A stretch of 64,000 nt of DNA from Natrinema saccharevitans. Its GTDB lineage: Archaea > Halobacteriota > Halobacteria > Halobacteriales > Natrialbaceae. Position 1 is the first letter of the stretch, and each line of letters opens with the position of its first letter. The stretch is taken from assembly GCF_001953745.1 (NCBI RefSeq), contig NZ_LWLN01000001.1:2170001-2234000 (forward strand). The letters run 5' to 3'. Below the pieces are notes generated by a model, which was not told the DNA's origin, searched no databases, and saw only the letters and a list, made by a program, of their open reading frames with translations. The translations under genes were made by a program, and so were the position numbers. Below, in pieces: positions 1-64,000 of this stretch.

Positions 1-180
1 AAAGTCCGCTACTCCCTCCGGGTCCTCGAGGAGGAGAACCTGATCGAGCCCTCGAGCCAGGGAGCGATCAAGACCGAGCGCACCGCCGAGTTCGTCGACG
101 AACTCGACGGCAAGATCGACGACATCGTCGACAAGCTCGAAGGCATGAAGATCGAAGACGTCGCGGAGATCGAAGGCTAG
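1..180 (+). CDS. C-terminal end of a winged-helix regulator (partial)
   Basis: The reading frame is open from the first base and stops at TAG 178-180, giving the last 59 residues of a gene that starts before the window. It begins KVRYSLRVLEEENLIEPSS, which looks like the recognition helix and wing of a winged-helix DNA-binding domain. A charged, probably helical tail (DELDGKIDDIVDKLEG) follows. The family cannot be decided from this fragment; a small ArsR-like regulator is the best guess. The next gene converges on it from the other strand. Confidence 0.6.
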   Translation, partial: KVRYSLRVLEEENLIEPSSQGAIKTERTAEFVDELDGKIDDIVDKLEGMKIEDVAEIEG

Positions 181-233
181 ATCTCGGTCGGACGCCGCCG
201 CCCGTCCCCGCAACCGGGGCCGACGCGCGCCGA

Positions 234-250
234 CTTTTCATCGCCGTTTT
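234..250 (+). terminator. T-rich stretch after the partial regulator
   Basis: Two TTTT runs (234-237 and 247-250) lie 55-70 bp after the stop codon of the leading gene. Archaeal RNA polymerase often terminates at such oligo-T runs. There is no strong hairpin, so this is only suggestive. Confidence 0.3.
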
Positions 251-340
251 CCCCCGCGCTAGCGGCCGGACGGAACCGTGGTTCATCACTGGCCGGCCGT
301 CGAACGGTCGCCGTCGAAAACGAGCTGTGGAACCGCGGGC

Positions 341-2956
341 CTACAGTTCTGGCACGTTCATGTGGAACCCTTCGGAGCGGGACTCGACCAGACAGAGGTG
401 ATATCCCGTCTTGCGCGAGAGGTTGACGTAACTGAGCTTCGAGCCGCGGCTGAGTAGCCCGCCGCTGGTGGCCTGCTCGGCCACCTCGAGCGCGCCGGGT
501 TCGAAGTAACTCGAGGTGACGGCGATCGCCGCGGCCAGGTCCGGATAGTTGGCCTTGACTGCCGAGGCGGCCGCCTCGAGTTCCTCGAGGGTGTCCTGAG
601 TCGCGGGCTCTCGCGAGTCGTTGAGCGCGACCAGCACTAACGGATTCCCCATCTTGTCGAACGCGACGATGTCGAAGGTGACCTCGTCGGGGACGTCCTC
701 GGTGTCGTCGTCCGCGAGCGAAATCGTCGCGCCGAGTTCGGCCCGGTCGATGCGGGGAATCGCGTCGTAGAGATCGCCCAGCCCGTCGGCGTTACCGGTG
801 TCGCGGATCTCGTACAGCAAGGTCGCGGTGAGCCAGTCGACGAACCGGTACTCCATCGAGGCGGCGAGGAACTCGTCGTAGGGACGGCCGTCGACGGCCG
901 CGTCCGCCGACTCGAACTGCGTGTGGTGTTCGAGTTGCAGGTTCGACGCGACCTCGCTGCGGTCGGCGTCGCCGTCGTGGGCCGTCTCGAGGGTCGGCTG
1001 ACTCTTCGAGGCGTACCGGACGAAGAGGTTCGTCCCCGCGAGCGCTCGCTGGACCGAGAGCTGGGTGCTGGCACCGGCGTCGGCCGTTTCACTGTCGGCT
1101 TCTCGCGCCCGCTCGAGTTCCGCCTCGAGGCTCTCGATCCGGGACTGGAGCCGCTCGACCGTCGACGAGAGTTCGTCGTTCTCCGAGCGCAGTCGGTCGC
1201 GTTCGGCCTCGAGTTCCTCGGCCGTCGTCTCGAGAGCCTCGTATCGCTCCTGGAGCGTCTCGAGCTTCTCGGTCAGCGCGGCGACTCGCTCGCTCGCGGC
1301 GTCGGTCTCGGCCGACCGCCCGCTCGCGTCGGCGTCCCCGCCACCGGCGGCCCGGTCGCGTGCGTCTCGACTCGCTCCCGTCGCGGTCGCCTTCGCCGTC
1401 GTCGAGGCGGGTTGCGCCGCGCTCGAGTCGCCCCGTCCGTCGCTCGACCGGGACCCGGCCGCCGTCGCGGACCGGTCGCCCGACCGCGAGCGTCCGTCGG
1501 ACTCCGCCTCCGACTCGCTGTTGTCCGGGTCGATCGACGGAATGCGCCGCGTCTCCCGCCACTGCTCCTCGCGCTCGAGTTCCTCCTCGAGGTCGCCGTC
1601 GGGCGTCTCGGCGTCGTCGGCCGTCGGGTCCTCGTCGTCGCTCTCGTCGACCCACGAAATGCCGTTTCGCTCCAGTTCCTCGGCCGCCGCCTCGACCTCG
1701 GCGAGATCCGGGTCGTCGGGCCGGTCCGTCTCGGACCCGGTCGTCCCGCTCGAGTCGGAGGCATCGTCGGCGGGTTCGGCCGCGCCGGCAGCCACCGCCG
1801 GCTCCGTCCCGGTCGGGTCGTCGTCGGCCCCGTCTTCGGATTCGGTGATCGTGGGGGCGGTCGACTCCGTCGTCTGCCGGTCGACATCGGGCTGGGACGT
1901 CGATCCGGTATCGGCGGGGTCTTGCCGGTCGACTTCCTCGGTCACGGATTCCGTCACCGAACCGGTGCCGGCGATGGCGTCGGTGTCAGACACTCGACCG
2001 CCCGACGGGTCGGTATCGATGGCCGACTCCGCGTCGGTAATACCGGTCGGTTCGGGCTCGGTATCGACCTCGTCGGTCGCGGTGATCCCCGACGGATCCT
2101 CCGCCAGATCGATCTCGGACGACAGCGACGACGCGTCGTCGGCCACGCCCTCGATCGACTCGGGGTCGTCGGCAGTCACGTCTTCGATCGGATCGGCCTC
2201 GGTCGAATCCGACCCCGAAACGTCGATCGGCTCGATCGACGAGTCCGTCGAGTCGGTCGCCGGGCCGTCGTCTGCGGACGCGGTCGTTTCGGGCGCCGGG
2301 TCGGCACCGATCTCGGAGTGCCCCCCGGCCGCTCCGGTCCCGGACGCCGGTTCGGTGTCCGCCGCCGGACTCGAGTCGGCCGCGCTATCGGTCGCACTCG
2401 CGGACGCCGGCTCGTCGTCGACCGGGACGTCGGTCACGTCGATCTCGACGTCGATGACCTCGTAGATGCCGACCTCGTCGGCCGCGCGCTCGAAGGCCTC
2501 CTCGCCCGTCAGCAGCCGTTCGGCGTTGCCGATGTAGGCGGCGGCCATCCGGCGACCGCCGTAGTAGACGGCGTAGTAGTCGCCGCTGAGAACGTTCTCG
2601 CTCAGCTCGACGTAGCCGGTAAACGAGCCGCTCTGGAGGGTGTTGTCGACCTCCCGGAGCGGCGTCTCGTTGGTGTAGTATTTCGCCCTCGTGTCGCCGC
2701 CGCGTTCCTCCATCGCACAGAGCAGCGGCAGCGACGGGTGTGGTGCCTCGTAGCGAGTCCCCGAGGCGGTTTCGAAATCGTCGATGTCGCCGTCGACGAC
2801 GCCGACGATCCGGCCGTTGAGCATAAAGAGCCACGTGCCGTGTCCCGAGACGGCACCCGAGAAATCGGCGGCAGCGAGATCGGAGAGGCCATCGAAACCG
2901 CCGCTGAACGGGCGGGAGTCCCACTCCTCGACGCGCTCTTGCGTGCGCGGGTCCAT
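341..2956 (-). CDS. large acidic protein: N-terminal domain, low-complexity linker, coiled coil, C-terminal domain
   Basis: 871 residues. Residues 1-160 form a folded-looking domain (WLFMLNGRIVGVVDGDIDDF, YYAVYYGGRRMAAAYIG). From about 170 to 570 comes an Asp/Glu/Ser/Thr-rich low-complexity linker. A coiled coil follows at about 575-650 (EKLETLQERYEALETTAEEL), and a second globular domain from about 660 to the end (YRFVDWLTATLLYEIRD). There is no signal peptide or membrane segment. I think it belongs to a haloarchaea-specific DUF family (DUF7527-like, from memory). The layout suggests a cytoplasmic scaffold or regulator with two globular ends joined by a disordered tether. The function is unknown. 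Start is ATG 2956. Confidence 0.8.
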   Translation of the reverse strand: MDPRTQERVEEWDSRPFSGGFDGLSDLAAADFSGAVSGHGTWLFMLNGRIVGVVDGDIDDFETASGTRYEAPHPSLPLLCAMEERGGDTRAKYYTNETPLREVDNTLQSGSFTGYVELSENVLSGDYYAVYYGGRRMAAAYIGNAERLLTGEEAFERAADEVGIYEVIDVEIDVTDVPVDDEPASASATDSAADSSPAADTEPASGTGAAGGHSEIGADPAPETTASADDGPATDSTDSSIEPIDVSGSDSTEADPIEDVTADDPESIEGVADDASSLSSEIDLAEDPSGITATDEVDTEPEPTGITDAESAIDTDPSGGRVSDTDAIAGTGSVTESVTEEVDRQDPADTGSTSQPDVDRQTTESTAPTITESEDGADDDPTGTEPAVAAGAAEPADDASDSSGTTGSETDRPDDPDLAEVEAAAEELERNGISWVDESDDEDPTADDAETPDGDLEEELEREEQWRETRRIPSIDPDNSESEAESDGRSRSGDRSATAAGSRSSDGRGDSSAAQPASTTAKATATGASRDARDRAAGGGDADASGRSAETDAASERVAALTEKLETLQERYEALETTAEELEAERDRLRSENDELSSTVERLQSRIESLEAELERAREADSETADAGASTQLSVQRALAGTNLFVRYASKSQPTLETAHDGDADRSEVASNLQLEHHTQFESADAAVDGRPYDEFLAASMEYRFVDWLTATLLYEIRDTGNADGLGDLYDAIPRIDRAELGATISLADDDTEDVPDEVTFDIVAFDKMGNPLVLVALNDSREPATQDTLEELEAAASAVKANYPDLAAAIAVTSSYFEPGALEVAEQATSGGLLSRGSKLSYVNLSRKTGYHLCLVESRSEGFHMNVPEL

Positions 2957-3010
2957 ACGTCAACAAGCGGGAACCACACCAAATACGTTTCGCCTAGAGT
3001 ACGTCGCGAG

Positions 3011-3289
3011 TTAAATCTTCGATTCGGCGTCCTCGGCCAGTTCCTTCATCCGCTTGCCGATCCGGCCGGCGCTCGAGAACTCGTCCTCGCTCATCGCGCT
3101 CGCCAGGGCGTTGCCCAGCACGAAGACGGCGTGTTTGTGTTCGCTCTTGGACTTGTGGACGTGCGATGGATCGACGTCGAGTTGGCGGTAGGGATCGAAC
3201 AGCGTTTCGTCGACCTCCTCGCGCTCCGAGAAGTACTCCATGATAACGACGAGTTCTTCGTGGAGCTCGAGAAGTTCGTCTTTATGCAT
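3011..3289 (-). CDS. UPF0058 family protein
   Basis: 92 residues beginning MHKDELLELHEELVVIMEYF. The pattern of an N-terminal helix, a central VHKSKSEHKHAVFVLGNALA stretch and a short basic helix matches the archaeal UPF0058 family, whose biochemical role is not established. An ATG two codons upstream (3295) is also in frame; the second Met matches the usual family start. It lies 54 bp upstream of the larger acidic gene on the same strand, but co-transcription is not evident. Confidence 0.85.
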   Translation of the reverse strand: MHKDELLELHEELVVIMEYFSEREEVDETLFDPYRQLDVDPSHVHKSKSEHKHAVFVLGNALASAMSEDEFSSAGRIGKRMKELAEDAESKI

Positions 3290-3358
3290 ACACACCGCTT
3301 GGAACGGTTTGAAGTTAAGCGTTGTGTGGCGAGACGTCGCAAATCCGGCTCGAGGCGT

Positions 3359-4000
3359 TCAGCGCGCCGACCAGTCGGGATCGTCGTGCCGGTACGCGAT
3401 CGTGACCGCGAGCAGGAGGATCCAGCTGCCGAAGGCGACGGCGGCAACGAACTCCGGGACGGCAAACCACGTGTCGGTATCGACCGCGCCGTCTAGCGCC
3501 AGTACCCAGCCCGCCCACGTCAGCGGGTGGACGAACCCGATCGCGATCGACGCGACGGCCAGCCGCGTGTCGCCGGCCCGCGCCGCGCCGGTTCCGTAGA
3601 CCCAGCCCGCGAACGGGGCGACGCCGAAGACCGAAAGCGCCGCGACGGGGTGAAGGCTCCGCTCGAGGTAGACGGCCGTATGCTCGAGGAAGAAGATCCC
3701 GACCCCGATCTGTCCGACCACCGTCACCACGAGCAATGCGATGCCGGCCCGCTCGAGGCGGTTGCGGCTCGCCGTCCACAGCCGCCACGCGAAGGGCAGT
3801 CCGATCAGCCCGCCGACGATCAGCCCGCCGTTGAACAGCGGGAACGTCGGCGCACCGTACCGGCCCATGTCCGAGAGCGCTCGCGTGCGCCAGGTAAACG
3901 TCTCGGGGGGAGCCACGAGCGTCGCGATGAGGATAGCCCCGAGCGTGACGAGCGGGGCGGCGATGCCACAGTAGGTCGCGAGCCGTTTCGTCTCAGTCAT
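3359..4000 (-). CDS. DUF998-type integral membrane protein
   Basis: 213 residues with about six hydrophobic segments (for example AAPLVTLGAILIATLVAPP, FNGGLIVGGLIGLPFAWRLW, IALLVVTVVGQIGVGIFF). The phrase LSDMGRYGAPTFPLFNGGLI after the first helix is typical of the DUF998 family, a polytopic membrane family of unknown role. Start is ATG 4000. A TATA-like element (AAAATATATA on the minus strand, about 4111-4121) lies far upstream, so the transcript may carry a leader. No partner gene is nearby. Confidence 0.8.
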   Translation of the reverse strand: MTETKRLATYCGIAAPLVTLGAILIATLVAPPETFTWRTRALSDMGRYGAPTFPLFNGGLIVGGLIGLPFAWRLWTASRNRLERAGIALLVVTVVGQIGVGIFFLEHTAVYLERSLHPVAALSVFGVAPFAGWVYGTGAARAGDTRLAVASIAIGFVHPLTWAGWVLALDGAVDTDTWFAVPEFVAAVAFGSWILLLAVTIAYRHDDPDWSAR

Positions 4001-4271
4001 GGGGTGGCGAGGCGGGTTCGTCCGCGACGCGACCGCGGGCTCCGACGGCCCGTCGCCGGGCCGGCTCCCGATCGCTCGCGGAAATCACGTTCGCGAAAGG
4101 GGCCCGAAGACGTATATATTTTCGAGGGGGTTCGGTGACGATAGACGGTGAGATCGTCCGGAACGCGAGTAACGGGCCCCTCGAGACGCGACCACCGCTA
4201 CAAGCACGCTTCGATCGCGGTATCGAAGAACGGACGGTTTCGGCCGTCGGAGTGACTGCCGTCCAGCAGTA

Positions 4272-5450
4272 TCAGTCGTCGGCGGCGACCGCGGCCGCGT
4301 CGGTCTCATCCTCGCGGTGGTCGGCGGGGAACCACGCGAGGTCGTGATCGGCGGTGACGCGGACGCCGACGCGTTCGTCGAGATCGATCCGGTCGGAGTG
4401 GTTGTGCATGCACTCGATGGTTTCGCCGCCGTCGAGTTCGACCCGGTAGAGGACCGTCGGACCGAGATAGCGGCGGTAGACGACCCGGCCGTCGGCCTCC
4501 GAGCCGTCCGCCGGGTAGGCCGTCACGTCGTCGGGCCGCACCAGCAGGTCGACGACGCTGCCGTCGTACTGGTGGGCGAGTCCGTTGACATCGTCGCGGA
4601 GGACGCGCCCGAGCGCGGTGTCGACGTGATCGCCGTGGACCTCGCCCGAGAGGAAGCTGGCGTGGCCGAGAAAGCCCGCGACGAACCGCGACTCGGGCTG
4701 TTGGAAGACCCGCTGTGGGGTGTCGATCTGTTCGATGTCGCCGTCGTTCATCACGGCGACCCGGTCGGAGATCGACAGCGCCTCCTCTTGGTCGTGGGTG
4801 ACCGAGACGGCGGTCACGCCCGTTTCCTTGATGATCCGGCGGACCTCCTCGCGCATCTCGACGCGGAGGTCCACGTCCAAGTTCGAGAAGGGCTCGTCGA
4901 GCAACAGCATCTCCGGCTCGGGCGCGAGCGATCGGGCGAGCGCGATCCGCTGTTGCTGGCCGCCCGAGAGTTCGTCCGGGTAGTCGTCGCAGTGGTCCGC
5001 GAGCCCGACGAGTTCGAGCAGTTCGTCGACGCGAGCGTCGCGTTCGCTCTCGTCCCACTCTTTCAGCCCGAAGGCGACGTTTTCGCGTGCGCTCAGATGT
5101 GGGAAGAGGGCGAAATCCTGAAAGACGACTCCGACGTCGCGTTGCTCCGGCGGCACGAACCGGCCCTCACCGGCAACCGTGTCGTCTTCCAAGCGAACCC
5201 GGCCGTCGTTGGGGCGCTCGAGTCCGGCGATCAACCGAAGCGTCGTGGTCTTGCCACAGCCGGAGGGGCCGAGCAGGGTCAGGATCTCGCCGTCGCGAAC
5301 CGACAGCGACAGGTCGCCGATGACGTCCTCGCTGCCGTATCGTTTGGCGATGCCGTCGAGCTCGAGGACCGCCTCGTCGGCCGTCGGCGCTCCGGTGGGT
5401 TCCCGCGTTCCGTCCTCGGCGGCCGTAGTAAGTAGGTGTCCGTTCGCCAT
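4272..5450 (-). CDS. ABC transporter ATP-binding protein, FbpC/PotA type
   Basis: 392 residues from ATG 5450 (an in-frame GTG lies at 5459). Motifs in order: Walker A GPSGCGKTT, Q-loop VVFQDFALFPHL, signature LSGGQQQR, Walker B MLLLDEPFSNLD, switch His in SVTHDQEEAL. A C-terminal TOBE-like regulatory region (LLVRPDDVTAYPADG) follows. It would energise an importer of the Fe(III)/polyamine/thiamine class. No permease or binding-protein gene is beside it. An iron-repressor box sits in its promoter, so ferric-iron uptake is the likeliest job, with the ATPase shared by components elsewhere. The substrate is inferred only from the operator. Confidence 0.9.
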   Translation of the reverse strand: MANGHLLTTAAEDGTREPTGAPTADEAVLELDGIAKRYGSEDVIGDLSLSVRDGEILTLLGPSGCGKTTTLRLIAGLERPNDGRVRLEDDTVAGEGRFVPPEQRDVGVVFQDFALFPHLSARENVAFGLKEWDESERDARVDELLELVGLADHCDDYPDELSGGQQQRIALARSLAPEPEMLLLDEPFSNLDVDLRVEMREEVRRIIKETGVTAVSVTHDQEEALSISDRVAVMNDGDIEQIDTPQRVFQQPESRFVAGFLGHASFLSGEVHGDHVDTALGRVLRDDVNGLAHQYDGSVVDLLVRPDDVTAYPADGSEADGRVVYRRYLGPTVLYRVELDGGETIECMHNHSDRIDLDERVGVRVTADHDLAWFPADHREDETDAAAVAADD

Positions 5451-5485
5451 GGAGTCCACTCCGGCGTCAGCCGGCGTACATTCCC

Positions 5486-5501
5486 TTTAGGCGGCCCTAA
5501 A
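5486..5501 (-). promoter_or_regulatory. DtxR/SirR/Idr-type iron-repressor operator
   Basis: A perfect inverted repeat TTTAGG-N4-CCTAAA lies 36 bp upstream of the ABC ATPase start. It fits the haloarchaeal consensus for DtxR-family repressors as I recall it (TTAGG-N4-CCTAA). A TATA-like sequence (minus strand CTATAAG, about 5506-5512) lies just upstream, so the box falls between TATA and the expected transcription start, where bound repressor would block initiation. Confidence 0.75.
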
Positions 5502-5540
5502 ACACTTATAGCTGCCGGTCGGCCCCCAGTCGCTGGGAGC

Positions 5541-6011
5541 CTAGAGTTCGACGCCGCTCGGGATCAGGCTGTGCTGGCGAAGCAGGCTGCCGTCGTCGTC
5601 GTAAACGAGGAACGTCCCCTTGTCGTAGCTGACGAACGAGTCGCCGTCGAGCGTGATCGTGACCTCGTAGCGGCCCTCGTCCTCGGTGGCCGCCTCGCCG
5701 TATCCCCGGGCTGCGCGGATGAACTGCAGGACGTCGTCGGCGTCCTCGTTGAGTTCGAGAATAAACTCGCCGGTGATCCGGTTGGTCACGCTCACGACGC
5801 CAGTCGTGTCGTCCCCGAGCGGTTCCTGGAGTCGGAGCGCGACATCGGTCTCGCTCGCCTCGAGGACATCGCCGTCGGGACCAGTCAGGCGCTCGCGAAG
5901 CATCGTCGCCGGGCCGGTGAAGTCGATCGATACCGATGGCTTTCGGGGTTCGCCGTCGGTCTCGACCCAGTCGATGTGCGTGACGTCTAACGTGAAGTGC
6001 TCGCGCCTCAT
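5541..6011 (-). CDS. conserved haloarchaeal protein, DUF5793-like
   Basis: 156 residues starting MRREHFTLDVTHIDW at ATG 6011. The open frame extends further upstream, but that part is Arg-rich and unlike a real protein. The fold looks all-beta (DGDVLEASETDVALRLQE, RYEVTITLDGDSFVSYDKG) with no membrane segment. I recall the family as DUF5793, with moderate confidence. It is divergent from the PilB-like gene and separated from it by 180 bp. Function unknown. Confidence 0.75.
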   Translation of the reverse strand: MRREHFTLDVTHIDWVETDGEPRKPSVSIDFTGPATMLRERLTGPDGDVLEASETDVALRLQEPLGDDTTGVVSVTNRITGEFILELNEDADDVLQFIRAARGYGEAATEDEGRYEVTITLDGDSFVSYDKGTFLVYDDDGSLLRQHSLIPSGVEL

Positions 6012-6190
6012 TCCGTACCTAGTAGTTCGGACTCCCGCGGTATGAACGTAACGCACGGCACCCCGCTCGTACGACGGGGTCGGCACGCGTCGTCGTCGAC
6101 ACGCGTCACGTCGCATCGGTCGACGATCGGTGACGCGAACGGCCGTCTCATTTATGCCGGTCGCGTCCGGACGTGTCACGAAACGCCATC

Positions 6191-8002
6191 ATGGACCAGC
6201 GGGACACGACTCCCCGAGCCGACGACGAGCCGACAGCAGTCGACAGCGCGGGCCACGGGGCCGTCGAGGAGATTCCGGAGCCGGCCGCGGGTGGCGACGC
6301 CGGGGACTCGACGATCGAGACCGCGCGGCGGGTCGTCCGGCGGGTCGTCGAGACGCTCACGGGATCGACCGTCGACGTCGGCGACTACGAACCGAGTACG
6401 CACGGGCCGCTCGTTGCCCTCGACGACCCCGGCGACCTCGAGATCGTCGAACGCTACTGGGTCGACGCGCCCTTCTCGTACGTCGCGATCGGCTACGATC
6501 ACGAGGCCAACGAACACCGCTACCGACCCGTCGAACCGCGGCTGCGCGAGGACGAGGCGGTCCTGATCGAGACGCTGTTCCAAGACGTCCGCGATCCGCT
6601 CCTGTACCGCGCCGAGGACGGCGACGACATCGAGTCCCTGCTCCGGGAGACGGTCCGCGAGTACCTCGAGCGCTACGGTGTCGCGGTCGACACCGCGACG
6701 TTCTACCGCCTATTTTACTACCTCTACCGGGATTTCCGGGGCTACGGGCGGCTCGCGCCGATCATGCACGACCCCCACGTCGAGGACGTCTCCTGTGACG
6801 GCTACGAGCTGCCGATCTTCGTCTACCACGACGAGTACACCGACGTCGAGACCAGCGTCTCGTTCGAGGCGGACGCGCTCGATCGGTTCGTCGTCGGACT
6901 CGCCCAGCACTCGGGGCGACACATCTCGATCGGCGACCCGATGGTCGAGACGACCCTGCCGGACGGCTCGCGGGCCGAACTCGCGCTCGGCGAGGAGGTG
7001 ACACCCCGCGGCTCCGCCTTTACCATCCGCAAGTACGCCGACGAGCCGTTCACCCCGATCGACCTGCTCGAGTACGGCACCTTCGGCGTCGAACAACTCA
7101 CGTACCTCTGGCTGGCGATCGAACACAACAAGAGCCTCATCTTCGCCGGCGGGACCGCCTCGGGGAAGACGACGAGCATGAACGCCGTCTCGATGTTCGT
7201 CCCGCCCCGCTCGAAGGTGGTGACGATCGAGGACACCCGCGAACTGCAACTCTCCCACGACAACTGGCTCTCCGCGATCACCCGCGAGCGGGTCCACGAG
7301 GGAACCGACGTGCAGATGTACGACCTGCTGCGGTCGGCGCTGCGTCACCGCCCGGAGTACATCATCGTCGGCGAGGTCCGCGGCGAGGAGGCGATGACCC
7401 TCTTTCAGGCCATGAACACGGGCCACACGACCTACTCGACGATGCACGCCGACTCGGTCCAGACGGCGATCAACCGCCTCGAGAGCGAGCCGATCAACGT
7501 CCCCCGGTCGATGGTCCAGAGCCTCGATATCCTCTCGGTCCAGATCCTGACCCGGACCGACGACGGCCGCGTGCGCCGTAACAAGGTCCTCGCCGAGATC
7601 GAGGGCGTCGACCAGCGCACCGGCGAACTCGACTACTCGACGGCCTACGAGTGGGACGGGAAGAGCGACACCTTCCGGAGCGCCAACAGCCGGGTCCTCT
7701 CGGAGATCCGCGACGAGCGCGGCTGGAGCCAGACGGAGTTACTCACCGAACTCGAGAACCGCGGGCGATTCCTCGAGTATCTCCGCGAGAACGGGATCAA
7801 CGACTACCGGCGGTTCACCGCGCTGGTCAACGAGTACTACAGCGACCGAACGACCGTCCTCGAGCGGATCGGGGTCGAGGGCGGGCCCGAGGCCGACGAG
7901 GGGTACGGAGACGAGGACCGGACCGAGGACGAGGGCGATCCGGCTGCCGGCTCCGACCCCGTAGACTCGAGCGGGGAAACGGGCTTGCCCCGAGATCGAT
8001 GA
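6191..8002 (+). CDS. type II/IV secretion (pilus assembly) ATPase, PilB/GspE/VirB11 superfamily
   Basis: 603 residues from ATG 6191; an in-frame codon at 6173 is less likely. Residues 1-130 are a variable acidic region. The ATPase core follows with Walker A GGTASGKTTS at about 320, Asp box VVTIEDTRELQL, Walker B YIIVGEVRGEEA and the His box MNTGHTTYSTMHAD. These hexameric ATPases power type IV pilus assembly at the cytoplasmic membrane. The stop overlaps the start of the PilC-like gene (ATGA at 7999), so the two are translated together. There is no prepilin gene in the window, so which pilus it serves cannot be told. Confidence 0.93.
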   Translation: MDQRDTTPRADDEPTAVDSAGHGAVEEIPEPAAGGDAGDSTIETARRVVRRVVETLTGSTVDVGDYEPSTHGPLVALDDPGDLEIVERYWVDAPFSYVAIGYDHEANEHRYRPVEPRLREDEAVLIETLFQDVRDPLLYRAEDGDDIESLLRETVREYLERYGVAVDTATFYRLFYYLYRDFRGYGRLAPIMHDPHVEDVSCDGYELPIFVYHDEYTDVETSVSFEADALDRFVVGLAQHSGRHISIGDPMVETTLPDGSRAELALGEEVTPRGSAFTIRKYADEPFTPIDLLEYGTFGVEQLTYLWLAIEHNKSLIFAGGTASGKTTSMNAVSMFVPPRSKVVTIEDTRELQLSHDNWLSAITRERVHEGTDVQMYDLLRSALRHRPEYIIVGEVRGEEAMTLFQAMNTGHTTYSTMHADSVQTAINRLESEPINVPRSMVQSLDILSVQILTRTDDGRVRRNKVLAEIEGVDQRTGELDYSTAYEWDGKSDTFRSANSRVLSEIRDERGWSQTELLTELENRGRFLEYLRENGINDYRRFTALVNEYYSDRTTVLERIGVEGGPEADEGYGDEDRTEDEGDPAAGSDPVDSSGETGLPRDR

Positions 8003-10065
8003 GGCTGGTTCCGCTCCTCCCGTTGGCGGTCGCGCTGGCGTGTCTCGTCCCGGTGGCGGCGGCGAGATACGTCGACCGGATCGATCGCGTTCTCGCCCGG
8101 GTCGCGAACCGGTGTTTCGGGTCCCACGTCGACCGGTTTCGCGGCGAGCGACCGGACCGACGGACGGCCCTGCGGGCCGCACAGCTCCCGACGACCGATC
8201 GCGAGTACGGAGCGACGACGCTGCTGTATGCCGCGGTCGCAACCGTCGTCGGTGCCGTCCTCGGGATCTACGCCGGCTGGGGACTCCTGTCGCTGCTCGC
8301 GATCGATCCCGAGACCATACGGGCGGCGGTACCGACCCCCCTCGAGTTCCTCGCGGGGCTGGCCGGCGTCCCGTCGCTGTCCGCGGTCGAACTCGCCGCA
8401 CTCCTGCTCGGCTCGGCGGTGACCGTCGGGGCCGTCGCCGGCGCGGGGACCTACTGGTTCCGGTGGTGGTATCCGAGCCACATCGCCGACGGGCGTGCCC
8501 GCCGGATCGAGGCCAGTCTGCCAGCGGCCGTCGCCTTCCTCTATGCCCTCTCGAAGAGCGGGATGTCCGTCCCCGACGCGATCCGGGTCTTCGCCGAACA
8601 GGAGGACACCTACGGCGAGGTCGCCGCCGAGTTCTCGGTCGCAGTCAGGGAGATGGACACGTTCGGCACCGACGTGATCACCGCCCTCGAGACGATGGGG
8701 CGGCGCTCGCCGAGTCCGCAGTTCCGGGAGTTCACCGAGAACCTCGTCGGCGTCCTCCGGAGCGGGCAGTCCCTCTCGACGTTCCTCGAGCGCCAGTATC
8801 AGGACTACCGAGAGGAGGCCGAGTCCCAGCAAGAGAGCGCGCTCGGGCTGCTCGCGACGCTGGCCGAGGCCTACGTCACGGTGCTGGTCGCGGGTCCGCT
8901 CTTCCTGATCACCATCCTCGTGGTCATCGGGATCGCCGCGGGCGAGACGTTCGGCCAGTTGCAGCTCCTCGTCTACCTGTTCCTACCGCTTGCGAACCTC
9001 GGGTTCGTCGTCTACCTGAGTACGGTGACCGAGGACCTCACGCCGGGCCGTGACACCAGCGAAGGAGGGCGGGCCCTCGAGTCCCCGTCGGTCGACGCCG
9101 TCCCGACCGACCGCGCCGCCGATCTGCAGGGGGCTCGACCGCATCCCAACGTCGAGCGCGTTCGATACTACCGGCGGTTCCGCGGGCTCCGCGAGCGGTT
9201 CGGGCAGCCGCTCCGAACGCTCGTCGGACGACCGTCGCTGACGTTCGCGATCACCGTCCCCCTCGTCCTGACGGTCTTCGTCGCCCGCCACTCGCTCCCC
9301 GCCGGCGAGGTCTCGGTGACCGCGGTCGACGACACCGTCGCGGTCGGGGCCCTGTTCGCGATCGCCGTCTTCGCGGTCGCCGAGGAAGTCCGGCGTCGTC
9401 GGCTCTCGGCGATCGAGGCCGCGGTACCGGACCTGCTCGACCGACTCGCCAGCGTCAACGAGGCTGGGACCTCGATCGTCTCTGCGATCGATCGAGTCCG
9501 GGACTCCGAACTCGGGCCCCTCGGCGACGAACTCGACCGCGTCTGGGCCGACGTCGAGTGGGGTGCGGACCTCGAGACCGCGCTTTGCCGGTTCGAGGAC
9601 CGCGTCGGTACCCGCTCGGTCTCCCGGGTCGTGACGCTGCTGACCGAATCGATGGCGGCAAGCGGCAACCTCGGGACTACGCTTCGCATCGCCGCTCGCG
9701 GCGCCGCCGCCGACCGTCGACTCGAGCGCGAGCGCCGGCAAGCGATGCTCGAGTACGTGGTCGTCGTCTACGTCTCCTTTCTGGTCTTTCTGTTCATCAT
9801 CGGCGTGCTGTCGGGCTATCTCCTGCCGAACCTCCCGACCGAGGGGGCGGAACTCGCCTCGGGGACCGGCACGACCGAACTGGGCGGCCTCTCGGCAGGC
9901 GACGCCGACGCCTACGCGATGCTGTTTTACCACGCGACGCTGGTGCAGGGACTACTGTCGGGACTGATCGCCGGCCAGTTGAGTACCGGTGACATCAGCG
10001 CCGGCGCGAAACACGCCGCCGTCATGCTCGCGCTCGCTATCGGGCTCTTCACGGTCGTGCTGTGA
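7999..10065 (+). CDS. type II secretion F / PilC (TadC-like) membrane platform protein
   Basis: 688 residues starting MRLVPLLPLAVALACLVPVA in the ATGA overlap with the ATPase gene. It contains two T2SSF-type halves. The first has IEASLPAAVAFLYALSKSGM and VLRSGQSLSTFLERQYQDYR; the second has IEAAVPDLLDRLASVNEAG and TLLTESMAASGNLGTTLRIA. Each half is followed by paired transmembrane helices (LFLITILVVIGIAAGE; FLVFLFIIGVLSGYLLP), with further helices at the C terminus. This is the membrane platform on which the PilB-type ATPase acts. It is longer than bacterial PilC (about 400 residues), as is usual for haloarchaeal versions. Confidence 0.92.
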   Translation: MRLVPLLPLAVALACLVPVAAARYVDRIDRVLARVANRCFGSHVDRFRGERPDRRTALRAAQLPTTDREYGATTLLYAAVATVVGAVLGIYAGWGLLSLLAIDPETIRAAVPTPLEFLAGLAGVPSLSAVELAALLLGSAVTVGAVAGAGTYWFRWWYPSHIADGRARRIEASLPAAVAFLYALSKSGMSVPDAIRVFAEQEDTYGEVAAEFSVAVREMDTFGTDVITALETMGRRSPSPQFREFTENLVGVLRSGQSLSTFLERQYQDYREEAESQQESALGLLATLAEAYVTVLVAGPLFLITILVVIGIAAGETFGQLQLLVYLFLPLANLGFVVYLSTVTEDLTPGRDTSEGGRALESPSVDAVPTDRAADLQGARPHPNVERVRYYRRFRGLRERFGQPLRTLVGRPSLTFAITVPLVLTVFVARHSLPAGEVSVTAVDDTVAVGALFAIAVFAVAEEVRRRRLSAIEAAVPDLLDRLASVNEAGTSIVSAIDRVRDSELGPLGDELDRVWADVEWGADLETALCRFEDRVGTRSVSRVVTLLTESMAASGNLGTTLRIAARGAAADRRLERERRQAMLEYVVVVYVSFLVFLFIIGVLSGYLLPNLPTEGAELASGTGTTELGGLSAGDADAYAMLFYHATLVQGLLSGLIAGQLSTGDISAGAKHAAVMLALAIGLFTVVL

Positions 10066-10198
10066 AGCGCTGGCCGTCGATGAGAAACCCTTTAGTCCCC
10101 GACGGCGGAAGCGACAGTGGGAAGCGCACGGCCGCAAATCCGACTCCGCCGCCCGCTCTTTGGGGTGGCTTGGGATTGCGGAAGTGCAGACGAGAGCA

Positions 10199-10218
10199 GT
10201 ACTGCCATCGGGCAGTAC
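10199..10218 (+). promoter_or_regulatory. stem-loop in the rps15 leader
   Basis: GTACTGCC-ATCG-GGCAGTAC forms a perfect 8-bp hairpin with a 4-base loop, 33 bp before the S15 start. A TATA-like CTTTAGT near 10088 would give a transcript with a leader of about 130-150 bases containing it. It could be a leader control element; function is inferred only. Confidence 0.4.
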
Positions 10219-10250
10219 GACAGCGGTCAGTGCGATTCCTATCCTCAACA

Positions 10251-10724
10251 ATGGCACGAATGCACACCCGCCGACGCGGCTCGTCCGGTTCGGACAAGCC
10301 CTCGGCAGACGAACCACCGGAGTGGAGCGACGTCGACCCCGAAGAGATCGAATCGCGGGTCGTCGAACTGGCAGAGCAGGGTCACGACCCCAGCCAGATC
10401 GGGATGAAGCTGCGTGACGAAGGCGTCACCGGCACCCCGGTCCCGGACGTCAAACTGGCGACCGGGAAGAAGATCACCGAGATCCTCGAGGAAAACGACG
10501 CGCGCCGAGACATCCCCGAGGACCTCTGGAACCTGATGGAGCGCGCGGTGCGCCTGCGCGAGCACATGCAACAGAACCAGCAGGACCACCAGAACAAGCG
10601 CGCCCTGCAGAACACCGAAGCGAAGGTCCGTCGCCTGGCCGACTACTACCGCGGCGACGAACTCGAGCCGGACTTCACGTACACGCCCGAGCTCGCGAAG
10701 GAACTCGTCGAAGACGCCGAGTAA
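10251..10724 (+). CDS. rps15: 30S ribosomal protein S15 (uS15), archaeal type
   Basis: 157 residues. The archaeal N-terminal extension MARMHTRRRGSSGSDKPSA is followed by the S15 core with SQIGMKLRDEGVTGTPVPDV and the rRNA-binding helices (RAVRLREHMQQNQQDHQNKR, LADYYRG). It binds the central domain of 16S rRNA. It opens an operon: the RecJ-like gene starts 6 bp after its stop and the next two genes overlap. Confidence 0.97.
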   Translation: MARMHTRRRGSSGSDKPSADEPPEWSDVDPEEIESRVVELAEQGHDPSQIGMKLRDEGVTGTPVPDVKLATGKKITEILEENDARRDIPEDLWNLMERAVRLREHMQQNQQDHQNKRALQNTEAKVRRLADYYRGDELEPDFTYTPELAKELVEDAE

Positions 10725-10730
10725 CGCCCC

Positions 10731-11978
10731 ATGGCAACCGAGGGTCGATCCGCACCGTCGTCGTCCGCCACGACCGCGCTCGAGAGCGCCGGCTTCGTCC
10801 GGCTGATCGCGCGGGCCGACGGCGACGCGATCGCCGCCAGCGCCCTCCTCGCGAGGGCACTCGCCGACCGGGACACGCCGTACCAGATCACCGTCGGCCG
10901 GACGATCGCCGAGCGGACGACGCGGGTGCACGCGCCGACCGCCGACGGCGACGCCACGGTCGTCGTCGGCACCGTCGACGCGACCGCCGACGACGAGCCG
11001 ATCCGGCTATCGGCGACCGATCGACCCGCGGTGCTCGAAGCCGTCGATCTCGTCCGCGACCTCGGCGCGACGCCGGATCCGGTCCTCGCGCTGGCCGGCG
11101 TCGTCGCCGCCGGCGGCGACCCCGGCGCGGGCGAAAGCGAGTGGCTCGTCGAGCGCGCGCTCGAGCGCGGCCTCGTCGACCGACGGCCCGGCGTCGCGGT
11201 GCCGACCGCCGACCCGATCGACGGACTCGCCCACTCGACGCGACTGCGCGCGCCGTGGTCCGGGAATCCCGAGGCGACGCGCGAGGCGCTCGCCGACGTC
11301 GCCGCCGATCCCGACGCGCTCGAGGCGGACGATCGCCGCGCGATCGGGTCGCTGGTCGCGCTCGATACCGTCGGCGCCGACGCGGCAAGCGACGCCGCGG
11401 CCGCGACGATCGGCCGGGCGCTCCGGCCCTACGCCACGCCCGAAGCACCCGTCGCGACGCTGGGCGGCTTCGCCGACGTCCTCACGGCGCTGGCCCGGAC
11501 CGAACCGGGTACCGCAACGGCGCTCGCGCTCGGCCACGACGTCCGCGACCGGGCGCTCGAGGGCTGGCGCGAACACGGTCGCCGCGCCCACGCGGCGCTC
11601 GCGGCCGCCTCGCTCGAGCGCTACGACGGGCTGGTCGTCGTCGGCGTCGACGACGCCCCCGTCGAGACGATCGCGCGGCTCGCGGTCGACTACCGGTCGC
11701 CGGAGCCGACCGTTCTCGCGATCAACGAGGGACACGGTCCCTCGAGCAATCGGACGCAGTCCGATGACGGCGACGACGAGGCCGCGATCGCGACCCGCGA
11801 GGACGACTCACTCGGCGCGGCGCTCGAGGGGATCGCGCGGGAACTCGCGGACGCCGGTCCGGAGACCGACGCCGACGGCGGCGTCGCCTACGATGTCGGT
11901 CACCGGCGCGGCTACCTGCGATACGACCCCGGACTCGACGACGAGACGGTCGTCACGACCGTGAGGGACCTGCTATGA
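10731..11978 (+). CDS. RecJ-like DHH-superfamily protein (haloarchaeal type)
   Basis: 415 residues. FVRLIARADGDAIAASALLA at the N terminus matches the first motif of RecJ/DHH phosphoesterases (usually HxDxDG), but here it reads ARADGDA. The equivalents of the DHH and GGG motifs are hard to find, so catalytic activity is doubtful. Archaeal RecJ-like proteins are 5'-3' exonucleases or Cdc45/GAN-like replisome parts that bind GINS. The linkage rps15-recJ-pcc1-rps3ae is one I recall as recurrent in haloarchaea. The stop overlaps the pcc1 start (ATGA at 11975). Family assignment is good; activity is uncertain. Confidence 0.8.
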   Translation: MATEGRSAPSSSATTALESAGFVRLIARADGDAIAASALLARALADRDTPYQITVGRTIAERTTRVHAPTADGDATVVVGTVDATADDEPIRLSATDRPAVLEAVDLVRDLGATPDPVLALAGVVAAGGDPGAGESEWLVERALERGLVDRRPGVAVPTADPIDGLAHSTRLRAPWSGNPEATREALADVAADPDALEADDRRAIGSLVALDTVGADAASDAAAATIGRALRPYATPEAPVATLGGFADVLTALARTEPGTATALALGHDVRDRALEGWREHGRRAHAALAAASLERYDGLVVVGVDDAPVETIARLAVDYRSPEPTVLAINEGHGPSSNRTQSDDGDDEAAIATREDDSLGAALEGIARELADAGPETDADGGVAYDVGHRRGYLRYDPGLDDETVVTTVRDLL

Positions 11979-12265
11979 GCCGGCGAGCGACGATCCGGAC
12001 GGCCCACGACGACGCGGCGCTGATCGCACGGGCACTCGAGCCGGACAACACCGACGAGATGGCGACGACCGTCGACGACGGCGCGATCGTCACGCGGATC
12101 GACCGCGAGACGACCAGCGGCCTGCAGTCGACGGTCGACGACTACGTCGTCAACCTCGCGGTCGCGATCGACGTCGCCTCGACGGCACGAGCCGAACAGG
12201 ACGACCGACCGACGGACACGGGACCTGTGTCCGACTACGACACCGATACAACACACAATGAGTGA
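11975..12265 (+). CDS. pcc1: KEOPS complex subunit Pcc1
   Basis: 96 residues. The small alpha-beta core (LIARALEPDNTDEMATTVDD, IVTRIDRETTSGLQSTVDDY) is typical of Pcc1, the dimerising subunit of KEOPS, which makes the t6A37 modification on ANN-decoding tRNAs together with Kae1, Bud32 and Cgi121. The last 20 residues are a low-complexity acidic tail. It overlaps the RecJ-like gene by 4 bp and S3Ae by 8 bp, so translation is probably coupled. Confidence 0.88.
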   Translation: MSRRATIRTAHDDAALIARALEPDNTDEMATTVDDGAIVTRIDRETTSGLQSTVDDYVVNLAVAIDVASTARAEQDDRPTDTGPVSDYDTDTTHNE

Positions 12266-12878
12266 ACGATCAGTTTCACGCGCGAAACAGGAGAAGCGGT
12301 GGTACACCGTCCTGGCACCCGAACAGTTCGACCGCCAGGAACTCGGCGAAACCCCCGCTGACGAACCGGAGAAAGTCTACGACCGAACCATCGAAACGAC
12401 GCTCGGCGACCTCAATAACAACGCCAGCGAGAACAACACAAAGCTGACCTTCAAGATCACCGACGTCGGCAGCGACTCGGCCTACACCGAGTTCGTCGAA
12501 CACTCGCTGACCCGTGACTACCTGCGCTCGCTCGTCCGACGCGGTGCCTCCAAGATCGAGGCCTACGTCACCGTCCTCACGACGGACGACTACCGCGTCC
12601 AGATCCAGCCCGTCGCCTTCACGACCAAGAAGGCCGACGCGAGCCAGGAGAAGGCCATCCGCGAGCAGATGGTCGAGATGATCGAGGAAGCCGCCGAGGA
12701 GCGCTCCTTCGAGGAACTCGTCGACAGCGTCGTCGAGGGTCGCCTCTCCTCTGCCATCTACGGCGAGGCCAAGACGATCTACCCGCTGCGACGCGTCGAG
12801 ATCCAGAAGACCACCCTCGAGGCCCACCCCGAGGAAGTCGCAGAAGAGGAAGCGACCGCGGTCGACGTCGAGGACTGA
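12258..12878 (+). CDS. rps3ae: 30S ribosomal protein S3Ae (eS1)
   Basis: 206 residues. Starts MSERSVSRAKQEKRWYTVLA, with the family landmarks FKITDVGSDSAYTEFVEHSL and RDYLRSLVRRGASKIEAYV and a C-terminal acidic tail (EEEATAVDVED). This is the archaeal/eukaryotic eS1 protein, near the mRNA exit of the small subunit. It is the last gene of the rps15 operon; the start overlaps the end of pcc1. Confidence 0.97.
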   Translation: MSERSVSRAKQEKRWYTVLAPEQFDRQELGETPADEPEKVYDRTIETTLGDLNNNASENNTKLTFKITDVGSDSAYTEFVEHSLTRDYLRSLVRRGASKIEAYVTVLTTDDYRVQIQPVAFTTKKADASQEKAIREQMVEMIEEAAEERSFEELVDSVVEGRLSSAIYGEAKTIYPLRRVEIQKTTLEAHPEEVAEEEATAVDVED

Positions 12879-13013
12879 CCGCGATCGACGACGGTCGGTT
12901 CTCGCTCGATCGAATACCCGGATTTTGAGACGACGACCCGTGCCGTGAGCAGTCGCTGTCGCCACGCTGTGAGCGGCCGCGACGGCCGCTGCTCGAGCGG
13001 AACTGGCCGCACG

Positions 13014-13319
13014 TTACAGTTCGAGTTCCTCGGCCGACTCGACGTCGAACCGCGTGACCTCGGGGTCACCAGCGAGCAGGTCCGGCAGCGCGGCCTCGAA
13101 CTCCTGGAAGTGGCCGGTCTGGGTATGTGCGCCGAGGGCCGCTTCGTCCTCGTAGCGCTCGAAAAAGCGGACGACGTTCGGCTCGGCGACGTCGGTCGTG
13201 GCTCGGTAGTCGATCATGCCGTCTTCGGTCTGCGATTCGTCGACGAGGTCTTCGATTAGTTCGAGGGCCTCCTCGCGGCGGTCCGGATCGATCGGGAAAC
13301 TCGCGTGGATGACGATCAT
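13014..13319 (-). CDS. putative quinol monooxygenase (ABM domain)
   Basis: 101 residues from ATG 13319 (the open frame goes 14 codons further upstream without support). MIVIHASFPIDPDRREEALE followed by EPNVVRFFERYEDEAALGAH and a C-terminal beta strand matches the antibiotic-biosynthesis monooxygenase (YgiN-like) dimeric ferredoxin-like fold. Such proteins oxidise quinols or phenolics without cofactors; the substrate here is unknown. It is in the same direction as the halocyanin gene, which ends 77 bp upstream. Confidence 0.8.
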   Translation of the reverse strand: MIVIHASFPIDPDRREEALELIEDLVDESQTEDGMIDYRATTDVAEPNVVRFFERYEDEAALGAHTQTGHFQEFEAALPDLLAGDPEVTRFDVESAEELEL

Positions 13320-13395
13320 GCCGGACACACGATATGGTGGCGGCACGATAAAGGTAGGCACACGGGCAAGACGGGACCCGTTTTCGGCCCGCGTC

Positions 13396-13833
13396 TCACT
13401 CGGTGACGACGATTTCGCCGACCATCTCCGCTCGCTCGTGGGGGATACAGACGTAGTCGTAGGTCCCGGGGACCTCGAAGGTGTGTTCGAAGGTCTCGCG
13501 AGACGAGAGCCGACCGCCGCGGTCGTTGTGCCAGGCCTCGTACGCCGTCCCCTGGTCCTCGAAGCCGCCGGTCGCGAAGTAGTCAGCCCCGTCGGGGATA
13601 CTCGACTCGATTGCGGTCACGGTGTGGTCGGCCTCGCTCGTGTTCTTCCAGACGACCGTCTCGCCGACGGAGACCTCGTAGGAGTCGGGCCGGAACTCGG
13701 TTCGAGTCATACCGATATGACAGTCCTCGCCGGTGCAGGCGTCGTCGTCGAACACGCTGAGCGCGGACGAACAGCCGGCCAGCCCGACGGCGGAGGCAGT
13801 GCCGACGGTCGCGAGATAGGCGCGCCGGTTCAT
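13396..13833 (-). CDS. halocyanin/plastocyanin-type blue copper lipoprotein
   Basis: 145 residues from ATG 13833. MNRRAYLATVGTASAVGLAG then Cys gives a twin-arginine-like start and a lipobox, so it is probably Tat-exported and membrane-anchored. The cupredoxin domain shows the four copper ligands: His in SEADHTV near the middle, then Cys, His and Met in DYVCIPHERAEM near the end. It would carry electrons in the membrane-attached chain. There are two extra cysteines after the lipobox (DDACTGEDCH). It is divergent from the archaetidylserine synthase gene. Confidence 0.9.
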   Translation of the reverse strand: MNRRAYLATVGTASAVGLAGCSSALSVFDDDACTGEDCHIGMTRTEFRPDSYEVSVGETVVWKNTSEADHTVTAIESSIPDGADYFATGGFEDQGTAYEAWHNDRGGRLSSRETFEHTFEVPGTYDYVCIPHERAEMVGEIVVTE

Positions 13834-13971
13834 AGAGGCGCTTAGGGGACTCCCGGTATAACCACCCCGGTTCGATTCCCGATCCGTAGGAGCGGGCATC
13901 GTCCCCGGCTCGAGGGCGGACGACCCGTGGAAACGAAAACACGTAAGGGAACGCCCCGCCGACTCGGCGAT

Positions 13972-14697
13972 ATGCTCCCCCGGTTCGTCGGTCGGCTCGG
14001 CGTCGCCGACGCGGTGACGATCGCGAACGCCGCCCTGGGATTCGTCGCCGTCGTCGTCGCGGCCGTCGACATCGAGCTGGCCGCCCGGCTGATCCTCCTG
14101 GCGGCGATCGCCGACGGCCTCGACGGCATCCTCGCGCGCCGCTACGGCGGCACCGAGGCCGGCCCCTACCTCGACTCGCTCGCCGACGTCGCCTCCTTTG
14201 CCGTCGCCCCCGCGGTCCTCTCCTTTACCGTCGTCACCGACGGCCTCGCGGTGGGTTTCGACGCGGCCACCCCCGAACTGCTCGCGGTGGCCGGCATCTG
14301 TGCGCTGTTCGTCGCCATGGCCGTCACTCGACTCGGCATGTACACCGCCTACGACATCTCCGGGAGTTACACCGAAGGCGTCCAGACGACGCTGGCCGCG
14401 ACCGTGCTGGGGGCGGCGATCATCGCCGGCGAGACCCAGCCGTGGCTCGTCCTCGGGGTCACCGGCGCGTTCTGTTACCTGATGGTCTCGCGGATCCAGT
14501 ACCCCGACCTGCTGGCCCGCGACGCCGGGATCATGGGGATCGTCCACGCGCTCGCGATCCTCGTCCCCGATCTCGCCGGCCGGACCTTCCCCTACGCCCT
14601 CCTGACGCTCGGACTGGCCTACATGACCCTCAGTCCCTGGTTCTACTGGGGAGAGGCCGAACGGACCGGCGAGGTCGACGTGCATGGAAACGCTTAG
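13972..14697 (+). CDS. pssA: archaetidylserine synthase (CDP-alcohol phosphatidyltransferase family)
   Basis: 241 residues from ATG 13972; an upstream in-frame GTG (13927) would add unconvincing sequence. The family signature D-x2-DG-x2-AR-x8-G-x3-D-x3-D is complete in DGLDGILARRYGGTEAGPYL followed by DSLAD. About seven transmembrane helices follow. It transfers serine onto CDP-archaeol to form archaetidylserine in the cytoplasmic membrane. The choice of serine rather than inositol or glycerol as acceptor rests on overall resemblance. Confidence 0.85.
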   Translation: MLPRFVGRLGVADAVTIANAALGFVAVVVAAVDIELAARLILLAAIADGLDGILARRYGGTEAGPYLDSLADVASFAVAPAVLSFTVVTDGLAVGFDAATPELLAVAGICALFVAMAVTRLGMYTAYDISGSYTEGVQTTLAATVLGAAIIAGETQPWLVLGVTGAFCYLMVSRIQYPDLLARDAGIMGIVHALAILVPDLAGRTFPYALLTLGLAYMTLSPWFYWGEAERTGEVDVHGNA

Positions 14698-14763
14698 GGC
14701 CGTCCTGACACGACCGTAGGATATGTACACCGTCACGCGTCGGCGTCGTCCCGAGGTGGAACC

Positions 14764-16110
14764 ATGAGCGAGGACGAGGCAACTGACGACGCGGCCGAAC
14801 AGGGGGCGGACGAGACGGACGCAGTCGATCTCGAGGCGATCCGGGAGCGCCTCGAGGGACTCGCCGCCGACCTCGAGGGACTCGAATCGAGCCTCGAGGC
14901 GGCCGAGACCGAGGACGACTTGGACGTCGTCGAGGCCGACCTCGAGTCGTTCCGGGCGGAACTCGAGAGCGTCGAGGTTCCGGAGCCGCCGGAAACCGAC
15001 GAGGACGAGGAGGACGAAGACGCGGAGCCCGCGCCGGAAGAAGAGCTGCAGGAGCAATACGACGGGATCGAGAGCGACTGCTCGGATCTGGAATCCGATC
15101 TCGAGGACCAGCGCGGTCCCTACGGCGAGGACGTGGTGAGCGAGATCGAGGGCGTCAGCGGGACGATCACGGGTACCCGCTGGACCGAGGAGGGCAACGC
15201 CGAGCTGATCGAGGCCGTCGATAGCTTCCTCGACGAGCTAAACGACCTGCTCGGGAGTTCGGTCACGCTGGTCAACGAGGGCGAGGACGTGTCCGAACAG
15301 CTCGACGCGACCCTCGACGACGCGGCGGCGGCCGTCACGGACGCCGCCCTCGACGCCGACGACGACGCCGAGACGATCGCCGGCCTGCTCGAGGCCACCG
15401 ACGACCTCGAGGGCGACGTCGACGACGCGACGGAGTGGACCGACCTCGAGATCCGCGAACAGCTGCGCCGCGAGGGCTACTACGACGTCCTCGATCACGT
15501 CAAGGACTTCCCGCCGGAGTGGCACGCCCTGAAGGTCCACGAAAAGCGGGGCAACGTCGATATGATTCTGCTCGCGCTCGAGACCTTCGACTCCGACTTC
15601 ATGGAGGAACACTGCATGGAGTCGCTCGAGCGCATGGGATCGCGTGCGGAGTCGGCCATCGACGCGATGCTTCAGAAGGCCAACCGCCGCGATCAGGCCG
15701 CCATGCGTGTCCTCGGGAAGATCGGCGTCGAGAACGAGGAGATCGTCGATACGCTCGTCGACTACGTCGACTCCAACCCGACCCTCCAGCAGCCCGCGTT
15801 CCGCGCGCTCGGCGAGATCGGGGCCGAAGACGCGGTCGAGCCCATCGCCCAGCAACTCGTCGCCGACGAGGTCGACGTCCGCAGCTGGGCCGCCCGCGCG
15901 CTCGGCCTGATCGGCGACACCCGCGCCATCGAGCCGCTCGCGGACGTCCTCGCGAACGACGAGGCCGACCGCGTCCGAGCCAGCGCCGCGTGGGCGCTCA
16001 ATCGCATCGGCACGCAGGAGGCCCTCGAGATCGTCGCCGACTACGACGACGACCGCGCCTACCTCGTTCAGGCCGAGGCCGAGAACGCCGACCTCGAGCC
16101 CGCGGCCTGA
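14764..16110 (+). CDS. HEAT-repeat protein with N-terminal acidic coiled coil
   Basis: 448 residues. Residues 20-100 are highly acidic and coiled-coil-like (ERLEGLAADLEGLESSLEAA, EEDEDAEPAPEEELQEQYDG). A middle helical region follows. From about 285 there are HEAT/PBS-lyase-type repeats (AMRVLGKIGVENEEIVDTLV, ALGEIGAEDAVEPIAQQL, ARALGLIGDTRAIEPLADVL, WALNRIGTQEALEIVADY). No catalytic motif is seen. HEAT arrays usually bind proteins. It stands alone, downstream of the lipid gene by 66 bp. Confidence 0.88.
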   Translation: MSEDEATDDAAEQGADETDAVDLEAIRERLEGLAADLEGLESSLEAAETEDDLDVVEADLESFRAELESVEVPEPPETDEDEEDEDAEPAPEEELQEQYDGIESDCSDLESDLEDQRGPYGEDVVSEIEGVSGTITGTRWTEEGNAELIEAVDSFLDELNDLLGSSVTLVNEGEDVSEQLDATLDDAAAAVTDAALDADDDAETIAGLLEATDDLEGDVDDATEWTDLEIREQLRREGYYDVLDHVKDFPPEWHALKVHEKRGNVDMILLALETFDSDFMEEHCMESLERMGSRAESAIDAMLQKANRRDQAAMRVLGKIGVENEEIVDTLVDYVDSNPTLQQPAFRALGEIGAEDAVEPIAQQLVADEVDVRSWAARALGLIGDTRAIEPLADVLANDEADRVRASAAWALNRIGTQEALEIVADYDDDRAYLVQAEAENADLEPAA

Positions 16111-16753
16111 CGCGGTGTCGACGGTGATTTTTCACGTCGTTCGTTCCCGCCCAACAGCCGCTGCTGCGGTGGCGCGCGCTGGATCGCGGCTCAACCCGCG
16201 GGTGAGCCGCGGTTCGAAACTGCGCGAGGTCGTCGCGAGTGAAACGAGCGACTGCTTGGAAGACGCTTCGCATCTTCCAGTGGATGAGCGAGGGAGCAAG
16301 GCGACCGAGCGTTAGCGCGGGACCGCAGGTTTCGCGAACCATCCGAACGGGTGCGTCGCACCCGTGAGGAGAAATCGGCTGGGGAGGATGTGGATCCCCT
16401 AGTTGCCACGATAGCAGGACGAGTATCGATCGATACCCGTCTTCCCGAAACCGGACGGGCGTCCTGCTATCGTGGCGACGGGGAGTAGCCACGCCCTCCC
16501 CAGCCGATTCACTCACGTACTCGCGCGGCGCTTCGCGCCGCGCTCCGTTCGTTCGCTCATCCCTCGCACAGTGTCATCGGCCGCCTTCACGTTCGTTCAG
16601 TCGGCCGACAGCGCGCGCCACCGCACGTCGGCCGGTCAGTCCGTCGGCAGCCGTGGGTTTCCTCATCTCATACGGGCCGCTCGTCCGGTCGGTATCCGGT
16701 CCGCTCGAGTCGGCCCCGACAGTTTAAGTACGAACGGCCGGCCAGACGGAGCG
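16111..16753. other. 640-bp gene-free tract rich in hairpins
   Basis: No convincing gene on either strand. A T5 run (16128-16132) after the HEAT-repeat gene may terminate it. Hairpins include GGAAGACGC/GCATCTTCC (near 16258-16278), CGGGTGC-GTC-GCACCCG (near 16348-16364) and GCGGCGC-TTC-GCGCCGC (near 16526-16542). The centre is the long palindrome listed separately. Both flanks contain GATGAGCGA-type sequence in opposite orientation, so the symmetry may extend beyond the palindrome. Confidence 0.6.
16373..16509. repeat. long interrupted palindrome (137 bp)
   Basis: The outer arms are a perfect 15-base inverted repeat, AATCGGCTGGGGAGG (16373-16387) against its complement (16495-16509). The inner arms are a perfect 17-base inverted repeat, GCCACGATAGCAGGACG (16405-16421) against its complement (16460-16476). 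The sequence between outer and inner arms also pairs imperfectly. The loop holds a 14-base palindrome GTATCGATCGATAC (16423-16436) and a CCCGTC/GACGGG pair. It could be a miniature mobile element, a structured RNA, or a recombination or replication hairpin. Confidence 0.7.
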
Positions 16754-18565
16754 ATGGATCCCCGGCGGGCCGCCCTCGCGGCCGCGGTCGTCTGTGGGCT
16801 CGTCGTCAGCACGGCGCTACTGGCGGGCTTTGCCGTCGCCAACGAACCGGCAATAGCCGAGCGTGCCGCCGCTCGAGCGACCACGCTCCCGGCGACGAAC
16901 GCGACCGACCTCGCCTGCCCGCCTCGAGCGGGCGAAGCAAACGGCTCCAGCCCCGACACGGCGGACGAACCGCGAATCGCGGGCCTCTATCCGGACCCGA
17001 CCACCGACGAGAACGTCGGCGAGTTCGTCGTCCTCGAGACGCCACCCGAAACCCCCCTCCGGAACCTGACGCTGACCGACGGCCACACGACGGCCCGGCT
17101 CCCGAACGGGACGGCGTCCGGACGGATCGCCCTCTCGATGGCCCCGAACGCGACGGCGACGCTGACCGACGTCCCCGTCCGAGAACTCGAGGGCCGACTC
17201 CGACTCGCGGCCGACGGCGACCGGCTCCGGCTCCGAAACGCGACGGCGACCGTCGACTCGATCGCCTACGACCGGGCACCGACCGCCGAGCAGTGGTATC
17301 GGACGGTACCGGGCAACGGCGAGACAGCGCCCGGGGGCGACGGCCGATGGTGGCCCCGCGACGCCACCTGTCTCCCCGTCTCGACGGCCGCCGTCGACGA
17401 CGCCACGGCGTTCGTCCTCCCCGACGGTCCCGAGGTCCCGCGAGAGACGATCCGGAACGCCGAGGATCGACTCCTGCTGGCCGGCTACACCGTCACCTCC
17501 GAGGCGATCGCGGCCGACCTCGTGGCGGCGGCCGATCGCGGCGTCGAGGTCGCGGTCCTCCTCGAGGCGAGCCCGGTCGGGGGAACGCCCGCGGCGACCG
17601 AGGGCGTCCTCGAGACGCTGGCGGACGGCGGCGTCGAAGTGCGCGTCATCGGCGGTGAGGATTCGCGATACCGGTACCACCACCCCAAGTACGCCGTCGC
17701 CGACGACCGCGTCATGGTCACCACCGAGAACTGGAAGCCGGCCGGCGTCGGCGGCGAGAGCAGCCGTGGCTGGGGCGTCCGCCTCGAGTCGGCGTCCCTC
17801 GCGGCCGACCTCGAGACCGTCTTCCGCGCGGACTTCGCGGGTCGGGACACGACGACGGGCGCGGCCTATCGCCGGAACGCCTCGTTCACCGACGACGGGC
17901 CGGTCTACTCCTCGCCCGCCCCCGAGTACCCCCCGAATCACGAACCGGCGACGGTCCCCGTCGAGTCGGCCGAACTCCTGCTCGCGCCGGACAACGCCGA
18001 GGGTCGGCTGACGGCGATGCTCGAGAACGCCAACGAGGAAATCCTCGTCCTCCAGCCGTCGATCGCCGACGACGTCTCGCTGCTCGAGTCCACGCTCGAG
18101 GCCGCCCGCCGCGGGGTCGAGGTCCGGGTCCTGCTCGGGTCGGCGGAGTACAACGCCGAGGAGAACGAGGCGCTGGCGGCGGATCTCGAGCGGATCGCCG
18201 ACCGAGAGAACCTGCCGCTCGAGGTCCGACTCGTCGGTGACACGGACCGCTTCGAGAAGATACACGCGAAGGGGATCGTGATCGACCGCGAGACGGCGGT
18301 CGTCGGCAGTGCGAACTGGAATCCGAACTCGCTCGAGAACAACCGGGAGGTGCTGGTGGCGCTCCACGGCGAGGCGATCGCCGACTACTACGCGACCGTC
18401 TTCGAGTCGGACTGGACGGGCGACTCGCTGTCGTTCCCGATCGGTGCCGCTATTGCGGTCGCCGTCGCGCTCGCGATCGCCGCGGTCGTCGGTCGGCGAT
18501 ACGTCCGGTTCGGAGACGAGACATCCGTGGACCCGGTCACGCCGGACTGGAACGACGAGAACTGA
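16754..18565 (+). CDS. exported phospholipase-D-superfamily protein with lamin-tail-like domain
   Basis: 603 residues from ATG 16754. An N-terminal hydrophobic signal/anchor (ALAAAVVCGLVVSTALLAGF) is followed by a lamin-tail-like beta domain at about 75-175 (IAGLYPDPTTDENVGEFVVL). Two PLD-type halves follow, each with an HKD motif: HHPKYAVADDRVM at about 300 and KIHAKGIVIDRETAV at about 510. Near the C terminus is one transmembrane helix (IAVAVALAIAAVVGRRYV). It is probably membrane-bound and extracellular. The likely activity is a phosphodiesterase or nuclease; such lamin-tail/PLD proteins may act on external DNA or lipids. It ends 5 bp from the convergent DtxR-type gene. Confidence 0.88.
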   Translation: MDPRRAALAAAVVCGLVVSTALLAGFAVANEPAIAERAAARATTLPATNATDLACPPRAGEANGSSPDTADEPRIAGLYPDPTTDENVGEFVVLETPPETPLRNLTLTDGHTTARLPNGTASGRIALSMAPNATATLTDVPVRELEGRLRLAADGDRLRLRNATATVDSIAYDRAPTAEQWYRTVPGNGETAPGGDGRWWPRDATCLPVSTAAVDDATAFVLPDGPEVPRETIRNAEDRLLLAGYTVTSEAIAADLVAAADRGVEVAVLLEASPVGGTPAATEGVLETLADGGVEVRVIGGEDSRYRYHHPKYAVADDRVMVTTENWKPAGVGGESSRGWGVRLESASLAADLETVFRADFAGRDTTTGAAYRRNASFTDDGPVYSSPAPEYPPNHEPATVPVESAELLLAPDNAEGRLTAMLENANEEILVLQPSIADDVSLLESTLEAARRGVEVRVLLGSAEYNAEENEALAADLERIADRENLPLEVRLVGDTDRFEKIHAKGIVIDRETAVVGSANWNPNSLENNREVLVALHGEAIADYYATVFESDWTGDSLSFPIGAAIAVAVALAIAAVVGRRYVRFGDETSVDPVTPDWNDEN

Positions 18566-18570
18566 GCGGA

Positions 18571-19005
18571 TCAGTCGGCGTGGCCGCCGGCCTCGAGTTC
18601 GAGCAACTCACAGCAGTCCGCCTCGGCGTCGAAACAGTCGGGACACTGGTCGGGCCGATCGATGATCGTATCGAGCCGCTCGGCGACGGTGTCGTCGATG
18701 ACGCTCTCGAGAGCACGAGCCTCGTCCCTGAACTCCTCGACCTCGAGGACGTTCGCGAGGAATCGCTCGATGATACAGTAGGTCTGGAGGGCGTCGTGGG
18801 CGCGTTCGAGCCCCTCGTCGGTCAGACTCGCGCCCTTGTACTTCTCGTGGTCGACCAGTTCGCGGTCCTCGAGCTTGCCGATCATCTCGTTGACGCTGGC
18901 CGGGCTCACCTCGAGCAGGTCCGCGAGCGTGCCGGTCGATGCGGGGCCGTCCTCGAGTCGCTGGGCCAGATAGATCGCCTTGAGGTATTGATCTGCAGTG
19001 TTCAT
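18571..19005 (-). CDS. DtxR-family metal-dependent transcriptional regulator
   Basis: 144 residues from ATG 19005. The N-terminal winged helix (MNTADQYLKAIYLAQRLEDG, VSPASVNEMIGKLEDRELVD) is followed by the dimerisation/metal-binding domain (HDALQTYCIIERFLANVLEV, ALESVIDDTVAERLDTIIDR). It ends in a Cys cluster, CPDCFDAEADCCE. The C-terminal SH3-like domain of longer DtxR proteins is absent, as in MntR/SirR types. It lies 136 bp downstream of the ferritin-like gene and close to the SUF operon. It could be the protein that reads the TTTAGG-N4-CCTAAA box near 5490, but whether it senses Fe or Mn is not shown. Confidence 0.88.
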   Translation of the reverse strand: MNTADQYLKAIYLAQRLEDGPASTGTLADLLEVSPASVNEMIGKLEDRELVDHEKYKGASLTDEGLERAHDALQTYCIIERFLANVLEVEEFRDEARALESVIDDTVAERLDTIIDRPDQCPDCFDAEADCCELLELEAGGHAD

Positions 19006-19141
19006 GCCGTCCCTCCGTCGGTGCGTGACACGTCGGTTCCTCGCCGGCACGACTGCGGCCGGGCATCGATACGCGTCGCGGGCGACGACTCCGTCTCCGC
19101 GGCGGCTCCTGACGCCGCGGTTGCGGTGACGATCGCCCCGA

Positions 19142-19636
19142 TCATGCTCGTTGCTCCATGATCGCGGTCACTTCCTCGACACCCTCCCTCTCCTCCTCGC
19201 GAATGCTGTACAGCGTCTCGAGGAGCCGCTCGCGGTCGACGGCGAACTCCGACTCGGAGGCCTCGATCGCCTCGATCAGGTCGTCGTAGAACTTGTAAGC
19301 CGTCTCCTCGTTCGCGAGCTGGTCGTAGAGGACGCCGTCCGTGTCCTCCGGCGGTCCGTACTGGGCGTCGACCAAGGCGTTTATCTCCTCGTATCCGACC
19401 GTCTCGGCCTCGAGATCGTCGATCAGCGCCTCGAGCCGCTCGCGGTGTTCGGCCGACTCCGTGGCGGCCTCCGCGAGCAACTCTTCCACCGCCTCGTCGA
19501 CCGTCGCCCGCTCGTCGGGCGGGAGCGACTCGATGTGGTGGGCGGCGCGTGACTCGACGAGTTCCTCCAGCACGACCCCGATCTGTAACAATCGGGTCAG
19601 CTGGTGGTCGCTCGAGACACGCTGTCCCAGACTCAT
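19142..19636 (-). CDS. ferritin-like four-helix protein
   Basis: 164 residues, almost entirely helical. Candidate metal-binding Glu/His pairs are visible: SAEHRERLEALIDDLEAE and NEETAYKFYDDLIEAIE, plus SIREEEREGVEEVTAIME near the end. These resemble ferritin-like/rubrerythrin-type di-iron helices. The rubredoxin Cys motifs of true rubrerythrin are absent. A role in iron storage or oxidative-stress protection is plausible next to a DtxR regulator and SUF genes. Exact subfamily not determined. Confidence 0.75.
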   Translation of the reverse strand: MSLGQRVSSDHQLTRLLQIGVVLEELVESRAAHHIESLPPDERATVDEAVEELLAEAATESAEHRERLEALIDDLEAETVGYEEINALVDAQYGPPEDTDGVLYDQLANEETAYKFYDDLIEAIEASESEFAVDRERLLETLYSIREEEREGVEEVTAIMEQRA

Positions 19637-19749
19637 ATCACGACAAGGGAGCCGCGGTTACTTAGTCGTCTCGGAGCGCGGGCGTCGAAACCGCGAAAAA
19701 GCGACGGTCGATCGGCGGCGAGGACGATCAGTTCCGCTGGCGGAGCCAC

Positions 19750-19844
19750 CGTGGGATCAGAGATCCCACGAGCCGTTCACTCGCTCGCTTACTCACGGAG
19801 CGCGTGGCGCACCGTTCGTTCGAGGTTCTCTACCGAGAACCTCG
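19750..19844 (-). terminator. two strong hairpins downstream of sufD
   Basis: CGTGGGATC-AGA-GATCCCACG (19750-19770) and CGAGGTTCTC-TACC-GAGAACCTCG (19821-19844) are perfect stems of 9 and 10 bp. The second abuts the sufD stop codon. No oligo-T run follows on the minus strand, so they may stabilise the 3' end of the suf mRNA rather than terminate it. The region also contains CACTCGCTCGCTTACTCACG, akin to other gene-free tracts in this window (near 16510 and 52480). Confidence 0.45.
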
Positions 19845-21065
19845 CTACTCTCGCTCGCGAAGACGAGTGCCGATCAGTTCTTCGAGGTCATCGCGGAGTT
19901 CGTCGACGTCGATTTCCTCCAAGACGGGCACGAAGAAGCCCTCGACGAGCATGTTCCGGGCCGATCGGGGGTCGACACCGCGGGAGGTCATGTAGAACAG
20001 GTCCTCCGCGTCGATCTGGCCGACCGTCGCCGAGTGGCTGGCCTCGGTGTCGTGGTTGTTGATGATCAGCTTCGGGGAGGCGTCGGCCTCGCTCTCGTCG
20101 GACAGCATCAGCGTGTTTTCACGCTGGTAGGAGCTGGTGTCCCACGCGTCCGCGCCGACGTCCTGGACGCCCTCGTAGACCGAGCGGGCGACGTCGTCGG
20201 TGATGCCCCGGGTCACGAGGTCGGCCGTCGTGTGTTCGGCGCGGTGCCAGACCTTCGCGTCGAGGTCGAAGTGCTGGTCGTTGTGGCCGTAGAAGGCACC
20301 GACGATCTGGGTCTCGGAGCTGTCGCCGCTGAGCGTCGTCGAGACCTCCGTCTTCGTCAACTGGGTCCCGAGGTTGCCCTCGATCCAGTCGATGGTAGCG
20401 TAGGTGTCGGCGACGCCGCGCTTGACGGTGAAGTTGTAGGCGTCCTCCGAGAGGTTCTGGAGGCTGCCGTACTGGACGTAGCTGTTCTCGCCGGCGGCGA
20501 CTTCGACGACCCCGCTGTAGTACTGCTCTGCAGCCTCTTCGCCGGTCGACTGGCGCTCGAGGATCGTGACCGACGAGGACTCCTCGGTGATGACGAGCGT
20601 GTAGTTGAACAGCGAGCGGGAGTTCTGCTCGGTCCGGACGGTGACGTCCTCGGCGTCGACGCCCTCGGGGACGTAGATGACGGTTCCGGTGCTGAAAAGC
20701 GCCGTCGAGAGCGCCGTCAGGTAGTTCTCCTGGGGATCGACGATACTGCCGAAGTGCTCCTGTAGGAGGTCCTCGTGGTCGGCGACGGCCTCGCTCCAGG
20801 GCAGGACCTCGGCGTCCTCGGGACCGACCTGGTCTTTGTTCTCGGCCGCGTTCAGCGGGTCCACCAGGGACTCGAAGTCCAGTTCGTGGAGGTTCGTCCA
20901 GTCCCGTCCCGGCGTCCGGATGACGTCGGGCATCTCGAGGTCTTCGAGGGCCGCGAGAGCCTCGAGTCGAGTCTCGAGGAGCCAGTCGGGCTCGTCGAGT
21001 CCGTCGCTGATCTCGCGTACCTGTTCTTCCGTCAGATTGGCGTGTACCTGTGTTCCTGCGCTCAT
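19845..21065 (-). CDS. sufD: Fe-S cluster assembly scaffold subunit SufD
   Basis: 406 residues. An N-terminal helical region (SDGLDEPDWLLETRLEALAA) is followed by the SufBD beta-helix core with GTVIYVPEGVDAEDVTV, YVQYGSLQNLSEDAYNFTV and ASHSATVGQIDAEDLFYMTS, ending in LVEGFFVPVLEEI. SufD is the paralogue that completes the SufB-SufC2-SufD scaffold. It starts 1 bp after the sufB stop, as the third gene of sufCBD. Confidence 0.95.
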   Translation of the reverse strand: MSAGTQVHANLTEEQVREISDGLDEPDWLLETRLEALAALEDLEMPDVIRTPGRDWTNLHELDFESLVDPLNAAENKDQVGPEDAEVLPWSEAVADHEDLLQEHFGSIVDPQENYLTALSTALFSTGTVIYVPEGVDAEDVTVRTEQNSRSLFNYTLVITEESSSVTILERQSTGEEAAEQYYSGVVEVAAGENSYVQYGSLQNLSEDAYNFTVKRGVADTYATIDWIEGNLGTQLTKTEVSTTLSGDSSETQIVGAFYGHNDQHFDLDAKVWHRAEHTTADLVTRGITDDVARSVYEGVQDVGADAWDTSSYQRENTLMLSDESEADASPKLIINNHDTEASHSATVGQIDAEDLFYMTSRGVDPRSARNMLVEGFFVPVLEEIDVDELRDDLEELIGTRLRERE

Positions 21066-21066
21066 A

Positions 21067-22497
21067 TTATCCGAGGCTTCCCTCCATCTCGAGTTCGATG
21101 AGGCGGTTGAGTTCGACCGCGTACTCGATCGGCAGTTCCTCCGTGATCGGCTCGATGAAGCCGGCGACGATCATCTTCTTGGCGTCGTCGTCGTCCAGTC
21201 CGCGGGACTGGAGGTAGAAGATGTCCTCGTCACCGATCTTGCCGACGGTCGCCTCGTGGGCGACGTCGACCTTCGACTCCTCGATCTCCATGTAGGGCAT
21301 GGTGTCCGAGGTGGACTCGTTGTCGAACATCAGGGCGTCACACTCGACGGCGGTCGAGGAGTTCTCGGCGCCGTCGGCGATGTGGACGAGACCGCGGTAG
21401 TTGGTGCGGCCGCCGTCCTTGGAGATCGACTTGGACTCGATGGTCGAACTCGTGTCGGGCGCGTTGTGGTAGACCTTCGCGCCGGTGTCGATGTCCTGAC
21501 CCTCGCCCGCGAAGGCGATGGTGATGTGGGTGTCCGTCGAGCCGCGACCCTTGAGGATCGTACACGGGTAGAGCATGGTCGCTTTCGATCCCATGCTGCC
21601 CGAGACCCACTCCATCGTGCCGTTTGCCTCGCAGATGGCGCGCTTGGTGTTGAGGTTGAACGTGTTCTTCGACCAGTTCTGGACCGTCGAGTACTGGACG
21701 TGGGCGTCCTCGCCGACGAAGACTTCCACTCCCCCGCTGTGGAGGTTGTGGGTGCCGTACTTCGGCGCGGAACAGCCCTCGATGTAGTGGACCTCCGAGC
21801 CCTCCTCGGCGATGATGAGGGTGTGCTCGAACTGGCCCATCCCTTCCGAGTTCATCCGGAAGTAGGCCTGGACGGGCATCTCGACGGTGACGCCCTCGGG
21901 AACGTAGACGAACGACCCGCCGGACCAGACGGCCCCGTGAAGCGCCGCGAACTTGTTGTCGCTCGGCGGCACGCAGGTCGTCATGAAGTGTTCCTTGACG
22001 AGTTCGGGGTGTTCCTGGACGGCCTTGTCCATGTTACAGAAGATCACACCCTTTTCCTCCCACTGTTCTTGCATGTTCTGGTAGACGACCTCGGACTCGT
22101 ACTGGGCACCGACGCCCGAGAGGGCGTTCTTCTCGGCTTCCGGAATGCCCAGCTTGTCGAAGGTGTCTTTGATCTCGTCGGGCAGTTCCGTCCAGTCGTC
22201 GACGCCTTCGCGCTTGTCGACGTCAGGGCGGATGTAGGGAATGATCTCTTCGACGTCCAGTTCGGAGAGGTCGGGCATGCCGGGCCAGCCCGAGGGCATC
22301 GGCATGTTCTGGTACTGCTCGAGGGCGCGCAGGCGGCGCTCGAGCATCCAGTCGGGCTCGTCTTTGTCCTCGGAGATCATCCGGATGATCTCCTCGGTCA
22401 GGCCCTTGTCGGATTTGACCGCGGCGTTCTCCTCTTTCTTGAACTCGAACCGGGCCTCGGTGTCTGTCTCTTGTAGGTGGTCTTGATCGGAACTCAT
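21067..22497 (-). CDS. sufB: Fe-S cluster assembly scaffold subunit SufB
   Basis: 476 residues. Contains the SufB landmarks FVYVPEGVTVEMPVQAYFR, HYIEGCSAPKYGTHNLHSGG, YSTVQNWSKNTFNLNTKRA and VAHEATVGKIGDEDIFYLQS. It is the scaffold on which the cluster is built with SufC ATPase activity. The gap to sufC is 58 bp and to sufD 1 bp, consistent with one operon transcribed from the palindromic promoter at about 23,510. Confidence 0.97.
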   Translation of the reverse strand: MSSDQDHLQETDTEARFEFKKEENAAVKSDKGLTEEIIRMISEDKDEPDWMLERRLRALEQYQNMPMPSGWPGMPDLSELDVEEIIPYIRPDVDKREGVDDWTELPDEIKDTFDKLGIPEAEKNALSGVGAQYESEVVYQNMQEQWEEKGVIFCNMDKAVQEHPELVKEHFMTTCVPPSDNKFAALHGAVWSGGSFVYVPEGVTVEMPVQAYFRMNSEGMGQFEHTLIIAEEGSEVHYIEGCSAPKYGTHNLHSGGVEVFVGEDAHVQYSTVQNWSKNTFNLNTKRAICEANGTMEWVSGSMGSKATMLYPCTILKGRGSTDTHITIAFAGEGQDIDTGAKVYHNAPDTSSTIESKSISKDGGRTNYRGLVHIADGAENSSTAVECDALMFDNESTSDTMPYMEIEESKVDVAHEATVGKIGDEDIFYLQSRGLDDDDAKKMIVAGFIEPITEELPIEYAVELNRLIELEMEGSLG

Positions 22498-22555
22498 TGG
22501 TTTGTAGTTGTGTTTACGGCTGTAGCGTTATTACGGTTGTTCTAGTCGAATCCGG

Positions 22556-23461
22556 TTACGCAGTGCCGTAGACGTCCTCTCGGACCCAGTCGTACCCCTT
22601 GTCCTCGAGTTTCTCGGCGAGTTCGGGACCGCCGCTCTTGGCGATCTGGCCGTCGAGCATCACGTGGACGTGATCCGGCTCGACGTAGTCGAGGATGCGC
22701 TGGTAGTGGGTGATCTGCAGGATGCCGGTGCCCTGCTCGTCCCGCAGGGCGTTGATCCCGCTGGAGACGTCCTGCAGGCGGTCGATGTCGAGCCCGGAGT
22801 CGATCTCGTCGAGGACGGCGACCGAGGGCTCGAGGATGGCGGCCTGTAGCACTTCGTTTTGCTTCTTCTCGCCGCCGGAGAAGCCGGCGTTGAGATAGCG
22901 CTGGGCGAACTTCTCGTCCATATCCAACTGCTCCATCTTCTCCTGGAGGATCCCCTGAAACTCGGCGACGCCGACCTCGCCCTCGTCCGCGGGACCTTCC
23001 ATCGGCGACGATTCGAAGCCGTCGTCTTCCTCCTCGGCTTCGTCTTCCTCGTCCTCGAAGAGTTCCTCGCGCTCCTCGATCTTGGCGTTCAGCGCCGTTC
23101 GGAGGAAGTTCGTCATCGTGACGCCCTCGATCTCGGCCGGATACTGGAAGCCGAGGAAGATACCGAGCGCGGCACGCTCGTTGGGCTCGAGGTCGAGCAG
23201 GTTCCAGGTGCGCTGGTCCTCGTCGATCTCGATGTCCTCGCCGAACTCGTCGTCCTCGAGGTGGAGGAGAACCTCGCCCTCGGTGACCTCGTAGGCGGGG
23301 TGTCCGGCGATGACCTTCGCGGTCGTCGACTTCCCGGAGCCGTTCGGGCCCATCAGGGCGTGGATCTCGCCCGACTGGACCTCGAGGTCGACCCCCTCGA
23401 GAATCTGCTCGTCGCCCTCCGCTACTTCCGCGTGCAGGTTGGATAGTTCGAGACGTGCCAT
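22556..23461 (-). CDS. sufC: Fe-S cluster assembly ATPase SufC
   Basis: 301 residues. Walker A GPNGSGKST at about 40, signature SGGEKKQNE, Walker B VAVLDEIDSGLD and switch His LQITHYQRIL are all present. An acidic insertion (EDEEDEAEEEDDGFESSPME) between Q-loop and signature makes it longer than bacterial SufC (about 250). It powers SufB/SufD rearrangement during Fe-S assembly. It is the first gene of the operon. Confidence 0.96.
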   Translation of the reverse strand: MARLELSNLHAEVAEGDEQILEGVDLEVQSGEIHALMGPNGSGKSTTAKVIAGHPAYEVTEGEVLLHLEDDEFGEDIEIDEDQRTWNLLDLEPNERAALGIFLGFQYPAEIEGVTMTNFLRTALNAKIEEREELFEDEEDEAEEEDDGFESSPMEGPADEGEVGVAEFQGILQEKMEQLDMDEKFAQRYLNAGFSGGEKKQNEVLQAAILEPSVAVLDEIDSGLDIDRLQDVSSGINALRDEQGTGILQITHYQRILDYVEPDHVHVMLDGQIAKSGGPELAEKLEDKGYDWVREDVYGTA

Positions 23462-23507
23462 AGTACTCTGTCACTCGAACGGTGGGTCGTATGACTGATA
23501 ACGGTTT

Positions 23508-23525
23508 CGTATCCAATTGGATACG
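23508..23525 (-). promoter_or_regulatory. perfect 18-bp palindrome in the sufC promoter
   Basis: CGTATCCAATTGGATACG is a complete palindrome 47 bp upstream of the sufC start. A TATA-like ACATATTTT (minus strand, about 23536-23546) sits 20-25 bp upstream, so the palindrome would cover the transcription start. That position is typical of a repressor operator. It does not match the TTAGG-N4-CCTAA iron box, so a different regulator is implied. Confidence 0.6.
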
Positions 23526-23730
23526 GTCCGTCATTAGCAAAATATGTTCCCCATTCCAAAACCAGCCTTTGGGTAGGTGGAGAAATACCGCCGGACGACC
23601 CCCGATCGCCGGTGGGATCGGTGGGCCACGAGACCGGCTCGAGGGGCCGTTTCGACCCCGAAGACGGCGGTGTAACTCGTCGGAACAGTAGCGAACGGAA
23701 GCGACGAACGGGCTCGAGACGATCCGCGCG

Positions 23731-26460
23731 CTACATAAAGGAGTCCAGGCCTTTCTGCTCCTGCCCGCTTTTGACTTCGTCCCAGGAGACGTCGAGCGCC
23801 TCGAGGATGCGCTCGATCGGCCCCTGCAGGGTCTTCTCGAGCATCTTCTCGTAGTCGACCTCGAACTCGTCGGGGATCTGGTCCTCGTACTCGAAACAGA
23901 TCACGTCGGGGTCGCGCTTGAACGCGCCGTAGAGCGGGTCGGTGCGGGCGTCGAACCCTTCTTTCTCCTCGAGTCGCTCGAAGAACGAGGGATCGACCCG
24001 CTCGAGGTAGAGTCGCTTGGGCTTGCTGCCCCGCTGGAAGTTGGTGCCGAGCAGGAGGTTGGCGTACTTCGCGCCCCGCACCTGGGCCGTGTCGGTGTCG
24101 TAGTTGTCGAGTCGCTTCCCGATCCCGCCGGGGATGGCGATCTCCTCGAGGGAGATCTCGCCCGCCAGCACGTCCTCGATGACGCCGTTGACGTACTCCT
24201 TGGCGCCCTCGATGTCGCCCTCGCGGACGATCATCTCGATGACGCGGTGCTGGACCTCCTTGGTGATCGGCGCGATATCGGACCGCTGGTACTCGAAGCC
24301 GACGATGTCGACGTCGTCGACGTCTTTGCCCTCCTTCCAGGTGATGTGGCCCGCGTAGCGTTTCTTCTTGCCCGCCTGGAAGAACCGCCGGTAGAGCTTC
24401 TCGAACTCGATCTGGAACCGGTGTTCCTCGGCGTTCAGGTCGTCTTTCGCGAAGTCGTCGTAGCGACCGTTGATGTACTCCTCGATGCGGAAGGAGTCCT
24501 CGAGCGCGTCCGCTTTCGGAACGTCGGGACCCAGCTCGAGCATGACTGAGTCGGTATCCCCATACGTAACTTGATAATCGAGTTCGTTTGCGGCCGTGTC
24601 CGTGAACTCGATGACTTCGCGGCCAGTAGCCGTGATCGCGGATGCCGCTTCTTTGTCGTAGAGGCGAAACTGTTCCCATCCCGACACTCCGTAAAGCGAG
24701 TTCATGATGACCTTCACCGCGCCCTGCTGGCGGTCGTACTGCTCGTATTCCGGCGAGCCGGGTTCGTGCTGGTCTCGTAGTTCCTTTTTCTCCTCGCGCT
24801 CGGCGAGCAGTTCCGTGATCATCTCGCGGTTGACGCCGTCGGGTTCCTTCCGGAAGTGGGTCCCCGTCGGCGCCTCGTAGGTCTCCCCGTCGTACTCGTC
24901 GGGGTCGACTTTCGTCTCGGGGGAGGCGTTGATCGTCGTCATACACATCGGGTACAGCGACTTCAGGTCCAGCACGGTGACGTTTTCCTTGACGCCCGTG
25001 ATCGGCTCGAACACCGCGCCGCCCTCGTACTCCTCGCCGGCCTCCTGCTGGCCCTTCGAGGGCAGGGCGAAACGGCCGTGGGCCTCGTGGAGGACGTACA
25101 TGTCGACCGCGTCGCCCGGCGTCGGAGCGTCCTCGAGTTTGCAGCCGACGAACGAGCGCACCTCGTCCCAGAAGGGGATGATCTCCTGCTGGCGGTCGAG
25201 TTCCACACAGAGTTCGACGTCCCGGAGGTTGTACTCGAGTAGCTGCGTGGGGTCGCCCTCCCAGAGGTCGCCGATGTCGCCGGCGTACCGTTCCTTGCCG
25301 ACGCCGAGTTCTTCCTCCCCGACGGCGTCGAGCCGGTACGAGTCCAGTTCGGAGAAGACCATCCGCTGGTAGCCATAGAGCAGGTCGAAGACGACGCGAC
25401 CCTTGATGTCCGGGCCGCCCCAGTTGCTGCGCCAGACCTCGTCGACCCGCGAGAGGCGGTCGATCGAGAGGTCGTACTCGTGGTGGGGACCGTCGAGTTC
25501 CTCGAGGCGATCGAGCAAATAGGGAGCGTCAAAGTCCTCGAAGTTCCACCCCGTGAGGACGTCGGGATCGGTCTCGTCGACGTACTCGATAAAGGCCTCG
25601 AGCATGGCCTCCTCTTCCTCGAAGCTCCGTACTTCGTGGTCGATCTCTCCCTCGATCGGATCGTAGTCGTCGATCTCGGTCGGAATCTCGCCGTCGCCGA
25701 TCGGGGCCTCGTAGAGCCACATGACGTACTCGTCGCGATAGGAGTCGTGGCTGGTGAGACAGACGATCGGCTCCTCGCCGTCCTCGGGAAAGCCCGACCG
25801 ATCGTCGACCTCGATGTCGAAGGTGTTGACGCGGGGGTCGGCGTCGACGTCGACCGGTTCGACCTCGTCGTGGGGGACGACCAGCGAGTCGTCCTCGGCC
25901 CGTCGCTCGGGCACCCGCATTCCGCTGCGGAGGTCCTTGTCGATCAGAAAGCGGTTCGGGAACAGGATGTCGGCTTCGTAGTGTTCGAAGTCGTCGCGGA
26001 CCTGCCCGACGTCGCGGGGGGTCTGGCCGAAAATTTTGGTGAGTCTCTCCCCCCGGATGCTCTCGTAGGGCTCGCCGTCGTGGTCGTCCTCGCGGCTGCC
26101 GGTCAGTCGGTCGTACTCCTCTTCCGGCGGTCGCTCGAGGCTCTCCGTCGGCGCGTAGAAGTAGGGTTTGAACCCGACGATCTGGACGTGTTCGAGCTCG
26201 CCGTCGGGCGTGCGCCCGAACACGTGCATGATGGGTCGTTCCTCGTCGCCGTAGCCGACGATGGTGTAGTCGACCTGCATCACGGCGAGTTCGAGTTCGC
26301 CCTCGGGTTCGGGGAGGGTTTCCTCGACGACGTCGATCACCTCCGCGGCGTCGCGTCCGCCGTTGCCGGCGACGGCGACGGCCTCTTCCTCCGGCCGGTC
26401 GTCGGCTGCCTCGGAGTCACCGCCGAACTCCGCGAGTCCGGTCTGGCCCGCCTCAGTCAT
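23731..26460 (-). CDS. polB: family B replicative DNA polymerase
   Basis: 909 residues from ATG 26460, preceded by TTTTTATCC about 25-30 bp upstream, so probably leaderless. Exonuclease motifs: Exo I TFDIEVDD, Exo II GWNFEDFDAPYL, Exo III YNLRDVELCVEL. Polymerase motifs: A LDLKSLYPMCMTTINASPET, B KVIMNSLYGVSGWEQ, C YGDTDSVML. The C terminus QEQKGLDSFM contains a PCNA-binding PIP box (Q-x2-L-x2-F). The usual polB intein sites in motifs A, B and C are uninterrupted. It is the main archaeal B-type polymerase with 3'-5' proofreading. Confidence 0.97.
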   Translation of the reverse strand: MTEAGQTGLAEFGGDSEAADDRPEEEAVAVAGNGGRDAAEVIDVVEETLPEPEGELELAVMQVDYTIVGYGDEERPIMHVFGRTPDGELEHVQIVGFKPYFYAPTESLERPPEEEYDRLTGSREDDHDGEPYESIRGERLTKIFGQTPRDVGQVRDDFEHYEADILFPNRFLIDKDLRSGMRVPERRAEDDSLVVPHDEVEPVDVDADPRVNTFDIEVDDRSGFPEDGEEPIVCLTSHDSYRDEYVMWLYEAPIGDGEIPTEIDDYDPIEGEIDHEVRSFEEEEAMLEAFIEYVDETDPDVLTGWNFEDFDAPYLLDRLEELDGPHHEYDLSIDRLSRVDEVWRSNWGGPDIKGRVVFDLLYGYQRMVFSELDSYRLDAVGEEELGVGKERYAGDIGDLWEGDPTQLLEYNLRDVELCVELDRQQEIIPFWDEVRSFVGCKLEDAPTPGDAVDMYVLHEAHGRFALPSKGQQEAGEEYEGGAVFEPITGVKENVTVLDLKSLYPMCMTTINASPETKVDPDEYDGETYEAPTGTHFRKEPDGVNREMITELLAEREEKKELRDQHEPGSPEYEQYDRQQGAVKVIMNSLYGVSGWEQFRLYDKEAASAITATGREVIEFTDTAANELDYQVTYGDTDSVMLELGPDVPKADALEDSFRIEEYINGRYDDFAKDDLNAEEHRFQIEFEKLYRRFFQAGKKKRYAGHITWKEGKDVDDVDIVGFEYQRSDIAPITKEVQHRVIEMIVREGDIEGAKEYVNGVIEDVLAGEISLEEIAIPGGIGKRLDNYDTDTAQVRGAKYANLLLGTNFQRGSKPKRLYLERVDPSFFERLEEKEGFDARTDPLYGAFKRDPDVICFEYEDQIPDEFEVDYEKMLEKTLQGPIERILEALDVSWDEVKSGQEQKGLDSFM

Positions 26461-26502
26461 GGTACCCCGGTTGGCAGTCGCCGGATAAAAACCCCTGCAA
26501 TC

Positions 26503-26529
26503 CCCGCCCGCGAGGGGCTCGCGGGCGGG
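26503..26529. repeat. perfect GC-rich hairpin between polB and its divergent neighbour
   Basis: CCCGCCCGCGAG-GGG-CTCGCGGGCGGG is a 12-bp perfect stem with a 3-base loop, 12-40 bp upstream of the polB TATA element and about 105 bp upstream of the TATA of the gene on the other strand. It is probably untranscribed from polB. It may be a regulatory or insulating element. Confidence 0.5.
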
Positions 26530-26673
26530 TCGTTCGGAAGCGGTCGGCCGCAGTAAGTAGTCACACGCAGGGCGCAGTCCTGCCCGGACAGCGAGACGAC
26601 GTTCGGGAGAACACTTGCGGAGGCAACAAGACATATAACGTGGTAACACTTAGCATATGTTCAGGTGATCGAT

Positions 26674-26850
26674 GTGTCCACCTACCTAAACGACGACGCG
26701 ACGGACCGGCGCGAACCGAGTAGCCAGCCGGCGGGGACCGCGACCATCGAGTCCTACGAGACCGAGGACGGCGTCGTCTTCTATGACGCCGAGAACCCGC
26801 TCGCCTGGGTGGAAACCTCCCGGACGCTCACCCTCGAGGAACTGGCCTGA
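26674..26850 (+). CDS. small acidic haloarchaeal protein (DUF7331-like)
   Basis: 58 residues, likely starting at GTG 26674 as MSTYLNDDATDRREP (another GTG at 26665 is possible). ESYETEDGVVFYDAENPLAW is a conserved-looking core that I associate, from memory, with a small haloarchaeal DUF family (DUF7331). A TATA-like CATATAACG at about 26632-26640 fits a leaderless or near-leaderless start. Function unknown. Confidence 0.65.
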   Translation: MSTYLNDDATDRREPSSQPAGTATIESYETEDGVVFYDAENPLAWVETSRTLTLEELA

Positions 26851-26964
26851 TACGGTCTGTTGTAACGAGTTCCCCGGCGTAACCGCGACCCCCTTGCGGT
26901 TGCACCGGAACTGACTTACGACGGACCGTATGAACCGGCCGCGAAGAGAACGTTTTTCCTTCCA

Positions 26965-27450
26965 GTGCCCGACGATCCGCCTGTGGTCTTTGACCGGACC
27001 GAGAACGAGCCCGACGAGTGGGACCCCGAAGAGGAGTACTACGACCCCGACAGCGACGGGTTGACCATCCCACAGGTGTCGGGAGACGACGGTCCGGGCG
27101 ATCTCGACGACCTCTCGAGCGCGATCGAATCGCCGGAAGTCGAGGTGAACGACGCGGACGTGCCGGCCGACCTCCTCCAGACCTTCTGGGCACTCGTATT
27201 GGTTCTCAACGCCGCCGTCTTGGCCGTCTCACTGGGTCTGTTGATTCTCCTGTTCGAAGGGTACTCGACCCGCGTGCCCGCGCTGGTAGTCGCCGGCGTC
27301 GTGTTGTTCGGGTTCGCCGTGCGACGGTACAGACGGTTCCAAGCGGACGATCCCGACGCCGAACCGCGACCGGAATCCGACGACGGGGCCGAAACTACTT
27401 CAGGATCGGTGGCCCAAGAGCAGTCACCGAACCGAGACGAGCCTTCATGA
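26965..27450 (+). CDS. two-helix membrane protein with acidic cytoplasmic arms
   Basis: 161 residues from GTG 26965. The N-terminal 70 residues are strongly acidic. Two adjacent transmembrane helices (FWALVLVLNAAVLAVSLGLL; VPALVVAGVVLFGFAVRRY) follow, then a charged tail. Topology suggests both ends on the same side. The stop overlaps the start of the next gene (ATGA at 27447), linking it to a winged-helix regulator, so it may be a membrane partner of that protein. Family uncertain. Confidence 0.75.
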   Translation: MPDDPPVVFDRTENEPDEWDPEEEYYDPDSDGLTIPQVSGDDGPGDLDDLSSAIESPEVEVNDADVPADLLQTFWALVLVLNAAVLAVSLGLLILLFEGYSTRVPALVVAGVVLFGFAVRRYRRFQADDPDAEPRPESDDGAETTSGSVAQEQSPNRDEPS

Positions 27451-27893
27451 ACACAGTCGAGGACGACACCGGAAAGCGGTACCTGCTTCGCAAACGCTCC
27501 GAGGACGCGAGTCTGGTCCGCGATCCAGAAACCGGCAACGAGTGTTACATCCGAAACGACCGCCTCGAGGCCGTCGACCAAACGGCCCTCGAGACGGCGG
27601 CTCGGAGCGTCCCGGACCCCGTTCTGACCCTCCTGACGAGCGTTCACGACGCGGAGACGCTCGGCCTCCTCGTCGAACTCGCCGAGCGGGGGCCGCTCGG
27701 GGTCCGGACCCTGCTCGACGCCTACGACTTCTGTGAGAGCGATCTGCACGGCCGCCTGACGGTCCTCTCGGCTGCCGGCCTGCTCGAGGAGGCCGAGATC
27801 GCAGGAGAGCGCGGGTATCGAGTGACCGAAGACTGCGAGACGGCACTCGAGGCGATCAGACCGACCGTCGACTCGACGACCGACGCGGACTGA
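27447..27893 (+). CDS. winged-helix regulator, haloarchaeal DUF type
   Basis: 148 residues. The N-terminal 40 residues carry a small beta motif with a Cys (DPETGNECYIRNDRLEAVD). A winged helix follows at about 60-140 (LAERGPLGVRTLLDAYDFCE, LHGRLTVLSAAGLLEEAEI, RGYRVTEDCETALEAI). It is probably a transcription regulator. It is translationally coupled to the upstream membrane protein. It ends 19 bp from the convergent rad50. Confidence 0.75.
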   Translation: MNTVEDDTGKRYLLRKRSEDASLVRDPETGNECYIRNDRLEAVDQTALETAARSVPDPVLTLLTSVHDAETLGLLVELAERGPLGVRTLLDAYDFCESDLHGRLTVLSAAGLLEEAEIAGERGYRVTEDCETALEAIRPTVDSTTDAD

Positions 27894-27912
27894 GCGACGT
27901 CCCGAGGCGTCG

Positions 27913-30600
27913 TCAGTCCGATGCGAGCAGTTCCGACTCGGGCGGCTCGCCGCGCTGGAGTCGCGAGCGGTTCGACGTGGCGTCTTTCTCGACGCGGACC
28001 AGCGAGTCGGCCGCGCCGACCAGTTCCTCGTCGTGGCTGACGACGACGATCTGTTCGACGCCGAAGTCGTTGCGCATCGACTCGATCAGCGAGACCAGTT
28101 GCGTCACGTGGCCCGAGTCGAGAAAGACCGTCGGCTCGTCGAGGATCAGTGGCGGCATCGGTGCCGCCCCCTCGACGCCCTCAGCGAGTAGCCGGTAGAT
28201 CGCACACCGCAGGCTGAGGTTGAACAGCGCCCGTTCGCCGCCCGAGAGCTGTTCGGGCTCTAAGGCCTCGCCGTCCTTCTGATAGACGGTCAGTCGGTAG
28301 TCGCCGTCCAGATCGATCGCGGCGTAGGAGTCGTTCTGGTAGACCAGCTCGAAGGTCTCGTTGAGCAACCGCTCTAAGGTCTCGACGTTGCGCTGGCGCA
28401 ACTCCGCGCGTAACTCGCCGTAGGTGGTCTGGAGCGTCTCGGCCTCGTCGTACAGCGATTCGAGGTGCTCGCACCGTTCCTCGACGGTCTCGAGGCGCCC
28501 GCGCAGCCGGTCGAGTTCCTCGAGTTTTTCTTCGACGCCGCCGATCTGTCCCTGAACCGCGTCGCGGTCGGCCTCGAGGTCCGTGAGTTTCTCGTCGACC
28601 CGTTCGATGTAGGCCGCGGCATTCTCCTCGTCTTCCCGGGCCGTTTCGACGCGGTCCTCGTCGAACTCGGACTCCAGTTCGCGCTTTCGCTCGCGCTTTT
28701 CCGAGAGGGTCTCACGGCGCTCCTCGTTCATCTCGGCCCAGTCCTGCCGACGCTCGCGCAGCCGTTCGATCTCGTCGGCGAGGGCGGCCCGCTCGTCCGC
28801 GATTTCGGCGGCGCGCTCGAGCGTCTCGATCTCCGCCGTGATCTCGCCGCGTTCGGCGTTTAGCTCGCCGAGTGCGCTCCGCGCGTCGGCGACCTCGGCC
28901 TCGCGCTCCTCGGCGGCGGCCCGCTTTTCCTCGGCCTCGGCCGCGAGGTCGTCGGCCTCCTCACACAGCGCGTCGCGCTGGTCGCGTCGGTCCGCAAGCG
29001 CCTCGCGTTTCTCCGCGAGCAACTGCGAGACGTTCTCGCGGTTGTCCTCGAGTCGCTCGACCTCCCGTTCGGCCTCGCACAGCGTTTCCGCGCGCTCGAG
29101 TCGCTCGTCGAGGGCGTCGCGTTCGGCCGTGAGTTCCTCGCGCCTGTCCTCGAGGTCGGCGAGTTCCGTCCGTTTGTCCTCGAGGACGTCGACGTGGGGC
29201 GAGTCCTCGACGGGCTGGCCGCACTCGGGGCACTTGCCCTCTTCGAGCAGCCGTTCGCTCTCCTCGATTGCGTTTTCCGCGGCCCGGATATCGGCGGTGA
29301 CGTCGTTGATTGCCGCGGTCAGTTCCTCGCGGTCGGCCTCGAGGTCGGCGAGGTGGGCCTCGGCCTCGCCGAACGCGATCGGGGCGTCGTCGAACCGGTC
29401 GCGGGCGGCCTCTAGATCGTCGGCGAGAGCGTCGAGTTTCGCCTCGCGGTCCGCGATCGCCTCCTCGTCGGCCTCGATCCGCTCGGCGAGTTCGGCCGCC
29501 TCATCCCGGGCCGACTCGGCCTCGGCCTCGAGGTCGTCGGCCGCCTCGCGGAGGCGTTCGACTTCTTCGGTCCCGGTCTCGATCGCCACCGTCACCTCCT
29601 GCAGTTCGTCCCCGAGGACCTCGTCTCGTGCCTCGAGGTCCGCGATGCGGTCCCGGACATCGGCCTCGTCCGGGTCGGCCGCCTCGAGGTCGACGTCCGC
29701 GAGCAGGGCCGCGCGCTCGTCGGCCAGCGCATCGCGGCGCTCCCGACGCTCGCCGATCTCGTCGCTGGCGTCCTCGCGGTCGCGCTCGGTCTCTTCGATC
29801 TTCGCCCGTAGCTCCTCGAGTTCGCTCTCGAGGGCCGCGATCTCCTCGCGGGTCTCCTCGTGGCGCTCGAGGACCTCCCTGGCGGTCTCTAGGGTTTCCG
29901 CGGCCTGCTCGCGCTGGGTCTCGTAGTTGTCGATCTCCTCGGTGAGTTCGGCCCGGCGCGATTCGAGGTCGTTCAACCGGTCGTGGAGGTCCCGTGATTC
30001 CTTCTCCGCGACCTGCGTTTCGAGGTCCTCGAGGACCTCCCGCTGACCGTCAAGCACCGTCTTGACGCCGAGTCGGGCCTCGCTGGCCCGTTCGCGGTAG
30101 TCCTCGAGCGCGCCCAGTTGGAGGAGGTCGTCGATCATGTCCTGGCGATCGCTCGGCGAGGCGTGGATGAGCTTGTTGACCTCGCCCTGGCGGACGTACG
30201 CGCAGTTGACGAACGCCTCGGCGTCCATCCGCAGGAGTTCCGTGACCTCGCGGCGCACGTCGCGGGCCCCCTCGATCGTCTCCGTCGGCGTCTCGAGGAC
30301 GCACTTCGTCGTGGTCGCGCGGTCGCCGCGCAGTTTGAGTCGGCGTTCGACGCGGTATTCGCGACCGTCGTGGGTGAACCAGAGTTCGACTTCGGCCTCC
30401 TCCTCGCCGGTCGTGATCACGTCGTCTAAGGTGCGATCGTCCAGGGCCTTCGAGCCGTAGAGCGCGAAGAAGACGGCCTCGAGCAACGTCGATTTCCCGC
30501 TGCCGTTGACGCCGTGGACGACGGTGACGCCGCGCTCGAGTGTCAGGTCGGCGTCGCCGTAGCACTTGAAGTTCAGCAGGCGGACGCGATCGGCCTTCAC
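27913..30600 (-). CDS. rad50: DNA double-strand break repair ATPase Rad50
   Basis: 895 residues from GTG 30600. N-terminal Walker [21 protein letters not shown]. Long coiled coils are split by the zinc hook CPECGQPV at about residue 455. C-terminal signature [16 protein letters not shown] and Walker [14 protein letters not shown] complete the SMC-type ATPase head. It pairs with Mre11 to tether and process DNA ends. The start overlaps the mre11 stop by 4 bp (GTGA). Confidence 0.97.
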
Positions 30601-31904
30601 GCGAAATCACCCAGCGAGGCGGCGTCGGCGTCAGCGTCGACTGCGTCCTCGGCGTCGCCCTCGGATTCGTCGGTGGTCGTCCCGCCGTCACCGTCCGGTT
30701 CGGCCTCGCTCGAGTCGCCCCCCTCGGCCCCGAGTTCGTCGGCGACCGTCGTCACGTCGTCGTCCGCGGGTTCCCGGTCGGGCGCGGGCTCGAGCGCCGA
30801 CGCATCCTCCTCGAGCAGGTCCCGGACCCGGCGTTCGACGCGCTCGCGGACGTTCGCGTCGGCGAGGTCGTCGGTCCGAACGGTCTCGTCGATCTCGCGG
30901 GCGGCGTCGCTCAGCCCCAGTTCGCGCACCCGTTCGCGGACGGCGGCGTCGGGGTCGGCGAAACTCACCGAAACGTCCTCGTCCTCGTCGGGTAGTTCCC
31001 GGCGGTCGTTGACCCGGGCGACCAGGGCCCCGCGGTCGATCGCGAGCTCCTCGATCGCGGCGGGCGTGATCGGCCGGCCCTCGCCCTCGACGGTAACGAT
31101 GACGACCGCGTCCGCGAGATCGTGCTGACGGACCCGCTCCTGGACGCGGTCGACGCCCTCGCCCTCGGCGAGGTCTACGTCGACGAAGACGAACTCGCGG
31201 GTGTCGGGCAGGCCGCGGCGGCTGATCGCGACCGCGTCGTCGAAGTCCACGAGGTTGTAGCCCCGGTCCGCGCGCTCGCTGGCGCTCGCCCGCTCGGTCG
31301 ACCCGCAGTAGGTGACCCAGGTGTCACGGACCTCGGCGGTGTCGGGCGTGTGGTTGTCACCCAGCAGGACGGCGTCGAAGTCGACCGTCGACTCGTCGAG
31401 GACGGTCTCGGTGTCCCAGTCCGCGTGCGCGAAGGGTTCGAAGAGGCCGTGGCTCACGAGGGCGGCGTGGTCGGCCCCCGCGGGGACGGGGTCGAACTGG
31501 TACTCGAGGTCCTCGCGCCGGGACCGGGGGACGAAGTCCAGCCCGTAGACGGCGACGTCGTCGACGACGACCGGCTCGGCACCGAGCCGCGTCGCGAGGC
31601 CGAGGTCGGCGAAGAGATCGAGCCACTGGGCGTCGCGTTTCGACTCGTGGTTGCCGACGACGGCCAGAAAGGGAATCCCGGCGTCCGAGAGCGTCCGGAG
31701 GATATCGACGGTGCCCTGCAGATCGACGAGGCTCGGCCGGCGGTCGTGAAAGAGGTCGCCGGCGTGGATCACCGCGTCGACGTCGTCGGCGACGGCGTCC
31801 TCGACGACCGAGCGGAAGGCCTCGAGGAAGTCCCGTCGTCGCTCGGGCGAGTTGTACTGCTGGTACCCGATGTGGGTATCGCCCGTATGGATAACCCGCG
31901 TCAT
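30597..31904 (-). CDS. mre11: DNA double-strand break repair nuclease Mre11
   Basis: 435 residues. The five phosphoesterase motifs are visible: [45 protein letters not shown] and [12 protein letters not shown], supplying Mn-binding Asp/His residues. The C-terminal 100 residues are an acidic low-complexity tail beyond the capping domain. It is the 3'-5' exonuclease/endonuclease partner of Rad50 and first in the mre11-rad50 pair. Confidence 0.96.
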
Positions 31905-32069
31905 TGGCCAGTCGTTGGCGAGCCGACCCTAAATGGGTTCTGTAACCGAAGTGAAAGTGAGGTCGACAGGTCACGCGGGACGACGAACGCCCCACTGCTC
32001 ACTGCACGAGGATCGCGACCGATCCGAAAAACGGAGCCGAGTAGAATCGCTCGAGGAAGGGTCGGACCG

Positions 32070-32339
32070 TTACGACTGAATGTCGAGGCTGTACAGGCGC
32101 TTGCGAGCGTCGGAAAACGAGAATCGCGAGTCGATGACGTTCGCCTCGTCGAGCCGGTTCAGGGCGTACCGAACCGTCCGCGAGGGCAACAGCGTCTCGT
32201 CGGCGAGCTGTTGCTGGGTCATCGTGTCGTTGTACTCGAGGACCTTCGCGACGAGTTTCGCGCTCGGGGGCAGATCCCGGACGTCGTCCCACGTTCCGCG
32301 CTCGCTGGTCTCCTGTCGAAGCGGCTCTGAAGCACTCAT
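32070..32339 (-). CDS. small winged-helix regulator (MarR-like)
   Basis: 89 residues: an acidic lead, then LPPSAKLVAKVLEYNDTMTQ, QQLADETLLPSRTVRYALNR and LDEANVIDSR, a full winged helix ending at the last strand LYSLDIQS. It is divergent from PAN, with 125 bp between. It is a clear relative of the N-terminal domain of the HTH-rhodanese protein at 47,274-48,362 (shared LPPS-K, ETLL-SRT-RY-L, LDE/LEEE-I pattern), but has Pro where that protein has Cys. Confidence 0.85.
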   Translation of the reverse strand: MSASEPLRQETSERGTWDDVRDLPPSAKLVAKVLEYNDTMTQQQLADETLLPSRTVRYALNRLDEANVIDSRFSFSDARKRLYSLDIQS

Positions 32340-32464
32340 CTTACCCCTCCATTTCGGATACGGGATAATAATATTTTCTATCGCATTTAATGCCTATCAG
32401 TTATGGCACGAGTTGAGTACACCTACCCGAAGTCTCTTAAGAACCAGCACCCAAAAGACGGGTG

Positions 32465-33682
32465 ATGAGCGACACCGTGGACGACGTCGACCTCCCATAC
32501 GACGAGGACGAGGCGTCCCAACAGGAGAAAATCCAGGCGCTCGAGGAACGGCTGGAGATCCTCGAGACACAAAACGAGGAGATGCGGGACAAGCTCCTCG
32601 ATGCCAACGCCGAGAACAACAAGTACCAGCAGAAACTCGAGCGGCTCACACACGAGAACAAGAAGCTCAAGCAGTCCCCGCTGTTCGTCGCTACCGTCCA
32701 GGAAGTCACGGACGAGGGCGTCATCATCAAACAGCACGGGAACAACCAGGAGGCCCTGACCGAGGTCACCGACGAGATGCGCGACGACCTCGAACCCGAC
32801 GCCCGGGTCGCGGTCAACAACTCGCTGTCTATCGTCAAGCCGCTCTCGAACGAGACCGACGTCCGCGCCCGCGTGATGGAAGTCACCGAGAGCCCGGAGG
32901 TCAGCTACGAGGACATCGGCGGCCTCGAGGAGCAGATGCAGGAGGTCCGGGAGACCGTCGAGATGCCCCTCGAGAAGCCCGAGATGTTCGACGACGTGGG
33001 CATCGACCCACCCAGCGGCGTTCTCCTCTACGGGCCGCCGGGAACGGGCAAGACGATGCTCGCGAAGGCCGTCGCCAACCAGACCGACGCCACCTTCATC
33101 AAGATGGCCGGCTCGGAGCTGGTCCACAAGTTCATCGGCGAAGGCGCGAAGCTGGTCCGTGATCTCTTCGACGTCGCCCGCGAACACGAGCCCGCAGTTA
33201 TCTTCATCGACGAGATCGACGCCATCGCCGCCAAGCGAACGGAGTCGAAGACCTCCGGCGACGCCGAGGTCCAGCGGACGATGATGCAACTACTCTCGGA
33301 GATGGACGGCTTCGAGGAGCGGGGCGAGATCCGGATCATCGCCGCGACCAACCGCTTCGACATGCTCGACCGCGCCATCCTCCGGCCCGGCCGGTTCGAC
33401 CGCCTGATCGAGGTCCCGAAACCGAACACCGAGGGCCGCGAGATCATCTTCGAGATCCACACCCGCGGGATGAACGTCTCCGACGACGTCGAGTTCGCCG
33501 AGCTAGCGGCCGACGCCGAGGACGCCTCCGGTGCCGACATCAAGGCCGTCTGTACCGAGGCCGGCATGTTCGCCATCCGCGACGATCGCACCGAGATCCG
33601 GATGGAGGACTTCCGCAACGCCTGGGAGAAGGTGCAAGCCGAGTCCGACGAGACCGAAGACGTCTCGAAGACCTTCGCCTGA
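32465..33682 (+). CDS. pan: proteasome-activating nucleotidase (PAN)
   Basis: 405 residues. N-terminal coiled coil at about 20-65 (KIQALEERLEILETQNEEMR). OB domain at about 75-135. AAA+ module with Walker A GPPGTGKT at about 190, Walker B FIDEIDAIAAKR, the pore-loop region AGSELVHKFIGEGAKLVRDL and arginine fingers in AILRPGRFDRL. It unfolds substrates for the 20S proteasome. The C terminus is KTFA, with Phe where the HbYX docking motif has Tyr. Promoter: TAATATTTTC on the upstream strand near 32370-32380. Confidence 0.95.
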   Translation: MSDTVDDVDLPYDEDEASQQEKIQALEERLEILETQNEEMRDKLLDANAENNKYQQKLERLTHENKKLKQSPLFVATVQEVTDEGVIIKQHGNNQEALTEVTDEMRDDLEPDARVAVNNSLSIVKPLSNETDVRARVMEVTESPEVSYEDIGGLEEQMQEVRETVEMPLEKPEMFDDVGIDPPSGVLLYGPPGTGKTMLAKAVANQTDATFIKMAGSELVHKFIGEGAKLVRDLFDVAREHEPAVIFIDEIDAIAAKRTESKTSGDAEVQRTMMQLLSEMDGFEERGEIRIIAATNRFDMLDRAILRPGRFDRLIEVPKPNTEGREIIFEIHTRGMNVSDDVEFAELAADAEDASGADIKAVCTEAGMFAIRDDRTEIRMEDFRNAWEKVQAESDETEDVSKTFA

Positions 33683-34151
33683 TACGGGTTGCTGTCCGAT
33701 TTTCGGTGAACCGAGGGCGGTCGTGGTCCCACCGACAGTGATAGACGGGAGCCCGTCTGAGACAGCGTCGGGAGGTCGGTACCGCTTTCTACTGGGTTCG
33801 ATTTACGGACCGACGAGCGGCTCGCTCAGTACGGTCCCGCTCGAGGGGCAAGCGGGACCACAAAGCATATTTCCCCCAACGCCAACCCGTCGAGCAGGAC
33901 GGTGGACAGCGGGTAGGGGTACTCGCAGTTTCTGTCCACCGGTTTATCACACCCTCGAGCGCCGGCAGCGCCTCTCGACGGCCACCGTCGGGACCCACGA
34001 GGGGAGTGCAGCGACGGGCCGGGGACGGTATCTCAGCGTCTCGTCCGAAGCAGTCGCCCGTTTCGTCCGGCGCTCGTCGGAGTGCCGTTGTCGTTTCCGT
34101 CGCAACCGCAGGACGTGGCGATTGGGCGGATAAATCGGTACAGCAGTCCGC
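33683..34151. other. 470-bp gene-free tract with two perfect 9-bp hairpins
   Basis: No supportable gene. Two stem-loops stand out: GGTCCCGCT/AGCGGGACC (33833-33841 with 33851-33859, 9-base loop) and GGTGGACAG/CTGTCCACC (33901-33909 with 33932-33940, 22-base loop). TTTT at about 33699-33702 may end the PAN transcript. A small RNA here is possible but unsupported otherwise. Confidence 0.5.
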
Positions 34152-35216
34152 CTACTCGTCGCGTTCGATGACGAACTCGGTGAACTCCTCGAGCTTTCGG
34201 GCCGTCTCGTCGTCGAAGCCGAGACCGTCGATCTCGGCGCGGGCCTGAGCCGCCAGATCGAGGGCGCGCTCGCGGGCGTACTCGATGCTGCCGGCGTCGG
34301 CGAGGATCTCGAGGGCTTCACTGACGTCGTCGTCGGTGCTGTCGTCGGCCGCGAGGATCGCCTGCAGTCGGTCGGCGCGCTCGGGGTCGCTCGCTTCGAT
34401 CGCGTGAATGACCATGAGCGTCTTCTTGCCCTCGCGGATGTCGTTGCCGAACTCCTTGCCGAAGTCGCCGGCCCGGCCCAGCGAGTGTTCGACGTCCAAG
34501 ATGTCGTCGCCGATCTGGAAGGCGACCGCGGTCAGTTCCGCGTACCGCGCGATCGCCGCCTCGACCTCGGGGGGCTGGTCGGCGAGGATCGCGGCCAGTC
34601 GCGCGACGATCCGCCCGAGACAGCCGGTTTTGCACGCGCACATCTCGAGGTACTCCTCGGTGCCGATCCGGACCTCGCGCTCGTTGTGCCAGCAGATGTC
34701 CATGCCCTGCCCGAGATGCGTGCGGTTGAGTTCTTCCATGAGCATCTCGTAGGCGGCAAGTTGCCGGTCCGCGGGGAGATCGGCCGGGTCGTTCGTGATG
34801 ATCTTCAGCGGCAGGAAGTACATCGCGTTGCCGGCGTTGAGCGCGATGTCGCGGCCGTAGACGCGGTGGAGCGCCGGCTCCCCCCGGCGGATCGTCGCCC
34901 CGTCCTCGACGTCGTCGACGATGATCGTCCCGTTGTGCAGGATCTCCGGAATACAGGCGTAGGGAAGATACTCGGCGGGATCCTCACCGAACCCCTCCAT
35001 GAAGACGAGAAAGAGGACCGCCCGCCAGCGTTTGCCGCCGCGGTCGAGCAGGTCCCACAGCGGCGTCGAGAGCGCTCGCTGGATACCCTCGGGATCGTAC
35101 TCGTAGGTCGGCGGTCCGAAGTACGATTCGAGGTGGTCGGCGTCGATCTCCCGTGGGACCAACTCGGCGATGGCCTCGTCGATCGCCGGTCGCCAGTCGG
35201 CAAGCGTTTCCCGCAT
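34152..35216 (-). CDS. polyprenyl diphosphate synthase (GGPP synthase type)
   Basis: 354 residues. First Asp-rich motif IIVDDVEDGATIRRGEPALH (DDxxD), second QIGDDILDVEHSLG (DDxxD), plus GGKRWRAVLF for IPP binding. It condenses IPP with allylic diphosphates to form the C20/C25 chains of archaeal lipids. Residues before the first motif are small (ACIPEILHNG), but chain length cannot be read reliably. Phosphomevalonate decarboxylase of the same pathway lies 3.5 kb downstream. Confidence 0.92.
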   Translation of the reverse strand: MRETLADWRPAIDEAIAELVPREIDADHLESYFGPPTYEYDPEGIQRALSTPLWDLLDRGGKRWRAVLFLVFMEGFGEDPAEYLPYACIPEILHNGTIIVDDVEDGATIRRGEPALHRVYGRDIALNAGNAMYFLPLKIITNDPADLPADRQLAAYEMLMEELNRTHLGQGMDICWHNEREVRIGTEEYLEMCACKTGCLGRIVARLAAILADQPPEVEAAIARYAELTAVAFQIGDDILDVEHSLGRAGDFGKEFGNDIREGKKTLMVIHAIEASDPERADRLQAILAADDSTDDDVSEALEILADAGSIEYARERALDLAAQARAEIDGLGFDDETARKLEEFTEFVIERDE

Positions 35217-35354
35217 ACGCGGTCCGAGAGGGAGCGGCCTAAAAAAGATTCGTAGTTCCGTGTGACTGAACTGTCATCAACGACGGAACGGTTCCAACCG
35301 CGGCCCGGCTCCGCGAGCGGAACCGTTACCCGGCCGTACCGTGACGTGTCGGGC

Positions 35355-36665
35355 ATGTCCGAGTGGATCGGCAACGTCTTCGAGAGCGATGTCGGCTGGG
35401 ACCACCTCGAGGCCCTCGTCGACGTGGGGAATCGCATGGCAGGCAGCGAGGGCGAACGCGAGGCCGCCGAACTGACCCGGGGCGCGCTGGCCGACGCCGG
35501 CGCGCGAAACGCCCGCCTCGAACCGTTCGAGATTCAGGGCTGGGAGCGGGAAAGCAGTGCGATCGAAGCGGGCGAGACGAGCCAGGACTGTATCGCCCTG
35601 CCGCGCAGCCCCGCGGACCGGGTCGACGCGCCGCTGGTCGATCTCGGCTACGGGCTGCCCGCCGACTTCGAGGCGGCCGACCTCGAGGGAACGATCGTCA
35701 TGGTCCGCAGCGACGTGCCGGACTACTACGACCGATATCTCCACCGCCGGGAGAAGTACTTCCACGCGATCGAGAACGGCGCGGTCGGGTTCGTCTACCG
35801 CAACCACGTCGAGGGCTGTCTGCCGCCGACCGGCAGCGTCGGCTGGACGGACCAGCCGATCGGGCCGATTCCGGCCGTCGGCGTCTCGAGCGAGGTCGGC
35901 GCGCGTCTGGCCCGCCGGTTCGACGGCGACGAGATCGCGCTGTCGGTCGACGCCGATATCCACGCCGCCGAGAGTCGGAACGTCCGCGCCGAACTCGGGC
36001 CGGACACCGACGAGCGCGTCCTCGTGACCAGCCACGTCGACGCCCACGACATCGCGGAAGGAGCGATGGACAACGGGGCCGGGACGGCGATGGTGGTCGA
36101 ACTCGCGAACGCCCTCGCGGCCCGGGAAGACGACCTCGAGACCCGCGTCGAGTTCGTCGCGTTCGGCGCGGAAGAGGTCGGACTGATCGGCTCCGGACGG
36201 CTCGCCGCGGCGGCCGATCGCAACGACATCAAAGCGGTCGTCAACAACGACGGCGTCGTCCGCGATCGGACGCTGTCGATCGTCACCCACGGGTTCGACG
36301 GGCTCCAGGCGGCCGCCAACGAGGTCGCGGACCGGTACGACCACCCGATCGAGACGGTCCCGACGCTCGGTCCCCACAGCGACCACTGGCCGTTCGTCAA
36401 GCAGGGCATCCCCGGCTGCCACGTGAAGGCGAAGTCAGACGGCCCCGGTCGGGGCTGGGGGCACACCTTCGCCGACACCATCGAGAAACTCGAGCCCCGA
36501 ACCCTGCGCGAACAGGCGATCCTGCTGACCGCCTACGTCGTCGAACTCGCCCGCGAGGACCTGTCGGTCGAGCCCCGGGACGCGGACGCCCTCGCCGCCG
36601 ATCTCGAGTCACAGGGGCTGGCCGAGGGGATGAAGGTCACCGGCGACTGGCCCTACGACGGGTAG
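35355..36665 (+). CDS. M28-family (Zn) aminopeptidase-like protein
   Basis: 436 residues from ATG 35355. PA-like insert at about 110-220 is followed by the M28 catalytic core: VTSHVDAHDIAEGAMDNGAG supplies the first His and bridging Asp, EFVAFGAEEVGLIGS the Glu pair, NNDGVVRDR the Asp, and GPHSDHWPFVKQGIP the last His. No signal peptide is seen, so it probably acts in the cytoplasm. Substrate unknown. Divergent from the polyprenyl synthase. Confidence 0.9.
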   Translation: MSEWIGNVFESDVGWDHLEALVDVGNRMAGSEGEREAAELTRGALADAGARNARLEPFEIQGWERESSAIEAGETSQDCIALPRSPADRVDAPLVDLGYGLPADFEAADLEGTIVMVRSDVPDYYDRYLHRREKYFHAIENGAVGFVYRNHVEGCLPPTGSVGWTDQPIGPIPAVGVSSEVGARLARRFDGDEIALSVDADIHAAESRNVRAELGPDTDERVLVTSHVDAHDIAEGAMDNGAGTAMVVELANALAAREDDLETRVEFVAFGAEEVGLIGSGRLAAAADRNDIKAVVNNDGVVRDRTLSIVTHGFDGLQAAANEVADRYDHPIETVPTLGPHSDHWPFVKQGIPGCHVKAKSDGPGRGWGHTFADTIEKLEPRTLREQAILLTAYVVELAREDLSVEPRDADALAADLESQGLAEGMKVTGDWPYDG

Positions 36666-36740
36666 CTGCCCCCGCAGTCGGATCGGACCGCCCGGACCGA
36701 CAACCGTACGCTTTTGACCGGGCCGTGTGAACTGTCGCCC

Positions 36741-37547
36741 ATGGATGCCGCGTGGAGCGCGAGCGACTCCCCCGTCGTCGGCGTCGTCGACCCGGAGGCC
36801 GACGGAACCGAGGACGTCGAGGCCGGCCGCCTCGAGGGGGCGGTCGCCGACGCCGGTGGGACGGTCGTCGACGGCGGACTCGAGGAGGTTCTCGCGGCCA
36901 ACCCGTCGCTGCTCGTGACTCCCGGCGAAGCGGGCCTGTCGACGCTCGCCCGTGCCGGCGTCGACACGCCGGTCCTCCCGGTCGGTCCGGTCAGCGGGAT
37001 CGAGTCGGTCGACCGCGATCGGCTGCCCGACGCGGTCCGGCAGGCACTTCGGGGGACGGCGACCCGACGCGAGCGACCGGTTCTCGAGGTCTCACTCGAG
37101 TCGCGTTCCGACGCGGCGAGCGAGCCGATCGATCGCGAGCGCGCGCTGTTCGACGTCACCCTGATCACCGACGAGCCGGCCCGCATCTCGGAGTACGGCG
37201 TTCACAGCCGCGGGTCGTCCGTCGCGACGTTTCGGGCCGACGGGGTCGTCGCGGCCACGCCGGCCGGCACCCACGGCTACGCGAGCGCCGTGGACGCGCC
37301 GCAGCTGTCGGCGGCCGTCGACGCCGTCGCGGTCGCGCCCATCGGCCCGTTCGTGACCCAGACCCGACGGTGGGTCCTGCCGAACGACGGGCTGGGCGTC
37401 ACGGTCGAACGCGAGGAAAGCGACGTGACGCTCGTCGCCGACGGGGACGCCGTCGGCGCCGTCACCCTCGATCGGCAGGTCACCGTCGCCGTCGCCGGAG
37501 GGTTGCCGACGCTTTCGGTCCCGGCGACGCGTCTCGAGGCCGACTGA
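36741..37547 (+). CDS. NAD kinase-like protein lacking the GGDGT motif
   Basis: 268 residues. The C-terminal half matches the NAD kinase substrate domain (FRADGVVAATPAGTHGYASA, VAVAPIGPFVTQTRRWVL). In the N-terminal half the invariant GGDGT phosphate-binding motif is replaced by VTPGEAGLSTLARAG at about 58-72. The Asn-Glu motif is also not conserved (ITDEPARISEYGV). It may be a degenerate paralogue with a binding or regulatory role. It starts 76 bp after the M28 gene on the same strand. Confidence 0.8.
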   Translation: MDAAWSASDSPVVGVVDPEADGTEDVEAGRLEGAVADAGGTVVDGGLEEVLAANPSLLVTPGEAGLSTLARAGVDTPVLPVGPVSGIESVDRDRLPDAVRQALRGTATRRERPVLEVSLESRSDAASEPIDRERALFDVTLITDEPARISEYGVHSRGSSVATFRADGVVAATPAGTHGYASAVDAPQLSAAVDAVAVAPIGPFVTQTRRWVLPNDGLGVTVEREESDVTLVADGDAVGAVTLDRQVTVAVAGGLPTLSVPATRLEAD

Positions 37548-37601
37548 GAGCGAGCGCGAAAAACGGCGTCGGTCAGAGAGCGACCGACCGGCGCGAGACC
37601 G

Positions 37602-37862
37602 CTACCCGTTGTACGGCTCCTCGTCGCGGTGGTCGTTCGGGTTCTGGTTCTCGAGGGCGTCGTCCTCTCGGTCGACCGAACCCTCCTCGATGTCCCGCTC
37701 GCGCTCTCGTTCGGCCTCGCGCTCGCGGGCCTCCTGCTCCTCCTCGGTGAGCCCCTCCTCGTCGCGGGCCTCCTCGGGATCGGTCGCCTCGTGTTCGAGT
37801 TGGACGTCGCGTCCGTGTTCGTCCGTCTCGGTGTCGTCGCGCTCGTCGGATGTGTCGGACAT
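37602..37862 (-). CDS. highly charged 86-residue protein
   Basis: From ATG 37862: MSDTSDERDDTETDEHGRDV, then a Glu/Arg-rich probable single helix (EEEQEAREREAEREREREDI region) and an Asn/Asp-rich end (NQNPNDHRDEEPYNG). No domain is recognised. Composition fits a soluble, perhaps disordered halophilic protein. It lies 99 bp downstream of endonuclease III on the same strand. Confidence 0.6.
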   Translation of the reverse strand: MSDTSDERDDTETDEHGRDVQLEHEATDPEEARDEEGLTEEEQEAREREAERERERDIEEGSVDREDDALENQNPNDHRDEEPYNG

Positions 37863-37960
37863 AGTGATCCCGTCCGGGGATACCCGGGGTCCCCGAAAAG
37901 ACGTTGGGCTTGCGAGGGTCGGCGTCCGTCGGTGCGCCACGGCGGCCCGCTATGGGACGG

Positions 37961-38644
37961 TTACCAGGGCTCGCCGGAGGCGAGATCGATCTCACCGTCG
38001 CCTTTCTCAGAGGGACAGATGTCCGCCAGTACGCAGTCGCCGCAGTCGGGGTTTTGTGCCGTACAGACCGCCCGCCCGTGGTCGATACAGAGGTGCGTGA
38101 ACTGCTGCCAATCGTCCTCGGGGACGATCCCCATCAGATCCTCCTCGATCCGTTCGGGGTACTCCTCCTCGGTCAGGCCCAGCCGCCGCGAGAGCCGCTG
38201 GACGTGCGTGTCGACGACGATCCCCTCGACGATGTCGTGGCCGTGCTGAAGGACGACGTTCGCCGTCTTCCGACCCACGCCCGACAGTTCGGTCAGCTCG
38301 TCCATCGTGTCGGGCACCTCGCCGTCGTGTTCCTCGAGGATCGTCGCACAGGAGTCGCGGATGTACCCGGCCTTGCTGTTGTAGTAGGTGATCGAGTTCA
38401 GGTCCTCGGCGAGTTCGTCCTGATCGACGGTCGCGTACTCCTCGGGGCCGTCGTACTTCTCGAAGAGGTGTTTCGTCTCCTCGTTGACCCGCTCGTCCGT
38501 ACACTGAGCCGAGAGGATCACCGCGATCAGCAACTCGAGGCGGTTCGAGTACCGCAGCGAGATCGTCGAGTCGGGGTATTCGTCCTCGAGGCGGTCGACC
38601 ACTGCCTCTGTCTGCGCCTTCGTCGAGTCCCGTGGCGTTCCCAT
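37961..38644 (-). CDS. nth: endonuclease III (base-excision DNA glycosylase/AP lyase)
   Basis: 227 residues. The helix-hairpin-helix LSGVGRKTANVVL contains the catalytic Lys, and GIVVDTHVQRLSRR the catalytic Asp. The Fe-S loop C-x6-C-x2-C-x5-C is present in CTAQNPDCGDCVLADIC. It removes oxidised pyrimidines and nicks at abasic sites. It depends on the Fe-S supply made by SUF. It is divergent from phosphomevalonate decarboxylase with 92 bp between. Confidence 0.95.
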   Translation of the reverse strand: MGTPRDSTKAQTEAVVDRLEDEYPDSTISLRYSNRLELLIAVILSAQCTDERVNEETKHLFEKYDGPEEYATVDQDELAEDLNSITYYNSKAGYIRDSCATILEEHDGEVPDTMDELTELSGVGRKTANVVLQHGHDIVEGIVVDTHVQRLSRRLGLTEEEYPERIEEDLMGIVPEDDWQQFTHLCIDHGRAVCTAQNPDCGDCVLADICPSEKGDGEIDLASGEPW

Positions 38645-38736
38645 AGGACGGGGTTAGCGCCGGCTCCTTTCAGCGTTCGGATTCGGGGCCGGCGGATGCC
38701 GTGAGCTTTAAGCGGCCTTCAGCCACCTATCCGGGT

Positions 38737-39720
38737 ATGAAAGCCACGGCCATGGCCCACCCCATTCAGGGACTGGTCAAGTATCACGGGATGCGCGACG
38801 AGATCGAGCGACTTCCCTACCACGACAGCATCAGCGTCTGTACGGCCCCGAGCCACACTCGCACGACCGTCGAGTTCTCGATGGACTACGACGAGGACAC
38901 CTTCGTCGTCGACGGCGAGGAACTCGAGGGCCGGGCCTACGAACGGGTCGAGGCCGTCGTCGAGAAGGCCCGCTCGAAATCCGACGCCGCCCACACCGTC
39001 TACCCGGTCCGCCTCGAGAGCGAGAACAGTTTCCCGACCAACGTCGGGCTGGGATCGTCCTCCTCGGGCTTCGCGGCCGCGGCGATGGCCCTGGCCGAGG
39101 CGGCCGAACTCGACGCCTCCAGAGGGGAGATTTCGACGATCGCCCGCGTCGGGTCGGCTTCGGCCGCGCGGGCGGTCACCGGTGCCTTCTCGCATCTCCG
39201 CACCGGGATGAACGACGAGGACTGTCGCTCCGAGCGGGTCCCCTCGAACCTCCACGAGGACCTCAAGATCGTCGTCGGCCTCGTCCCCTACCACAAGGAG
39301 ACCGAGGACGCCCACCGCGAGGCCGCCGACAGTCACATGTTCCAGGCCCGCAACGCTCACATCCACGAACAGATCGCGAAGATGCGCGACTCCCTGCGCA
39401 ACGACGACTTCGAGGGCGTGTTCGAACGCGCCGAACACGACTCGCTGTCGCTGGCCGCGACGACCATGACCGGTCCCTCGGGATGGGTCTACTGGCAGCC
39501 GGCCACGCTCGCGGTCTTCAACACGGTCCGCGAACTCCGCGAGGAAGAGGACATCCCCGTCTACTTCTCGACGGACACGGGGGCCAGCGTCTACGTCAAC
39601 ACCACCGAGGAACACGCCGACGAAGTCGAGGAGGCCGTCGCCGACTGCGGCGTCTCGACCACCGTCTGGGACGTCGGCGGCCCCGCGAAACTCCTGGACG
39701 AGGACAAACACCTGTTCTGA
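38737..39720 (+). CDS. mvaD: phosphomevalonate decarboxylase (GHMP family)
   Basis: 327 residues from ATG 38737. KATAMAHPIQGLVKYHGMRD and the phosphate-binding loop TNVGLGSSSSGFAAAAMALA are typical of the diphosphomevalonate decarboxylase family. In haloarchaea the orthologue acts on mevalonate 5-phosphate to give isopentenyl phosphate (established for Haloferax volcanii). The substrate here is inferred from that. It feeds isopentenyl units to lipid synthesis, matching the polyprenyl synthase nearby. Confidence 0.92.
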   Translation: MKATAMAHPIQGLVKYHGMRDEIERLPYHDSISVCTAPSHTRTTVEFSMDYDEDTFVVDGEELEGRAYERVEAVVEKARSKSDAAHTVYPVRLESENSFPTNVGLGSSSSGFAAAAMALAEAAELDASRGEISTIARVGSASAARAVTGAFSHLRTGMNDEDCRSERVPSNLHEDLKIVVGLVPYHKETEDAHREAADSHMFQARNAHIHEQIAKMRDSLRNDDFEGVFERAEHDSLSLAATTMTGPSGWVYWQPATLAVFNTVRELREEEDIPVYFSTDTGASVYVNTTEEHADEVEEAVADCGVSTTVWDVGGPAKLLDEDKHLF

Positions 39721-39727
39721 GACGACG

Positions 39728-39735
39728 TTTTGTTT
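39728..39735 (+). terminator. T-rich stretch after mvaD
   Basis: TTTTGTTT begins 8 bp after the stop codon, between convergent mvaD and fen1. Consistent with archaeal oligo-T termination. Confidence 0.4.
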
Positions 39736-39777
39736 GGCGCACCCTCGGCAACAATTCGACAAGAGCAGGTTAGGAAC

Positions 39778-40755
39778 TCACGTCCAGCGGTCCAGCCCGG
39801 TCTGGGTGACGCTGTCCTCGATTCGCTCGAAGCCGCGTGCGACCTCGTCTTCGTCGACGCCCCACTCGTCGGTGACGTACTCGCGGGCCGCCTCGAGGTC
39901 CGGCTCGAGCGTCGTCTCGAACTCGTAGTCGTCGGTCACGTTGGGATCGCGGAATAGCTGTCTGACGCGATCGGCGTGCTCGACGTGGTCGCCCCGCGCC
40001 TCGAGGACGCTCCAGAGGTCGCCGTGTTCGGCGATCGCCGACAGCGCCGTCTTCGGGCCGATCCCCGACACCCCCTCGTTGAAGTCGGTCCCGATGAGGA
40101 TCGCCGCGTCGATCAGCTGTTCGCGGGTCAGGTCGTGGCGCTCGAGGGTCGCCTCGAGGTCCATCAGCTCGGGGTCGCCCTTGCTGGTCAGTTGGCGCAG
40201 CGTCAGCGGCGCGCCGAAGAGCAGGGCGTCGTAGTCCTCGGAGCCGACGTAGTCGGCGTCGCCGCGTGTGACCATGTGGGCGGCCTGGGCCTCGCCCTCG
40301 GCCGGCGCTTCGACGATCGGCACGTCGAGCAGTCGGAGGAGTTCTCGGCTGGTCTCCTGAATCGTCGGCGTCAGCCGCTGGGTTCGGGACTCGAGTTGTG
40401 CGATGGCGATCGCGTCGCCCTCCTCGCGGGCGGTCTCGAGTTGGTCCTCGTAGCTGCGGCGCTGTTCGCGCCGGGACTCGATCTCGTCGTCTTTGAGTTC
40501 GGAGGGGCCGCCGTCGAAGACCATCACCGGCGTGATGTCGTGTTCGAAGAACTTCGGCAGTCCCTGGACAATGCCGACGAGGTTCGCGACCTCGGTCCCG
40601 TCGGCGGTCGTGTAGATGTCGCTGTTGGTCCACTTGACCGTCGTCGTCAGATAGCGATAGAGCCAGTTGTGTGCGTCGACGGCGACGACGCCCTCGATTT
40701 CGGCGAAGGGAATCTCCTCGATGACCGCGATGTCCCGGAGTGCAGCGTTACCCAT
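39778..40755 (-). CDS. fen: flap endonuclease 1
   Basis: 325 residues from ATG 40755. N-terminal nuclease region with [14 protein letters not shown] and [11 protein letters not shown]. Internal region with [13 protein letters not shown] and the Asp pair in [12 protein letters not shown]3TH segment [20 protein letters not shown]. It ends QTGLDRWT, a PIP-type PCNA-binding motif like that of PolB. It removes 5' flaps during Okazaki-fragment maturation and repair. Confidence 0.95.
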
Positions 40756-40827
40756 TACCGGAAATTGTCGGGGCTGGGATTTGAATCGTTGGCTTCCGCG
40801 ACCGACGCCCCGGGTTCGCAATTATTT

Positions 40828-40840
40828 CCGCAATTTGCGG
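40828..40840. promoter_or_regulatory. 13-bp palindrome between fen and a small membrane-protein gene
   Basis: CCGCAA-T-TTGCGG is a perfect palindrome 73 bp upstream of fen and 83 bp upstream of the divergent small gene. It sits between AT-rich stretches (AATTATTT and GGATAATAC) that may be the two TATA elements. Could be a shared operator. Confidence 0.4.
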
Positions 40841-40922
40841 TTTGCCGGCCGAATCGGATAATACTGTCCAGCAGCGCACCGCTTTATCTCGTCGGGCGCG
40901 TTTCTTCGACTGTGAGTCACCA

Positions 40923-41123
40923 ATGATCAAGCGACACGACCGCGAGCCGTTCAACAGTTCCATGTTCGTGACCGGCGTTGCGCTGGTCCTCGCAAGCCTC
41001 GCCACGGCCGTCTGGATGTTCAGAGTCGGTGACATCGTCACCGCACTGGGGCTCGGACTCCTCGTCGTCGCCGGACTGTTACTGGCAGGAATCGGGCTCT
41101 CGCCCGAGGCGACCGCCCACTGA
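40923..41123 (+). CDS. 66-residue membrane protein
   Basis: MIKRHDREPFNSSMFVTGVA begins a basic N terminus followed by two hydrophobic helices (FVTGVALVLASLATAVWMF; ALGLGLLVVAGLLLAGIGL). No family recognised. ATG 40923 chosen since upstream sequence is promoter-like (GGATAATAC about 40855-40863). Confidence 0.6.
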   Translation: MIKRHDREPFNSSMFVTGVALVLASLATAVWMFRVGDIVTALGLGLLVVAGLLLAGIGLSPEATAH

Positions 41124-41325
41124 CCAGCACGTGTTACTTCCCTCCCATGCGTGATACGCAGGCCTCCCCCTCGAGGCGACTCGAAGCGGCGTCTCTCGGC
41201 CGACTGCTAGTGCCTGTCGTTCCCCGATCAGGTGTAAGCAGCTATGAGACGGGCTACTGTACGTCACCGCCGGTCGGACCGCGACCGTCCTGCGGTTCCA
41301 CCGGGGCATCGGGACAGCAAACCGT

Positions 41326-41523
41326 ATGAATAGTACTGGCACCGTCGACGAGGCGACGTGGATGCTCGTGTTGTCGCTCGTCGTGGTGACGTTTCTCGTC
41401 GGCGTCGGTCTGTTGCAACTGTCGATGACCGGCGATCTCGGCTCGTTCTTCCGGAATCTGGGGGTCGGGCTGTTCCTGTTGCTGTTTAGCGTCGGCTTCT
41501 ATCGCAAGTGGCATCGAGCGTAG
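41326..41523 (+). CDS. 65-residue membrane protein
   Basis: Two hydrophobic helices (MLVLSLVVVTFLVGVGLLQL; LGVGLFLLLFSVGFYRKW) joined by a short loop. It ends 9 bp from the convergent cydB. No family recognised; it could be an accessory membrane peptide, but nothing links it to cytochrome bd beyond position. Confidence 0.6.
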   Translation: MNSTGTVDEATWMLVLSLVVVTFLVGVGLLQLSMTGDLGSFFRNLGVGLFLLLFSVGFYRKWHRA

Positions 41524-41532
41524 GTGACGGAC

Positions 41533-42549
41533 CTACGCGTAGTTGTCTCCCTCATCGACGGGACCACTGAACGCGGAATAGAGGACGACGAAGTACGTCA
41601 CGACCAGCGGCAAGAGGACGGTCGCACCGATCGTCGTCAGATTCAGCGCCAGCGTCGAGACGACCGCAGCCTCGATCCTGAGCCCGGACGCCGGATCGAT
41701 CAGGGGAAACAGCAGCGTCGCGACGAGCGCGACGAGCGCGTACACCTGCCCCGCGACGGCCACGAAAGCCAGATAGTGGCGACCGGCCCGGCCCGCGATC
41801 ACGTGAACGACGGCCAGTAGCACCGTCAGCCCGAGCAGTCCGAGCGTCGGAGCCGAACCGATCGCGACGTACGGCGACGATCGACTGCCGACGAGCAACG
41901 CGGCGACCGCCAGCAGGAGGTAGGCGATCTGCGCGAGGTGGCCGAGCGGTCGCGTCTCGAGTCGGACGTCACCCCGCGTTTTCAGCCCGAGGTAGGCCGC
42001 ACCGTCCGCGACGGTGAGCGCGACGACGGCCAGTCCGACGAGCAGGCTCGCGGCCGACGCCGCGCTCTCGACGCCGAACAGCCAGTTACCGGCGAAGACG
42101 CCGAGGAAAAACGGCGAGGCGACGCTCCCGGCGACGAAGGCCCGGCCCCACCACCGCTGCCACGTCTCGTCGTGGCGTTGTTCGTACATCTCCGGGGCGA
42201 GACCACGCACGATGAGCGCGCCGAGAATCGCGAACATCAACAGGTAGTGGCGACTGAAAAGCACTGCGTACGCCTCCGGAAAGACGGCGAACAGCATGCC
42301 TCCGAAGACGACCAGCCACACTTCGTTACCGTCCCAGAACGGACCGATCGCTGCCAGCAACTGCTCTCGCTCGGCGTCCGTCCTCCGCGTGGCAAACAGC
42401 GCGCCGACGCCGAAGTCGAACCCGTCGAGAAACAGGAAGGTTCCGAAGACGGCAAACACCAGTCCGAACCAGAGTCGATCGAGCGGCAAGCCAAGCAGTG
42501 GCCCCTCGGCGAGAGCCAGCGGGACAGTCGCGAGCGAACCGTTAGTCAT
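41533..42549 (-). CDS. cydB: cytochrome bd-type oxidase subunit II
   Basis: 338 residues with about eight transmembrane helices. The CydB landmarks FGTFLFLDGFDFGVGALF and IGPFWDGNEVWLVVFGGMLF are near the N terminus, and ARGLAPE-like loop LIVRGLAPEMYEQRHD follows. It completes the quinol oxidase with CydA. It overlaps cydA by 8 bp, so translation is coupled. Confidence 0.95.
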   Translation of the reverse strand: MTNGSLATVPLALAEGPLLGLPLDRLWFGLVFAVFGTFLFLDGFDFGVGALFATRRTDAEREQLLAAIGPFWDGNEVWLVVFGGMLFAVFPEAYAVLFSRHYLLMFAILGALIVRGLAPEMYEQRHDETWQRWWGRAFVAGSVASPFFLGVFAGNWLFGVESAASAASLLVGLAVVALTVADGAAYLGLKTRGDVRLETRPLGHLAQIAYLLLAVAALLVGSRSSPYVAIGSAPTLGLLGLTVLLAVVHVIAGRAGRHYLAFVAVAGQVYALVALVATLLFPLIDPASGLRIEAAVVSTLALNLTTIGATVLLPLVVTYFVVLYSAFSGPVDEGDNYA

Positions 42550-43942
42550 CGCTCGGGACGACCTCCTCGGGGACAGTCGGCTCGCGGTTCGATGACGGCG
42601 GTGCCGTCGGCGCGTCCTCCCGGATGAGCCGCACCACGACGTACCAGTAGAGGACCAACAACGCCGTATACACCCCGACGAAGCCAGCCAGGGTGGTGAG
42701 GGCTTCCGGTCCGCTCAGCCCGGGCGAGACGCCCGCGTGCGTCTTCATCACGTCCTGGATGACCCACGGCTGGCGGCCGACCTCGGTCACGATCCAGCCC
42801 AGTTCGACGGTGAATATACCGAGGACCGACGATCCCACGAACGCAATCGCCAGCCGATCGTCCTCGAACAGGGTCCCCTGAAGCCACCGATAGCCGCCCC
42901 AGAAGGCAAGCACGATGAACCACGTTCCGAGACCGACCATCGCCCGGAACGCCCAGAAGACGATGGCGACCGGCGGACGCTCGGCGTCCATGTCGTTCAG
43001 GCCGGTAATCGTCGCACCGGGATCACCGCCGCTCGCAAGCAGCGATGCGACGAACGGGATTTCGACCACGAAGAGGTCATCGGCGTGGGGATCGGTGATG
43101 TCCTCGAGGCTCGTCGGAACCGCCAGCAACTTCAGCGCGACCGTCGAGTCGGTCTCGTACTGTGCTTCCATCGCGGCGAACTTCTGGGGCTGCGTGTCCG
43201 CGACGTGTCGTCCGTACGCGTCGCCGTGGATCGCCTGGAACGGCGCGGTGACGAGCAGGACCGCGAGTCCGATTTTCATCGTCTTGCGCCAGAACTCGGT
43301 GTCGCGGTTCGTCCAGACGAAATAGGCGGCCGTCCCGGTCAGAAACAGCGCGACCGACAGAACCGCCGCGTTCTGCATGTGGACGAACATCCACGGGAAG
43401 CGCGGATTGGCGTAGGCCGCGATCGGATCCACGAGCGTGACGATCGGCTGTCCGTTCTCCGTCGCCAGCTCGTAGCCACGCGGCGTTTGCATCCACGAGT
43501 TGGCGATCAGGATCCAGACCGCCGACAGCCAGGTTCCGAGGCCGACGGCCACGGCAGAAATCATGTACAGGACGTCGCCGACGCGGTCGCGACCGAAGAC
43601 GAAGATGCCGAGGAACGTCGCCTCGAGCATGAACGCCATCATTCCCTCGATAGCGAGCGGGCCACCGAACAGTTCGCCGGCGGTCGTCGAGAACGCCGCG
43701 AAGTTCGTCCCGAACTCGAACTCGAGGACGATTCCCGTGACGGTTCCGACGACGAACGAGATAGCGAATATCTTCGTCCAGAACGTTCGGAGCTGTTCGT
43801 ATACCTGTTCGCCGGTCCGTATCTCTTTCCACGTGAAGTAGATGAGAAAGGGGGCGAGCCCCATACTCATGACTGGAAAGATGATGTGGACTATCGTCGT
43901 CACCGCAAACTGAAGTCTGCTGGCGATGACTGGGTCGATCAT
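42542..43942 (-). CDS. cydA: cytochrome bd-type oxidase subunit I
   Basis: 466 residues. The N-terminal SRLQFAVTTIVHIIFPVMSM contains a heme-ligand His. EFEFGTNFAAFSTTAGELFG and MLEATFLGIFVFG follow, and GRQPWVIQDVMKTHAGVSP is the CydA-specific GRQPW signature. The Q-loop is short, as in cyanide-insensitive (CIO) types. The enzyme oxidises quinol and reduces O2 at high affinity and is generally resistant to sulfide, which suits its place beside sulfide:quinone oxidoreductase. Confidence 0.96.
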   Translation of the reverse strand: MIDPVIASRLQFAVTTIVHIIFPVMSMGLAPFLIYFTWKEIRTGEQVYEQLRTFWTKIFAISFVVGTVTGIVLEFEFGTNFAAFSTTAGELFGGPLAIEGMMAFMLEATFLGIFVFGRDRVGDVLYMISAVAVGLGTWLSAVWILIANSWMQTPRGYELATENGQPIVTLVDPIAAYANPRFPWMFVHMQNAAVLSVALFLTGTAAYFVWTNRDTEFWRKTMKIGLAVLLVTAPFQAIHGDAYGRHVADTQPQKFAAMEAQYETDSTVALKLLAVPTSLEDITDPHADDLFVVEIPFVASLLASGGDPGATITGLNDMDAERPPVAIVFWAFRAMVGLGTWFIVLAFWGGYRWLQGTLFEDDRLAIAFVGSSVLGIFTVELGWIVTEVGRQPWVIQDVMKTHAGVSPGLSGPEALTTLAGFVGVYTALLVLYWYVVVRLIREDAPTAPPSSNREPTVPEEVVPSDD

Positions 43943-44029
43943 AGTACAGTTGGATGGTCTCTGTTTCGGTGGCAGTTCCCCTCCGGGGGAGCCGCCGGAG
44001 GAGTGCCGGTCAGTGGAGCCGTCGATCCG

Positions 44030-44719
44030 TTACTGCTCGCGCGTGACGAACCACCAGTCGTAGTAGTCGAGTTCGTCGTCGTCGTCGGCCGCTGCTTTGC
44101 GAGCGCTGGCGTCCGCTTCGGTCGCAGGCGGTGACAGGAGGACCCGGTCACCGAACACGTCGTTGTCCGGCCAGTCGGCGGGGGCGGCGACGCCGTGAGC
44201 GTCGCTCTTCTGGAGCGCACGCAGCGACCGGAGGATCTCGTCGATGTTGCGTCCGATCTCCATGGGATAGGTCAGGATCAGCCGGACGATTCCATCCGGG
44301 TCGACGATGAAGACGCTCCGGACGGTCGCCGTCCCCGCGCCCGGATGGAGCATCCCGAGCTTCTCGGCGACGCGTCCCTGATCGTCGGCGACGATCGGGA
44401 ACTGGATATCGACGTCTAAGTTGTCGCGAATCCACTCGGTCCACTTGATGTGGGAGTGTACGCGGTCGACGGAGAGGCCGAGGAGTTCGGCTTGCAGGTC
44501 CTCGAACTCCTCGCGACGCTGCTCGAACGCCACGAACTCCGAGGTACACACGGGCGTGAAGTCCCCGGGGTGGCTGAACAGGACGAGCCACGATCCCTCG
44601 TAGTCGTCGGGGAGCGATCGCTCGCCCATGCTCGTCTCGACCGTCAGGTCGGGGAACGAATCGCCGATTCCGGGTGTCTCGATCGTCGGTTCGTCCGCGG
44701 CGGCTGTTGGTTGCGTCAT
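44030..44719 (-). CDS. 1-Cys-type peroxiredoxin (Prx6/AhpC-TSA family)
   Basis: 229 residues from ATG 44719. Peroxidatic Cys58 lies in FSHPGDFTPVCTSEFVAF. The Prx6-like long C-terminal arm contains YPMEIGRNIDEILRSLRALQ. No second conserved resolving Cys is seen. It reduces peroxides; archaeal Prx6 homologues use external thiols. A TATA-like TTTAATAGG (minus strand, about 44745-44754) lies about 30 bp upstream, and a partly palindromic element about 95 bp upstream is shared with other genes of the sulfur cluster. Confidence 0.93.
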   Translation of the reverse strand: MTQPTAAADEPTIETPGIGDSFPDLTVETSMGERSLPDDYEGSWLVLFSHPGDFTPVCTSEFVAFEQRREEFEDLQAELLGLSVDRVHSHIKWTEWIRDNLDVDIQFPIVADDQGRVAEKLGMLHPGAGTATVRSVFIVDPDGIVRLILTYPMEIGRNIDEILRSLRALQKSDAHGVAAPADWPDNDVFGDRVLLSPPATEADASARKAAADDDDELDYYDWWFVTREQ

Positions 44720-44802
44720 CGTACATCTCTCCGTTGGGTATCTACCTATTAAACGGGAAGACAACCAACGAATTTTTCTACTTCAGAAGATCGAGTTTCG
44801 GA

Positions 44803-44825
44803 CTACAGAACATTATTTCCGGTAG
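44803..44825 (-). promoter_or_regulatory. sulfur-cluster motif, copy A (upstream of peroxiredoxin)
   Basis: On the minus strand: CTACCGGAAATAATGTTC then TGTAG, an imperfect inverted repeat (8 of 11 positions match between halves) centred 95 bp before the peroxiredoxin start. It shares the exact 11-mer GAAATAATGTT with copy C near 48,483. Being upstream of TATA, it would suit an activator. Confidence 0.45.
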
Positions 44826-44885
44826 TTCGGTCGGTCGAGCTCCCGCGGCGTCCACGGGAAATCGATCCGTCGACCGATCGATTCG

Positions 44886-45722
44886 TCAGTCGGACTCCTC
44901 GAGCGAGGCGCTTCCGAGTGCGCGGGCAGCCGCGAGGACGCGTCCGAGCGCACGCCGGACGTCGGCGTCGAACAGTGCCATGAAGAGACCGATCAGGCCG
45001 ACCGGTTCCGGATCGTCCTGCGAGAATCCGTCGATCGTGGCGTCGAGAGCCTCGGTGAACGTCGGGTCGCCCATCGTCTGTACGAGTGCGATCATGTTGC
45101 CCGCGTTCCGACCGAGTTCGTACATGTCGACGTCGTTTTCGGCGTGGGCGTCCGCAAAGCCCGTCGCGGCCATCCGGAGGTCCCGAATGACGTTCCGATT
45201 GTCCCGGGCCACGTCACGCAGTTCAGGCGTGAGATCGGTCGCCAGCTCGTGGGTCGCGTCGACCAGGTCGAGTAACTCCGCGAGCGTGTCGGCGTTGTCG
45301 CCCAGCGTTTCGAGGAGAACGAGCGTCTCTTCGCGCTCGAGGGCGAGTCGACTCCGTTCGATGATCTCGCGGTTCTCGCGGATCGCGACGCGCAGTTCCG
45401 GCACGAGGTCGTCGGTGAGGTCTTTCGACGCCGCCAGAACGTCCAGCAGTTCGACGAGCGTGTCCGATTCCTCGCCGACCTTCTGCAGGAGGACGAGCGT
45501 CTCCTCGCGCTCGAAGGCCAGGCGCAACTCACGGACGGCGTCGCGGTTTTCCCGGACGGACTCCCGGAGTTCCGGGGCCAGATCCTCGGCCAGTTCCTCC
45601 GTGGTCGCGAGCAAGCGGAGCAGCTCCGCCAGTTCGGCTTCGTTTTCCTCGATCGCTCGCGCCAGTTCCGTCTCGTCGGTGATCGAGCCGTCGGCGTCGA
45701 GGGGATAGTCGTTGCTCGCCAT
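44886..45722 (-). CDS. DUF1641-type helical protein of the SQR operon
   Basis: 278 residues. Three similar helical blocks repeat the phrases LREsVRENRDAVRELRLAFE, REETLVLLQKVGEESDTLVE and REETLVLLETLGDNADTLAE, suggesting internal duplication. The C-terminal part (LGRNAGNMIALVQTMGDPTF) is the DUF1641 region. There is no membrane segment. It begins 2 bp after the SQR stop, so it is co-transcribed. DUF1641 proteins commonly accompany membrane oxidoreductases; here it may be a partner of SQR. Confidence 0.85.
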   Translation of the reverse strand: MASNDYPLDADGSITDETELARAIEENEAELAELLRLLATTEELAEDLAPELRESVRENRDAVRELRLAFEREETLVLLQKVGEESDTLVELLDVLAASKDLTDDLVPELRVAIRENREIIERSRLALEREETLVLLETLGDNADTLAELLDLVDATHELATDLTPELRDVARDNRNVIRDLRMAATGFADAHAENDVDMYELGRNAGNMIALVQTMGDPTFTEALDATIDGFSQDDPEPVGLIGLFMALFDADVRRALGRVLAAARALGSASLEESD

Positions 45723-45724
45723 CG

Positions 45725-46903
45725 TTACGGGAGTGGGTCGTAGCCGCGCAGCCAGGAATCCCAGTAGAAACTGGGCAGAACGTTGACGTCCATGATCCAG
45801 TTCAACCGACTCTCGACGGGCGCGGAGATGCTCTCCTCGTAGTCGAACTCGGCGACCATCGCCTTGCCCTTCTTCGTCAGTAGCGGACAGGCGGCGTACC
45901 CCTCGTACGCCGCGGTCTGTCGTCGCCCCTCCATGTGGGCGGTGAGGTTCTCGAGGACGACGTGAGACTGCTTGCGAGCCGCGGCAGCCGTCTTGGCGTT
46001 GGGCGTGTTACAACCGTCGCCGAGTGCGAAGACGTCCTCGTACTCGGTATGCTGGAGGGTGTGTTCGTCGACGGCGACGTACTCGCCGTCGTTTTCCGTA
46101 TCAGCGTCAGTCAGCGGCGAGTTTTCGGTGAGCGCTTCCTGTCCGTACTGTGGCGGGACGGGCGCGTAGAGGTCGTACTCCTGTGTGTCACCGCCTTCGG
46201 AGCGGATGACCTGTGCTTCGGGATCGATCTCGTCGACCGTGAAGTTCAGGTTGGCCTCGATGTCGCGGTCGGCCCAGATCTCCTCGAGTTTCTCGCGGTA
46301 GGGCGAGACACCGAAGACGGCGTCGCTGCCCTTCGTCATGACGACGTCGACGTCGTCGCGGATACCCTGTCGTCGGAAGTAATCTTCCGCGAGCATCGTC
46401 ATCTTCAGCGGTGCGCCGCCGCACTTGATCGACGTATCGGGGACCGAGACGACGAACGTGCCGCCGTCGAAATCCTCGAGCGCGTCCCGCAGCCCCATCG
46501 CAGCATCGAAGTGATAGAACGGGTAGACCGAGTCGGTCTCCTCCCAGCCCTCGAGCATGCCGGGCGTCGTCTCGGGCGCGAGCCGGTGGCCCAGCGCGAC
46601 GACGAGGTAGTCGTAGGACAGTTCGTCGTCCCCGAGTACCACGGTCTTTGTGTCCGGGTCGACACCTGTTACCTCGGCCTGAACGAACTCGACGCCGTCC
46701 CGGACGAGTTCGCGGATATCGCGGAACTGATCGTCCGGCTCCATGTAGCCGAACGGCAGCAGGTAAAACGAGGGTTGATACGCGTGGTCCGTACTCTTGT
46801 CCACGATGCTGATCTCCGCGTCGGATCGGTCGAGTCGACGGCGGAGCATGTTGGCGGTCATCGTGCCGCCGACGCCAGCACCGAGCACGACTATGTGGTC
46901 CAT
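45725..46903 (-). CDS. sulfide:quinone oxidoreductase-type flavoprotein
   Basis: 392 residues from ATG 46903. N-terminal FAD-binding VVLGAGVGGTMTANMLRRR, second Rossmann region LVVALGHRLAPETTPGMLEG and FAD tail ALGDGCNTPNAKTAAAAR. Three cysteines sit where SQR needs them: Cys161 (SIKCGGAP), Cys298 (GDGCNTP) and Cys339 (YAACPLLTKKGK). It oxidises sulfide to persulfide/polysulfide and passes electrons to quinone at the membrane face. The C-terminal WDSWLRGYDPLP is amphipathic and may anchor it. First gene of the pair with DUF1641. Confidence 0.9.
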   Translation of the reverse strand: MDHIVVLGAGVGGTMTANMLRRRLDRSDAEISIVDKSTDHAYQPSFYLLPFGYMEPDDQFRDIRELVRDGVEFVQAEVTGVDPDTKTVVLGDDELSYDYLVVALGHRLAPETTPGMLEGWEETDSVYPFYHFDAAMGLRDALEDFDGGTFVVSVPDTSIKCGGAPLKMTMLAEDYFRRQGIRDDVDVVMTKGSDAVFGVSPYREKLEEIWADRDIEANLNFTVDEIDPEAQVIRSEGGDTQEYDLYAPVPPQYGQEALTENSPLTDADTENDGEYVAVDEHTLQHTEYEDVFALGDGCNTPNAKTAAAARKQSHVVLENLTAHMEGRRQTAAYEGYAACPLLTKKGKAMVAEFDYEESISAPVESRLNWIMDVNVLPSFYWDSWLRGYDPLP

Positions 46904-46926
46904 AGACAGTCGATATTTGCCGGTCA

Positions 46927-46946
46927 CCTACCTGAGAGCTGAGGTA
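46927..46946 (-). promoter_or_regulatory. inverted repeat just upstream of SQR
   Basis: CTACCT-GAGAGCTG-AGGTAG has perfect 6-base arms with an 8-base spacer, 24 bp upstream of the SQR start. The spacing would allow it to overlap the transcription start or to form a leader hairpin. Confidence 0.4.
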
Positions 46947-46986
46947 GCCGAGACATTGTCGGCGAGTCTCGCGATCCGGCGATCTT

Positions 46987-47005
46987 CCGCAAATAATTTC
47001 TGCTA
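46987..47005 (-). promoter_or_regulatory. sulfur-cluster motif, copy B (upstream of SQR)
   Basis: Minus strand TAGCAGAAATTATTTGCGG, centred 93 bp before the SQR start. ATAGCAGAAAT (11 bases, with the preceding A) is identical to copy C. It lacks the clear right half seen in copies A and C. Confidence 0.4.
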
Positions 47006-47273
47006 TTGCCCGGCACCCCCGTCCGTTGCCGGCCGATCGACTCCCGACTACCGGATCGAAGCCGCTCCACGATCGATGGACTCGAGCGACCAGTCGCGAA
47101 GAACGCATCGACCGCACGGAGTCTCGGCCTCGCCGCCACGCGACGAAACGTCGGCAATAGATCGCTACAAGCAGTGGTGTTTCCAGTGAGGTCGTCCAAC
47201 CCGACGCTCTCGACTCACCGGCGAACCGGTCGGCCGATTCGAAGACGACCCTCGATCGATGACGACCCGTGGC

Positions 47274-48362
47274 TTACGGGTCTCTCGACTCGCACGTTTC
47301 GATGGGAACGTCGACGAGGTTCCCCCATTCGGTCCAGGAGCCGTCGTAGTTCGCGACGTCCGGATACCCGAGCAGTTCCGAGAGGGCAAACCAGACCAGC
47401 GCCGAGCGTTCGCCGACGTTACAGTAGACGAGGATCTCGTCTTCCTCGTCGATATCGGCCTCGGCGAACGGACGCTCGAGCGCCCGTCGATGCTCGAATC
47501 GCCCACACTCCCGAACGACGCTCTCCCATTCGATGTTTACCGTCCGGGGAATGTGGCCGTTCGCGCGTGCCGGCGCGTCCACATCGCCGCAGTACTCCTC
47601 GGGCGACCGGACATCGATGATGGCGACGTCCTCCGAGAGCGCGTTCTGGACGTCCTGTCGGTACGCACGGATGTGATCGTTCGGAGGCTGGGTCTCGTAC
47701 TCGACCGGCGTCACGTCCGGGGCCGTCTCCGTCAGCGGAAAGCCGTTCTCGGTCCAGTAGTGTTTCCCACCGTTGAGCAGTCGCACGTCCCGATGGCGGT
47801 AATACTTGAGCGTCCAGTAGACGAACGCCGCGAACTCGTTGAACCCATCGCTGTAGAGGACGATCGTGCTGTCCGGCCCGATACCACGCTCGCCCAGGAT
47901 CGTCTCGAGTCGGTCGGCACTCGGAATCGTTCGCGTCCCCGCATCGAAAAAGTCGGCGCGCGGGTCCAGTTCGACGGCGCCGGGAACGTGTCCCTCGTCG
48001 TATTCGGTCGAGATCTCGACGAGTCGGAGGTCCGGATCGTCCGCTTCGAACGTCTCGAGCTGTTTATACGCGCTGTCCGGCTTGACGAGTACCTGATTCG
48101 GATACCCGGTTCGATCGACGCCGATCGATCGGGTACTGATACTGTAACAGGTCTGGCGGCCATCGTGGAGCGCGGGCGCGGTCTCGATCAGGCGTTCCTC
48201 CTCTAACTGGGAGAGGCCGTATCGTGCCGTCCGCGAACAGAGAAGCGTCTCTTCCGTGATCTGCTTTAGCGTCATCGATCCTTCCCGAGACAGCGTCTTG
48301 TAGATGAACTTCGAACTCGGCGGGAGGTCCTTCAGGGCCTCCTCTACGTCGGGGGTGTGCAT
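47274..48362 (-). CDS. winged-helix domain fused to two rhodanese domains
   Basis: 362 residues from ATG 48362, with TTTATATAC (48391-48398) about 30 bp upstream, so leaderless. Residues 10-78 form a winged helix (LPPSSKFIYKTLSREGSMTL; ETLLCSRTARYGLSQLEEER). Residues 90-215 are a rhodanese fold whose active loop reads LYSDGFNE, so it has no catalytic Cys. Residues 225-355 are a second rhodanese with VYCNVGERSALVW, placing catalytic Cys314 in a CxxGxR loop. Other cysteines are at 42 (in the recognition-helix region), 72, 258, 286 and 357. It may be a persulfide-responsive regulator or a thiosulfate sulfurtransferase with a DNA-binding arm. Divergent from the dioxygenase gene. Confidence 0.88.
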   Translation of the reverse strand: MHTPDVEEALKDLPPSSKFIYKTLSREGSMTLKQITEETLLCSRTARYGLSQLEEERLIETAPALHDGRQTCYSISTRSIGVDRTGYPNQVLVKPDSAYKQLETFEADDPDLRLVEISTEYDEGHVPGAVELDPRADFFDAGTRTIPSADRLETILGERGIGPDSTIVLYSDGFNEFAAFVYWTLKYYRHRDVRLLNGGKHYWTENGFPLTETAPDVTPVEYETQPPNDHIRAYRQDVQNALSEDVAIIDVRSPEEYCGDVDAPARANGHIPRTVNIEWESVVRECGRFEHRRALERPFAEADIDEEDEILVYCNVGERSALVWFALSELLGYPDVANYDGSWTEWGNLVDVPIETCESRDP

Positions 48363-48390
48363 GTTTTGGACAATACCCTCTAGGCGTTTG

Positions 48391-48398
48391 TATATAAA
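48391..48398 (-). promoter_or_regulatory. TATA box of the HTH-rhodanese gene
   Basis: TTTATATAC on the minus strand, 29-36 bp before ATG 48362. This spacing is standard for leaderless haloarchaeal transcripts and supports that start codon. Confidence 0.6.
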
Positions 48399-48472
48399 GA
48401 CACTATTGGTACGGTTCTCTGAACCACTATTTTCGAAACGGTAAACTAAATTTCTACACCCCGAATACCGGA

Positions 48473-48493
48473 TAGCAGAAATAATGTTGGCTA
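48473..48493 (+). promoter_or_regulatory. sulfur-cluster motif, copy C (shared divergent promoter)
   Basis: TAGCAGAAATAATGTTGG then CTA: inverted TAGC/GCTA ends with partial symmetry inside. It is centred 104 bp before the dioxygenase start and 121 bp before the HTH-rhodanese start. It shares 11-mers with copy A (GAAATAATGTT) and copy B (ATAGCAGAAAT), so it links the three sites. Confidence 0.5.
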
Positions 48494-48586
48494 CCTCCGC
48501 AGTTGACGCTCTTGCCCGAGATTTGTGCGAAATTATTCTCCCTGCTCGAGGCGTTTTACGTGGCCTCTCGGTACGATACAGTGACG

Positions 48587-49762
48587 ATGGTCGAGACAAT
48601 CACGGCTGAAACGTTGCGGGACATGATCGATGCCGACGAGCAGTTCGTCCTCATCGATACCAGATCGCCCGATAGTTTCGAGGACTGGCACATCGCCGGC
48701 GCCGAGAACGTCGAGTACTCCGGCGACGACGACGAGCTGATCGGCGAGTTCGACGCGGACGACCTCGAGGCGGACGATACCGTCGTCACGATCTGCGCGA
48801 CGGGCAACTCCGCGAGCAGTTTCGCGACGTACCTCGAGAGCGAGGGGGTCGTCGACGAGGTCAAGACCGTCGAGGGCGGTATGGAGGCCTGGAGTATGGT
48901 CTACGACGTCGTGCCGATCGCCACGCAAAACGACGATCTCGTCGTGTTGCAGCTCCAACGGCGATCGAAGGGCTGTCTGGGGTACGTCGTCGGCTCCAAG
49001 CGGGCCGGCGAAGCGGCGCTCGTAGACGTCACCCGCGCCACCGACGTGTTCCTCGACGCCGCACGCGAGCGCGGATTGAAAGTGACGAACGTGCTGGATA
49101 CGCACATCCACGCGGATCACATCTCGCGCGGTCGACGGCTCGCCGACAGGCTCGGCGTCCCCTACCACCTCGGCGCGCCCGCCGAGACGCGGGACCCGCA
49201 GTTCGAGTTCGATCCCATCGAGCCGAACGACACCGTCGAACTCGGCGACGTGGAGATCAAGGCCGTCCACACGCCGGGCCACACCACGGGAATGACGTCC
49301 TACCTGGTCGACGGCGAAGCGCTGCTTACCGGCGACACGCTGTTCGTCGAGTCCATCGGCCGAACCGAACTCCAGTTTGCGGACAAGGACGCCCGCGACG
49401 GGGCCCGCGTCCAGTACGAGACACTCCACAGGGTCATCATGACCGAGTCCAACGACGTGAAGATCCTGCCGGGACACTTCTCGGTCACCGACGACGGCGA
49501 GTACATCGACGTGACGCCCGGCCAGCCGATGTTCTCGACCGTCGGCTACCTCTGGGAGAACAACGAAATCCTCCGGCTGGACGAGGACGACTTCGTCGAA
49601 CACATGTTCGAGAACCTGCCGTCGAAACCGCCGAACTACGAGCAGGTCATCGCGACCAACGCCGGCGAGTACGAACCGGCGGACGAGGACGAAGAGACAG
49701 AACTCGAACTCGGCCCGAACCGCTGTGCCGCCACGTCGGACAGCGCCGTCGCCGACGACTGA
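48587..49762 (+). CDS. rhodanese-metallo-beta-lactamase fusion, persulfide dioxygenase type
   Basis: 391 residues from ATG 48587. Residues 1-105 are a rhodanese domain with active loop TICATGNSASS (Cys70). From about 110 comes an MBL-fold domain with DTHIHADHISRGRRLA (HxHxDH, 173-178), VHTPGHTTGMTSYLV, LLTGDTLFVESIGRTEL and ILPGHFSV. This order resembles ETHE1-like persulfide dioxygenases fused to rhodanese, though most known fusions have the domains reversed. Expected reactions are low-molecular-weight persulfide + O2 to sulfite, with rhodanese sulfur transfer. It starts the run with the 49-residue peptide and TauE exporter. Confidence 0.88.
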   Translation: MVETITAETLRDMIDADEQFVLIDTRSPDSFEDWHIAGAENVEYSGDDDELIGEFDADDLEADDTVVTICATGNSASSFATYLESEGVVDEVKTVEGGMEAWSMVYDVVPIATQNDDLVVLQLQRRSKGCLGYVVGSKRAGEAALVDVTRATDVFLDAARERGLKVTNVLDTHIHADHISRGRRLADRLGVPYHLGAPAETRDPQFEFDPIEPNDTVELGDVEIKAVHTPGHTTGMTSYLVDGEALLTGDTLFVESIGRTELQFADKDARDGARVQYETLHRVIMTESNDVKILPGHFSVTDDGEYIDVTPGQPMFSTVGYLWENNEILRLDEDDFVEHMFENLPSKPPNYEQVIATNAGEYEPADEDEETELELGPNRCAATSDSAVADD

Positions 49763-49780
49763 TCGAGGCTTCGTGCCATC

Positions 49781-49930
49781 ATGTTCGGACTCGATTCCCT
49801 CTCCGGAAACGCGCAAGCCGTCGTCCTCGTCGGTATCGTGTTGCTCGAGGCGATCGTCCTCTACGTCGGGTACGGCGGACTCGAGCAGGCCCTCGGCGAG
49901 TACGTCGTCGATCTATTGCGGGGTGAGTAG
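49781..49930 (+). CDS. 49-residue single-helix membrane peptide (DUF7512-like)
   Basis: MFGLDSLSGNAQAVVLVGIV starts a peptide with one transmembrane helix (AVVLVGIVLLEAIVLYVGYG) and a short amphipathic tail ending DLLRGE. It lies 18 bp after the dioxygenase stop, and the TauE start follows 2 bp after its own TAG, so it is in the same transcript. I recall a small haloarchaeal family (DUF7512) in this position. It may be a helper subunit of the exporter. Confidence 0.75.
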   Translation: MFGLDSLSGNAQAVVLVGIVLLEAIVLYVGYGGLEQALGEYVVDLLRGE

Positions 49931-49932
49931 CG

Positions 49933-50964
49933 ATGGAACTGTTCGGAATGAGCGTTCTCCTCGTCGGGACGTTCGTCGGGTTCGGCCTGCTCATCGGAAT
50001 CCTGTTCGGATTCTTCGGGATGGGCGGGTCGTTCCTGGTCACGCCCGCACTGCTGGTGATGGGCTACGACGCCAACGTCGCGGTCGGGTCCGGACTCGCG
50101 TTCGTCTTCGGGACCTCCGTCATCGCGACGCTCAAACACCGCGACCTCGGCCAGGTCGACTACAAACTCGGCATCCTGATGATCGCCGGCACTACCGCCG
50201 GTATCGAGGTCGGGAAAGTCGGCCTCGAGTACCTGCAGGAACTCGGCCTGGCCGGCTCGGTGGTCAGCGTCGCGTACGTCTTCCTGCTCGGCGGGATCGG
50301 CGTCTTCGTCACCTACGAGGCGATGAAAGGTGGCGGTGACGGCCTCGAACACGACGTCGACGAGGACGCCGACCTCGAGGACGAGGAGATTCCCGAGATC
50401 GCACAGAAGATCCAGTCCTACAGCGTCCCGCCGATGATCTCCATTCGGGGCGGGTTCACGGTCTCGCTGTGGATGGTCCTGCTGGTGGCGTTCGCGACGG
50501 GGGTGCTGTCGGGCTTCCTGGGCGTCGGCGGCGGCTTCATCCGCATGCCCGCGCTGTTCTACCTGATCGGCGTCCCCGTCCCGGTCGCGGTCGGCACCGA
50601 CCTGTTCGAGATCGTCTTCTCGGGCGGGATCGGGAGCTTCCTCTACGCCCAGTCGGGCGCCGTCGACCTGAGCATCGTCGTGCCGCTGCTGGCCGGGAGC
50701 GCACTCGGCGCGCGCATCGGCGCGGCCGCGACGAACCTCGTCGACGAGGACGACATCAAGGTCTACTTCGGGATCATGCTGTTGCTCGGCTCGATCGCGG
50801 TCGCCGTCCGCGAGATCGGTGGCGTCCTCGAGATGCCGGTCCTCGATACGGTGAGCCTGGCGATCATCCTCGGTGCGGCGCTGCTCGTCAGCGGAGCCGT
50901 CGTCTACAGCGGTATCGCCGTGCTTCGCGATGGAACGGACGCGTCGCCATCGGTCGCCGACTGA
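49933..50964 (+). CDS. TauE/SafE-family sulfite or organosulfur-anion exporter
   Basis: 343 residues with about eight transmembrane helices in two related halves: GILFGFFGMGGSFLVTPALL and GVLSGFLGVGGGFIRMPALF are the paired signatures. An acidic cytoplasmic loop (DVDEDADLEDEEIPEIAQKI) separates them. Members export sulfite, sulfonates or thiosulfate. Directly downstream of a persulfide dioxygenase, sulfite or thiosulfate is the likely substrate. Confidence 0.92.
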   Translation: MELFGMSVLLVGTFVGFGLLIGILFGFFGMGGSFLVTPALLVMGYDANVAVGSGLAFVFGTSVIATLKHRDLGQVDYKLGILMIAGTTAGIEVGKVGLEYLQELGLAGSVVSVAYVFLLGGIGVFVTYEAMKGGGDGLEHDVDEDADLEDEEIPEIAQKIQSYSVPPMISIRGGFTVSLWMVLLVAFATGVLSGFLGVGGGFIRMPALFYLIGVPVPVAVGTDLFEIVFSGGIGSFLYAQSGAVDLSIVVPLLAGSALGARIGAAATNLVDEDDIKVYFGIMLLLGSIAVAVREIGGVLEMPVLDTVSLAIILGAALLVSGAVVYSGIAVLRDGTDASPSVAD

Positions 50965-51056
50965 ACGCCGGCAACCGTTGGAAGACACACCGTTTCGGAC
51001 GCGAGAAAAGAAACGGACACCACAGACAATACTTGTACTGGAATCGGTCGACGACT

Positions 51057-51635
51057 TCAGACCGGACACCGCTCGCGTAGCCGTTCGACGGCACGGCCGA
51101 CACGCGACCGCGCGTCCCGCAGTCCTCGTCGTCCCGCTTGCGCGCGCCGGGCGAGCGCGAAGCGGACTCCGTCGTACGTGTTACCCAGCAGGTTCCCGAA
51201 GTAGATCGCACGAGCGAACGCGACGATGTCGCCCGCCGTCTCGCGGCCGTAGGCCGCTTCTAACGCTTCCAGTGCCTCCCGACCCGGCTTCTCGTCCGTT
51301 TCCGCGTACTGCTGGGCGAACAGGAGCGCGGGCAGTTCGGTGTCGTCGACGGCCGCGTCGACGTCGCGCTCGAGGATCAGGGTGATCGTCTCCCGGTCGA
51401 CGCCGGTTTCCCGTGCGAGATCGGTGTGATACCGGGTACAGTACTGGCAGTCGTTGACCGCCGTGACCGCGAGCATGATCTTCTCCGCGAACCGGTCACT
51501 GACTCGGTCGGCACGCTTGGCCCGTACGAGTCGTGGAATATTCTGTACAAACCGAGCAATACCAGCAACCAGTGATCGAGCCGTGAACGTTTTCTTTCGG
51601 AAGTCGTCGCCGGATTCTTCTGTAGCACTCGGCAC
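51057..51635 (-). CDS. carboxymuconolactone decarboxylase / AhpD-like protein
   Basis: 192 residues. The AhpD-type redox centre is in AVNDCQYCTRYHTDLARETG (CxxCxxxH). A helical C-terminal half with AFARAIYFGNLLGNTYDGVR follows. AhpD-like proteins reduce or relay electrons to peroxiredoxins through the CxxC pair. It is convergent to TauE and, with the peroxiredoxin in the same cluster, fits thiol/peroxide handling. Confidence 0.85.
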   Translation of the reverse strand: MPSATEESGDDFRKKTFTARSLVAGIARFVQNIPRLVRAKRADRVSDRFAEKIMLAVTAVNDCQYCTRYHTDLARETGVDRETITLILERDVDAAVDDTELPALLFAQQYAETDEKPGREALEALEAAYGRETAGDIVAFARAIYFGNLLGNTYDGVRFALARRAQAGRRGLRDARSRVGRAVERLRERCPV

Positions 51636-51779
51636 GATACCTGCTTTTCACGGCACTCGTAAGTCGATTTCGGTCACCTATCGTGGACGACCGGTCTCCG
51701 ACTGACAGTCAGTCGACTCGTTTTTCGAGTTCGATCTTGTCCGATATAGAATATACTGGCTGGCGAGTCCGCGTCCGGA

Positions 51780-52334
51780 TCACGTGTCACGCGACTCGAG
51801 TGCCGGTGGGTCACTCCCCGTTCGCGACTCGAGGAACCGTTCCTCCGCGTCGGCGAGGTCCCGATTGCGGTATTCCTCGAGGCCGGCCTGGTACCGCTCG
51901 CGGTCGGTCCACGCGGCGGTCTCGGGGTCGCCCGGCGTCGGGTACTCGAGGATCAGTTCGGCGATCCCGGTCGTCTCCCCGGTGTAGGCGAAGCCGGTCC
52001 GGTAGAGCGCCTCGTAGGCGAAGGGGTTGTTGACGGCGATCCGGAGCCGCTCGTAGCCCCGCTCGAGGGTACGATCGCGGACATACCGACAGAGCGCGGG
52101 GCCGATCCCCTCGCCACGCCGGTCCCGGTCGACGGTGACGTAGCGCAGCCACAGCGTGTCGGCGTCGGTCCGGTCCTCGTTGAACGCGACGGCGGCGACG
52201 AGTCGGCCGTCGTCGGTGCGGGCGACGGCCTTGCCCGTGTTCGTCATGACGAACTTGCCGGCGTAGCTGAACCGCTCGTGGTCGAGTCGGAGTTTCGGGC
52301 CGTCGGCCGGCCAACCGAGCAGGTCGTATTCCAC
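51780..52334 (-). CDS. GNAT-family N-acetyltransferase
   Basis: 184 residues. The acetyl-CoA-binding motif is in VTVDRDRRGEGIGPALCRYV (R/Q-x-x-G-x-G/A) at about 70-90. Strands LRIAVNNPFAYEALYRTGF follow in the usual order. After the GNAT fold is a Glu/Arg-rich tail (YQAGLEEYRNRDLADAEERF). Acceptor unknown; no clear partner genes. Confidence 0.85.
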   Translation of the reverse strand: MEYDLLGWPADGPKLRLDHERFSYAGKFVMTNTGKAVARTDDGRLVAAVAFNEDRTDADTLWLRYVTVDRDRRGEGIGPALCRYVRDRTLERGYERLRIAVNNPFAYEALYRTGFAYTGETTGIAELILEYPTPGDPETAAWTDRERYQAGLEEYRNRDLADAEERFLESRTGSDPPALESRDT

Positions 52335-52564
52335 AGTTTCGCTTCGCAGGGATCACACAACAATCCACGGAATCGGATGAATTCCTGGGGACGAGTCTCT
52401 CCGATTCCGACAGGTGCGACGGGTTTTGGACCCGTTCCGATCGACCGGCACCGGCCAGTCTCCTCGAACGAACCGTTCACTCGCTTACTCAAAAAGAACG
52501 CCCACGTGAAAACCACACTACATCAAGTGAGTGGGAATGCTAACGGCTAACAGAGGAACTCCCC

Positions 52565-52867
52565 ATGGTCGACGACGCGTTCGATGCGCTGGCAGACGGT
52601 CACCGACGACGGTTGTTGCTCAGTCTCCTGGATCACAACCCGCAAGACGTCTCGACGGTCGACGGCATTCCCTGGAAGGTCGCCGAGATCGACGAGGAAC
52701 TGACGCGGAAATACCACGTCCATCTCCCGAAACTGGTCGACTACGGCTACATCGAGTGGCACCGCGACGCTGGGACCGTCGTTAAGGGGCCGCAATTCGA
52801 CGAGATACGCCCGCTGCTCGAGTTACTGGACGACCATCGGGACGAACTCCCCGACGGATGGCCCTGA
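52565..52867 (+). CDS. ArsR-like winged-helix protein (haloarchaeal DUF7344-like)
   Basis: 100 residues. FDALADGHRRRLLLSLLDHN is the typical first helix pair, followed by EIDEELTRKYHVHLPKLVDY and GYIEWHRDAGTVVKGPQFDE (wing). No Cys or other metal-ligand cluster, so not a metal sensor of the ArsR/SmtB kind. Probably a transcription regulator; target not evident. Confidence 0.82.
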   Translation: MVDDAFDALADGHRRRLLLSLLDHNPQDVSTVDGIPWKVAEIDEELTRKYHVHLPKLVDYGYIEWHRDAGTVVKGPQFDEIRPLLELLDDHRDELPDGWP

Positions 52868-53219
52868 GAGCGACGAAAGCGGTTTCCGTTTTCCCGGCCT
52901 CACGACATTGACACCCCTGGCGGGCCGTACCTATCCGAGGAGAGACGAGTATATATTCTGTCAATAGTGTGTTCGAACGGGTCGCTCGAACGAACGAAAG
53001 GACACGCCCCGCCGTGGTTGGGCCGTAACGGGGCGCGCCGTCGAACTCTACCGGTCGTAGACTCAAGTAGCTTGTGTGATAATCTGGGTGAATAGGAGAT
53101 TCCGTCTGAAACCACCGTTTTCGGCGGCTCGTATCAGTGATTGCAAGCCAGACACGAATCCTTTTCCCGCCGTCAGTTCCTATTGTACCTGTTCGGAACG
53201 CCGGACACGTGGTTGGGCC
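52868..53219. other. 350-bp gene-free tract before the TrmB-type gene
   Basis: No gene seen. A TATA-like GTATATATTC lies at about 52950-52959. An inverted repeat GTTCGA-ACGGGTCGC-TCGAAC follows at about 52972-52992. The TrmB start is at 53220, so either a long leader or a small untranslated RNA would be needed if this TATA is used. Confidence 0.45.
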
Positions 53220-54032
53220 ATGACACAGGACAATCTTACGAACGAGGCGGTCAGTCTACTCCAGAATCTCGGGCTTCAGGAGTACGAAGCGCGGTGTTTT
53301 CTGGCATTGACGCGGCTACCCAGCGGTACGGCCAAAGAAATACACGAGATCTCGGAGGTCCCCCGAACGCGGGTCTACGACGCCATTCGGGTACTCGAAT
53401 CACAGGGGCTGGTCGAGGTACAACACTCGAGCCCCCAGCAGTTCCGGGCGGTCGGTATCGACGAAGCCACGCGGACTCTCCGACAGAAGTACGACAACCG
53501 GATCGACACCCTCGAGTCGTACCTCGAGACCGTCGAACACCGGGAGAGCGAACCCGACGACGACCGGATGCAGGAGGTGTGGTCGCTGACCGGACGCGAC
53601 GCGATCGAATCGCGAACGTTCGACCTGCTCGCGGAGGCCGACAGCGAGATCGCGCTGGTCGTCGCCGACGAAACCTTCCTCTCGGACGAGGTCTACGAAA
53701 CGTTACACGCCGCGATCGACCGGGACGTCTCGGTCATCCTCGGCGGCCGGACCGAGGAGATCACCTCGCGACTGGGGACGGAACTGCCGGCCGCCCGCGT
53801 GTTCGAGACGAACCTCGACTTCCTCATCGGTTCGATGACCGACCACGAGGTCGCGATCAGTCGCATCTTGCTCGTCGATCGGGAGACGCTGCTGATCGGG
53901 TCGTACTATCCCGACAGCGAGGACCCGACCGAGCAGGCGATCTTCGCCAGCGGCCTCGAGAACGGGATCGTCGTGTTGCTCCGGCGGTTGATCTCGTCCG
54001 GACTGACCGCCGTCGAGGATCCGAATCCGTAA
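53220..54032 (+). CDS. TrmB-family transcriptional regulator
   Basis: 270 residues from ATG 53220. The N-terminal TrmB winged helix (LLQNLGLQEYEARCFLALTR; SEVPRTRVYDAIRVLESQGL) is followed by a coiled linker at about 85-120. The C-terminal domain (LLAEADSEIALVVADETFLS; NGIVVLLRRLISSG) resembles the PLD-like effector region of TrmB proteins. Such proteins control sugar, redox or stress genes; the ligand is unknown. Confidence 0.87.
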   Translation: MTQDNLTNEAVSLLQNLGLQEYEARCFLALTRLPSGTAKEIHEISEVPRTRVYDAIRVLESQGLVEVQHSSPQQFRAVGIDEATRTLRQKYDNRIDTLESYLETVEHRESEPDDDRMQEVWSLTGRDAIESRTFDLLAEADSEIALVVADETFLSDEVYETLHAAIDRDVSVILGGRTEEITSRLGTELPAARVFETNLDFLIGSMTDHEVAISRILLVDRETLLIGSYYPDSEDPTEQAIFASGLENGIVVLLRRLISSGLTAVEDPNP

Positions 54033-54049
54033 CCGCGAGCGAGCGACGA

Positions 54050-54307
54050 CTACTCGGCGGCCACTGTCAGCTCGGTGCCGTCGATCCGGACACGATACCC
54101 CGCCATGGAAAACGACACGGCGACCCGCTCGCCGTCGACGAGCGCGTCCAGCGCACCGGGGTCGACGTACGAGTACAGCGTCGTCCCGACGGTCGTCGGG
54201 AGATCGATCGGATCGACGTTCTCGATCTCCGCGATCGTAACTACGATAGCGATGCTCGGCGGTGTCTCCGACCAATCGAACTCACGTCGTACGGTCACGT
54301 CGTCCAC
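54050..54307 (-). CDS. HalOD1 output-domain protein
   Basis: 85 residues from a likely GTG start at 54307. A TATA-like GTTATATAC (minus strand, about 54347-54356) lies about 45 bp upstream. PPSIAIVVTIAEIENVDPID, TTLYSYVDPGALDALVDG and AVSFSMAGYRVRIDGTELTV match the halobacterial output domain HalOD1, linked to signal transduction. Longer upstream starts give implausible sequence. It converges on the TrmB gene with 17 bp between. Confidence 0.8.
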   Translation of the reverse strand: MDDVTVRREFDWSETPPSIAIVVTIAEIENVDPIDLPTTVGTTLYSYVDPGALDALVDGERVAVSFSMAGYRVRIDGTELTVAAE

Positions 54308-54524
54308 GCAGGGATCACCGGTGCGGTAAACCCCCGACGACACGGAGATGTATATAACCGTTGTGAGGGCGCGGGTTACAGCCTCCGGCCGTTCTCGGCG
54401 GCACCGTCGCTCTCGATCCGAACCCGGAGTCACCGTCCGGTACCGACGGATGGCTCTCGAGGGAAGGGATGTCGAAGAAACGAAGTCACGCTACGTCGCC
54501 GTGAGACGACGGTGCGAACCCGTG

Positions 54525-54719
54525 TTAGTTACGAACGACGTTCGTCGCTCGCGGGCCCTTGGGGGCCTGTTCGATGTCGAACTCGATGTCTGTGCCTTCT
54601 TCGAGGTCCGGACCGCCAACGTCCTCCATGTGGAAGAAAACGTCCTCGTCCGCGTCGTCAGTCTCGATGAAACCGTAACCGCCCGTGTCGTTGAAGAAAT
54701 CAACCGTTCCGTTTGCCAT
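54525..54719 (-). CDS. cold-shock domain protein
   Basis: 64 residues from ATG 54719. MANGTVDFFNDTGGYGFIET carries RNP-1 (GYGFI), DEDVFFHMEDVGG carries RNP-2 (VFFH), and EFDIEQAPKGPRATNVV ends the beta barrel. It is the CspA-type single-domain RNA/DNA chaperone common in haloarchaea. The gene is monocistronic. Confidence 0.95.
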   Translation of the reverse strand: MANGTVDFFNDTGGYGFIETDDADEDVFFHMEDVGGPDLEEGTDIEFDIEQAPKGPRATNVVRN

Positions 54720-55346
54720 TGCGATTGAACGAAAGCCCGATACACGGATAAGTGTTCTGCATCTGTTTTCTAAACACCGAACCACGTAGACGAATGTTTA
54801 GACACGGTCAGGATACGGATACTTTCGTCTACCGTTCGTATTTGTGTTCGAATAAGCGACTGCACCGTCGGAACAACTGGTTACTTCCGCCGCATCGTCA
54901 CTTTCGTATCGTTCGATCCGCGGCCGCTCGAGCCACACCGCAACCGACGACGGTCAGTTCGGCCCGCCACCGCCTCGAATGCTGTCGCTCGCGGGTTTGC
55001 TTGCGACAGTAACGCGCGGACCAGGATTTGAACCCGGGCTATGAGCTTGGAGGAGTTCTATCACAATCCGTGTGAGTTCACCCATCAAACAGGGTTCAAT
55101 TCGACGCAGAACGACACAGATACAACACCGACTTCGACAGCTACCCCGTCTCAGTCTTGCATTTCTCCCGTTAGCGTTCCCGACTTCCTCGGCACGTAAT
55201 ACTATATAGGATATTATGAATACTCGGCTTGTGAGCTTCAGGGCTTAGGCCGGGAGAACGTACTGAGTGGCACGGTTCACACGACTAGTTTCTCACCCAG
55301 AAACTCGGAGTCCCGATTAATACCCCTTACCCAACGATAGGTGGGT
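54720..55346. other. 630-bp gene-free junction tract containing a tRNA fragment
   Basis: No gene is seen. The GC content falls noticeably after 55,051, where the tRNA-Gly-derived fragment ends. GTAATACTATATA at 55196-55208 is a TATA-like element repeated exactly at 57727-57739. Confidence 0.55.
55014..55051 (-). repeat. 3' half of tRNA-Gly (distal attachment-site copy)
   Basis: 38 bases matching the 3' half of the intact tRNA-Gly gene (59536-59573), from the acceptor end to the anticodon, with two mismatches (55023 and 55040). Both copies lie in the same orientation. This is the hallmark of integration into a tRNA 3' end. Sequence similarity stops abruptly at 55,051. Confidence 0.85.
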
Positions 55347-56264
55347 ATGGAACGAAGACGGTACCTCACGGTACTGGGAGTGCTCGGAACGACAGGTCTT
55401 GCAGGCTGTCTCAGCGACGACAGCAGGAACTCGGACGACGGCAACGGAACCAACGACGACGATGGATCCGATACCAACGCGGAGTCGAACAGCGATGACG
55501 AAGTTCCCGTCTCCGAAGTGATCGACTCTTACTTCGAGGCTGCGGCGGCTGAGGATACTGAAGCGTTGGCCGAGACCGTCCACACCTCGAGTCCGCTCCA
55601 CCCGGACGGATGGGAGGAGGACGGCTGGGAGTTTCAAGGAGACCGGTACGAGGATATCGAGGATTACGACACCGAAATGGTGACGGCGGACGGCTCCGTC
55701 GACGATATCCGTAAACTGGAAGCAGCCCAATTCTGGTTCCAGGAGACGGATCTGGAAGAAGAGATCGGCTCCGAAGATATCGCTTTGGTCGATGTGGAGG
55801 TAGACGGGTTAGAGACGGACGGTCCTGAAAGATGGGTTCTCGTTACGGAAGACGACGAGTGGCGGTTGTTCTTCCGGGGTGTCGTCGATGATACACCTGA
55901 CGATCCCAACGAAGCGTTCGAGGAACCGATCGAAGACGAGGACAATGATGTAGTGAAAGAGATCGATTGGGATTATGAGCAGGAAGGCGGCGACGGCACG
56001 CCGAGCGACGCGGAGTGGGCGCGGGTGGACCTCACCGACTCACCAGGAATCGACGCGGAAACGGTCCGCATCGAGTCGACGATCGCCGACACCGAACTCG
56101 AATTCTACAACGATAGTGAGGGAGAACTGTCTACGTCATGGGCGGGCAACTGGGGGGCCGTGGAGCTGAACCCGGACGGCGATCAAATCGTCGTGACTGC
56201 GGTCCAAAACGGGACTGAAGAAGTGGTCCATAGGGAACACTATCTACCTGACGAAGACGGATAA
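55347..56264 (+). CDS. exported lipoprotein of unknown function
   Basis: 305 residues from ATG 55347. MERRRYLTVLGVLGTTGLAG then Cys gives a twin-arginine-like start and lipobox, so it is Tat-exported and lipid-anchored. An Asp/Asn/Ser-rich linker (about 25-55) precedes a globular part with VIDSYFEAAAAEDTEALAET, which resembles NTF2-like helices. A C-terminal beta region (VRIESTIADTELEFYNDSEG) follows. The first gene inside the island; family not recognised. Confidence 0.7.
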   Translation: MERRRYLTVLGVLGTTGLAGCLSDDSRNSDDGNGTNDDDGSDTNAESNSDDEVPVSEVIDSYFEAAAAEDTEALAETVHTSSPLHPDGWEEDGWEFQGDRYEDIEDYDTEMVTADGSVDDIRKLEAAQFWFQETDLEEEIGSEDIALVDVEVDGLETDGPERWVLVTEDDEWRLFFRGVVDDTPDDPNEAFEEPIEDEDNDVVKEIDWDYEQEGGDGTPSDAEWARVDLTDSPGIDAETVRIESTIADTELEFYNDSEGELSTSWAGNWGAVELNPDGDQIVVTAVQNGTEEVVHREHYLPDEDG

Positions 56265-56402
56265 CGGCGACCGATCGCAGTTGAGTCGTCGCCGAAGACG
56301 CGCTTTCTGACTCGGAAGCGAGGACACCAACTGTCTTGTAAGGCATACATCGATCCGTACAGGCAGAGAACTACGCGGTTGTTTGCGTCTGTTCAAGCGG
56401 CG

Positions 56403-57548
56403 TCACTGTTCGGAAGACACCTCTCCGTCTGAGTCGGTCGTAGTGACTGCAGCACGAAGTTGCTGACGCCACGCAGTCTGCTCGTCGAGGTCCGCTTGCA
56501 TCGTCTTCACACGCGCATCGAGATCATCGATTTCCTGTTGCAACGTAGTCGACGCAGTCTCCACGTCGCGCTTGACTTGGGCGAACTCCGTTTCAACTTC
56601 GTCAGTCGAAGGGGTATTCGTTTCCAGGTCCGCGACTCGTCTCCGGAGTTCCTCCCGTTCGTCGGCCGCCGTCTGGAGTTCGTCACGGAGGCCATCGATA
56701 TCCGCTCGCAACTCTTCGAGGAGTTGCTGTGCCGTCCCCTCTTCGTCGAGAAATTCTTCGAGCGAGTCGATATATGCGGTGAGGGTGTCCATCCGCGATT
56801 GGACGTGTTCCAGTCGTACTGCAACGCTGTTAGATGTCTGCTTCTGGGCAAGCAGTTCACAGAGTCTCGCCGCGTTATCGTCGGCCGCGACGCCGTCCTC
56901 AAGTTCGGCGACGAGTGCCCCGACGAGTGACTCAGGAGGGTGGTGTTGCGCTGGGGCCTCGGACGTGGTACCGTTCTTATCGTTGGTCTCATCTAATAAT
57001 TCCTCAAACCCGATCTCGTCTTCAGAAAAGCGGACGGATTGCGGCTCTGTGAACTCGAACGATTCGCTCCCGAGATTGTCTGCGTTCCCCCCGGACCCGT
57101 CTGCATACCGCTGGCGGAGTTGGTCGAACTCGGCTGTAACGGCCTCGCTCTCGGACTTCGGGGTAGTAGCGACATCGAGTTCGAACGCATCTGGGTCGAT
57201 TGTCCAGTAATCAACAGCGTCGAGACAGTCATTGTCGAGCGCTTCGCCGATCGTTTTCGGGTCTATCCGCGTTTCGATCAGTAGCCCTATTCCGAGATCA
57301 GACGATCCAATCTCCTCGATCTCCGGCCGCGTAGTCCAGATATCGAGCGCGTTGTCGAGTTCAGAAAGGATCTTCTTTCGATGATCGATTCGCTGGGTGT
57401 CATCGGTGAATTGAATCTGAAAGTAATACAGTTCTGCATCGGGACCGACGACTTGCGACGTCTCCGTCAGGAGTTCTTCGATTACTTCTCGATCCTCTGT
57501 CCCTCTCGACGTGGTGCCAGTCTCTCGCGCATTCTTATTGGTTCCCAT
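56403..57548 (-). CDS. coiled-coil protein of unknown function
   Basis: 381 residues. The N-terminal 140 residues look globular (ELYYFQIQFTDDTQRIDHRK; LGIGLLIETRIDPKTIGEAL). A Gly/Asn/Ser-rich linker is next, and a long coiled coil from about 255 to 365 (LEEFLDEEGTAQQLLEELRA; QEIDDLDARVKTMQADLDEQ). No membrane segment. Codons are less GC-biased than in core genes, as elsewhere in the island. The N-terminal domain may bind a partner and the coil multimerise it; this is inference. Confidence 0.7.
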   Translation of the reverse strand: MGTNKNARETGTTSRGTEDREVIEELLTETSQVVGPDAELYYFQIQFTDDTQRIDHRKKILSELDNALDIWTTRPEIEEIGSSDLGIGLLIETRIDPKTIGEALDNDCLDAVDYWTIDPDAFELDVATTPKSESEAVTAEFDQLRQRYADGSGGNADNLGSESFEFTEPQSVRFSEDEIGFEELLDETNDKNGTTSEAPAQHHPPESLVGALVAELEDGVAADDNAARLCELLAQKQTSNSVAVRLEHVQSRMDTLTAYIDSLEEFLDEEGTAQQLLEELRADIDGLRDELQTAADEREELRRRVADLETNTPSTDEVETEFAQVKRDVETASTTLQQEIDDLDARVKTMQADLDEQTAWRQQLRAAVTTTDSDGEVSSEQ

Positions 57549-57949
57549 TCACTTCCCCCGGCCGCAACAATCACAATCTCTTTAATATAGTTGACTGTCA
57601 ATATCTGAGTATTGATGCTAACTTCTTCTAAGATGTACCACTAATTAACTGTTCAATACAGTGCTGTTTTAATGGCAATCTGATTGCGGATCAAAATCGG
57701 GCGTGATTGTTGTGCGACGAACGCAAGTAATACTATATATGATCGAATTCGGATGGCGAGACAGATAGAACGACTAGTCGAGCGTCTCTCCAACGGACGA
57801 TTTTGTGATCCGTGAGCGACCGCTCCGATTCATCGGGAGACGCGATACGGACCGTCACCAAAAATCTACGACGCTGCTGCCGTCGAATCCCGAAACGCCG
57901 TGTCAGGATCGTACCGAGCGCAGGAGTCCCGGTCTATGCGTGGGGACGG
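57549..57949. other. 400-bp AT-rich gene-free tract inside the island
   Basis: Holds the second exact copy of GTAATACTATATA (57727-57739). A weak open frame from GTG 57812 on the plus strand runs antisense into the small Cys-rich gene and is not credited. Nothing else is seen. Confidence 0.5.
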
Positions 57950-58132
57950 TCAGCAGCAGTCGTCTGCACCACAGACGCTCCCGTACTCCAGGCCGATCGC
58001 TTCGCTAATCGCTTCGTTGTATTCCAGTAGCATCGCCTCTAACTCGGATGGTGCCGCATCAGACTGGTTGTCGGCCAGTTCCTCACCGAACGCTTCGGCA
58101 GCGGCCAGCACTTCCTCGTCGGTCGCGCTCAA
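57950..58132 (-). CDS. 60-residue protein ending CGADDCC
   Basis: Starts at TTG 58132 inside a 4-base TTGA overlap with the upstream stop, giving MSATDEEVLAAAEAFGEELA, a helical body and the C-terminal end GLEYGSVCGADDCC. The three cysteines near the end could bind a soft metal, arsenite or an Fe-S cluster. It is the third gene of the operon with the YlbF-like and ArsA-like genes. The start is inferred from overlap geometry; no family assigned. Confidence 0.65.
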   Translation of the reverse strand: MSATDEEVLAAAEAFGEELADNQSDAAPSELEAMLLEYNEAISEAIGLEYGSVCGADDCC

Positions 58133-58497
58133 CAGCAGCCACCTCCGGTTGACTGGGCGAACTCCCGATCGATCTGCTCGCTGATCACGTCGTTCGTCTC
58201 CTGGAGGAGATCGACGAGCGCTTCCTGTGCGTCTTGGTATCGCTGAATTATCTCGTTGTCCGATATCTCCGATTTGAGGTCTCGCAACTCGCTCAGAAGC
58301 GATTGGTCGAACCCCTCGCATTGCATCCGTCGCTGTTTCTCCCGGAACTCTTGCAGCAGTTCCATCGCCGCCGGGTCGTTTTCGAGGGCACGGCTAGCCG
58401 CTGTGAACTCCTGATAGGTCTCCGAGTCTGTAAGTGTCTCGACAAACGTTTGAAACGGCGATTCAACTGACTCTTCGTCCGAATGAGCTTCGCTCAT
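58129..58497 (-). CDS. YlbF/YmcA-like helical protein with C-terminal Cys-Cys
   Basis: 122 residues from ATG 58497, overlapping the ArsA-like stop (ATGA). SETYQEFTAASRALENDPAA and LLQEFREKQRRMQCEGFDQS match the YlbF/YmcA (Com_YlbF) helical fold. It ends FAQSTGGGCC. In Bacillus, the related YlbF/YmcA/YaaT complex binds Fe-S clusters using such cysteines. Here a metal or thiol role is likely, shared with its downstream neighbour, which also ends in Cys-Cys. Confidence 0.75.
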   Translation of the reverse strand: MSEAHSDEESVESPFQTFVETLTDSETYQEFTAASRALENDPAAMELLQEFREKQRRMQCEGFDQSLLSELRDLKSEISDNEIIQRYQDAQEALVDLLQETNDVISEQIDREFAQSTGGGCC

Positions 58498-59351
58498 GAG
58501 ATCGTTACCTCCGTCTGCTTTTCGGGAATAGCTGAAAGGCCCGTGACCTCGTCGCTGAACGCGCTCAGTTCCTCGAGTCCGACCGGTTCCTCCTGACGCA
58601 GCGGCGCGAGCATCATCGGCGTCTCGAAGCGATCCTTGATCTCGCCGAGGTACTTCTCCTGCTGTGCCCGTCGATTCGCGAAGAAGGCGTTGTCGCCGTA
58701 CTCCTCTGGAAGCAGGTAGTTCGCGACAACGAACGCGGTCTCGATCCCGACCTGGTCTTTGAGGTCCTCGGCCGCGCGGTACGCCTCCATCATCGGCGTG
58801 TACTCCGGATACATGACGAACGCGAAGGAACTCCGATCGGGGTCCTGCATCGTCTCGATGACCTCGTCGTACTGGTCGCCTTTCGCGGGGGCAGCTCCCT
58901 TCGTCAGCGATCCCAGGTCCATGAATCCCTTCCACTCGGAGGGCAGTTCCAGCAGGCGGAGCGTGTGACCGGTCGGCGCAGTGTCGAAGACCACCACGTC
59001 GTAGCCGTCTTTCTGGAAATAGCTGACGAACTTCTCGAGGGCCGCCATCTCCTCGGCGCAGCGTGACTCCAATTCCTCCTCGACGTTGGCGATGGCAGCC
59101 TCGACGTCGATTTCGGTATCCGCCTTCTCTTCGTACATCTCAGTGACGTGATCGAGGACCTGCGTGCGGTACTCTTCGAGAGCCTTCTCTTGGTCGATCC
59201 GGGCTGCATCGAGGTTCGCCTGGCCTACCGAAGTCGGCTCGTGACCGACCGGCTCACCGAAGATGTCCTCGAACTGCCGCTGGTTCAAATATTTCTCCGA
59301 CTGCTCGGGAACTACAACGATGCCGTCGACCTTGTCACGTTCATCCTGCAT
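58494..59351 (-). CDS. ArsA/Get3-like protein lacking the P-loop
   Basis: 285 residues from ATG 59351. It matches ArsA/TRC40 ATPases from FEDIFGEPVGHEPT (about 28-40) onward, with switch II VVVFDTAPTGHTLRLLELP at 120-138 and later VMYPEYTPMMEAYRAAEDLK. The N-terminal GKGGVGKT P-loop (normally about 10-20) is missing, and none of the three upstream frames encodes it before the promoter region. Whether it still binds nucleotide is doubtful. First gene of a three-gene overlapping operon. TATA-like TTTTAAGAA at about 59418-59426. Confidence 0.8.
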   Translation of the reverse strand: MQDERDKVDGIVVVPEQSEKYLNQRQFEDIFGEPVGHEPTSVGQANLDAARIDQEKALEEYRTQVLDHVTEMYEEKADTEIDVEAAIANVEEELESRCAEEMAALEKFVSYFQKDGYDVVVFDTAPTGHTLRLLELPSEWKGFMDLGSLTKGAAPAKGDQYDEVIETMQDPDRSSFAFVMYPEYTPMMEAYRAAEDLKDQVGIETAFVVANYLLPEEYGDNAFFANRRAQQEKYLGEIKDRFETPMMLAPLRQEEPVGLEELSAFSDEVTGLSAIPEKQTEVTIS

Positions 59352-59534
59352 AAGCCCTCATCCGACTCCGCGAAAACAGGGGAACCGCTAACTCTAGTTC
59401 TAGTAAGCCTGAAACTTCTTAAAACCCGCGGACGGCTCCGGGGTGCGATACACCAACCCACGTTGTAAGCTTCGAATGGCATGGTCGGGTCATTTCTGGA
59501 AACCCGGAAAACCAACGAGAGAAGGCGTGTGGAG

Positions 59535-59605
59535 TGCGCGGACCGGGATTTGAACCCGGGCCATGAGCTTGGAAGGCTCAGGTCCTACCACTAGACCATC
59601 CGCGC
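59535..59605 (-). tRNA. tRNA-Gly (anticodon TCC)
   Basis: Cloverleaf folds with acceptor GCGCGGA/TCCGCGC, discriminator A, T-arm GGGTTCAAATCCC-type and anticodon stem TGAGC/GCTCA with loop CTTCCAA (TCC). No intron. The 3' CCA is not encoded. Its 3' half is the attachment site of the island at lower coordinates. Confidence 0.93.
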
Positions 59606-59608
59606 TCA

Positions 59609-60538
59609 TCACCGGTTTTTCGGTCCACGCTTAAGGCTCTTCCTGTTCTGTGTCGCCGCCCGCTCGCGATCACGGGATCGCCGGGACGAAAAACTGCCGT
59701 TCTCGAGTACCAACACTGCGCCGCCGCTGCCGACGGTGTAGCCCGTGCTGGCCTCGGTTTCGCTGTCGAAGAGGGCGACTCGACGAGGCTCTCGGGGACT
59801 CAGCGGCTGCCGTCGTAGACGAAGCCGGATGCGTTGTCGCCGCTGACGGAGACATCGTCTTCGCCGTCGCTGTCGAGTCCGTAGGAGGTGACATCGGCGT
59901 CCTCGATACCGATCGGGTTTTAGGTGACGCCGTCGTCGGTGGCGAAGACCGTCCCGTTGGTGTCGATGACTGGCCCGAGCGGGTGTCATCGAACTCGATC
60001 GCGTTCAGCCCGGAGCCGCTGCCCGGCACCTCGTAGTTCCAGGTGCCTTCTTTACCGTTGTCGAAGCTGTAGTGGATCGAGCCGAAGTCGTCAGCCACGT
60101 AGATGTCGGCCTCACCGGCGGGACCGATGACGGCGACGTCGTTGAAGTTCGCCGTGAAATCGTTGAGGTCGAGCAATCGATCAGGTTCCCGGTCGTCACG
60201 TCGTACTCGCCGATCGATCCGCTCGAGCCGACGATCCAGAGCCGCTCGCCGTCGTCGGTAGTGTCGACCCCGTAGAGGTCGTTCCCGTTGCCGGTGGGCC
60301 CGCCCTGAAGGACGACTTCCCAGCCGTCGGCTGTGCGTTCGATCATCAGTCCACCGCCCGCGACCGCATGCGGGTTGGTGGCCGTGCAGGCGACATCGCG
60401 GAGGGCGCTGTCGACCGGCATCTCGACGGCGATCCACCCGTCGTCGCTCTCTGCGGTGGCAGCCGTCGCGGGGACGGTAGCTGCAGCAAGCGATGCGCCT
60501 GCGACCCTCAGCGTCGAACGTCGAGTCAAGCGCGTCAT
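59609..60538 (-). pseudogene. decayed Tat-exported beta-propeller-like gene
   Basis: It starts at ATG 60538 with the twin-arginine signal MTRLTRRSTLRVAGASLAAA, followed by repeat-like strands (GGGLMIERTADGWEVVLQGG; LYGVDTTDDGERLWIVGSSG). The frame changes near 60170 to LDLNDFTANFNDVAVIGPAG, with repeats such as YVADDFGSIHYSFDNGKEG. It changes again near 59975, giving VIDTNGTVFATDDGVT then a stop. A second stop comes after VYDGSR, and a further frame ends TGYTVGSGGAVLVLENGSF. At least two frameshifts and two stops show it is not functional. The repeats resemble photosynthesis-system-assembly/BNR propellers. Confidence 0.8.
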
Positions 60539-60799
60539 AGCGCATCCTGGTCTGGGTGGCGAGACGATCATAACAGCCGGCTATTCTTCAGATCGGAACC
60601 GTCTATTTCGGACCTTTTACCCGATTTCCAAACATTTTTATCGAGTGGGGCTGGGTCCGATATCCACGGATTCAACCGACTTAAGATAGCGAGCTGGATT
60701 TCATGTGAACACTACTATCACAGGTAAAATTCACTCATAGCAACCGGACACCCCCACCCGAACGATCGCTATCGAAACCGAACTCCGGGCACGGTCGCG

Positions 60800-61501
60800 C
60801 TATCCAGACTGATTCGCGCCCGCGACCGTGGCATAGCAGTTCCCGCTCGAGAGTTCCCACTCCCGGAGCGCGAGGTCGCTGGCGACGAGGTCGGCCTCGA
60901 ACTCCTCAGGCGCGTAAATGTGATAGAAGCGCTCGACCGCCTCGCCACTGGGTAGGGTCCACTCGACGGTCGTATCGAACCCCTCGGTCACGTCGAACCG
61001 GTCGTGAGCGGTCGACCACGCACTGACCAGCGCACGGCCGTCCGGGGACAACACGCGGGCGAGCTCGTCGAGACTCGTCACCCGAGCCGCGCGCGTCGGC
61101 AGGTGATGCAGCGTCGCGACGTAGACCGCCACGTCAACGCCGTCGTCAGTGAGCGGAAGCGCGGCCGCGTCCCCCTGGATCAACTCGACCTCGAACGCCC
61201 GCTCGAGGGCGCGTTCCCGACCCGTCTCGAGCAGGCCACGGCTCACGTCGAGGCCCACGACGGACCCGCAGTCTGCCGCGAGCAGTTCGGCGTGGCGGCA
61301 GTTGCCACACCCAAGGTCGAGGCCGACTGCATCGGGACCCCGATCAGTCGCGTGGGACGCGACGAATGATTCGACTTCCGGCCACGCGTACTCGCGCGTG
61401 GACGCGAAGTGGGTCGCAATCCGGTCGTACGTCTCGCGGACATCGCCGCGTTTCACCTCACTTTCGTCCCGACGCTGCGTTCGATCCCGGTTCCCGGCCA
61501 T
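60800..61501 (-). CDS. class I SAM methyltransferase, Trm9/ALKBH8-like
   Basis: 233 residues from ATG 61501. VRETYDRIATHFASTREYAW precedes motif I VGLDLGCGNCRHAELLA. Motif II DVAVYVATLHHL and the post-II region LARVLSPDGRALVSAW follow. The leading phrase and motif I resemble Trm9-type wobble-uridine methyltransferases of tRNA. The substrate is inferred from resemblance; other small-molecule methyltransferases share the fold. It lies between two tRNA genes. Confidence 0.8.
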   Translation of the reverse strand: MAGNRDRTQRRDESEVKRGDVRETYDRIATHFASTREYAWPEVESFVASHATDRGPDAVGLDLGCGNCRHAELLAADCGSVVGLDVSRGLLETGRERALERAFEVELIQGDAAALPLTDDGVDVAVYVATLHHLPTRAARVTSLDELARVLSPDGRALVSAWSTAHDRFDVTEGFDTTVEWTLPSGEAVERFYHIYAPEEFEADLVASDLALREWELSSGNCYATVAGANQSG

Positions 61502-61658
61502 CCGTTGGCTTTCGTCCCGGAACGGGCAAAAAGCGTTCGCCACCGCGAGCCGCAGTGCGGGTGGCCCCGTGTCGCCCGGACGAATGTGTCTCCGTGACGG
61601 GGCTCGACGAATTCGAGGGGTTTATCTATTCCCGACGGGAACTGGAGAATGCGCTCGA

Positions 61659-61730
61659 GGGCTCGTAGATCAGGGGTAGATCACTCCCTTGGCATGGGAG
61701 AGGCCCCGGGTTCAAATCCCGGCGAGTCCA
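61659..61730 (+). tRNA. tRNA-Ala (anticodon GGC)
   Basis: Acceptor GGGCTCG/CGAGTCC contains the G3:U70 pair that identifies alanine tRNAs; the discriminator is A. Anticodon stem CTCCC/GGGAG with loop TTGGCAT (GGC). T-arm CGGGTTCAAATCCCG. Unspliced. It is immediately followed by an integrase on the opposite strand, so its 3' end is the probable attachment site. Confidence 0.95.
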
Positions 61731-61844
61731 CTCGAAATTTGGCGTTTCAGGCCTTCTGACTGCCGAATTCCGTTCCCTAAGGGTGTTCTGACGGCTATCG
61801 ATACGACAGTGCTGACAGCTGCTTGCTCGAGAGTCATGGTCCTG

Positions 61845-62852
61845 TTATAGGTCTTCGATGAAGTCGCGTCGCTGTTCCATCTTCTCACGGTCTGTACGGC
61901 GGTCGTAGTGGCGATCGAGGACTTCCGAGGACACGTCACACCGATCGCTGACGATCTTCTCGGGAATGTCCTCGCGGAGCTGATGGGTGATCGCCCCGCG
62001 CCTGATCGTGTGCGGCGAGAGGCTGCTCGGGCAGTCGTAGTAGTGCCCGTACCCCGTGGCTTCGCAGTCCGCCGGATCACGGTCGTGCGGACACTCCTCG
62101 ATCATGCAGGGTTGCGTGAGCCGGTACACCTCCGACCGGATCTGGCCGGAACTCAACCGGCCTTGGTCGCTCGTCACGAGCGGTTCGCGCCCGTGTTCGT
62201 CCACGACATCGTGGCGGTGGAAGCGGAGGTACTCATCGAGGACATCGCAGTAGTAGTCGTCGAGCGCGATCGCCCGCTCGGCCGGCTCCTGATTCTTGAG
62301 CGGCGTGCCCGTATCGGGCCGGTGGCGCAACCAGAAGCACTGCTCGTCGGGTTCGTAGTCCTCGAGGTCGACCGCGCGAAGGCTCCCAAGGCGGATCCCC
62401 GTGTGCCAGAGGATCGCCATGATGACGTGGTCCCGGCTCGCGCGCTTGTACCGCTCGAGGTAGCCGATGATCTTGTGGGCGCGATCGGCGTCGAGCATCT
62501 CGTCGCGGGCCTCCTCACCGCGGTCGACATCCGGCAGTTTCACCCGCTCGCGCATCCCCGGTTCGACGGCGTCGATCGACGCGCAGAACTCGAGGAAGAC
62601 GCGGAGCGTGGCGAGCTGTCCGCGGAGTGTGACGATGTTCACGTCCTCCTGTCGCCACACCCGGTATTGGTGGAGATGCCGGCCGGTGAGATCGTTGAGG
62701 TTGTCGATGCCGACCTTCGCACACCACTCGACGAAAGCGTCGAGCCGGTACTTGTGGTTCTGGAGCGTCTTCTCGCTCACCTCGAGTTCGCGGTGCGAGA
62801 CGTAGAGGTCGACCGCTTCGCGTGGTGAGATCGGCTCGAGGTCGTCGCTCAT
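61845..62852 (-). CDS. tyrosine-type site-specific integrase
   Basis: 335 residues. The N-terminal core-binding domain (SHRELEVSEKTLQNHKYRLD) is followed by the catalytic domain: first Arg in ILWHTGIRLGSLRAVDLED, HxxR in LSPHTIRRGAITHQLREDIP and nucleophile Tyr in VLDRHYDRRTDREKME. A small Cys/His cluster (CMIEECPHDRDPADCEATGY) interrupts the catalytic domain, as in many haloarchaeal integrases. It integrates or excises the element at the tRNA. It overlaps the PAPS-reductase-like gene by 4 bp. Confidence 0.92.
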   Translation of the reverse strand: MSDDLEPISPREAVDLYVSHRELEVSEKTLQNHKYRLDAFVEWCAKVGIDNLNDLTGRHLHQYRVWRQEDVNIVTLRGQLATLRVFLEFCASIDAVEPGMRERVKLPDVDRGEEARDEMLDADRAHKIIGYLERYKRASRDHVIMAILWHTGIRLGSLRAVDLEDYEPDEQCFWLRHRPDTGTPLKNQEPAERAIALDDYYCDVLDEYLRFHRHDVVDEHGREPLVTSDQGRLSSGQIRSEVYRLTQPCMIEECPHDRDPADCEATGYGHYYDCPSSLSPHTIRRGAITHQLREDIPEKIVSDRCDVSSEVLDRHYDRRTDREKMEQRRDFIEDL

Positions 62853-63700
62853 CGTTCACCTCCCTGATCAGAGACCGTCTGCAGTGACCGGTCGTTCTGA
62901 CTGCTGTCAGGATGAGGCGAACATGTCGAACAGAGGGTCATCTGCGCGTCGTCGTTCTCGACGCGCTCGCTCCGGCGCTCGTCGTCATCAAACGCTCCCC
63001 AGGCCCACGTCTCGCGTTCCTTCGCGGGATCGTCTACGTCGACGCGGTCCTCAAGTTCCTCGATCCACTCGGCTTGATACTCGCACCCAGCAGCGCGAAG
63101 GTCGAGCTTCTCTTCCGGCGATCCGAAGCAGCCACAGAAGCAGTCACCCGACCGCCCGAGTGTCTCCCATAGTGGGTTTCGGGGGATATCGTACTTCTCG
63201 AGGTACTCACGACAGTCCTCTTTGGTCCAGTCGTGGATCGGCGCGTGCCAGACCCAGCGTGGGCCGTCACTCTCCGGTTCGACGTGTTCCATCCGACGCT
63301 GGGACTCTGCCGATCGGACGCCGGTCCACATGTGGAGGTCAGACGCCCGACCGCGCCCAGCAGACATCGTCGCGAGCCGTCCGATTTGGCGTTCCTTCAA
63401 CGACCGGTACATGATGCTATGGCGGCTCGGCCCTGGGAAGCCGTCCTCTATGACGCGGTCCTCGTAGGATTCGGGTGTACGGAGCGTCCATAGCTGAACG
63501 CCGAGTGCATCCGCATACTCTTCGATATACTCGCGGTTCTCGTCGAGTCCCGTTCGCGTATCGAGATAGACGAGTAGGTCCGCCGGTCCGTCCTCGATGG
63601 CGATGTGCGCGGCGACCGCCGAGTCCATCCCGCCAGAGATCAGGGCGACATGGTTTCCCCGCTCGTGGTCAGTTTCGCTCGAGATCGCGTCGTTGCTCAT
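62849..63700 (-). CDS. PAPS-reductase/ATP-PPase-family protein of the element
   Basis: 283 residues. The PP-loop SGGMDSAVAAHIAIEDG (usually SGGxDS) lies near residue 18-34. VYLDTRTGLDENREYIEEYA and the His/Trp region WHAPIHDWTKEDCREYLEKY match the PAPS-reductase fold. Four cysteines fall in SGDCFCGCFGSPEEKLDLRA and further down (LRAAGCEYQ), with another pair at the tail (TLCSTCSPHPD). It could move or activate sulfur on DNA, tRNA or small molecules. Such proteins recur in haloarchaeal viruses and plasmids, where their role is unsettled. Not adjacent to Dnd genes in view. Confidence 0.83.
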   Translation of the reverse strand: MSNDAISSETDHERGNHVALISGGMDSAVAAHIAIEDGPADLLVYLDTRTGLDENREYIEEYADALGVQLWTLRTPESYEDRVIEDGFPGPSRHSIMYRSLKERQIGRLATMSAGRGRASDLHMWTGVRSAESQRRMEHVEPESDGPRWVWHAPIHDWTKEDCREYLEKYDIPRNPLWETLGRSGDCFCGCFGSPEEKLDLRAAGCEYQAEWIEELEDRVDVDDPAKERETWAWGAFDDDERRSERVENDDAQMTLCSTCSPHPDSSQNDRSLQTVSDQGGER

Positions 63701-63942
63701 GCTTCGACCTCCCCGAGTTCAGACTGATCATCGGCGAGTTGACGACGGCCTCGAGAGTTCTCCGGCTGGATGTTCCGGACCTCGTCGGCCCAGTCCTCGA
63801 GCTGCCGGCGAACTCGCTCGAGTTTGCCCTCGAGTTCGTCGACGGACTCGGCGCTCACTTCCGCGCGGATCTTGTCGCGATCGTCGGTCGACGTCCCGCG
63901 CGTGAGTTCAGTCGTGATCGAGATCGCGTCGTCCTCGCTCAT
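63697..63942 (-). CDS. 81-residue coiled-coil protein of the element
   Basis: MSEDDAISITTELTRGTSTD followed by a likely coiled coil (ELEGKLERVRRQLEDWADEV). It overlaps the PAPS-reductase-like gene and the upstream gene by 4 bp each (ATGA), so it belongs to the same operon. No family recognised; likely an element-specific protein. Confidence 0.65.
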   Translation of the reverse strand: MSEDDAISITTELTRGTSTDDRDKIRAEVSAESVDELEGKLERVRRQLEDWADEVRNIQPENSRGRRQLADDQSELGEVEA

Positions 63943-64000
63943 GCGTTGACCCTCCGTGTGGCGAAGTTGCTGAGCCGGCGGAAGACACCGCCTCGTCGGA
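63939..64000 (-). CDS. C-terminal end of another element gene (partial)
   Basis: The minus strand reads ...GGVFRRLSNFATRRVNA then TGA at 63941-63939, open to the window edge. The stop overlaps the next ATG. Only about 20 residues are visible and nothing can be identified. Confidence 0.45.
   Translation of the reverse strand, partial: RRGGVFRRLSNFATRRVNA

Follow-up and report, generated by a model that had tools for sequence, protein, structure and literature searches.

The domain comparisons, structure predictions and promoter analysis presented here suggest that a haloarchaeal protein, in which a winged helix is fused to a tandem rhodanese, is probably a local regulator of the activating type that acts on sulfide-oxidation genes and senses sulfane sulfur through its rhodanese part, possibly with Cys314 and Cys72 as the residues involved. 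The fusion is encoded in the window, by which we mean the whole stretch of 64,000 nucleotides analysed from Natrinema saccharevitans; its contig is, at 3.47 Mb, the largest of this 3.98 Mb haloarchaeal genome. The coordinates of the features discussed below are given in Table 1.

Both the open reading frame and the anatomy first read from it, a DNA-binding domain joined to two rhodaneses, are upheld by the domain search that the preliminary description had called for and by structure comparison. Pfam recognizes two rhodanese stretches (Rhodanese, 5.4e-31) and matches the winged helix weakly (HTH_27, E-value 0.005, below the cut-off); HTH_5, HTH_20 and ChrB gave no match to the fusion in this domain search. 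An AlphaFold2 model of residues 1-85, built from six sequences, is a winged helix with a pLDDT of 86, with helices at 4-11, 15-27, 32-39 and 43-55 and wing strands at 59-63 and 71-75; a full-length model from five sequences reached a pLDDT of 51 and was set aside. The top fold matches to the modelled winged helix (Foldseek, VIA) are MarR-family regulators, with VIA Z-scores of up to 11.6, and these stand above BigR (3pqk) and SqrR (6o8k), which also match at 9.8-9.9. Inspection for the dimerization helices of MarR proteins found one short N-terminal helix before the winged helix and the rhodanese directly after it. The nearest solved structures to the fusion are TST-type rhodaneses, with 1uar matching across residues 101-356 at an E-value of 2.7e-62. 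Purifying selection on the winged helix is as strong as that on the rhodanese (dN/dS of about 0.08-0.2 in both), and the recognition-helix residues are conserved among the fusions in an alignment of 45 sequences. Three such fusions on plasmid records bear the annotation 'rhodanese-like domain-containing protein' and nothing more.

The Pfam assignments of the neighboring genes bear out the original placement of the fusion amid a sulfide-oxidation cluster and divergent from a persulfide dioxygenase: SQR, DUF1641, the peroxiredoxin (Prx) and both cytochrome bd subunits are encoded on the strand of the fusion, and the persulfide dioxygenase-like gene (PDO) and TauE run in the opposite direction. 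Further along, window positions 51057-54032 hold a carboxymuconolactone decarboxylase-like (AhpD-type) gene, followed by genes for a DUF7344 winged-helix protein and a regulator of the TrmB family; the AhpD-type gene recurs in a number of fusion loci from the same genus.

Table 1. Features of the fusion gene and its surroundings, in window coordinates. Promoter positions are relative to the start codon of the gene named.
Feature	Position	Strand	Remarks
Fusion gene	47274..48362	-	362 aa; winged helix at residues 4-76, tandem TST-type rhodanese at about residues 90-356
Winged-helix DNA-binding domain, residues 1-77	48132..48362	-	Recognition helix 43-55, wing 59-75
Cys314 codon	47421..47423	-	Rhodanese active-site loop CNVGER; invariant
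Cys72 codon	48147..48149	-	In a wing strand; Cys in 43 of 45 fusions and in none of 27 unfused relatives
Cys42 codon	48237..48239	-	Not conserved: S 30, C 9, G 6
Operator-like semi-palindrome GCAGAAATAATGTTGGC	48475..48491		PDO -112, fusion -129
PDO-proximal site TGCGAAATTATTCTCCC	48526..48542		-61, immediately before the TATA-like element of PDO; score 12/17, weaker, conserved in alignment
Operator-like site GCAGAAATTATTTGCGG	46987..47003		-100 of SQR
SQR-proximal site GCCGACAATGTCTCGGC	46947..46963		-60
Operator-like site CCGGAAATAATGTTCTG	44809..44825		-103 of peroxiredoxin
Cytochrome bd subunit II	41533..42549	-	Pfam
Cytochrome bd subunit I	42542..43942	-	Pfam
Peroxiredoxin (AhpC/1-Cys Prx)	44030..44722	-	Pfam
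DUF1641 protein	44886..45722	-	Pfam
SQR-like flavoprotein	45725..46903	-	Pfam; start assigned to the ATG at 46903 (MDHIVV) from homologue alignment
Rhodanese-MBL protein, persulfide dioxygenase-like (PDO)	48587..49762	+	Pfam
TauE/SafE sulfite exporter-like protein	49933..50964	+	Pfam

A survey of haloarchaeal genomes confirms the tie between the fusion and sulfur genes. Matches at 1e-90 or better place the fusion in 28 of the 391 genomes of the class and in 18 of 86 genera, with carriers in Natronomonas, Halorientalis, Halorussus, Salarchaeum and Natronorubrum. Of these 391 genomes, 41 have SQR (at 1e-120): all 28 fusion carriers and 13 of the 363 others (Fisher 4e-33, uncorrected for phylogeny). 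Of 45 loci, a set that counts one genome twice (L038 and L061 are apparently the same record), 41 hold SQR, and in 39 the fusion stands directly before it on the same strand; SQR is convergent with the fusion at L066 and L067, and the order fusion-SQR-DUF1641-Prx is retained across clades. The Salarchaeum sp. JOR-1 plasmid pJOR178 (L060, L114, L162) carries the fusion together with PDO, Prx and cydAB; SQR-DUF1641 is found on it about 108 kb from the fusion (L060) and keeps degenerate promoter sites. Second copies of the fusion at L084 and L086 lie apart from SQR and adjoin cytochrome bd genes, the latter copy being broken by stop codons, and a second copy at L085 has neither SQR nor cytochrome bd nearby, is close to an antiporter-like gene and has lost Cys72. 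In Natronorubrum bangense, Natronosalvus amylolyticus and Salarchaeum (L161, L162 and one further match) the cluster is carried on plasmids, and thus probably spreads by horizontal transfer. Other haloarchaea have a second type of SQR cluster without the fusion (L097-L113), in which DUF1641 shares an operon with two SQR-like genes, with a stand-alone TST (CRIGERS) nearby and, often, cytochrome bd.

The fusions contain 4.3 cysteines on average, and the only constant positions are 72 and 314. Cys314, which the preliminary description had placed in an active-looking second rhodanese, is found in all 44 fusions with letters at this position (45 aligned). Cys42 had been put forward as a second thiol switch on DNA binding, with the note that a relative at 32,070 has proline there. 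The proline is indeed present in this unfused protein (32070-32339); the switch itself we reject, since position 42 is serine in 30 of the 45 fusions and cysteine in nine, and cysteine also occurs in four of 27 unfused winged-helix relatives, the others having proline or serine. The second conserved thiol is the wing residue Cys72, within the motif RQTCY, which the earlier account did not contain. The two fusions without it are L085, far from sulfur genes, and L091, with a cysteine two residues earlier; in the 27 unfused relatives position 72 is Leu, Val, Ile, Thr, Lys or Asn, and never Cys. At 80% non-redundancy Cys72 occurs in 19 of 21 fusions and in none of the 27 unfused proteins (Fisher 2e-11, uncorrected for phylogeny). 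As it stands where relatives have Leu, Val or Ile, Cys72 could be merely a packing residue. It is the sole conserved cysteine of the winged helix, so that the pair of cysteines by which SqrR and BigR are recognized is not found within this domain.

The rhodanese part has the tandem arrangement of TST/SseA enzymes with the catalytic cysteine in the second domain, and lacks their CRxGER loop. This loop reads CR[I/V]GER in 32 of 33 stand-alone haloarchaeal sulfurtransferases and C[N/H/G]VGER in the fusions, where Asn, His or Gly takes the place of the Arg in all 43 sequences compared. Also lost in the fusions are W134, W176 and R267 (window numbering), which are nearly invariant in the stand-alone enzymes. 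From the altered loop and the lost residues, with the catalytic cysteine kept, we infer that the rhodanese has left the role of a housekeeping thiosulfate sulfurtransferase for a different one; ordinary TSTs are also kept in the fusion-bearing genomes. Fused and stand-alone rhodaneses are split by a single branch with support of 98/93 in a second tree, from which the outlier T_L033_1 was left out, as expected from one fusion event in a tree whose root is not fixed. The first rhodanese does look inactive, as first described, in that its loop has no cysteine; this is nothing special, as the stand-alone haloarchaeal sulfurtransferases share the lack (YGDNSNW in that of the same genome), and a degenerate first rhodanese was accordingly discarded as a hallmark of a sensor.

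A semi-palindrome with a consensus of approximately SCNGMAATWWTTKCNGS was first found on aligning the intergenic region between the fusion and PDO, and again upstream of SQR. Sites matching SCNGMAATWWTTKCNGS at 14/17 or better start between -103 and -98 from the SQR start codon in 27 of 29 non-redundant promoters, where shuffles predict 0.04, although the consensus was derived from the same promoters and the loci share a common ancestry; no motif site fell in any of 14 other six-base start windows that were sampled upstream of SQR. A looser second site lies near -60 of SQR, and a TATA-like element at -33. The motif also occurs upstream of Prx (18/25 against 2.5 expected, mostly at -100 or -60), of PDO (18/29 against 2.4 expected, at -112 in the clade of the window) and of the fusion itself (26/34 against 2.5 expected); two deep clades fit it less well. 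In the same cluster loci it is at background upstream of cydA, cydB, TauE and DUF1641. In fusion-less genomes the motif precedes one of 17 PDO homologues (1.1 expected) and none of three Prx homologues, which were used as controls because SQR in fusion-less clusters usually lies inside an operon; the 26 upstream regions of those SQRs had no motif. The fixed position and the fusion-less controls reduce, and do not remove, the circularity of the motif count. The PDO homologues of fusion-less genomes (L179, L186, L188-L190) have another upstream element, approximately ATATTGTGTG...GAATTACTATACAAA, close to the TATA-like element. Just beyond cydB, at window positions 40815-40831, a motif-like site (TTCGCAATTATTTCCGC) that may be due to chance is flanked by a FEN1-like gene and an ORF for a small membrane protein. 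A scan of the same genome with a 15-base motif gave 23 places at no more than two mismatches against five for the reversed control; this was too loose to define a regulon and was dropped.

A promoter motif that is shared by these genes and specific to fusion loci supports a regulatory role. The regulator reading of the preliminary description is thus supported in part, by the link to sulfur genes and the invariant Cys314, to which the motif is now added, and is shorn of its Cys42 switch. We propose that the MarR-like winged helix and the TST-type tandem rhodanese would together form a transcription regulator acting locally on the genes for sulfide oxidation and binding, probably as a dimer, to the semi-palindromes before SQR, PDO, Prx and its own gene; binding of the motif by the fusion is a prediction, and another winged helix of the same family may bind it instead. 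The predicted sites are usually paired, distal and proximal, 41-51 bp apart, with the proximal site immediately before the TATA-like element, an arrangement that favors activation over repression and suggests that the fusion is an activator. Cys314 of the second rhodanese would take up sulfane sulfur from SQR, as polysulfide or persulfide, and the resulting persulfide may act allosterically or hand its sulfur to Cys72 in the wing, altering DNA binding or promoter activation. SQR, PDO and Prx would then go up with reactive sulfur and down once PDO clears it. Genomic context and active-site divergence point to persulfide sensing; the sign of regulation and the Cys314-Cys72 link are likewise putative. 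More tentatively, the fusion may be a complete, re-tuned sulfurtransferase serving as a sensor, in which Cys314 captures sulfane sulfur and relays it within the molecule to Cys72, with the transfer step setting specificity over other oxidants, and which switches an archaeal sulfide regulon directly; we consider this possible, at rather less than even chances.

The near-invariance of Cys72 and its restriction to the fusions would also fit a protein that senses through this residue alone, with the rhodanese serving in dimerization or in sulfur delivery to other acceptors. One-Cys winged-helix sensors, such as OhrR, exist and lend weight to this. OhrR has been reported to sense sulfane sulfur (PMC9774590). 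However, Cys314 and its loop are equally conserved, the loop has changed consistently with the fusion, and the intact catalytic cysteine argues against a pure scaffold, which would not need one; we therefore think sensing by Cys72 alone unlikely.

The invariant Cys314 and CxxGER loop are what would be expected of a trigger enzyme, in which an active sulfurtransferase of the pathway (passing SQR-derived sulfur to PDO, for example) doubles as a DNA-binding regulator of its own operon, with catalysis as its primary function; genomes with the other type of SQR cluster keep a separate active-type TST near SQR, which agrees with this. We nevertheless doubt such a role, because the Arg at +1 and three further residues conserved in the enzymes are lost, and fusion-bearing genomes retain ordinary TSTs. 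Finally, as the binding of the motif by the fusion is itself a prediction and each genome encodes several unfused members of the winged-helix family, the protein might be a plain sulfurtransferase with an idle winged helix and the motif might belong to another regulator. This we regard as very improbable: the winged helix is constrained as strongly as the rhodanese, its recognition-helix residues are conserved, and in fusion-less genomes the motif is no commoner than background.

Persulfide-responsive winged helices are well known, and how they distinguish sulfane sulfur from peroxide or disulfide stress is a standing question. A rhodanese that handles only sulfane sulfur would settle this specificity by design, and with predicted operators, two named cysteines and culturable hosts the idea is directly testable. 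To our knowledge no regulator of sulfide oxidation in haloarchaea has been described, and we found none in the open-access literature. CstR, of the CsoR family, is a persulfide-responsive regulator of sulfide-oxidation genes. FisR likewise regulates such genes in response to persulfide (PMC9774590). Neither contains a rhodanese, and both differ from the fusion in their DNA-binding fold. SqrR, BigR and YgaV, ArsR-family repressors responsive to persulfide or sulfide, resemble it in being cysteine-based winged helices, and control adjacent SQR, PDO-type and rhodanese genes (PMC5823870, PMC9995734), as the fusion would. These sense with two cysteines inside the winged-helix protein, which in BigR are Cys42 and Cys108 and form a disulfide or polysulfide link (PMC5823870), whereas the fusion has one in the wing and one in the fused rhodanese; the repressor BigR binds at the -10 region (PMC5823870), whereas the sites at the fusion loci precede the TATA-like element. 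A precedent for a rhodanese in persulfide signalling comes from Rhodobacter, where the induction that depends on SqrR is modulated by a separate rhodanese (PMC9995734); in the fusion the rhodanese would be part of the regulator.

Each half of the fusion also has close unfused counterparts. Small haloarchaeal winged-helix proteins, such as that at 32070-32339, belong to the same winged-helix family (38% identical) but have no rhodanese and, in the 27 examined, no cysteine at position 72. SseA/TST-type thiosulfate sulfurtransferases (1uar, 3aax, 3hwi) have the whole tandem rhodanese in common with the fusion, which differs from them in its C[N/H/G]VGER for CR[I/V]GER, in the loss of other residues and in the added winged helix. 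For the combination of a MarR-like domain and an entire TST in one protein, with an archaeal sulfide regulon and its own operator, we found no description in the open-licence literature. The nearest to it are regulators of the ChrB and ArsR types in which rhodanese-like domains occur (PMC3817168). These likewise join a regulator and a rhodanese-like domain in one chain (PMC3817168); the fusion differs from them in its complete two-domain TST, its MarR-like DNA-binding part and its archaeal sulfide regulon.
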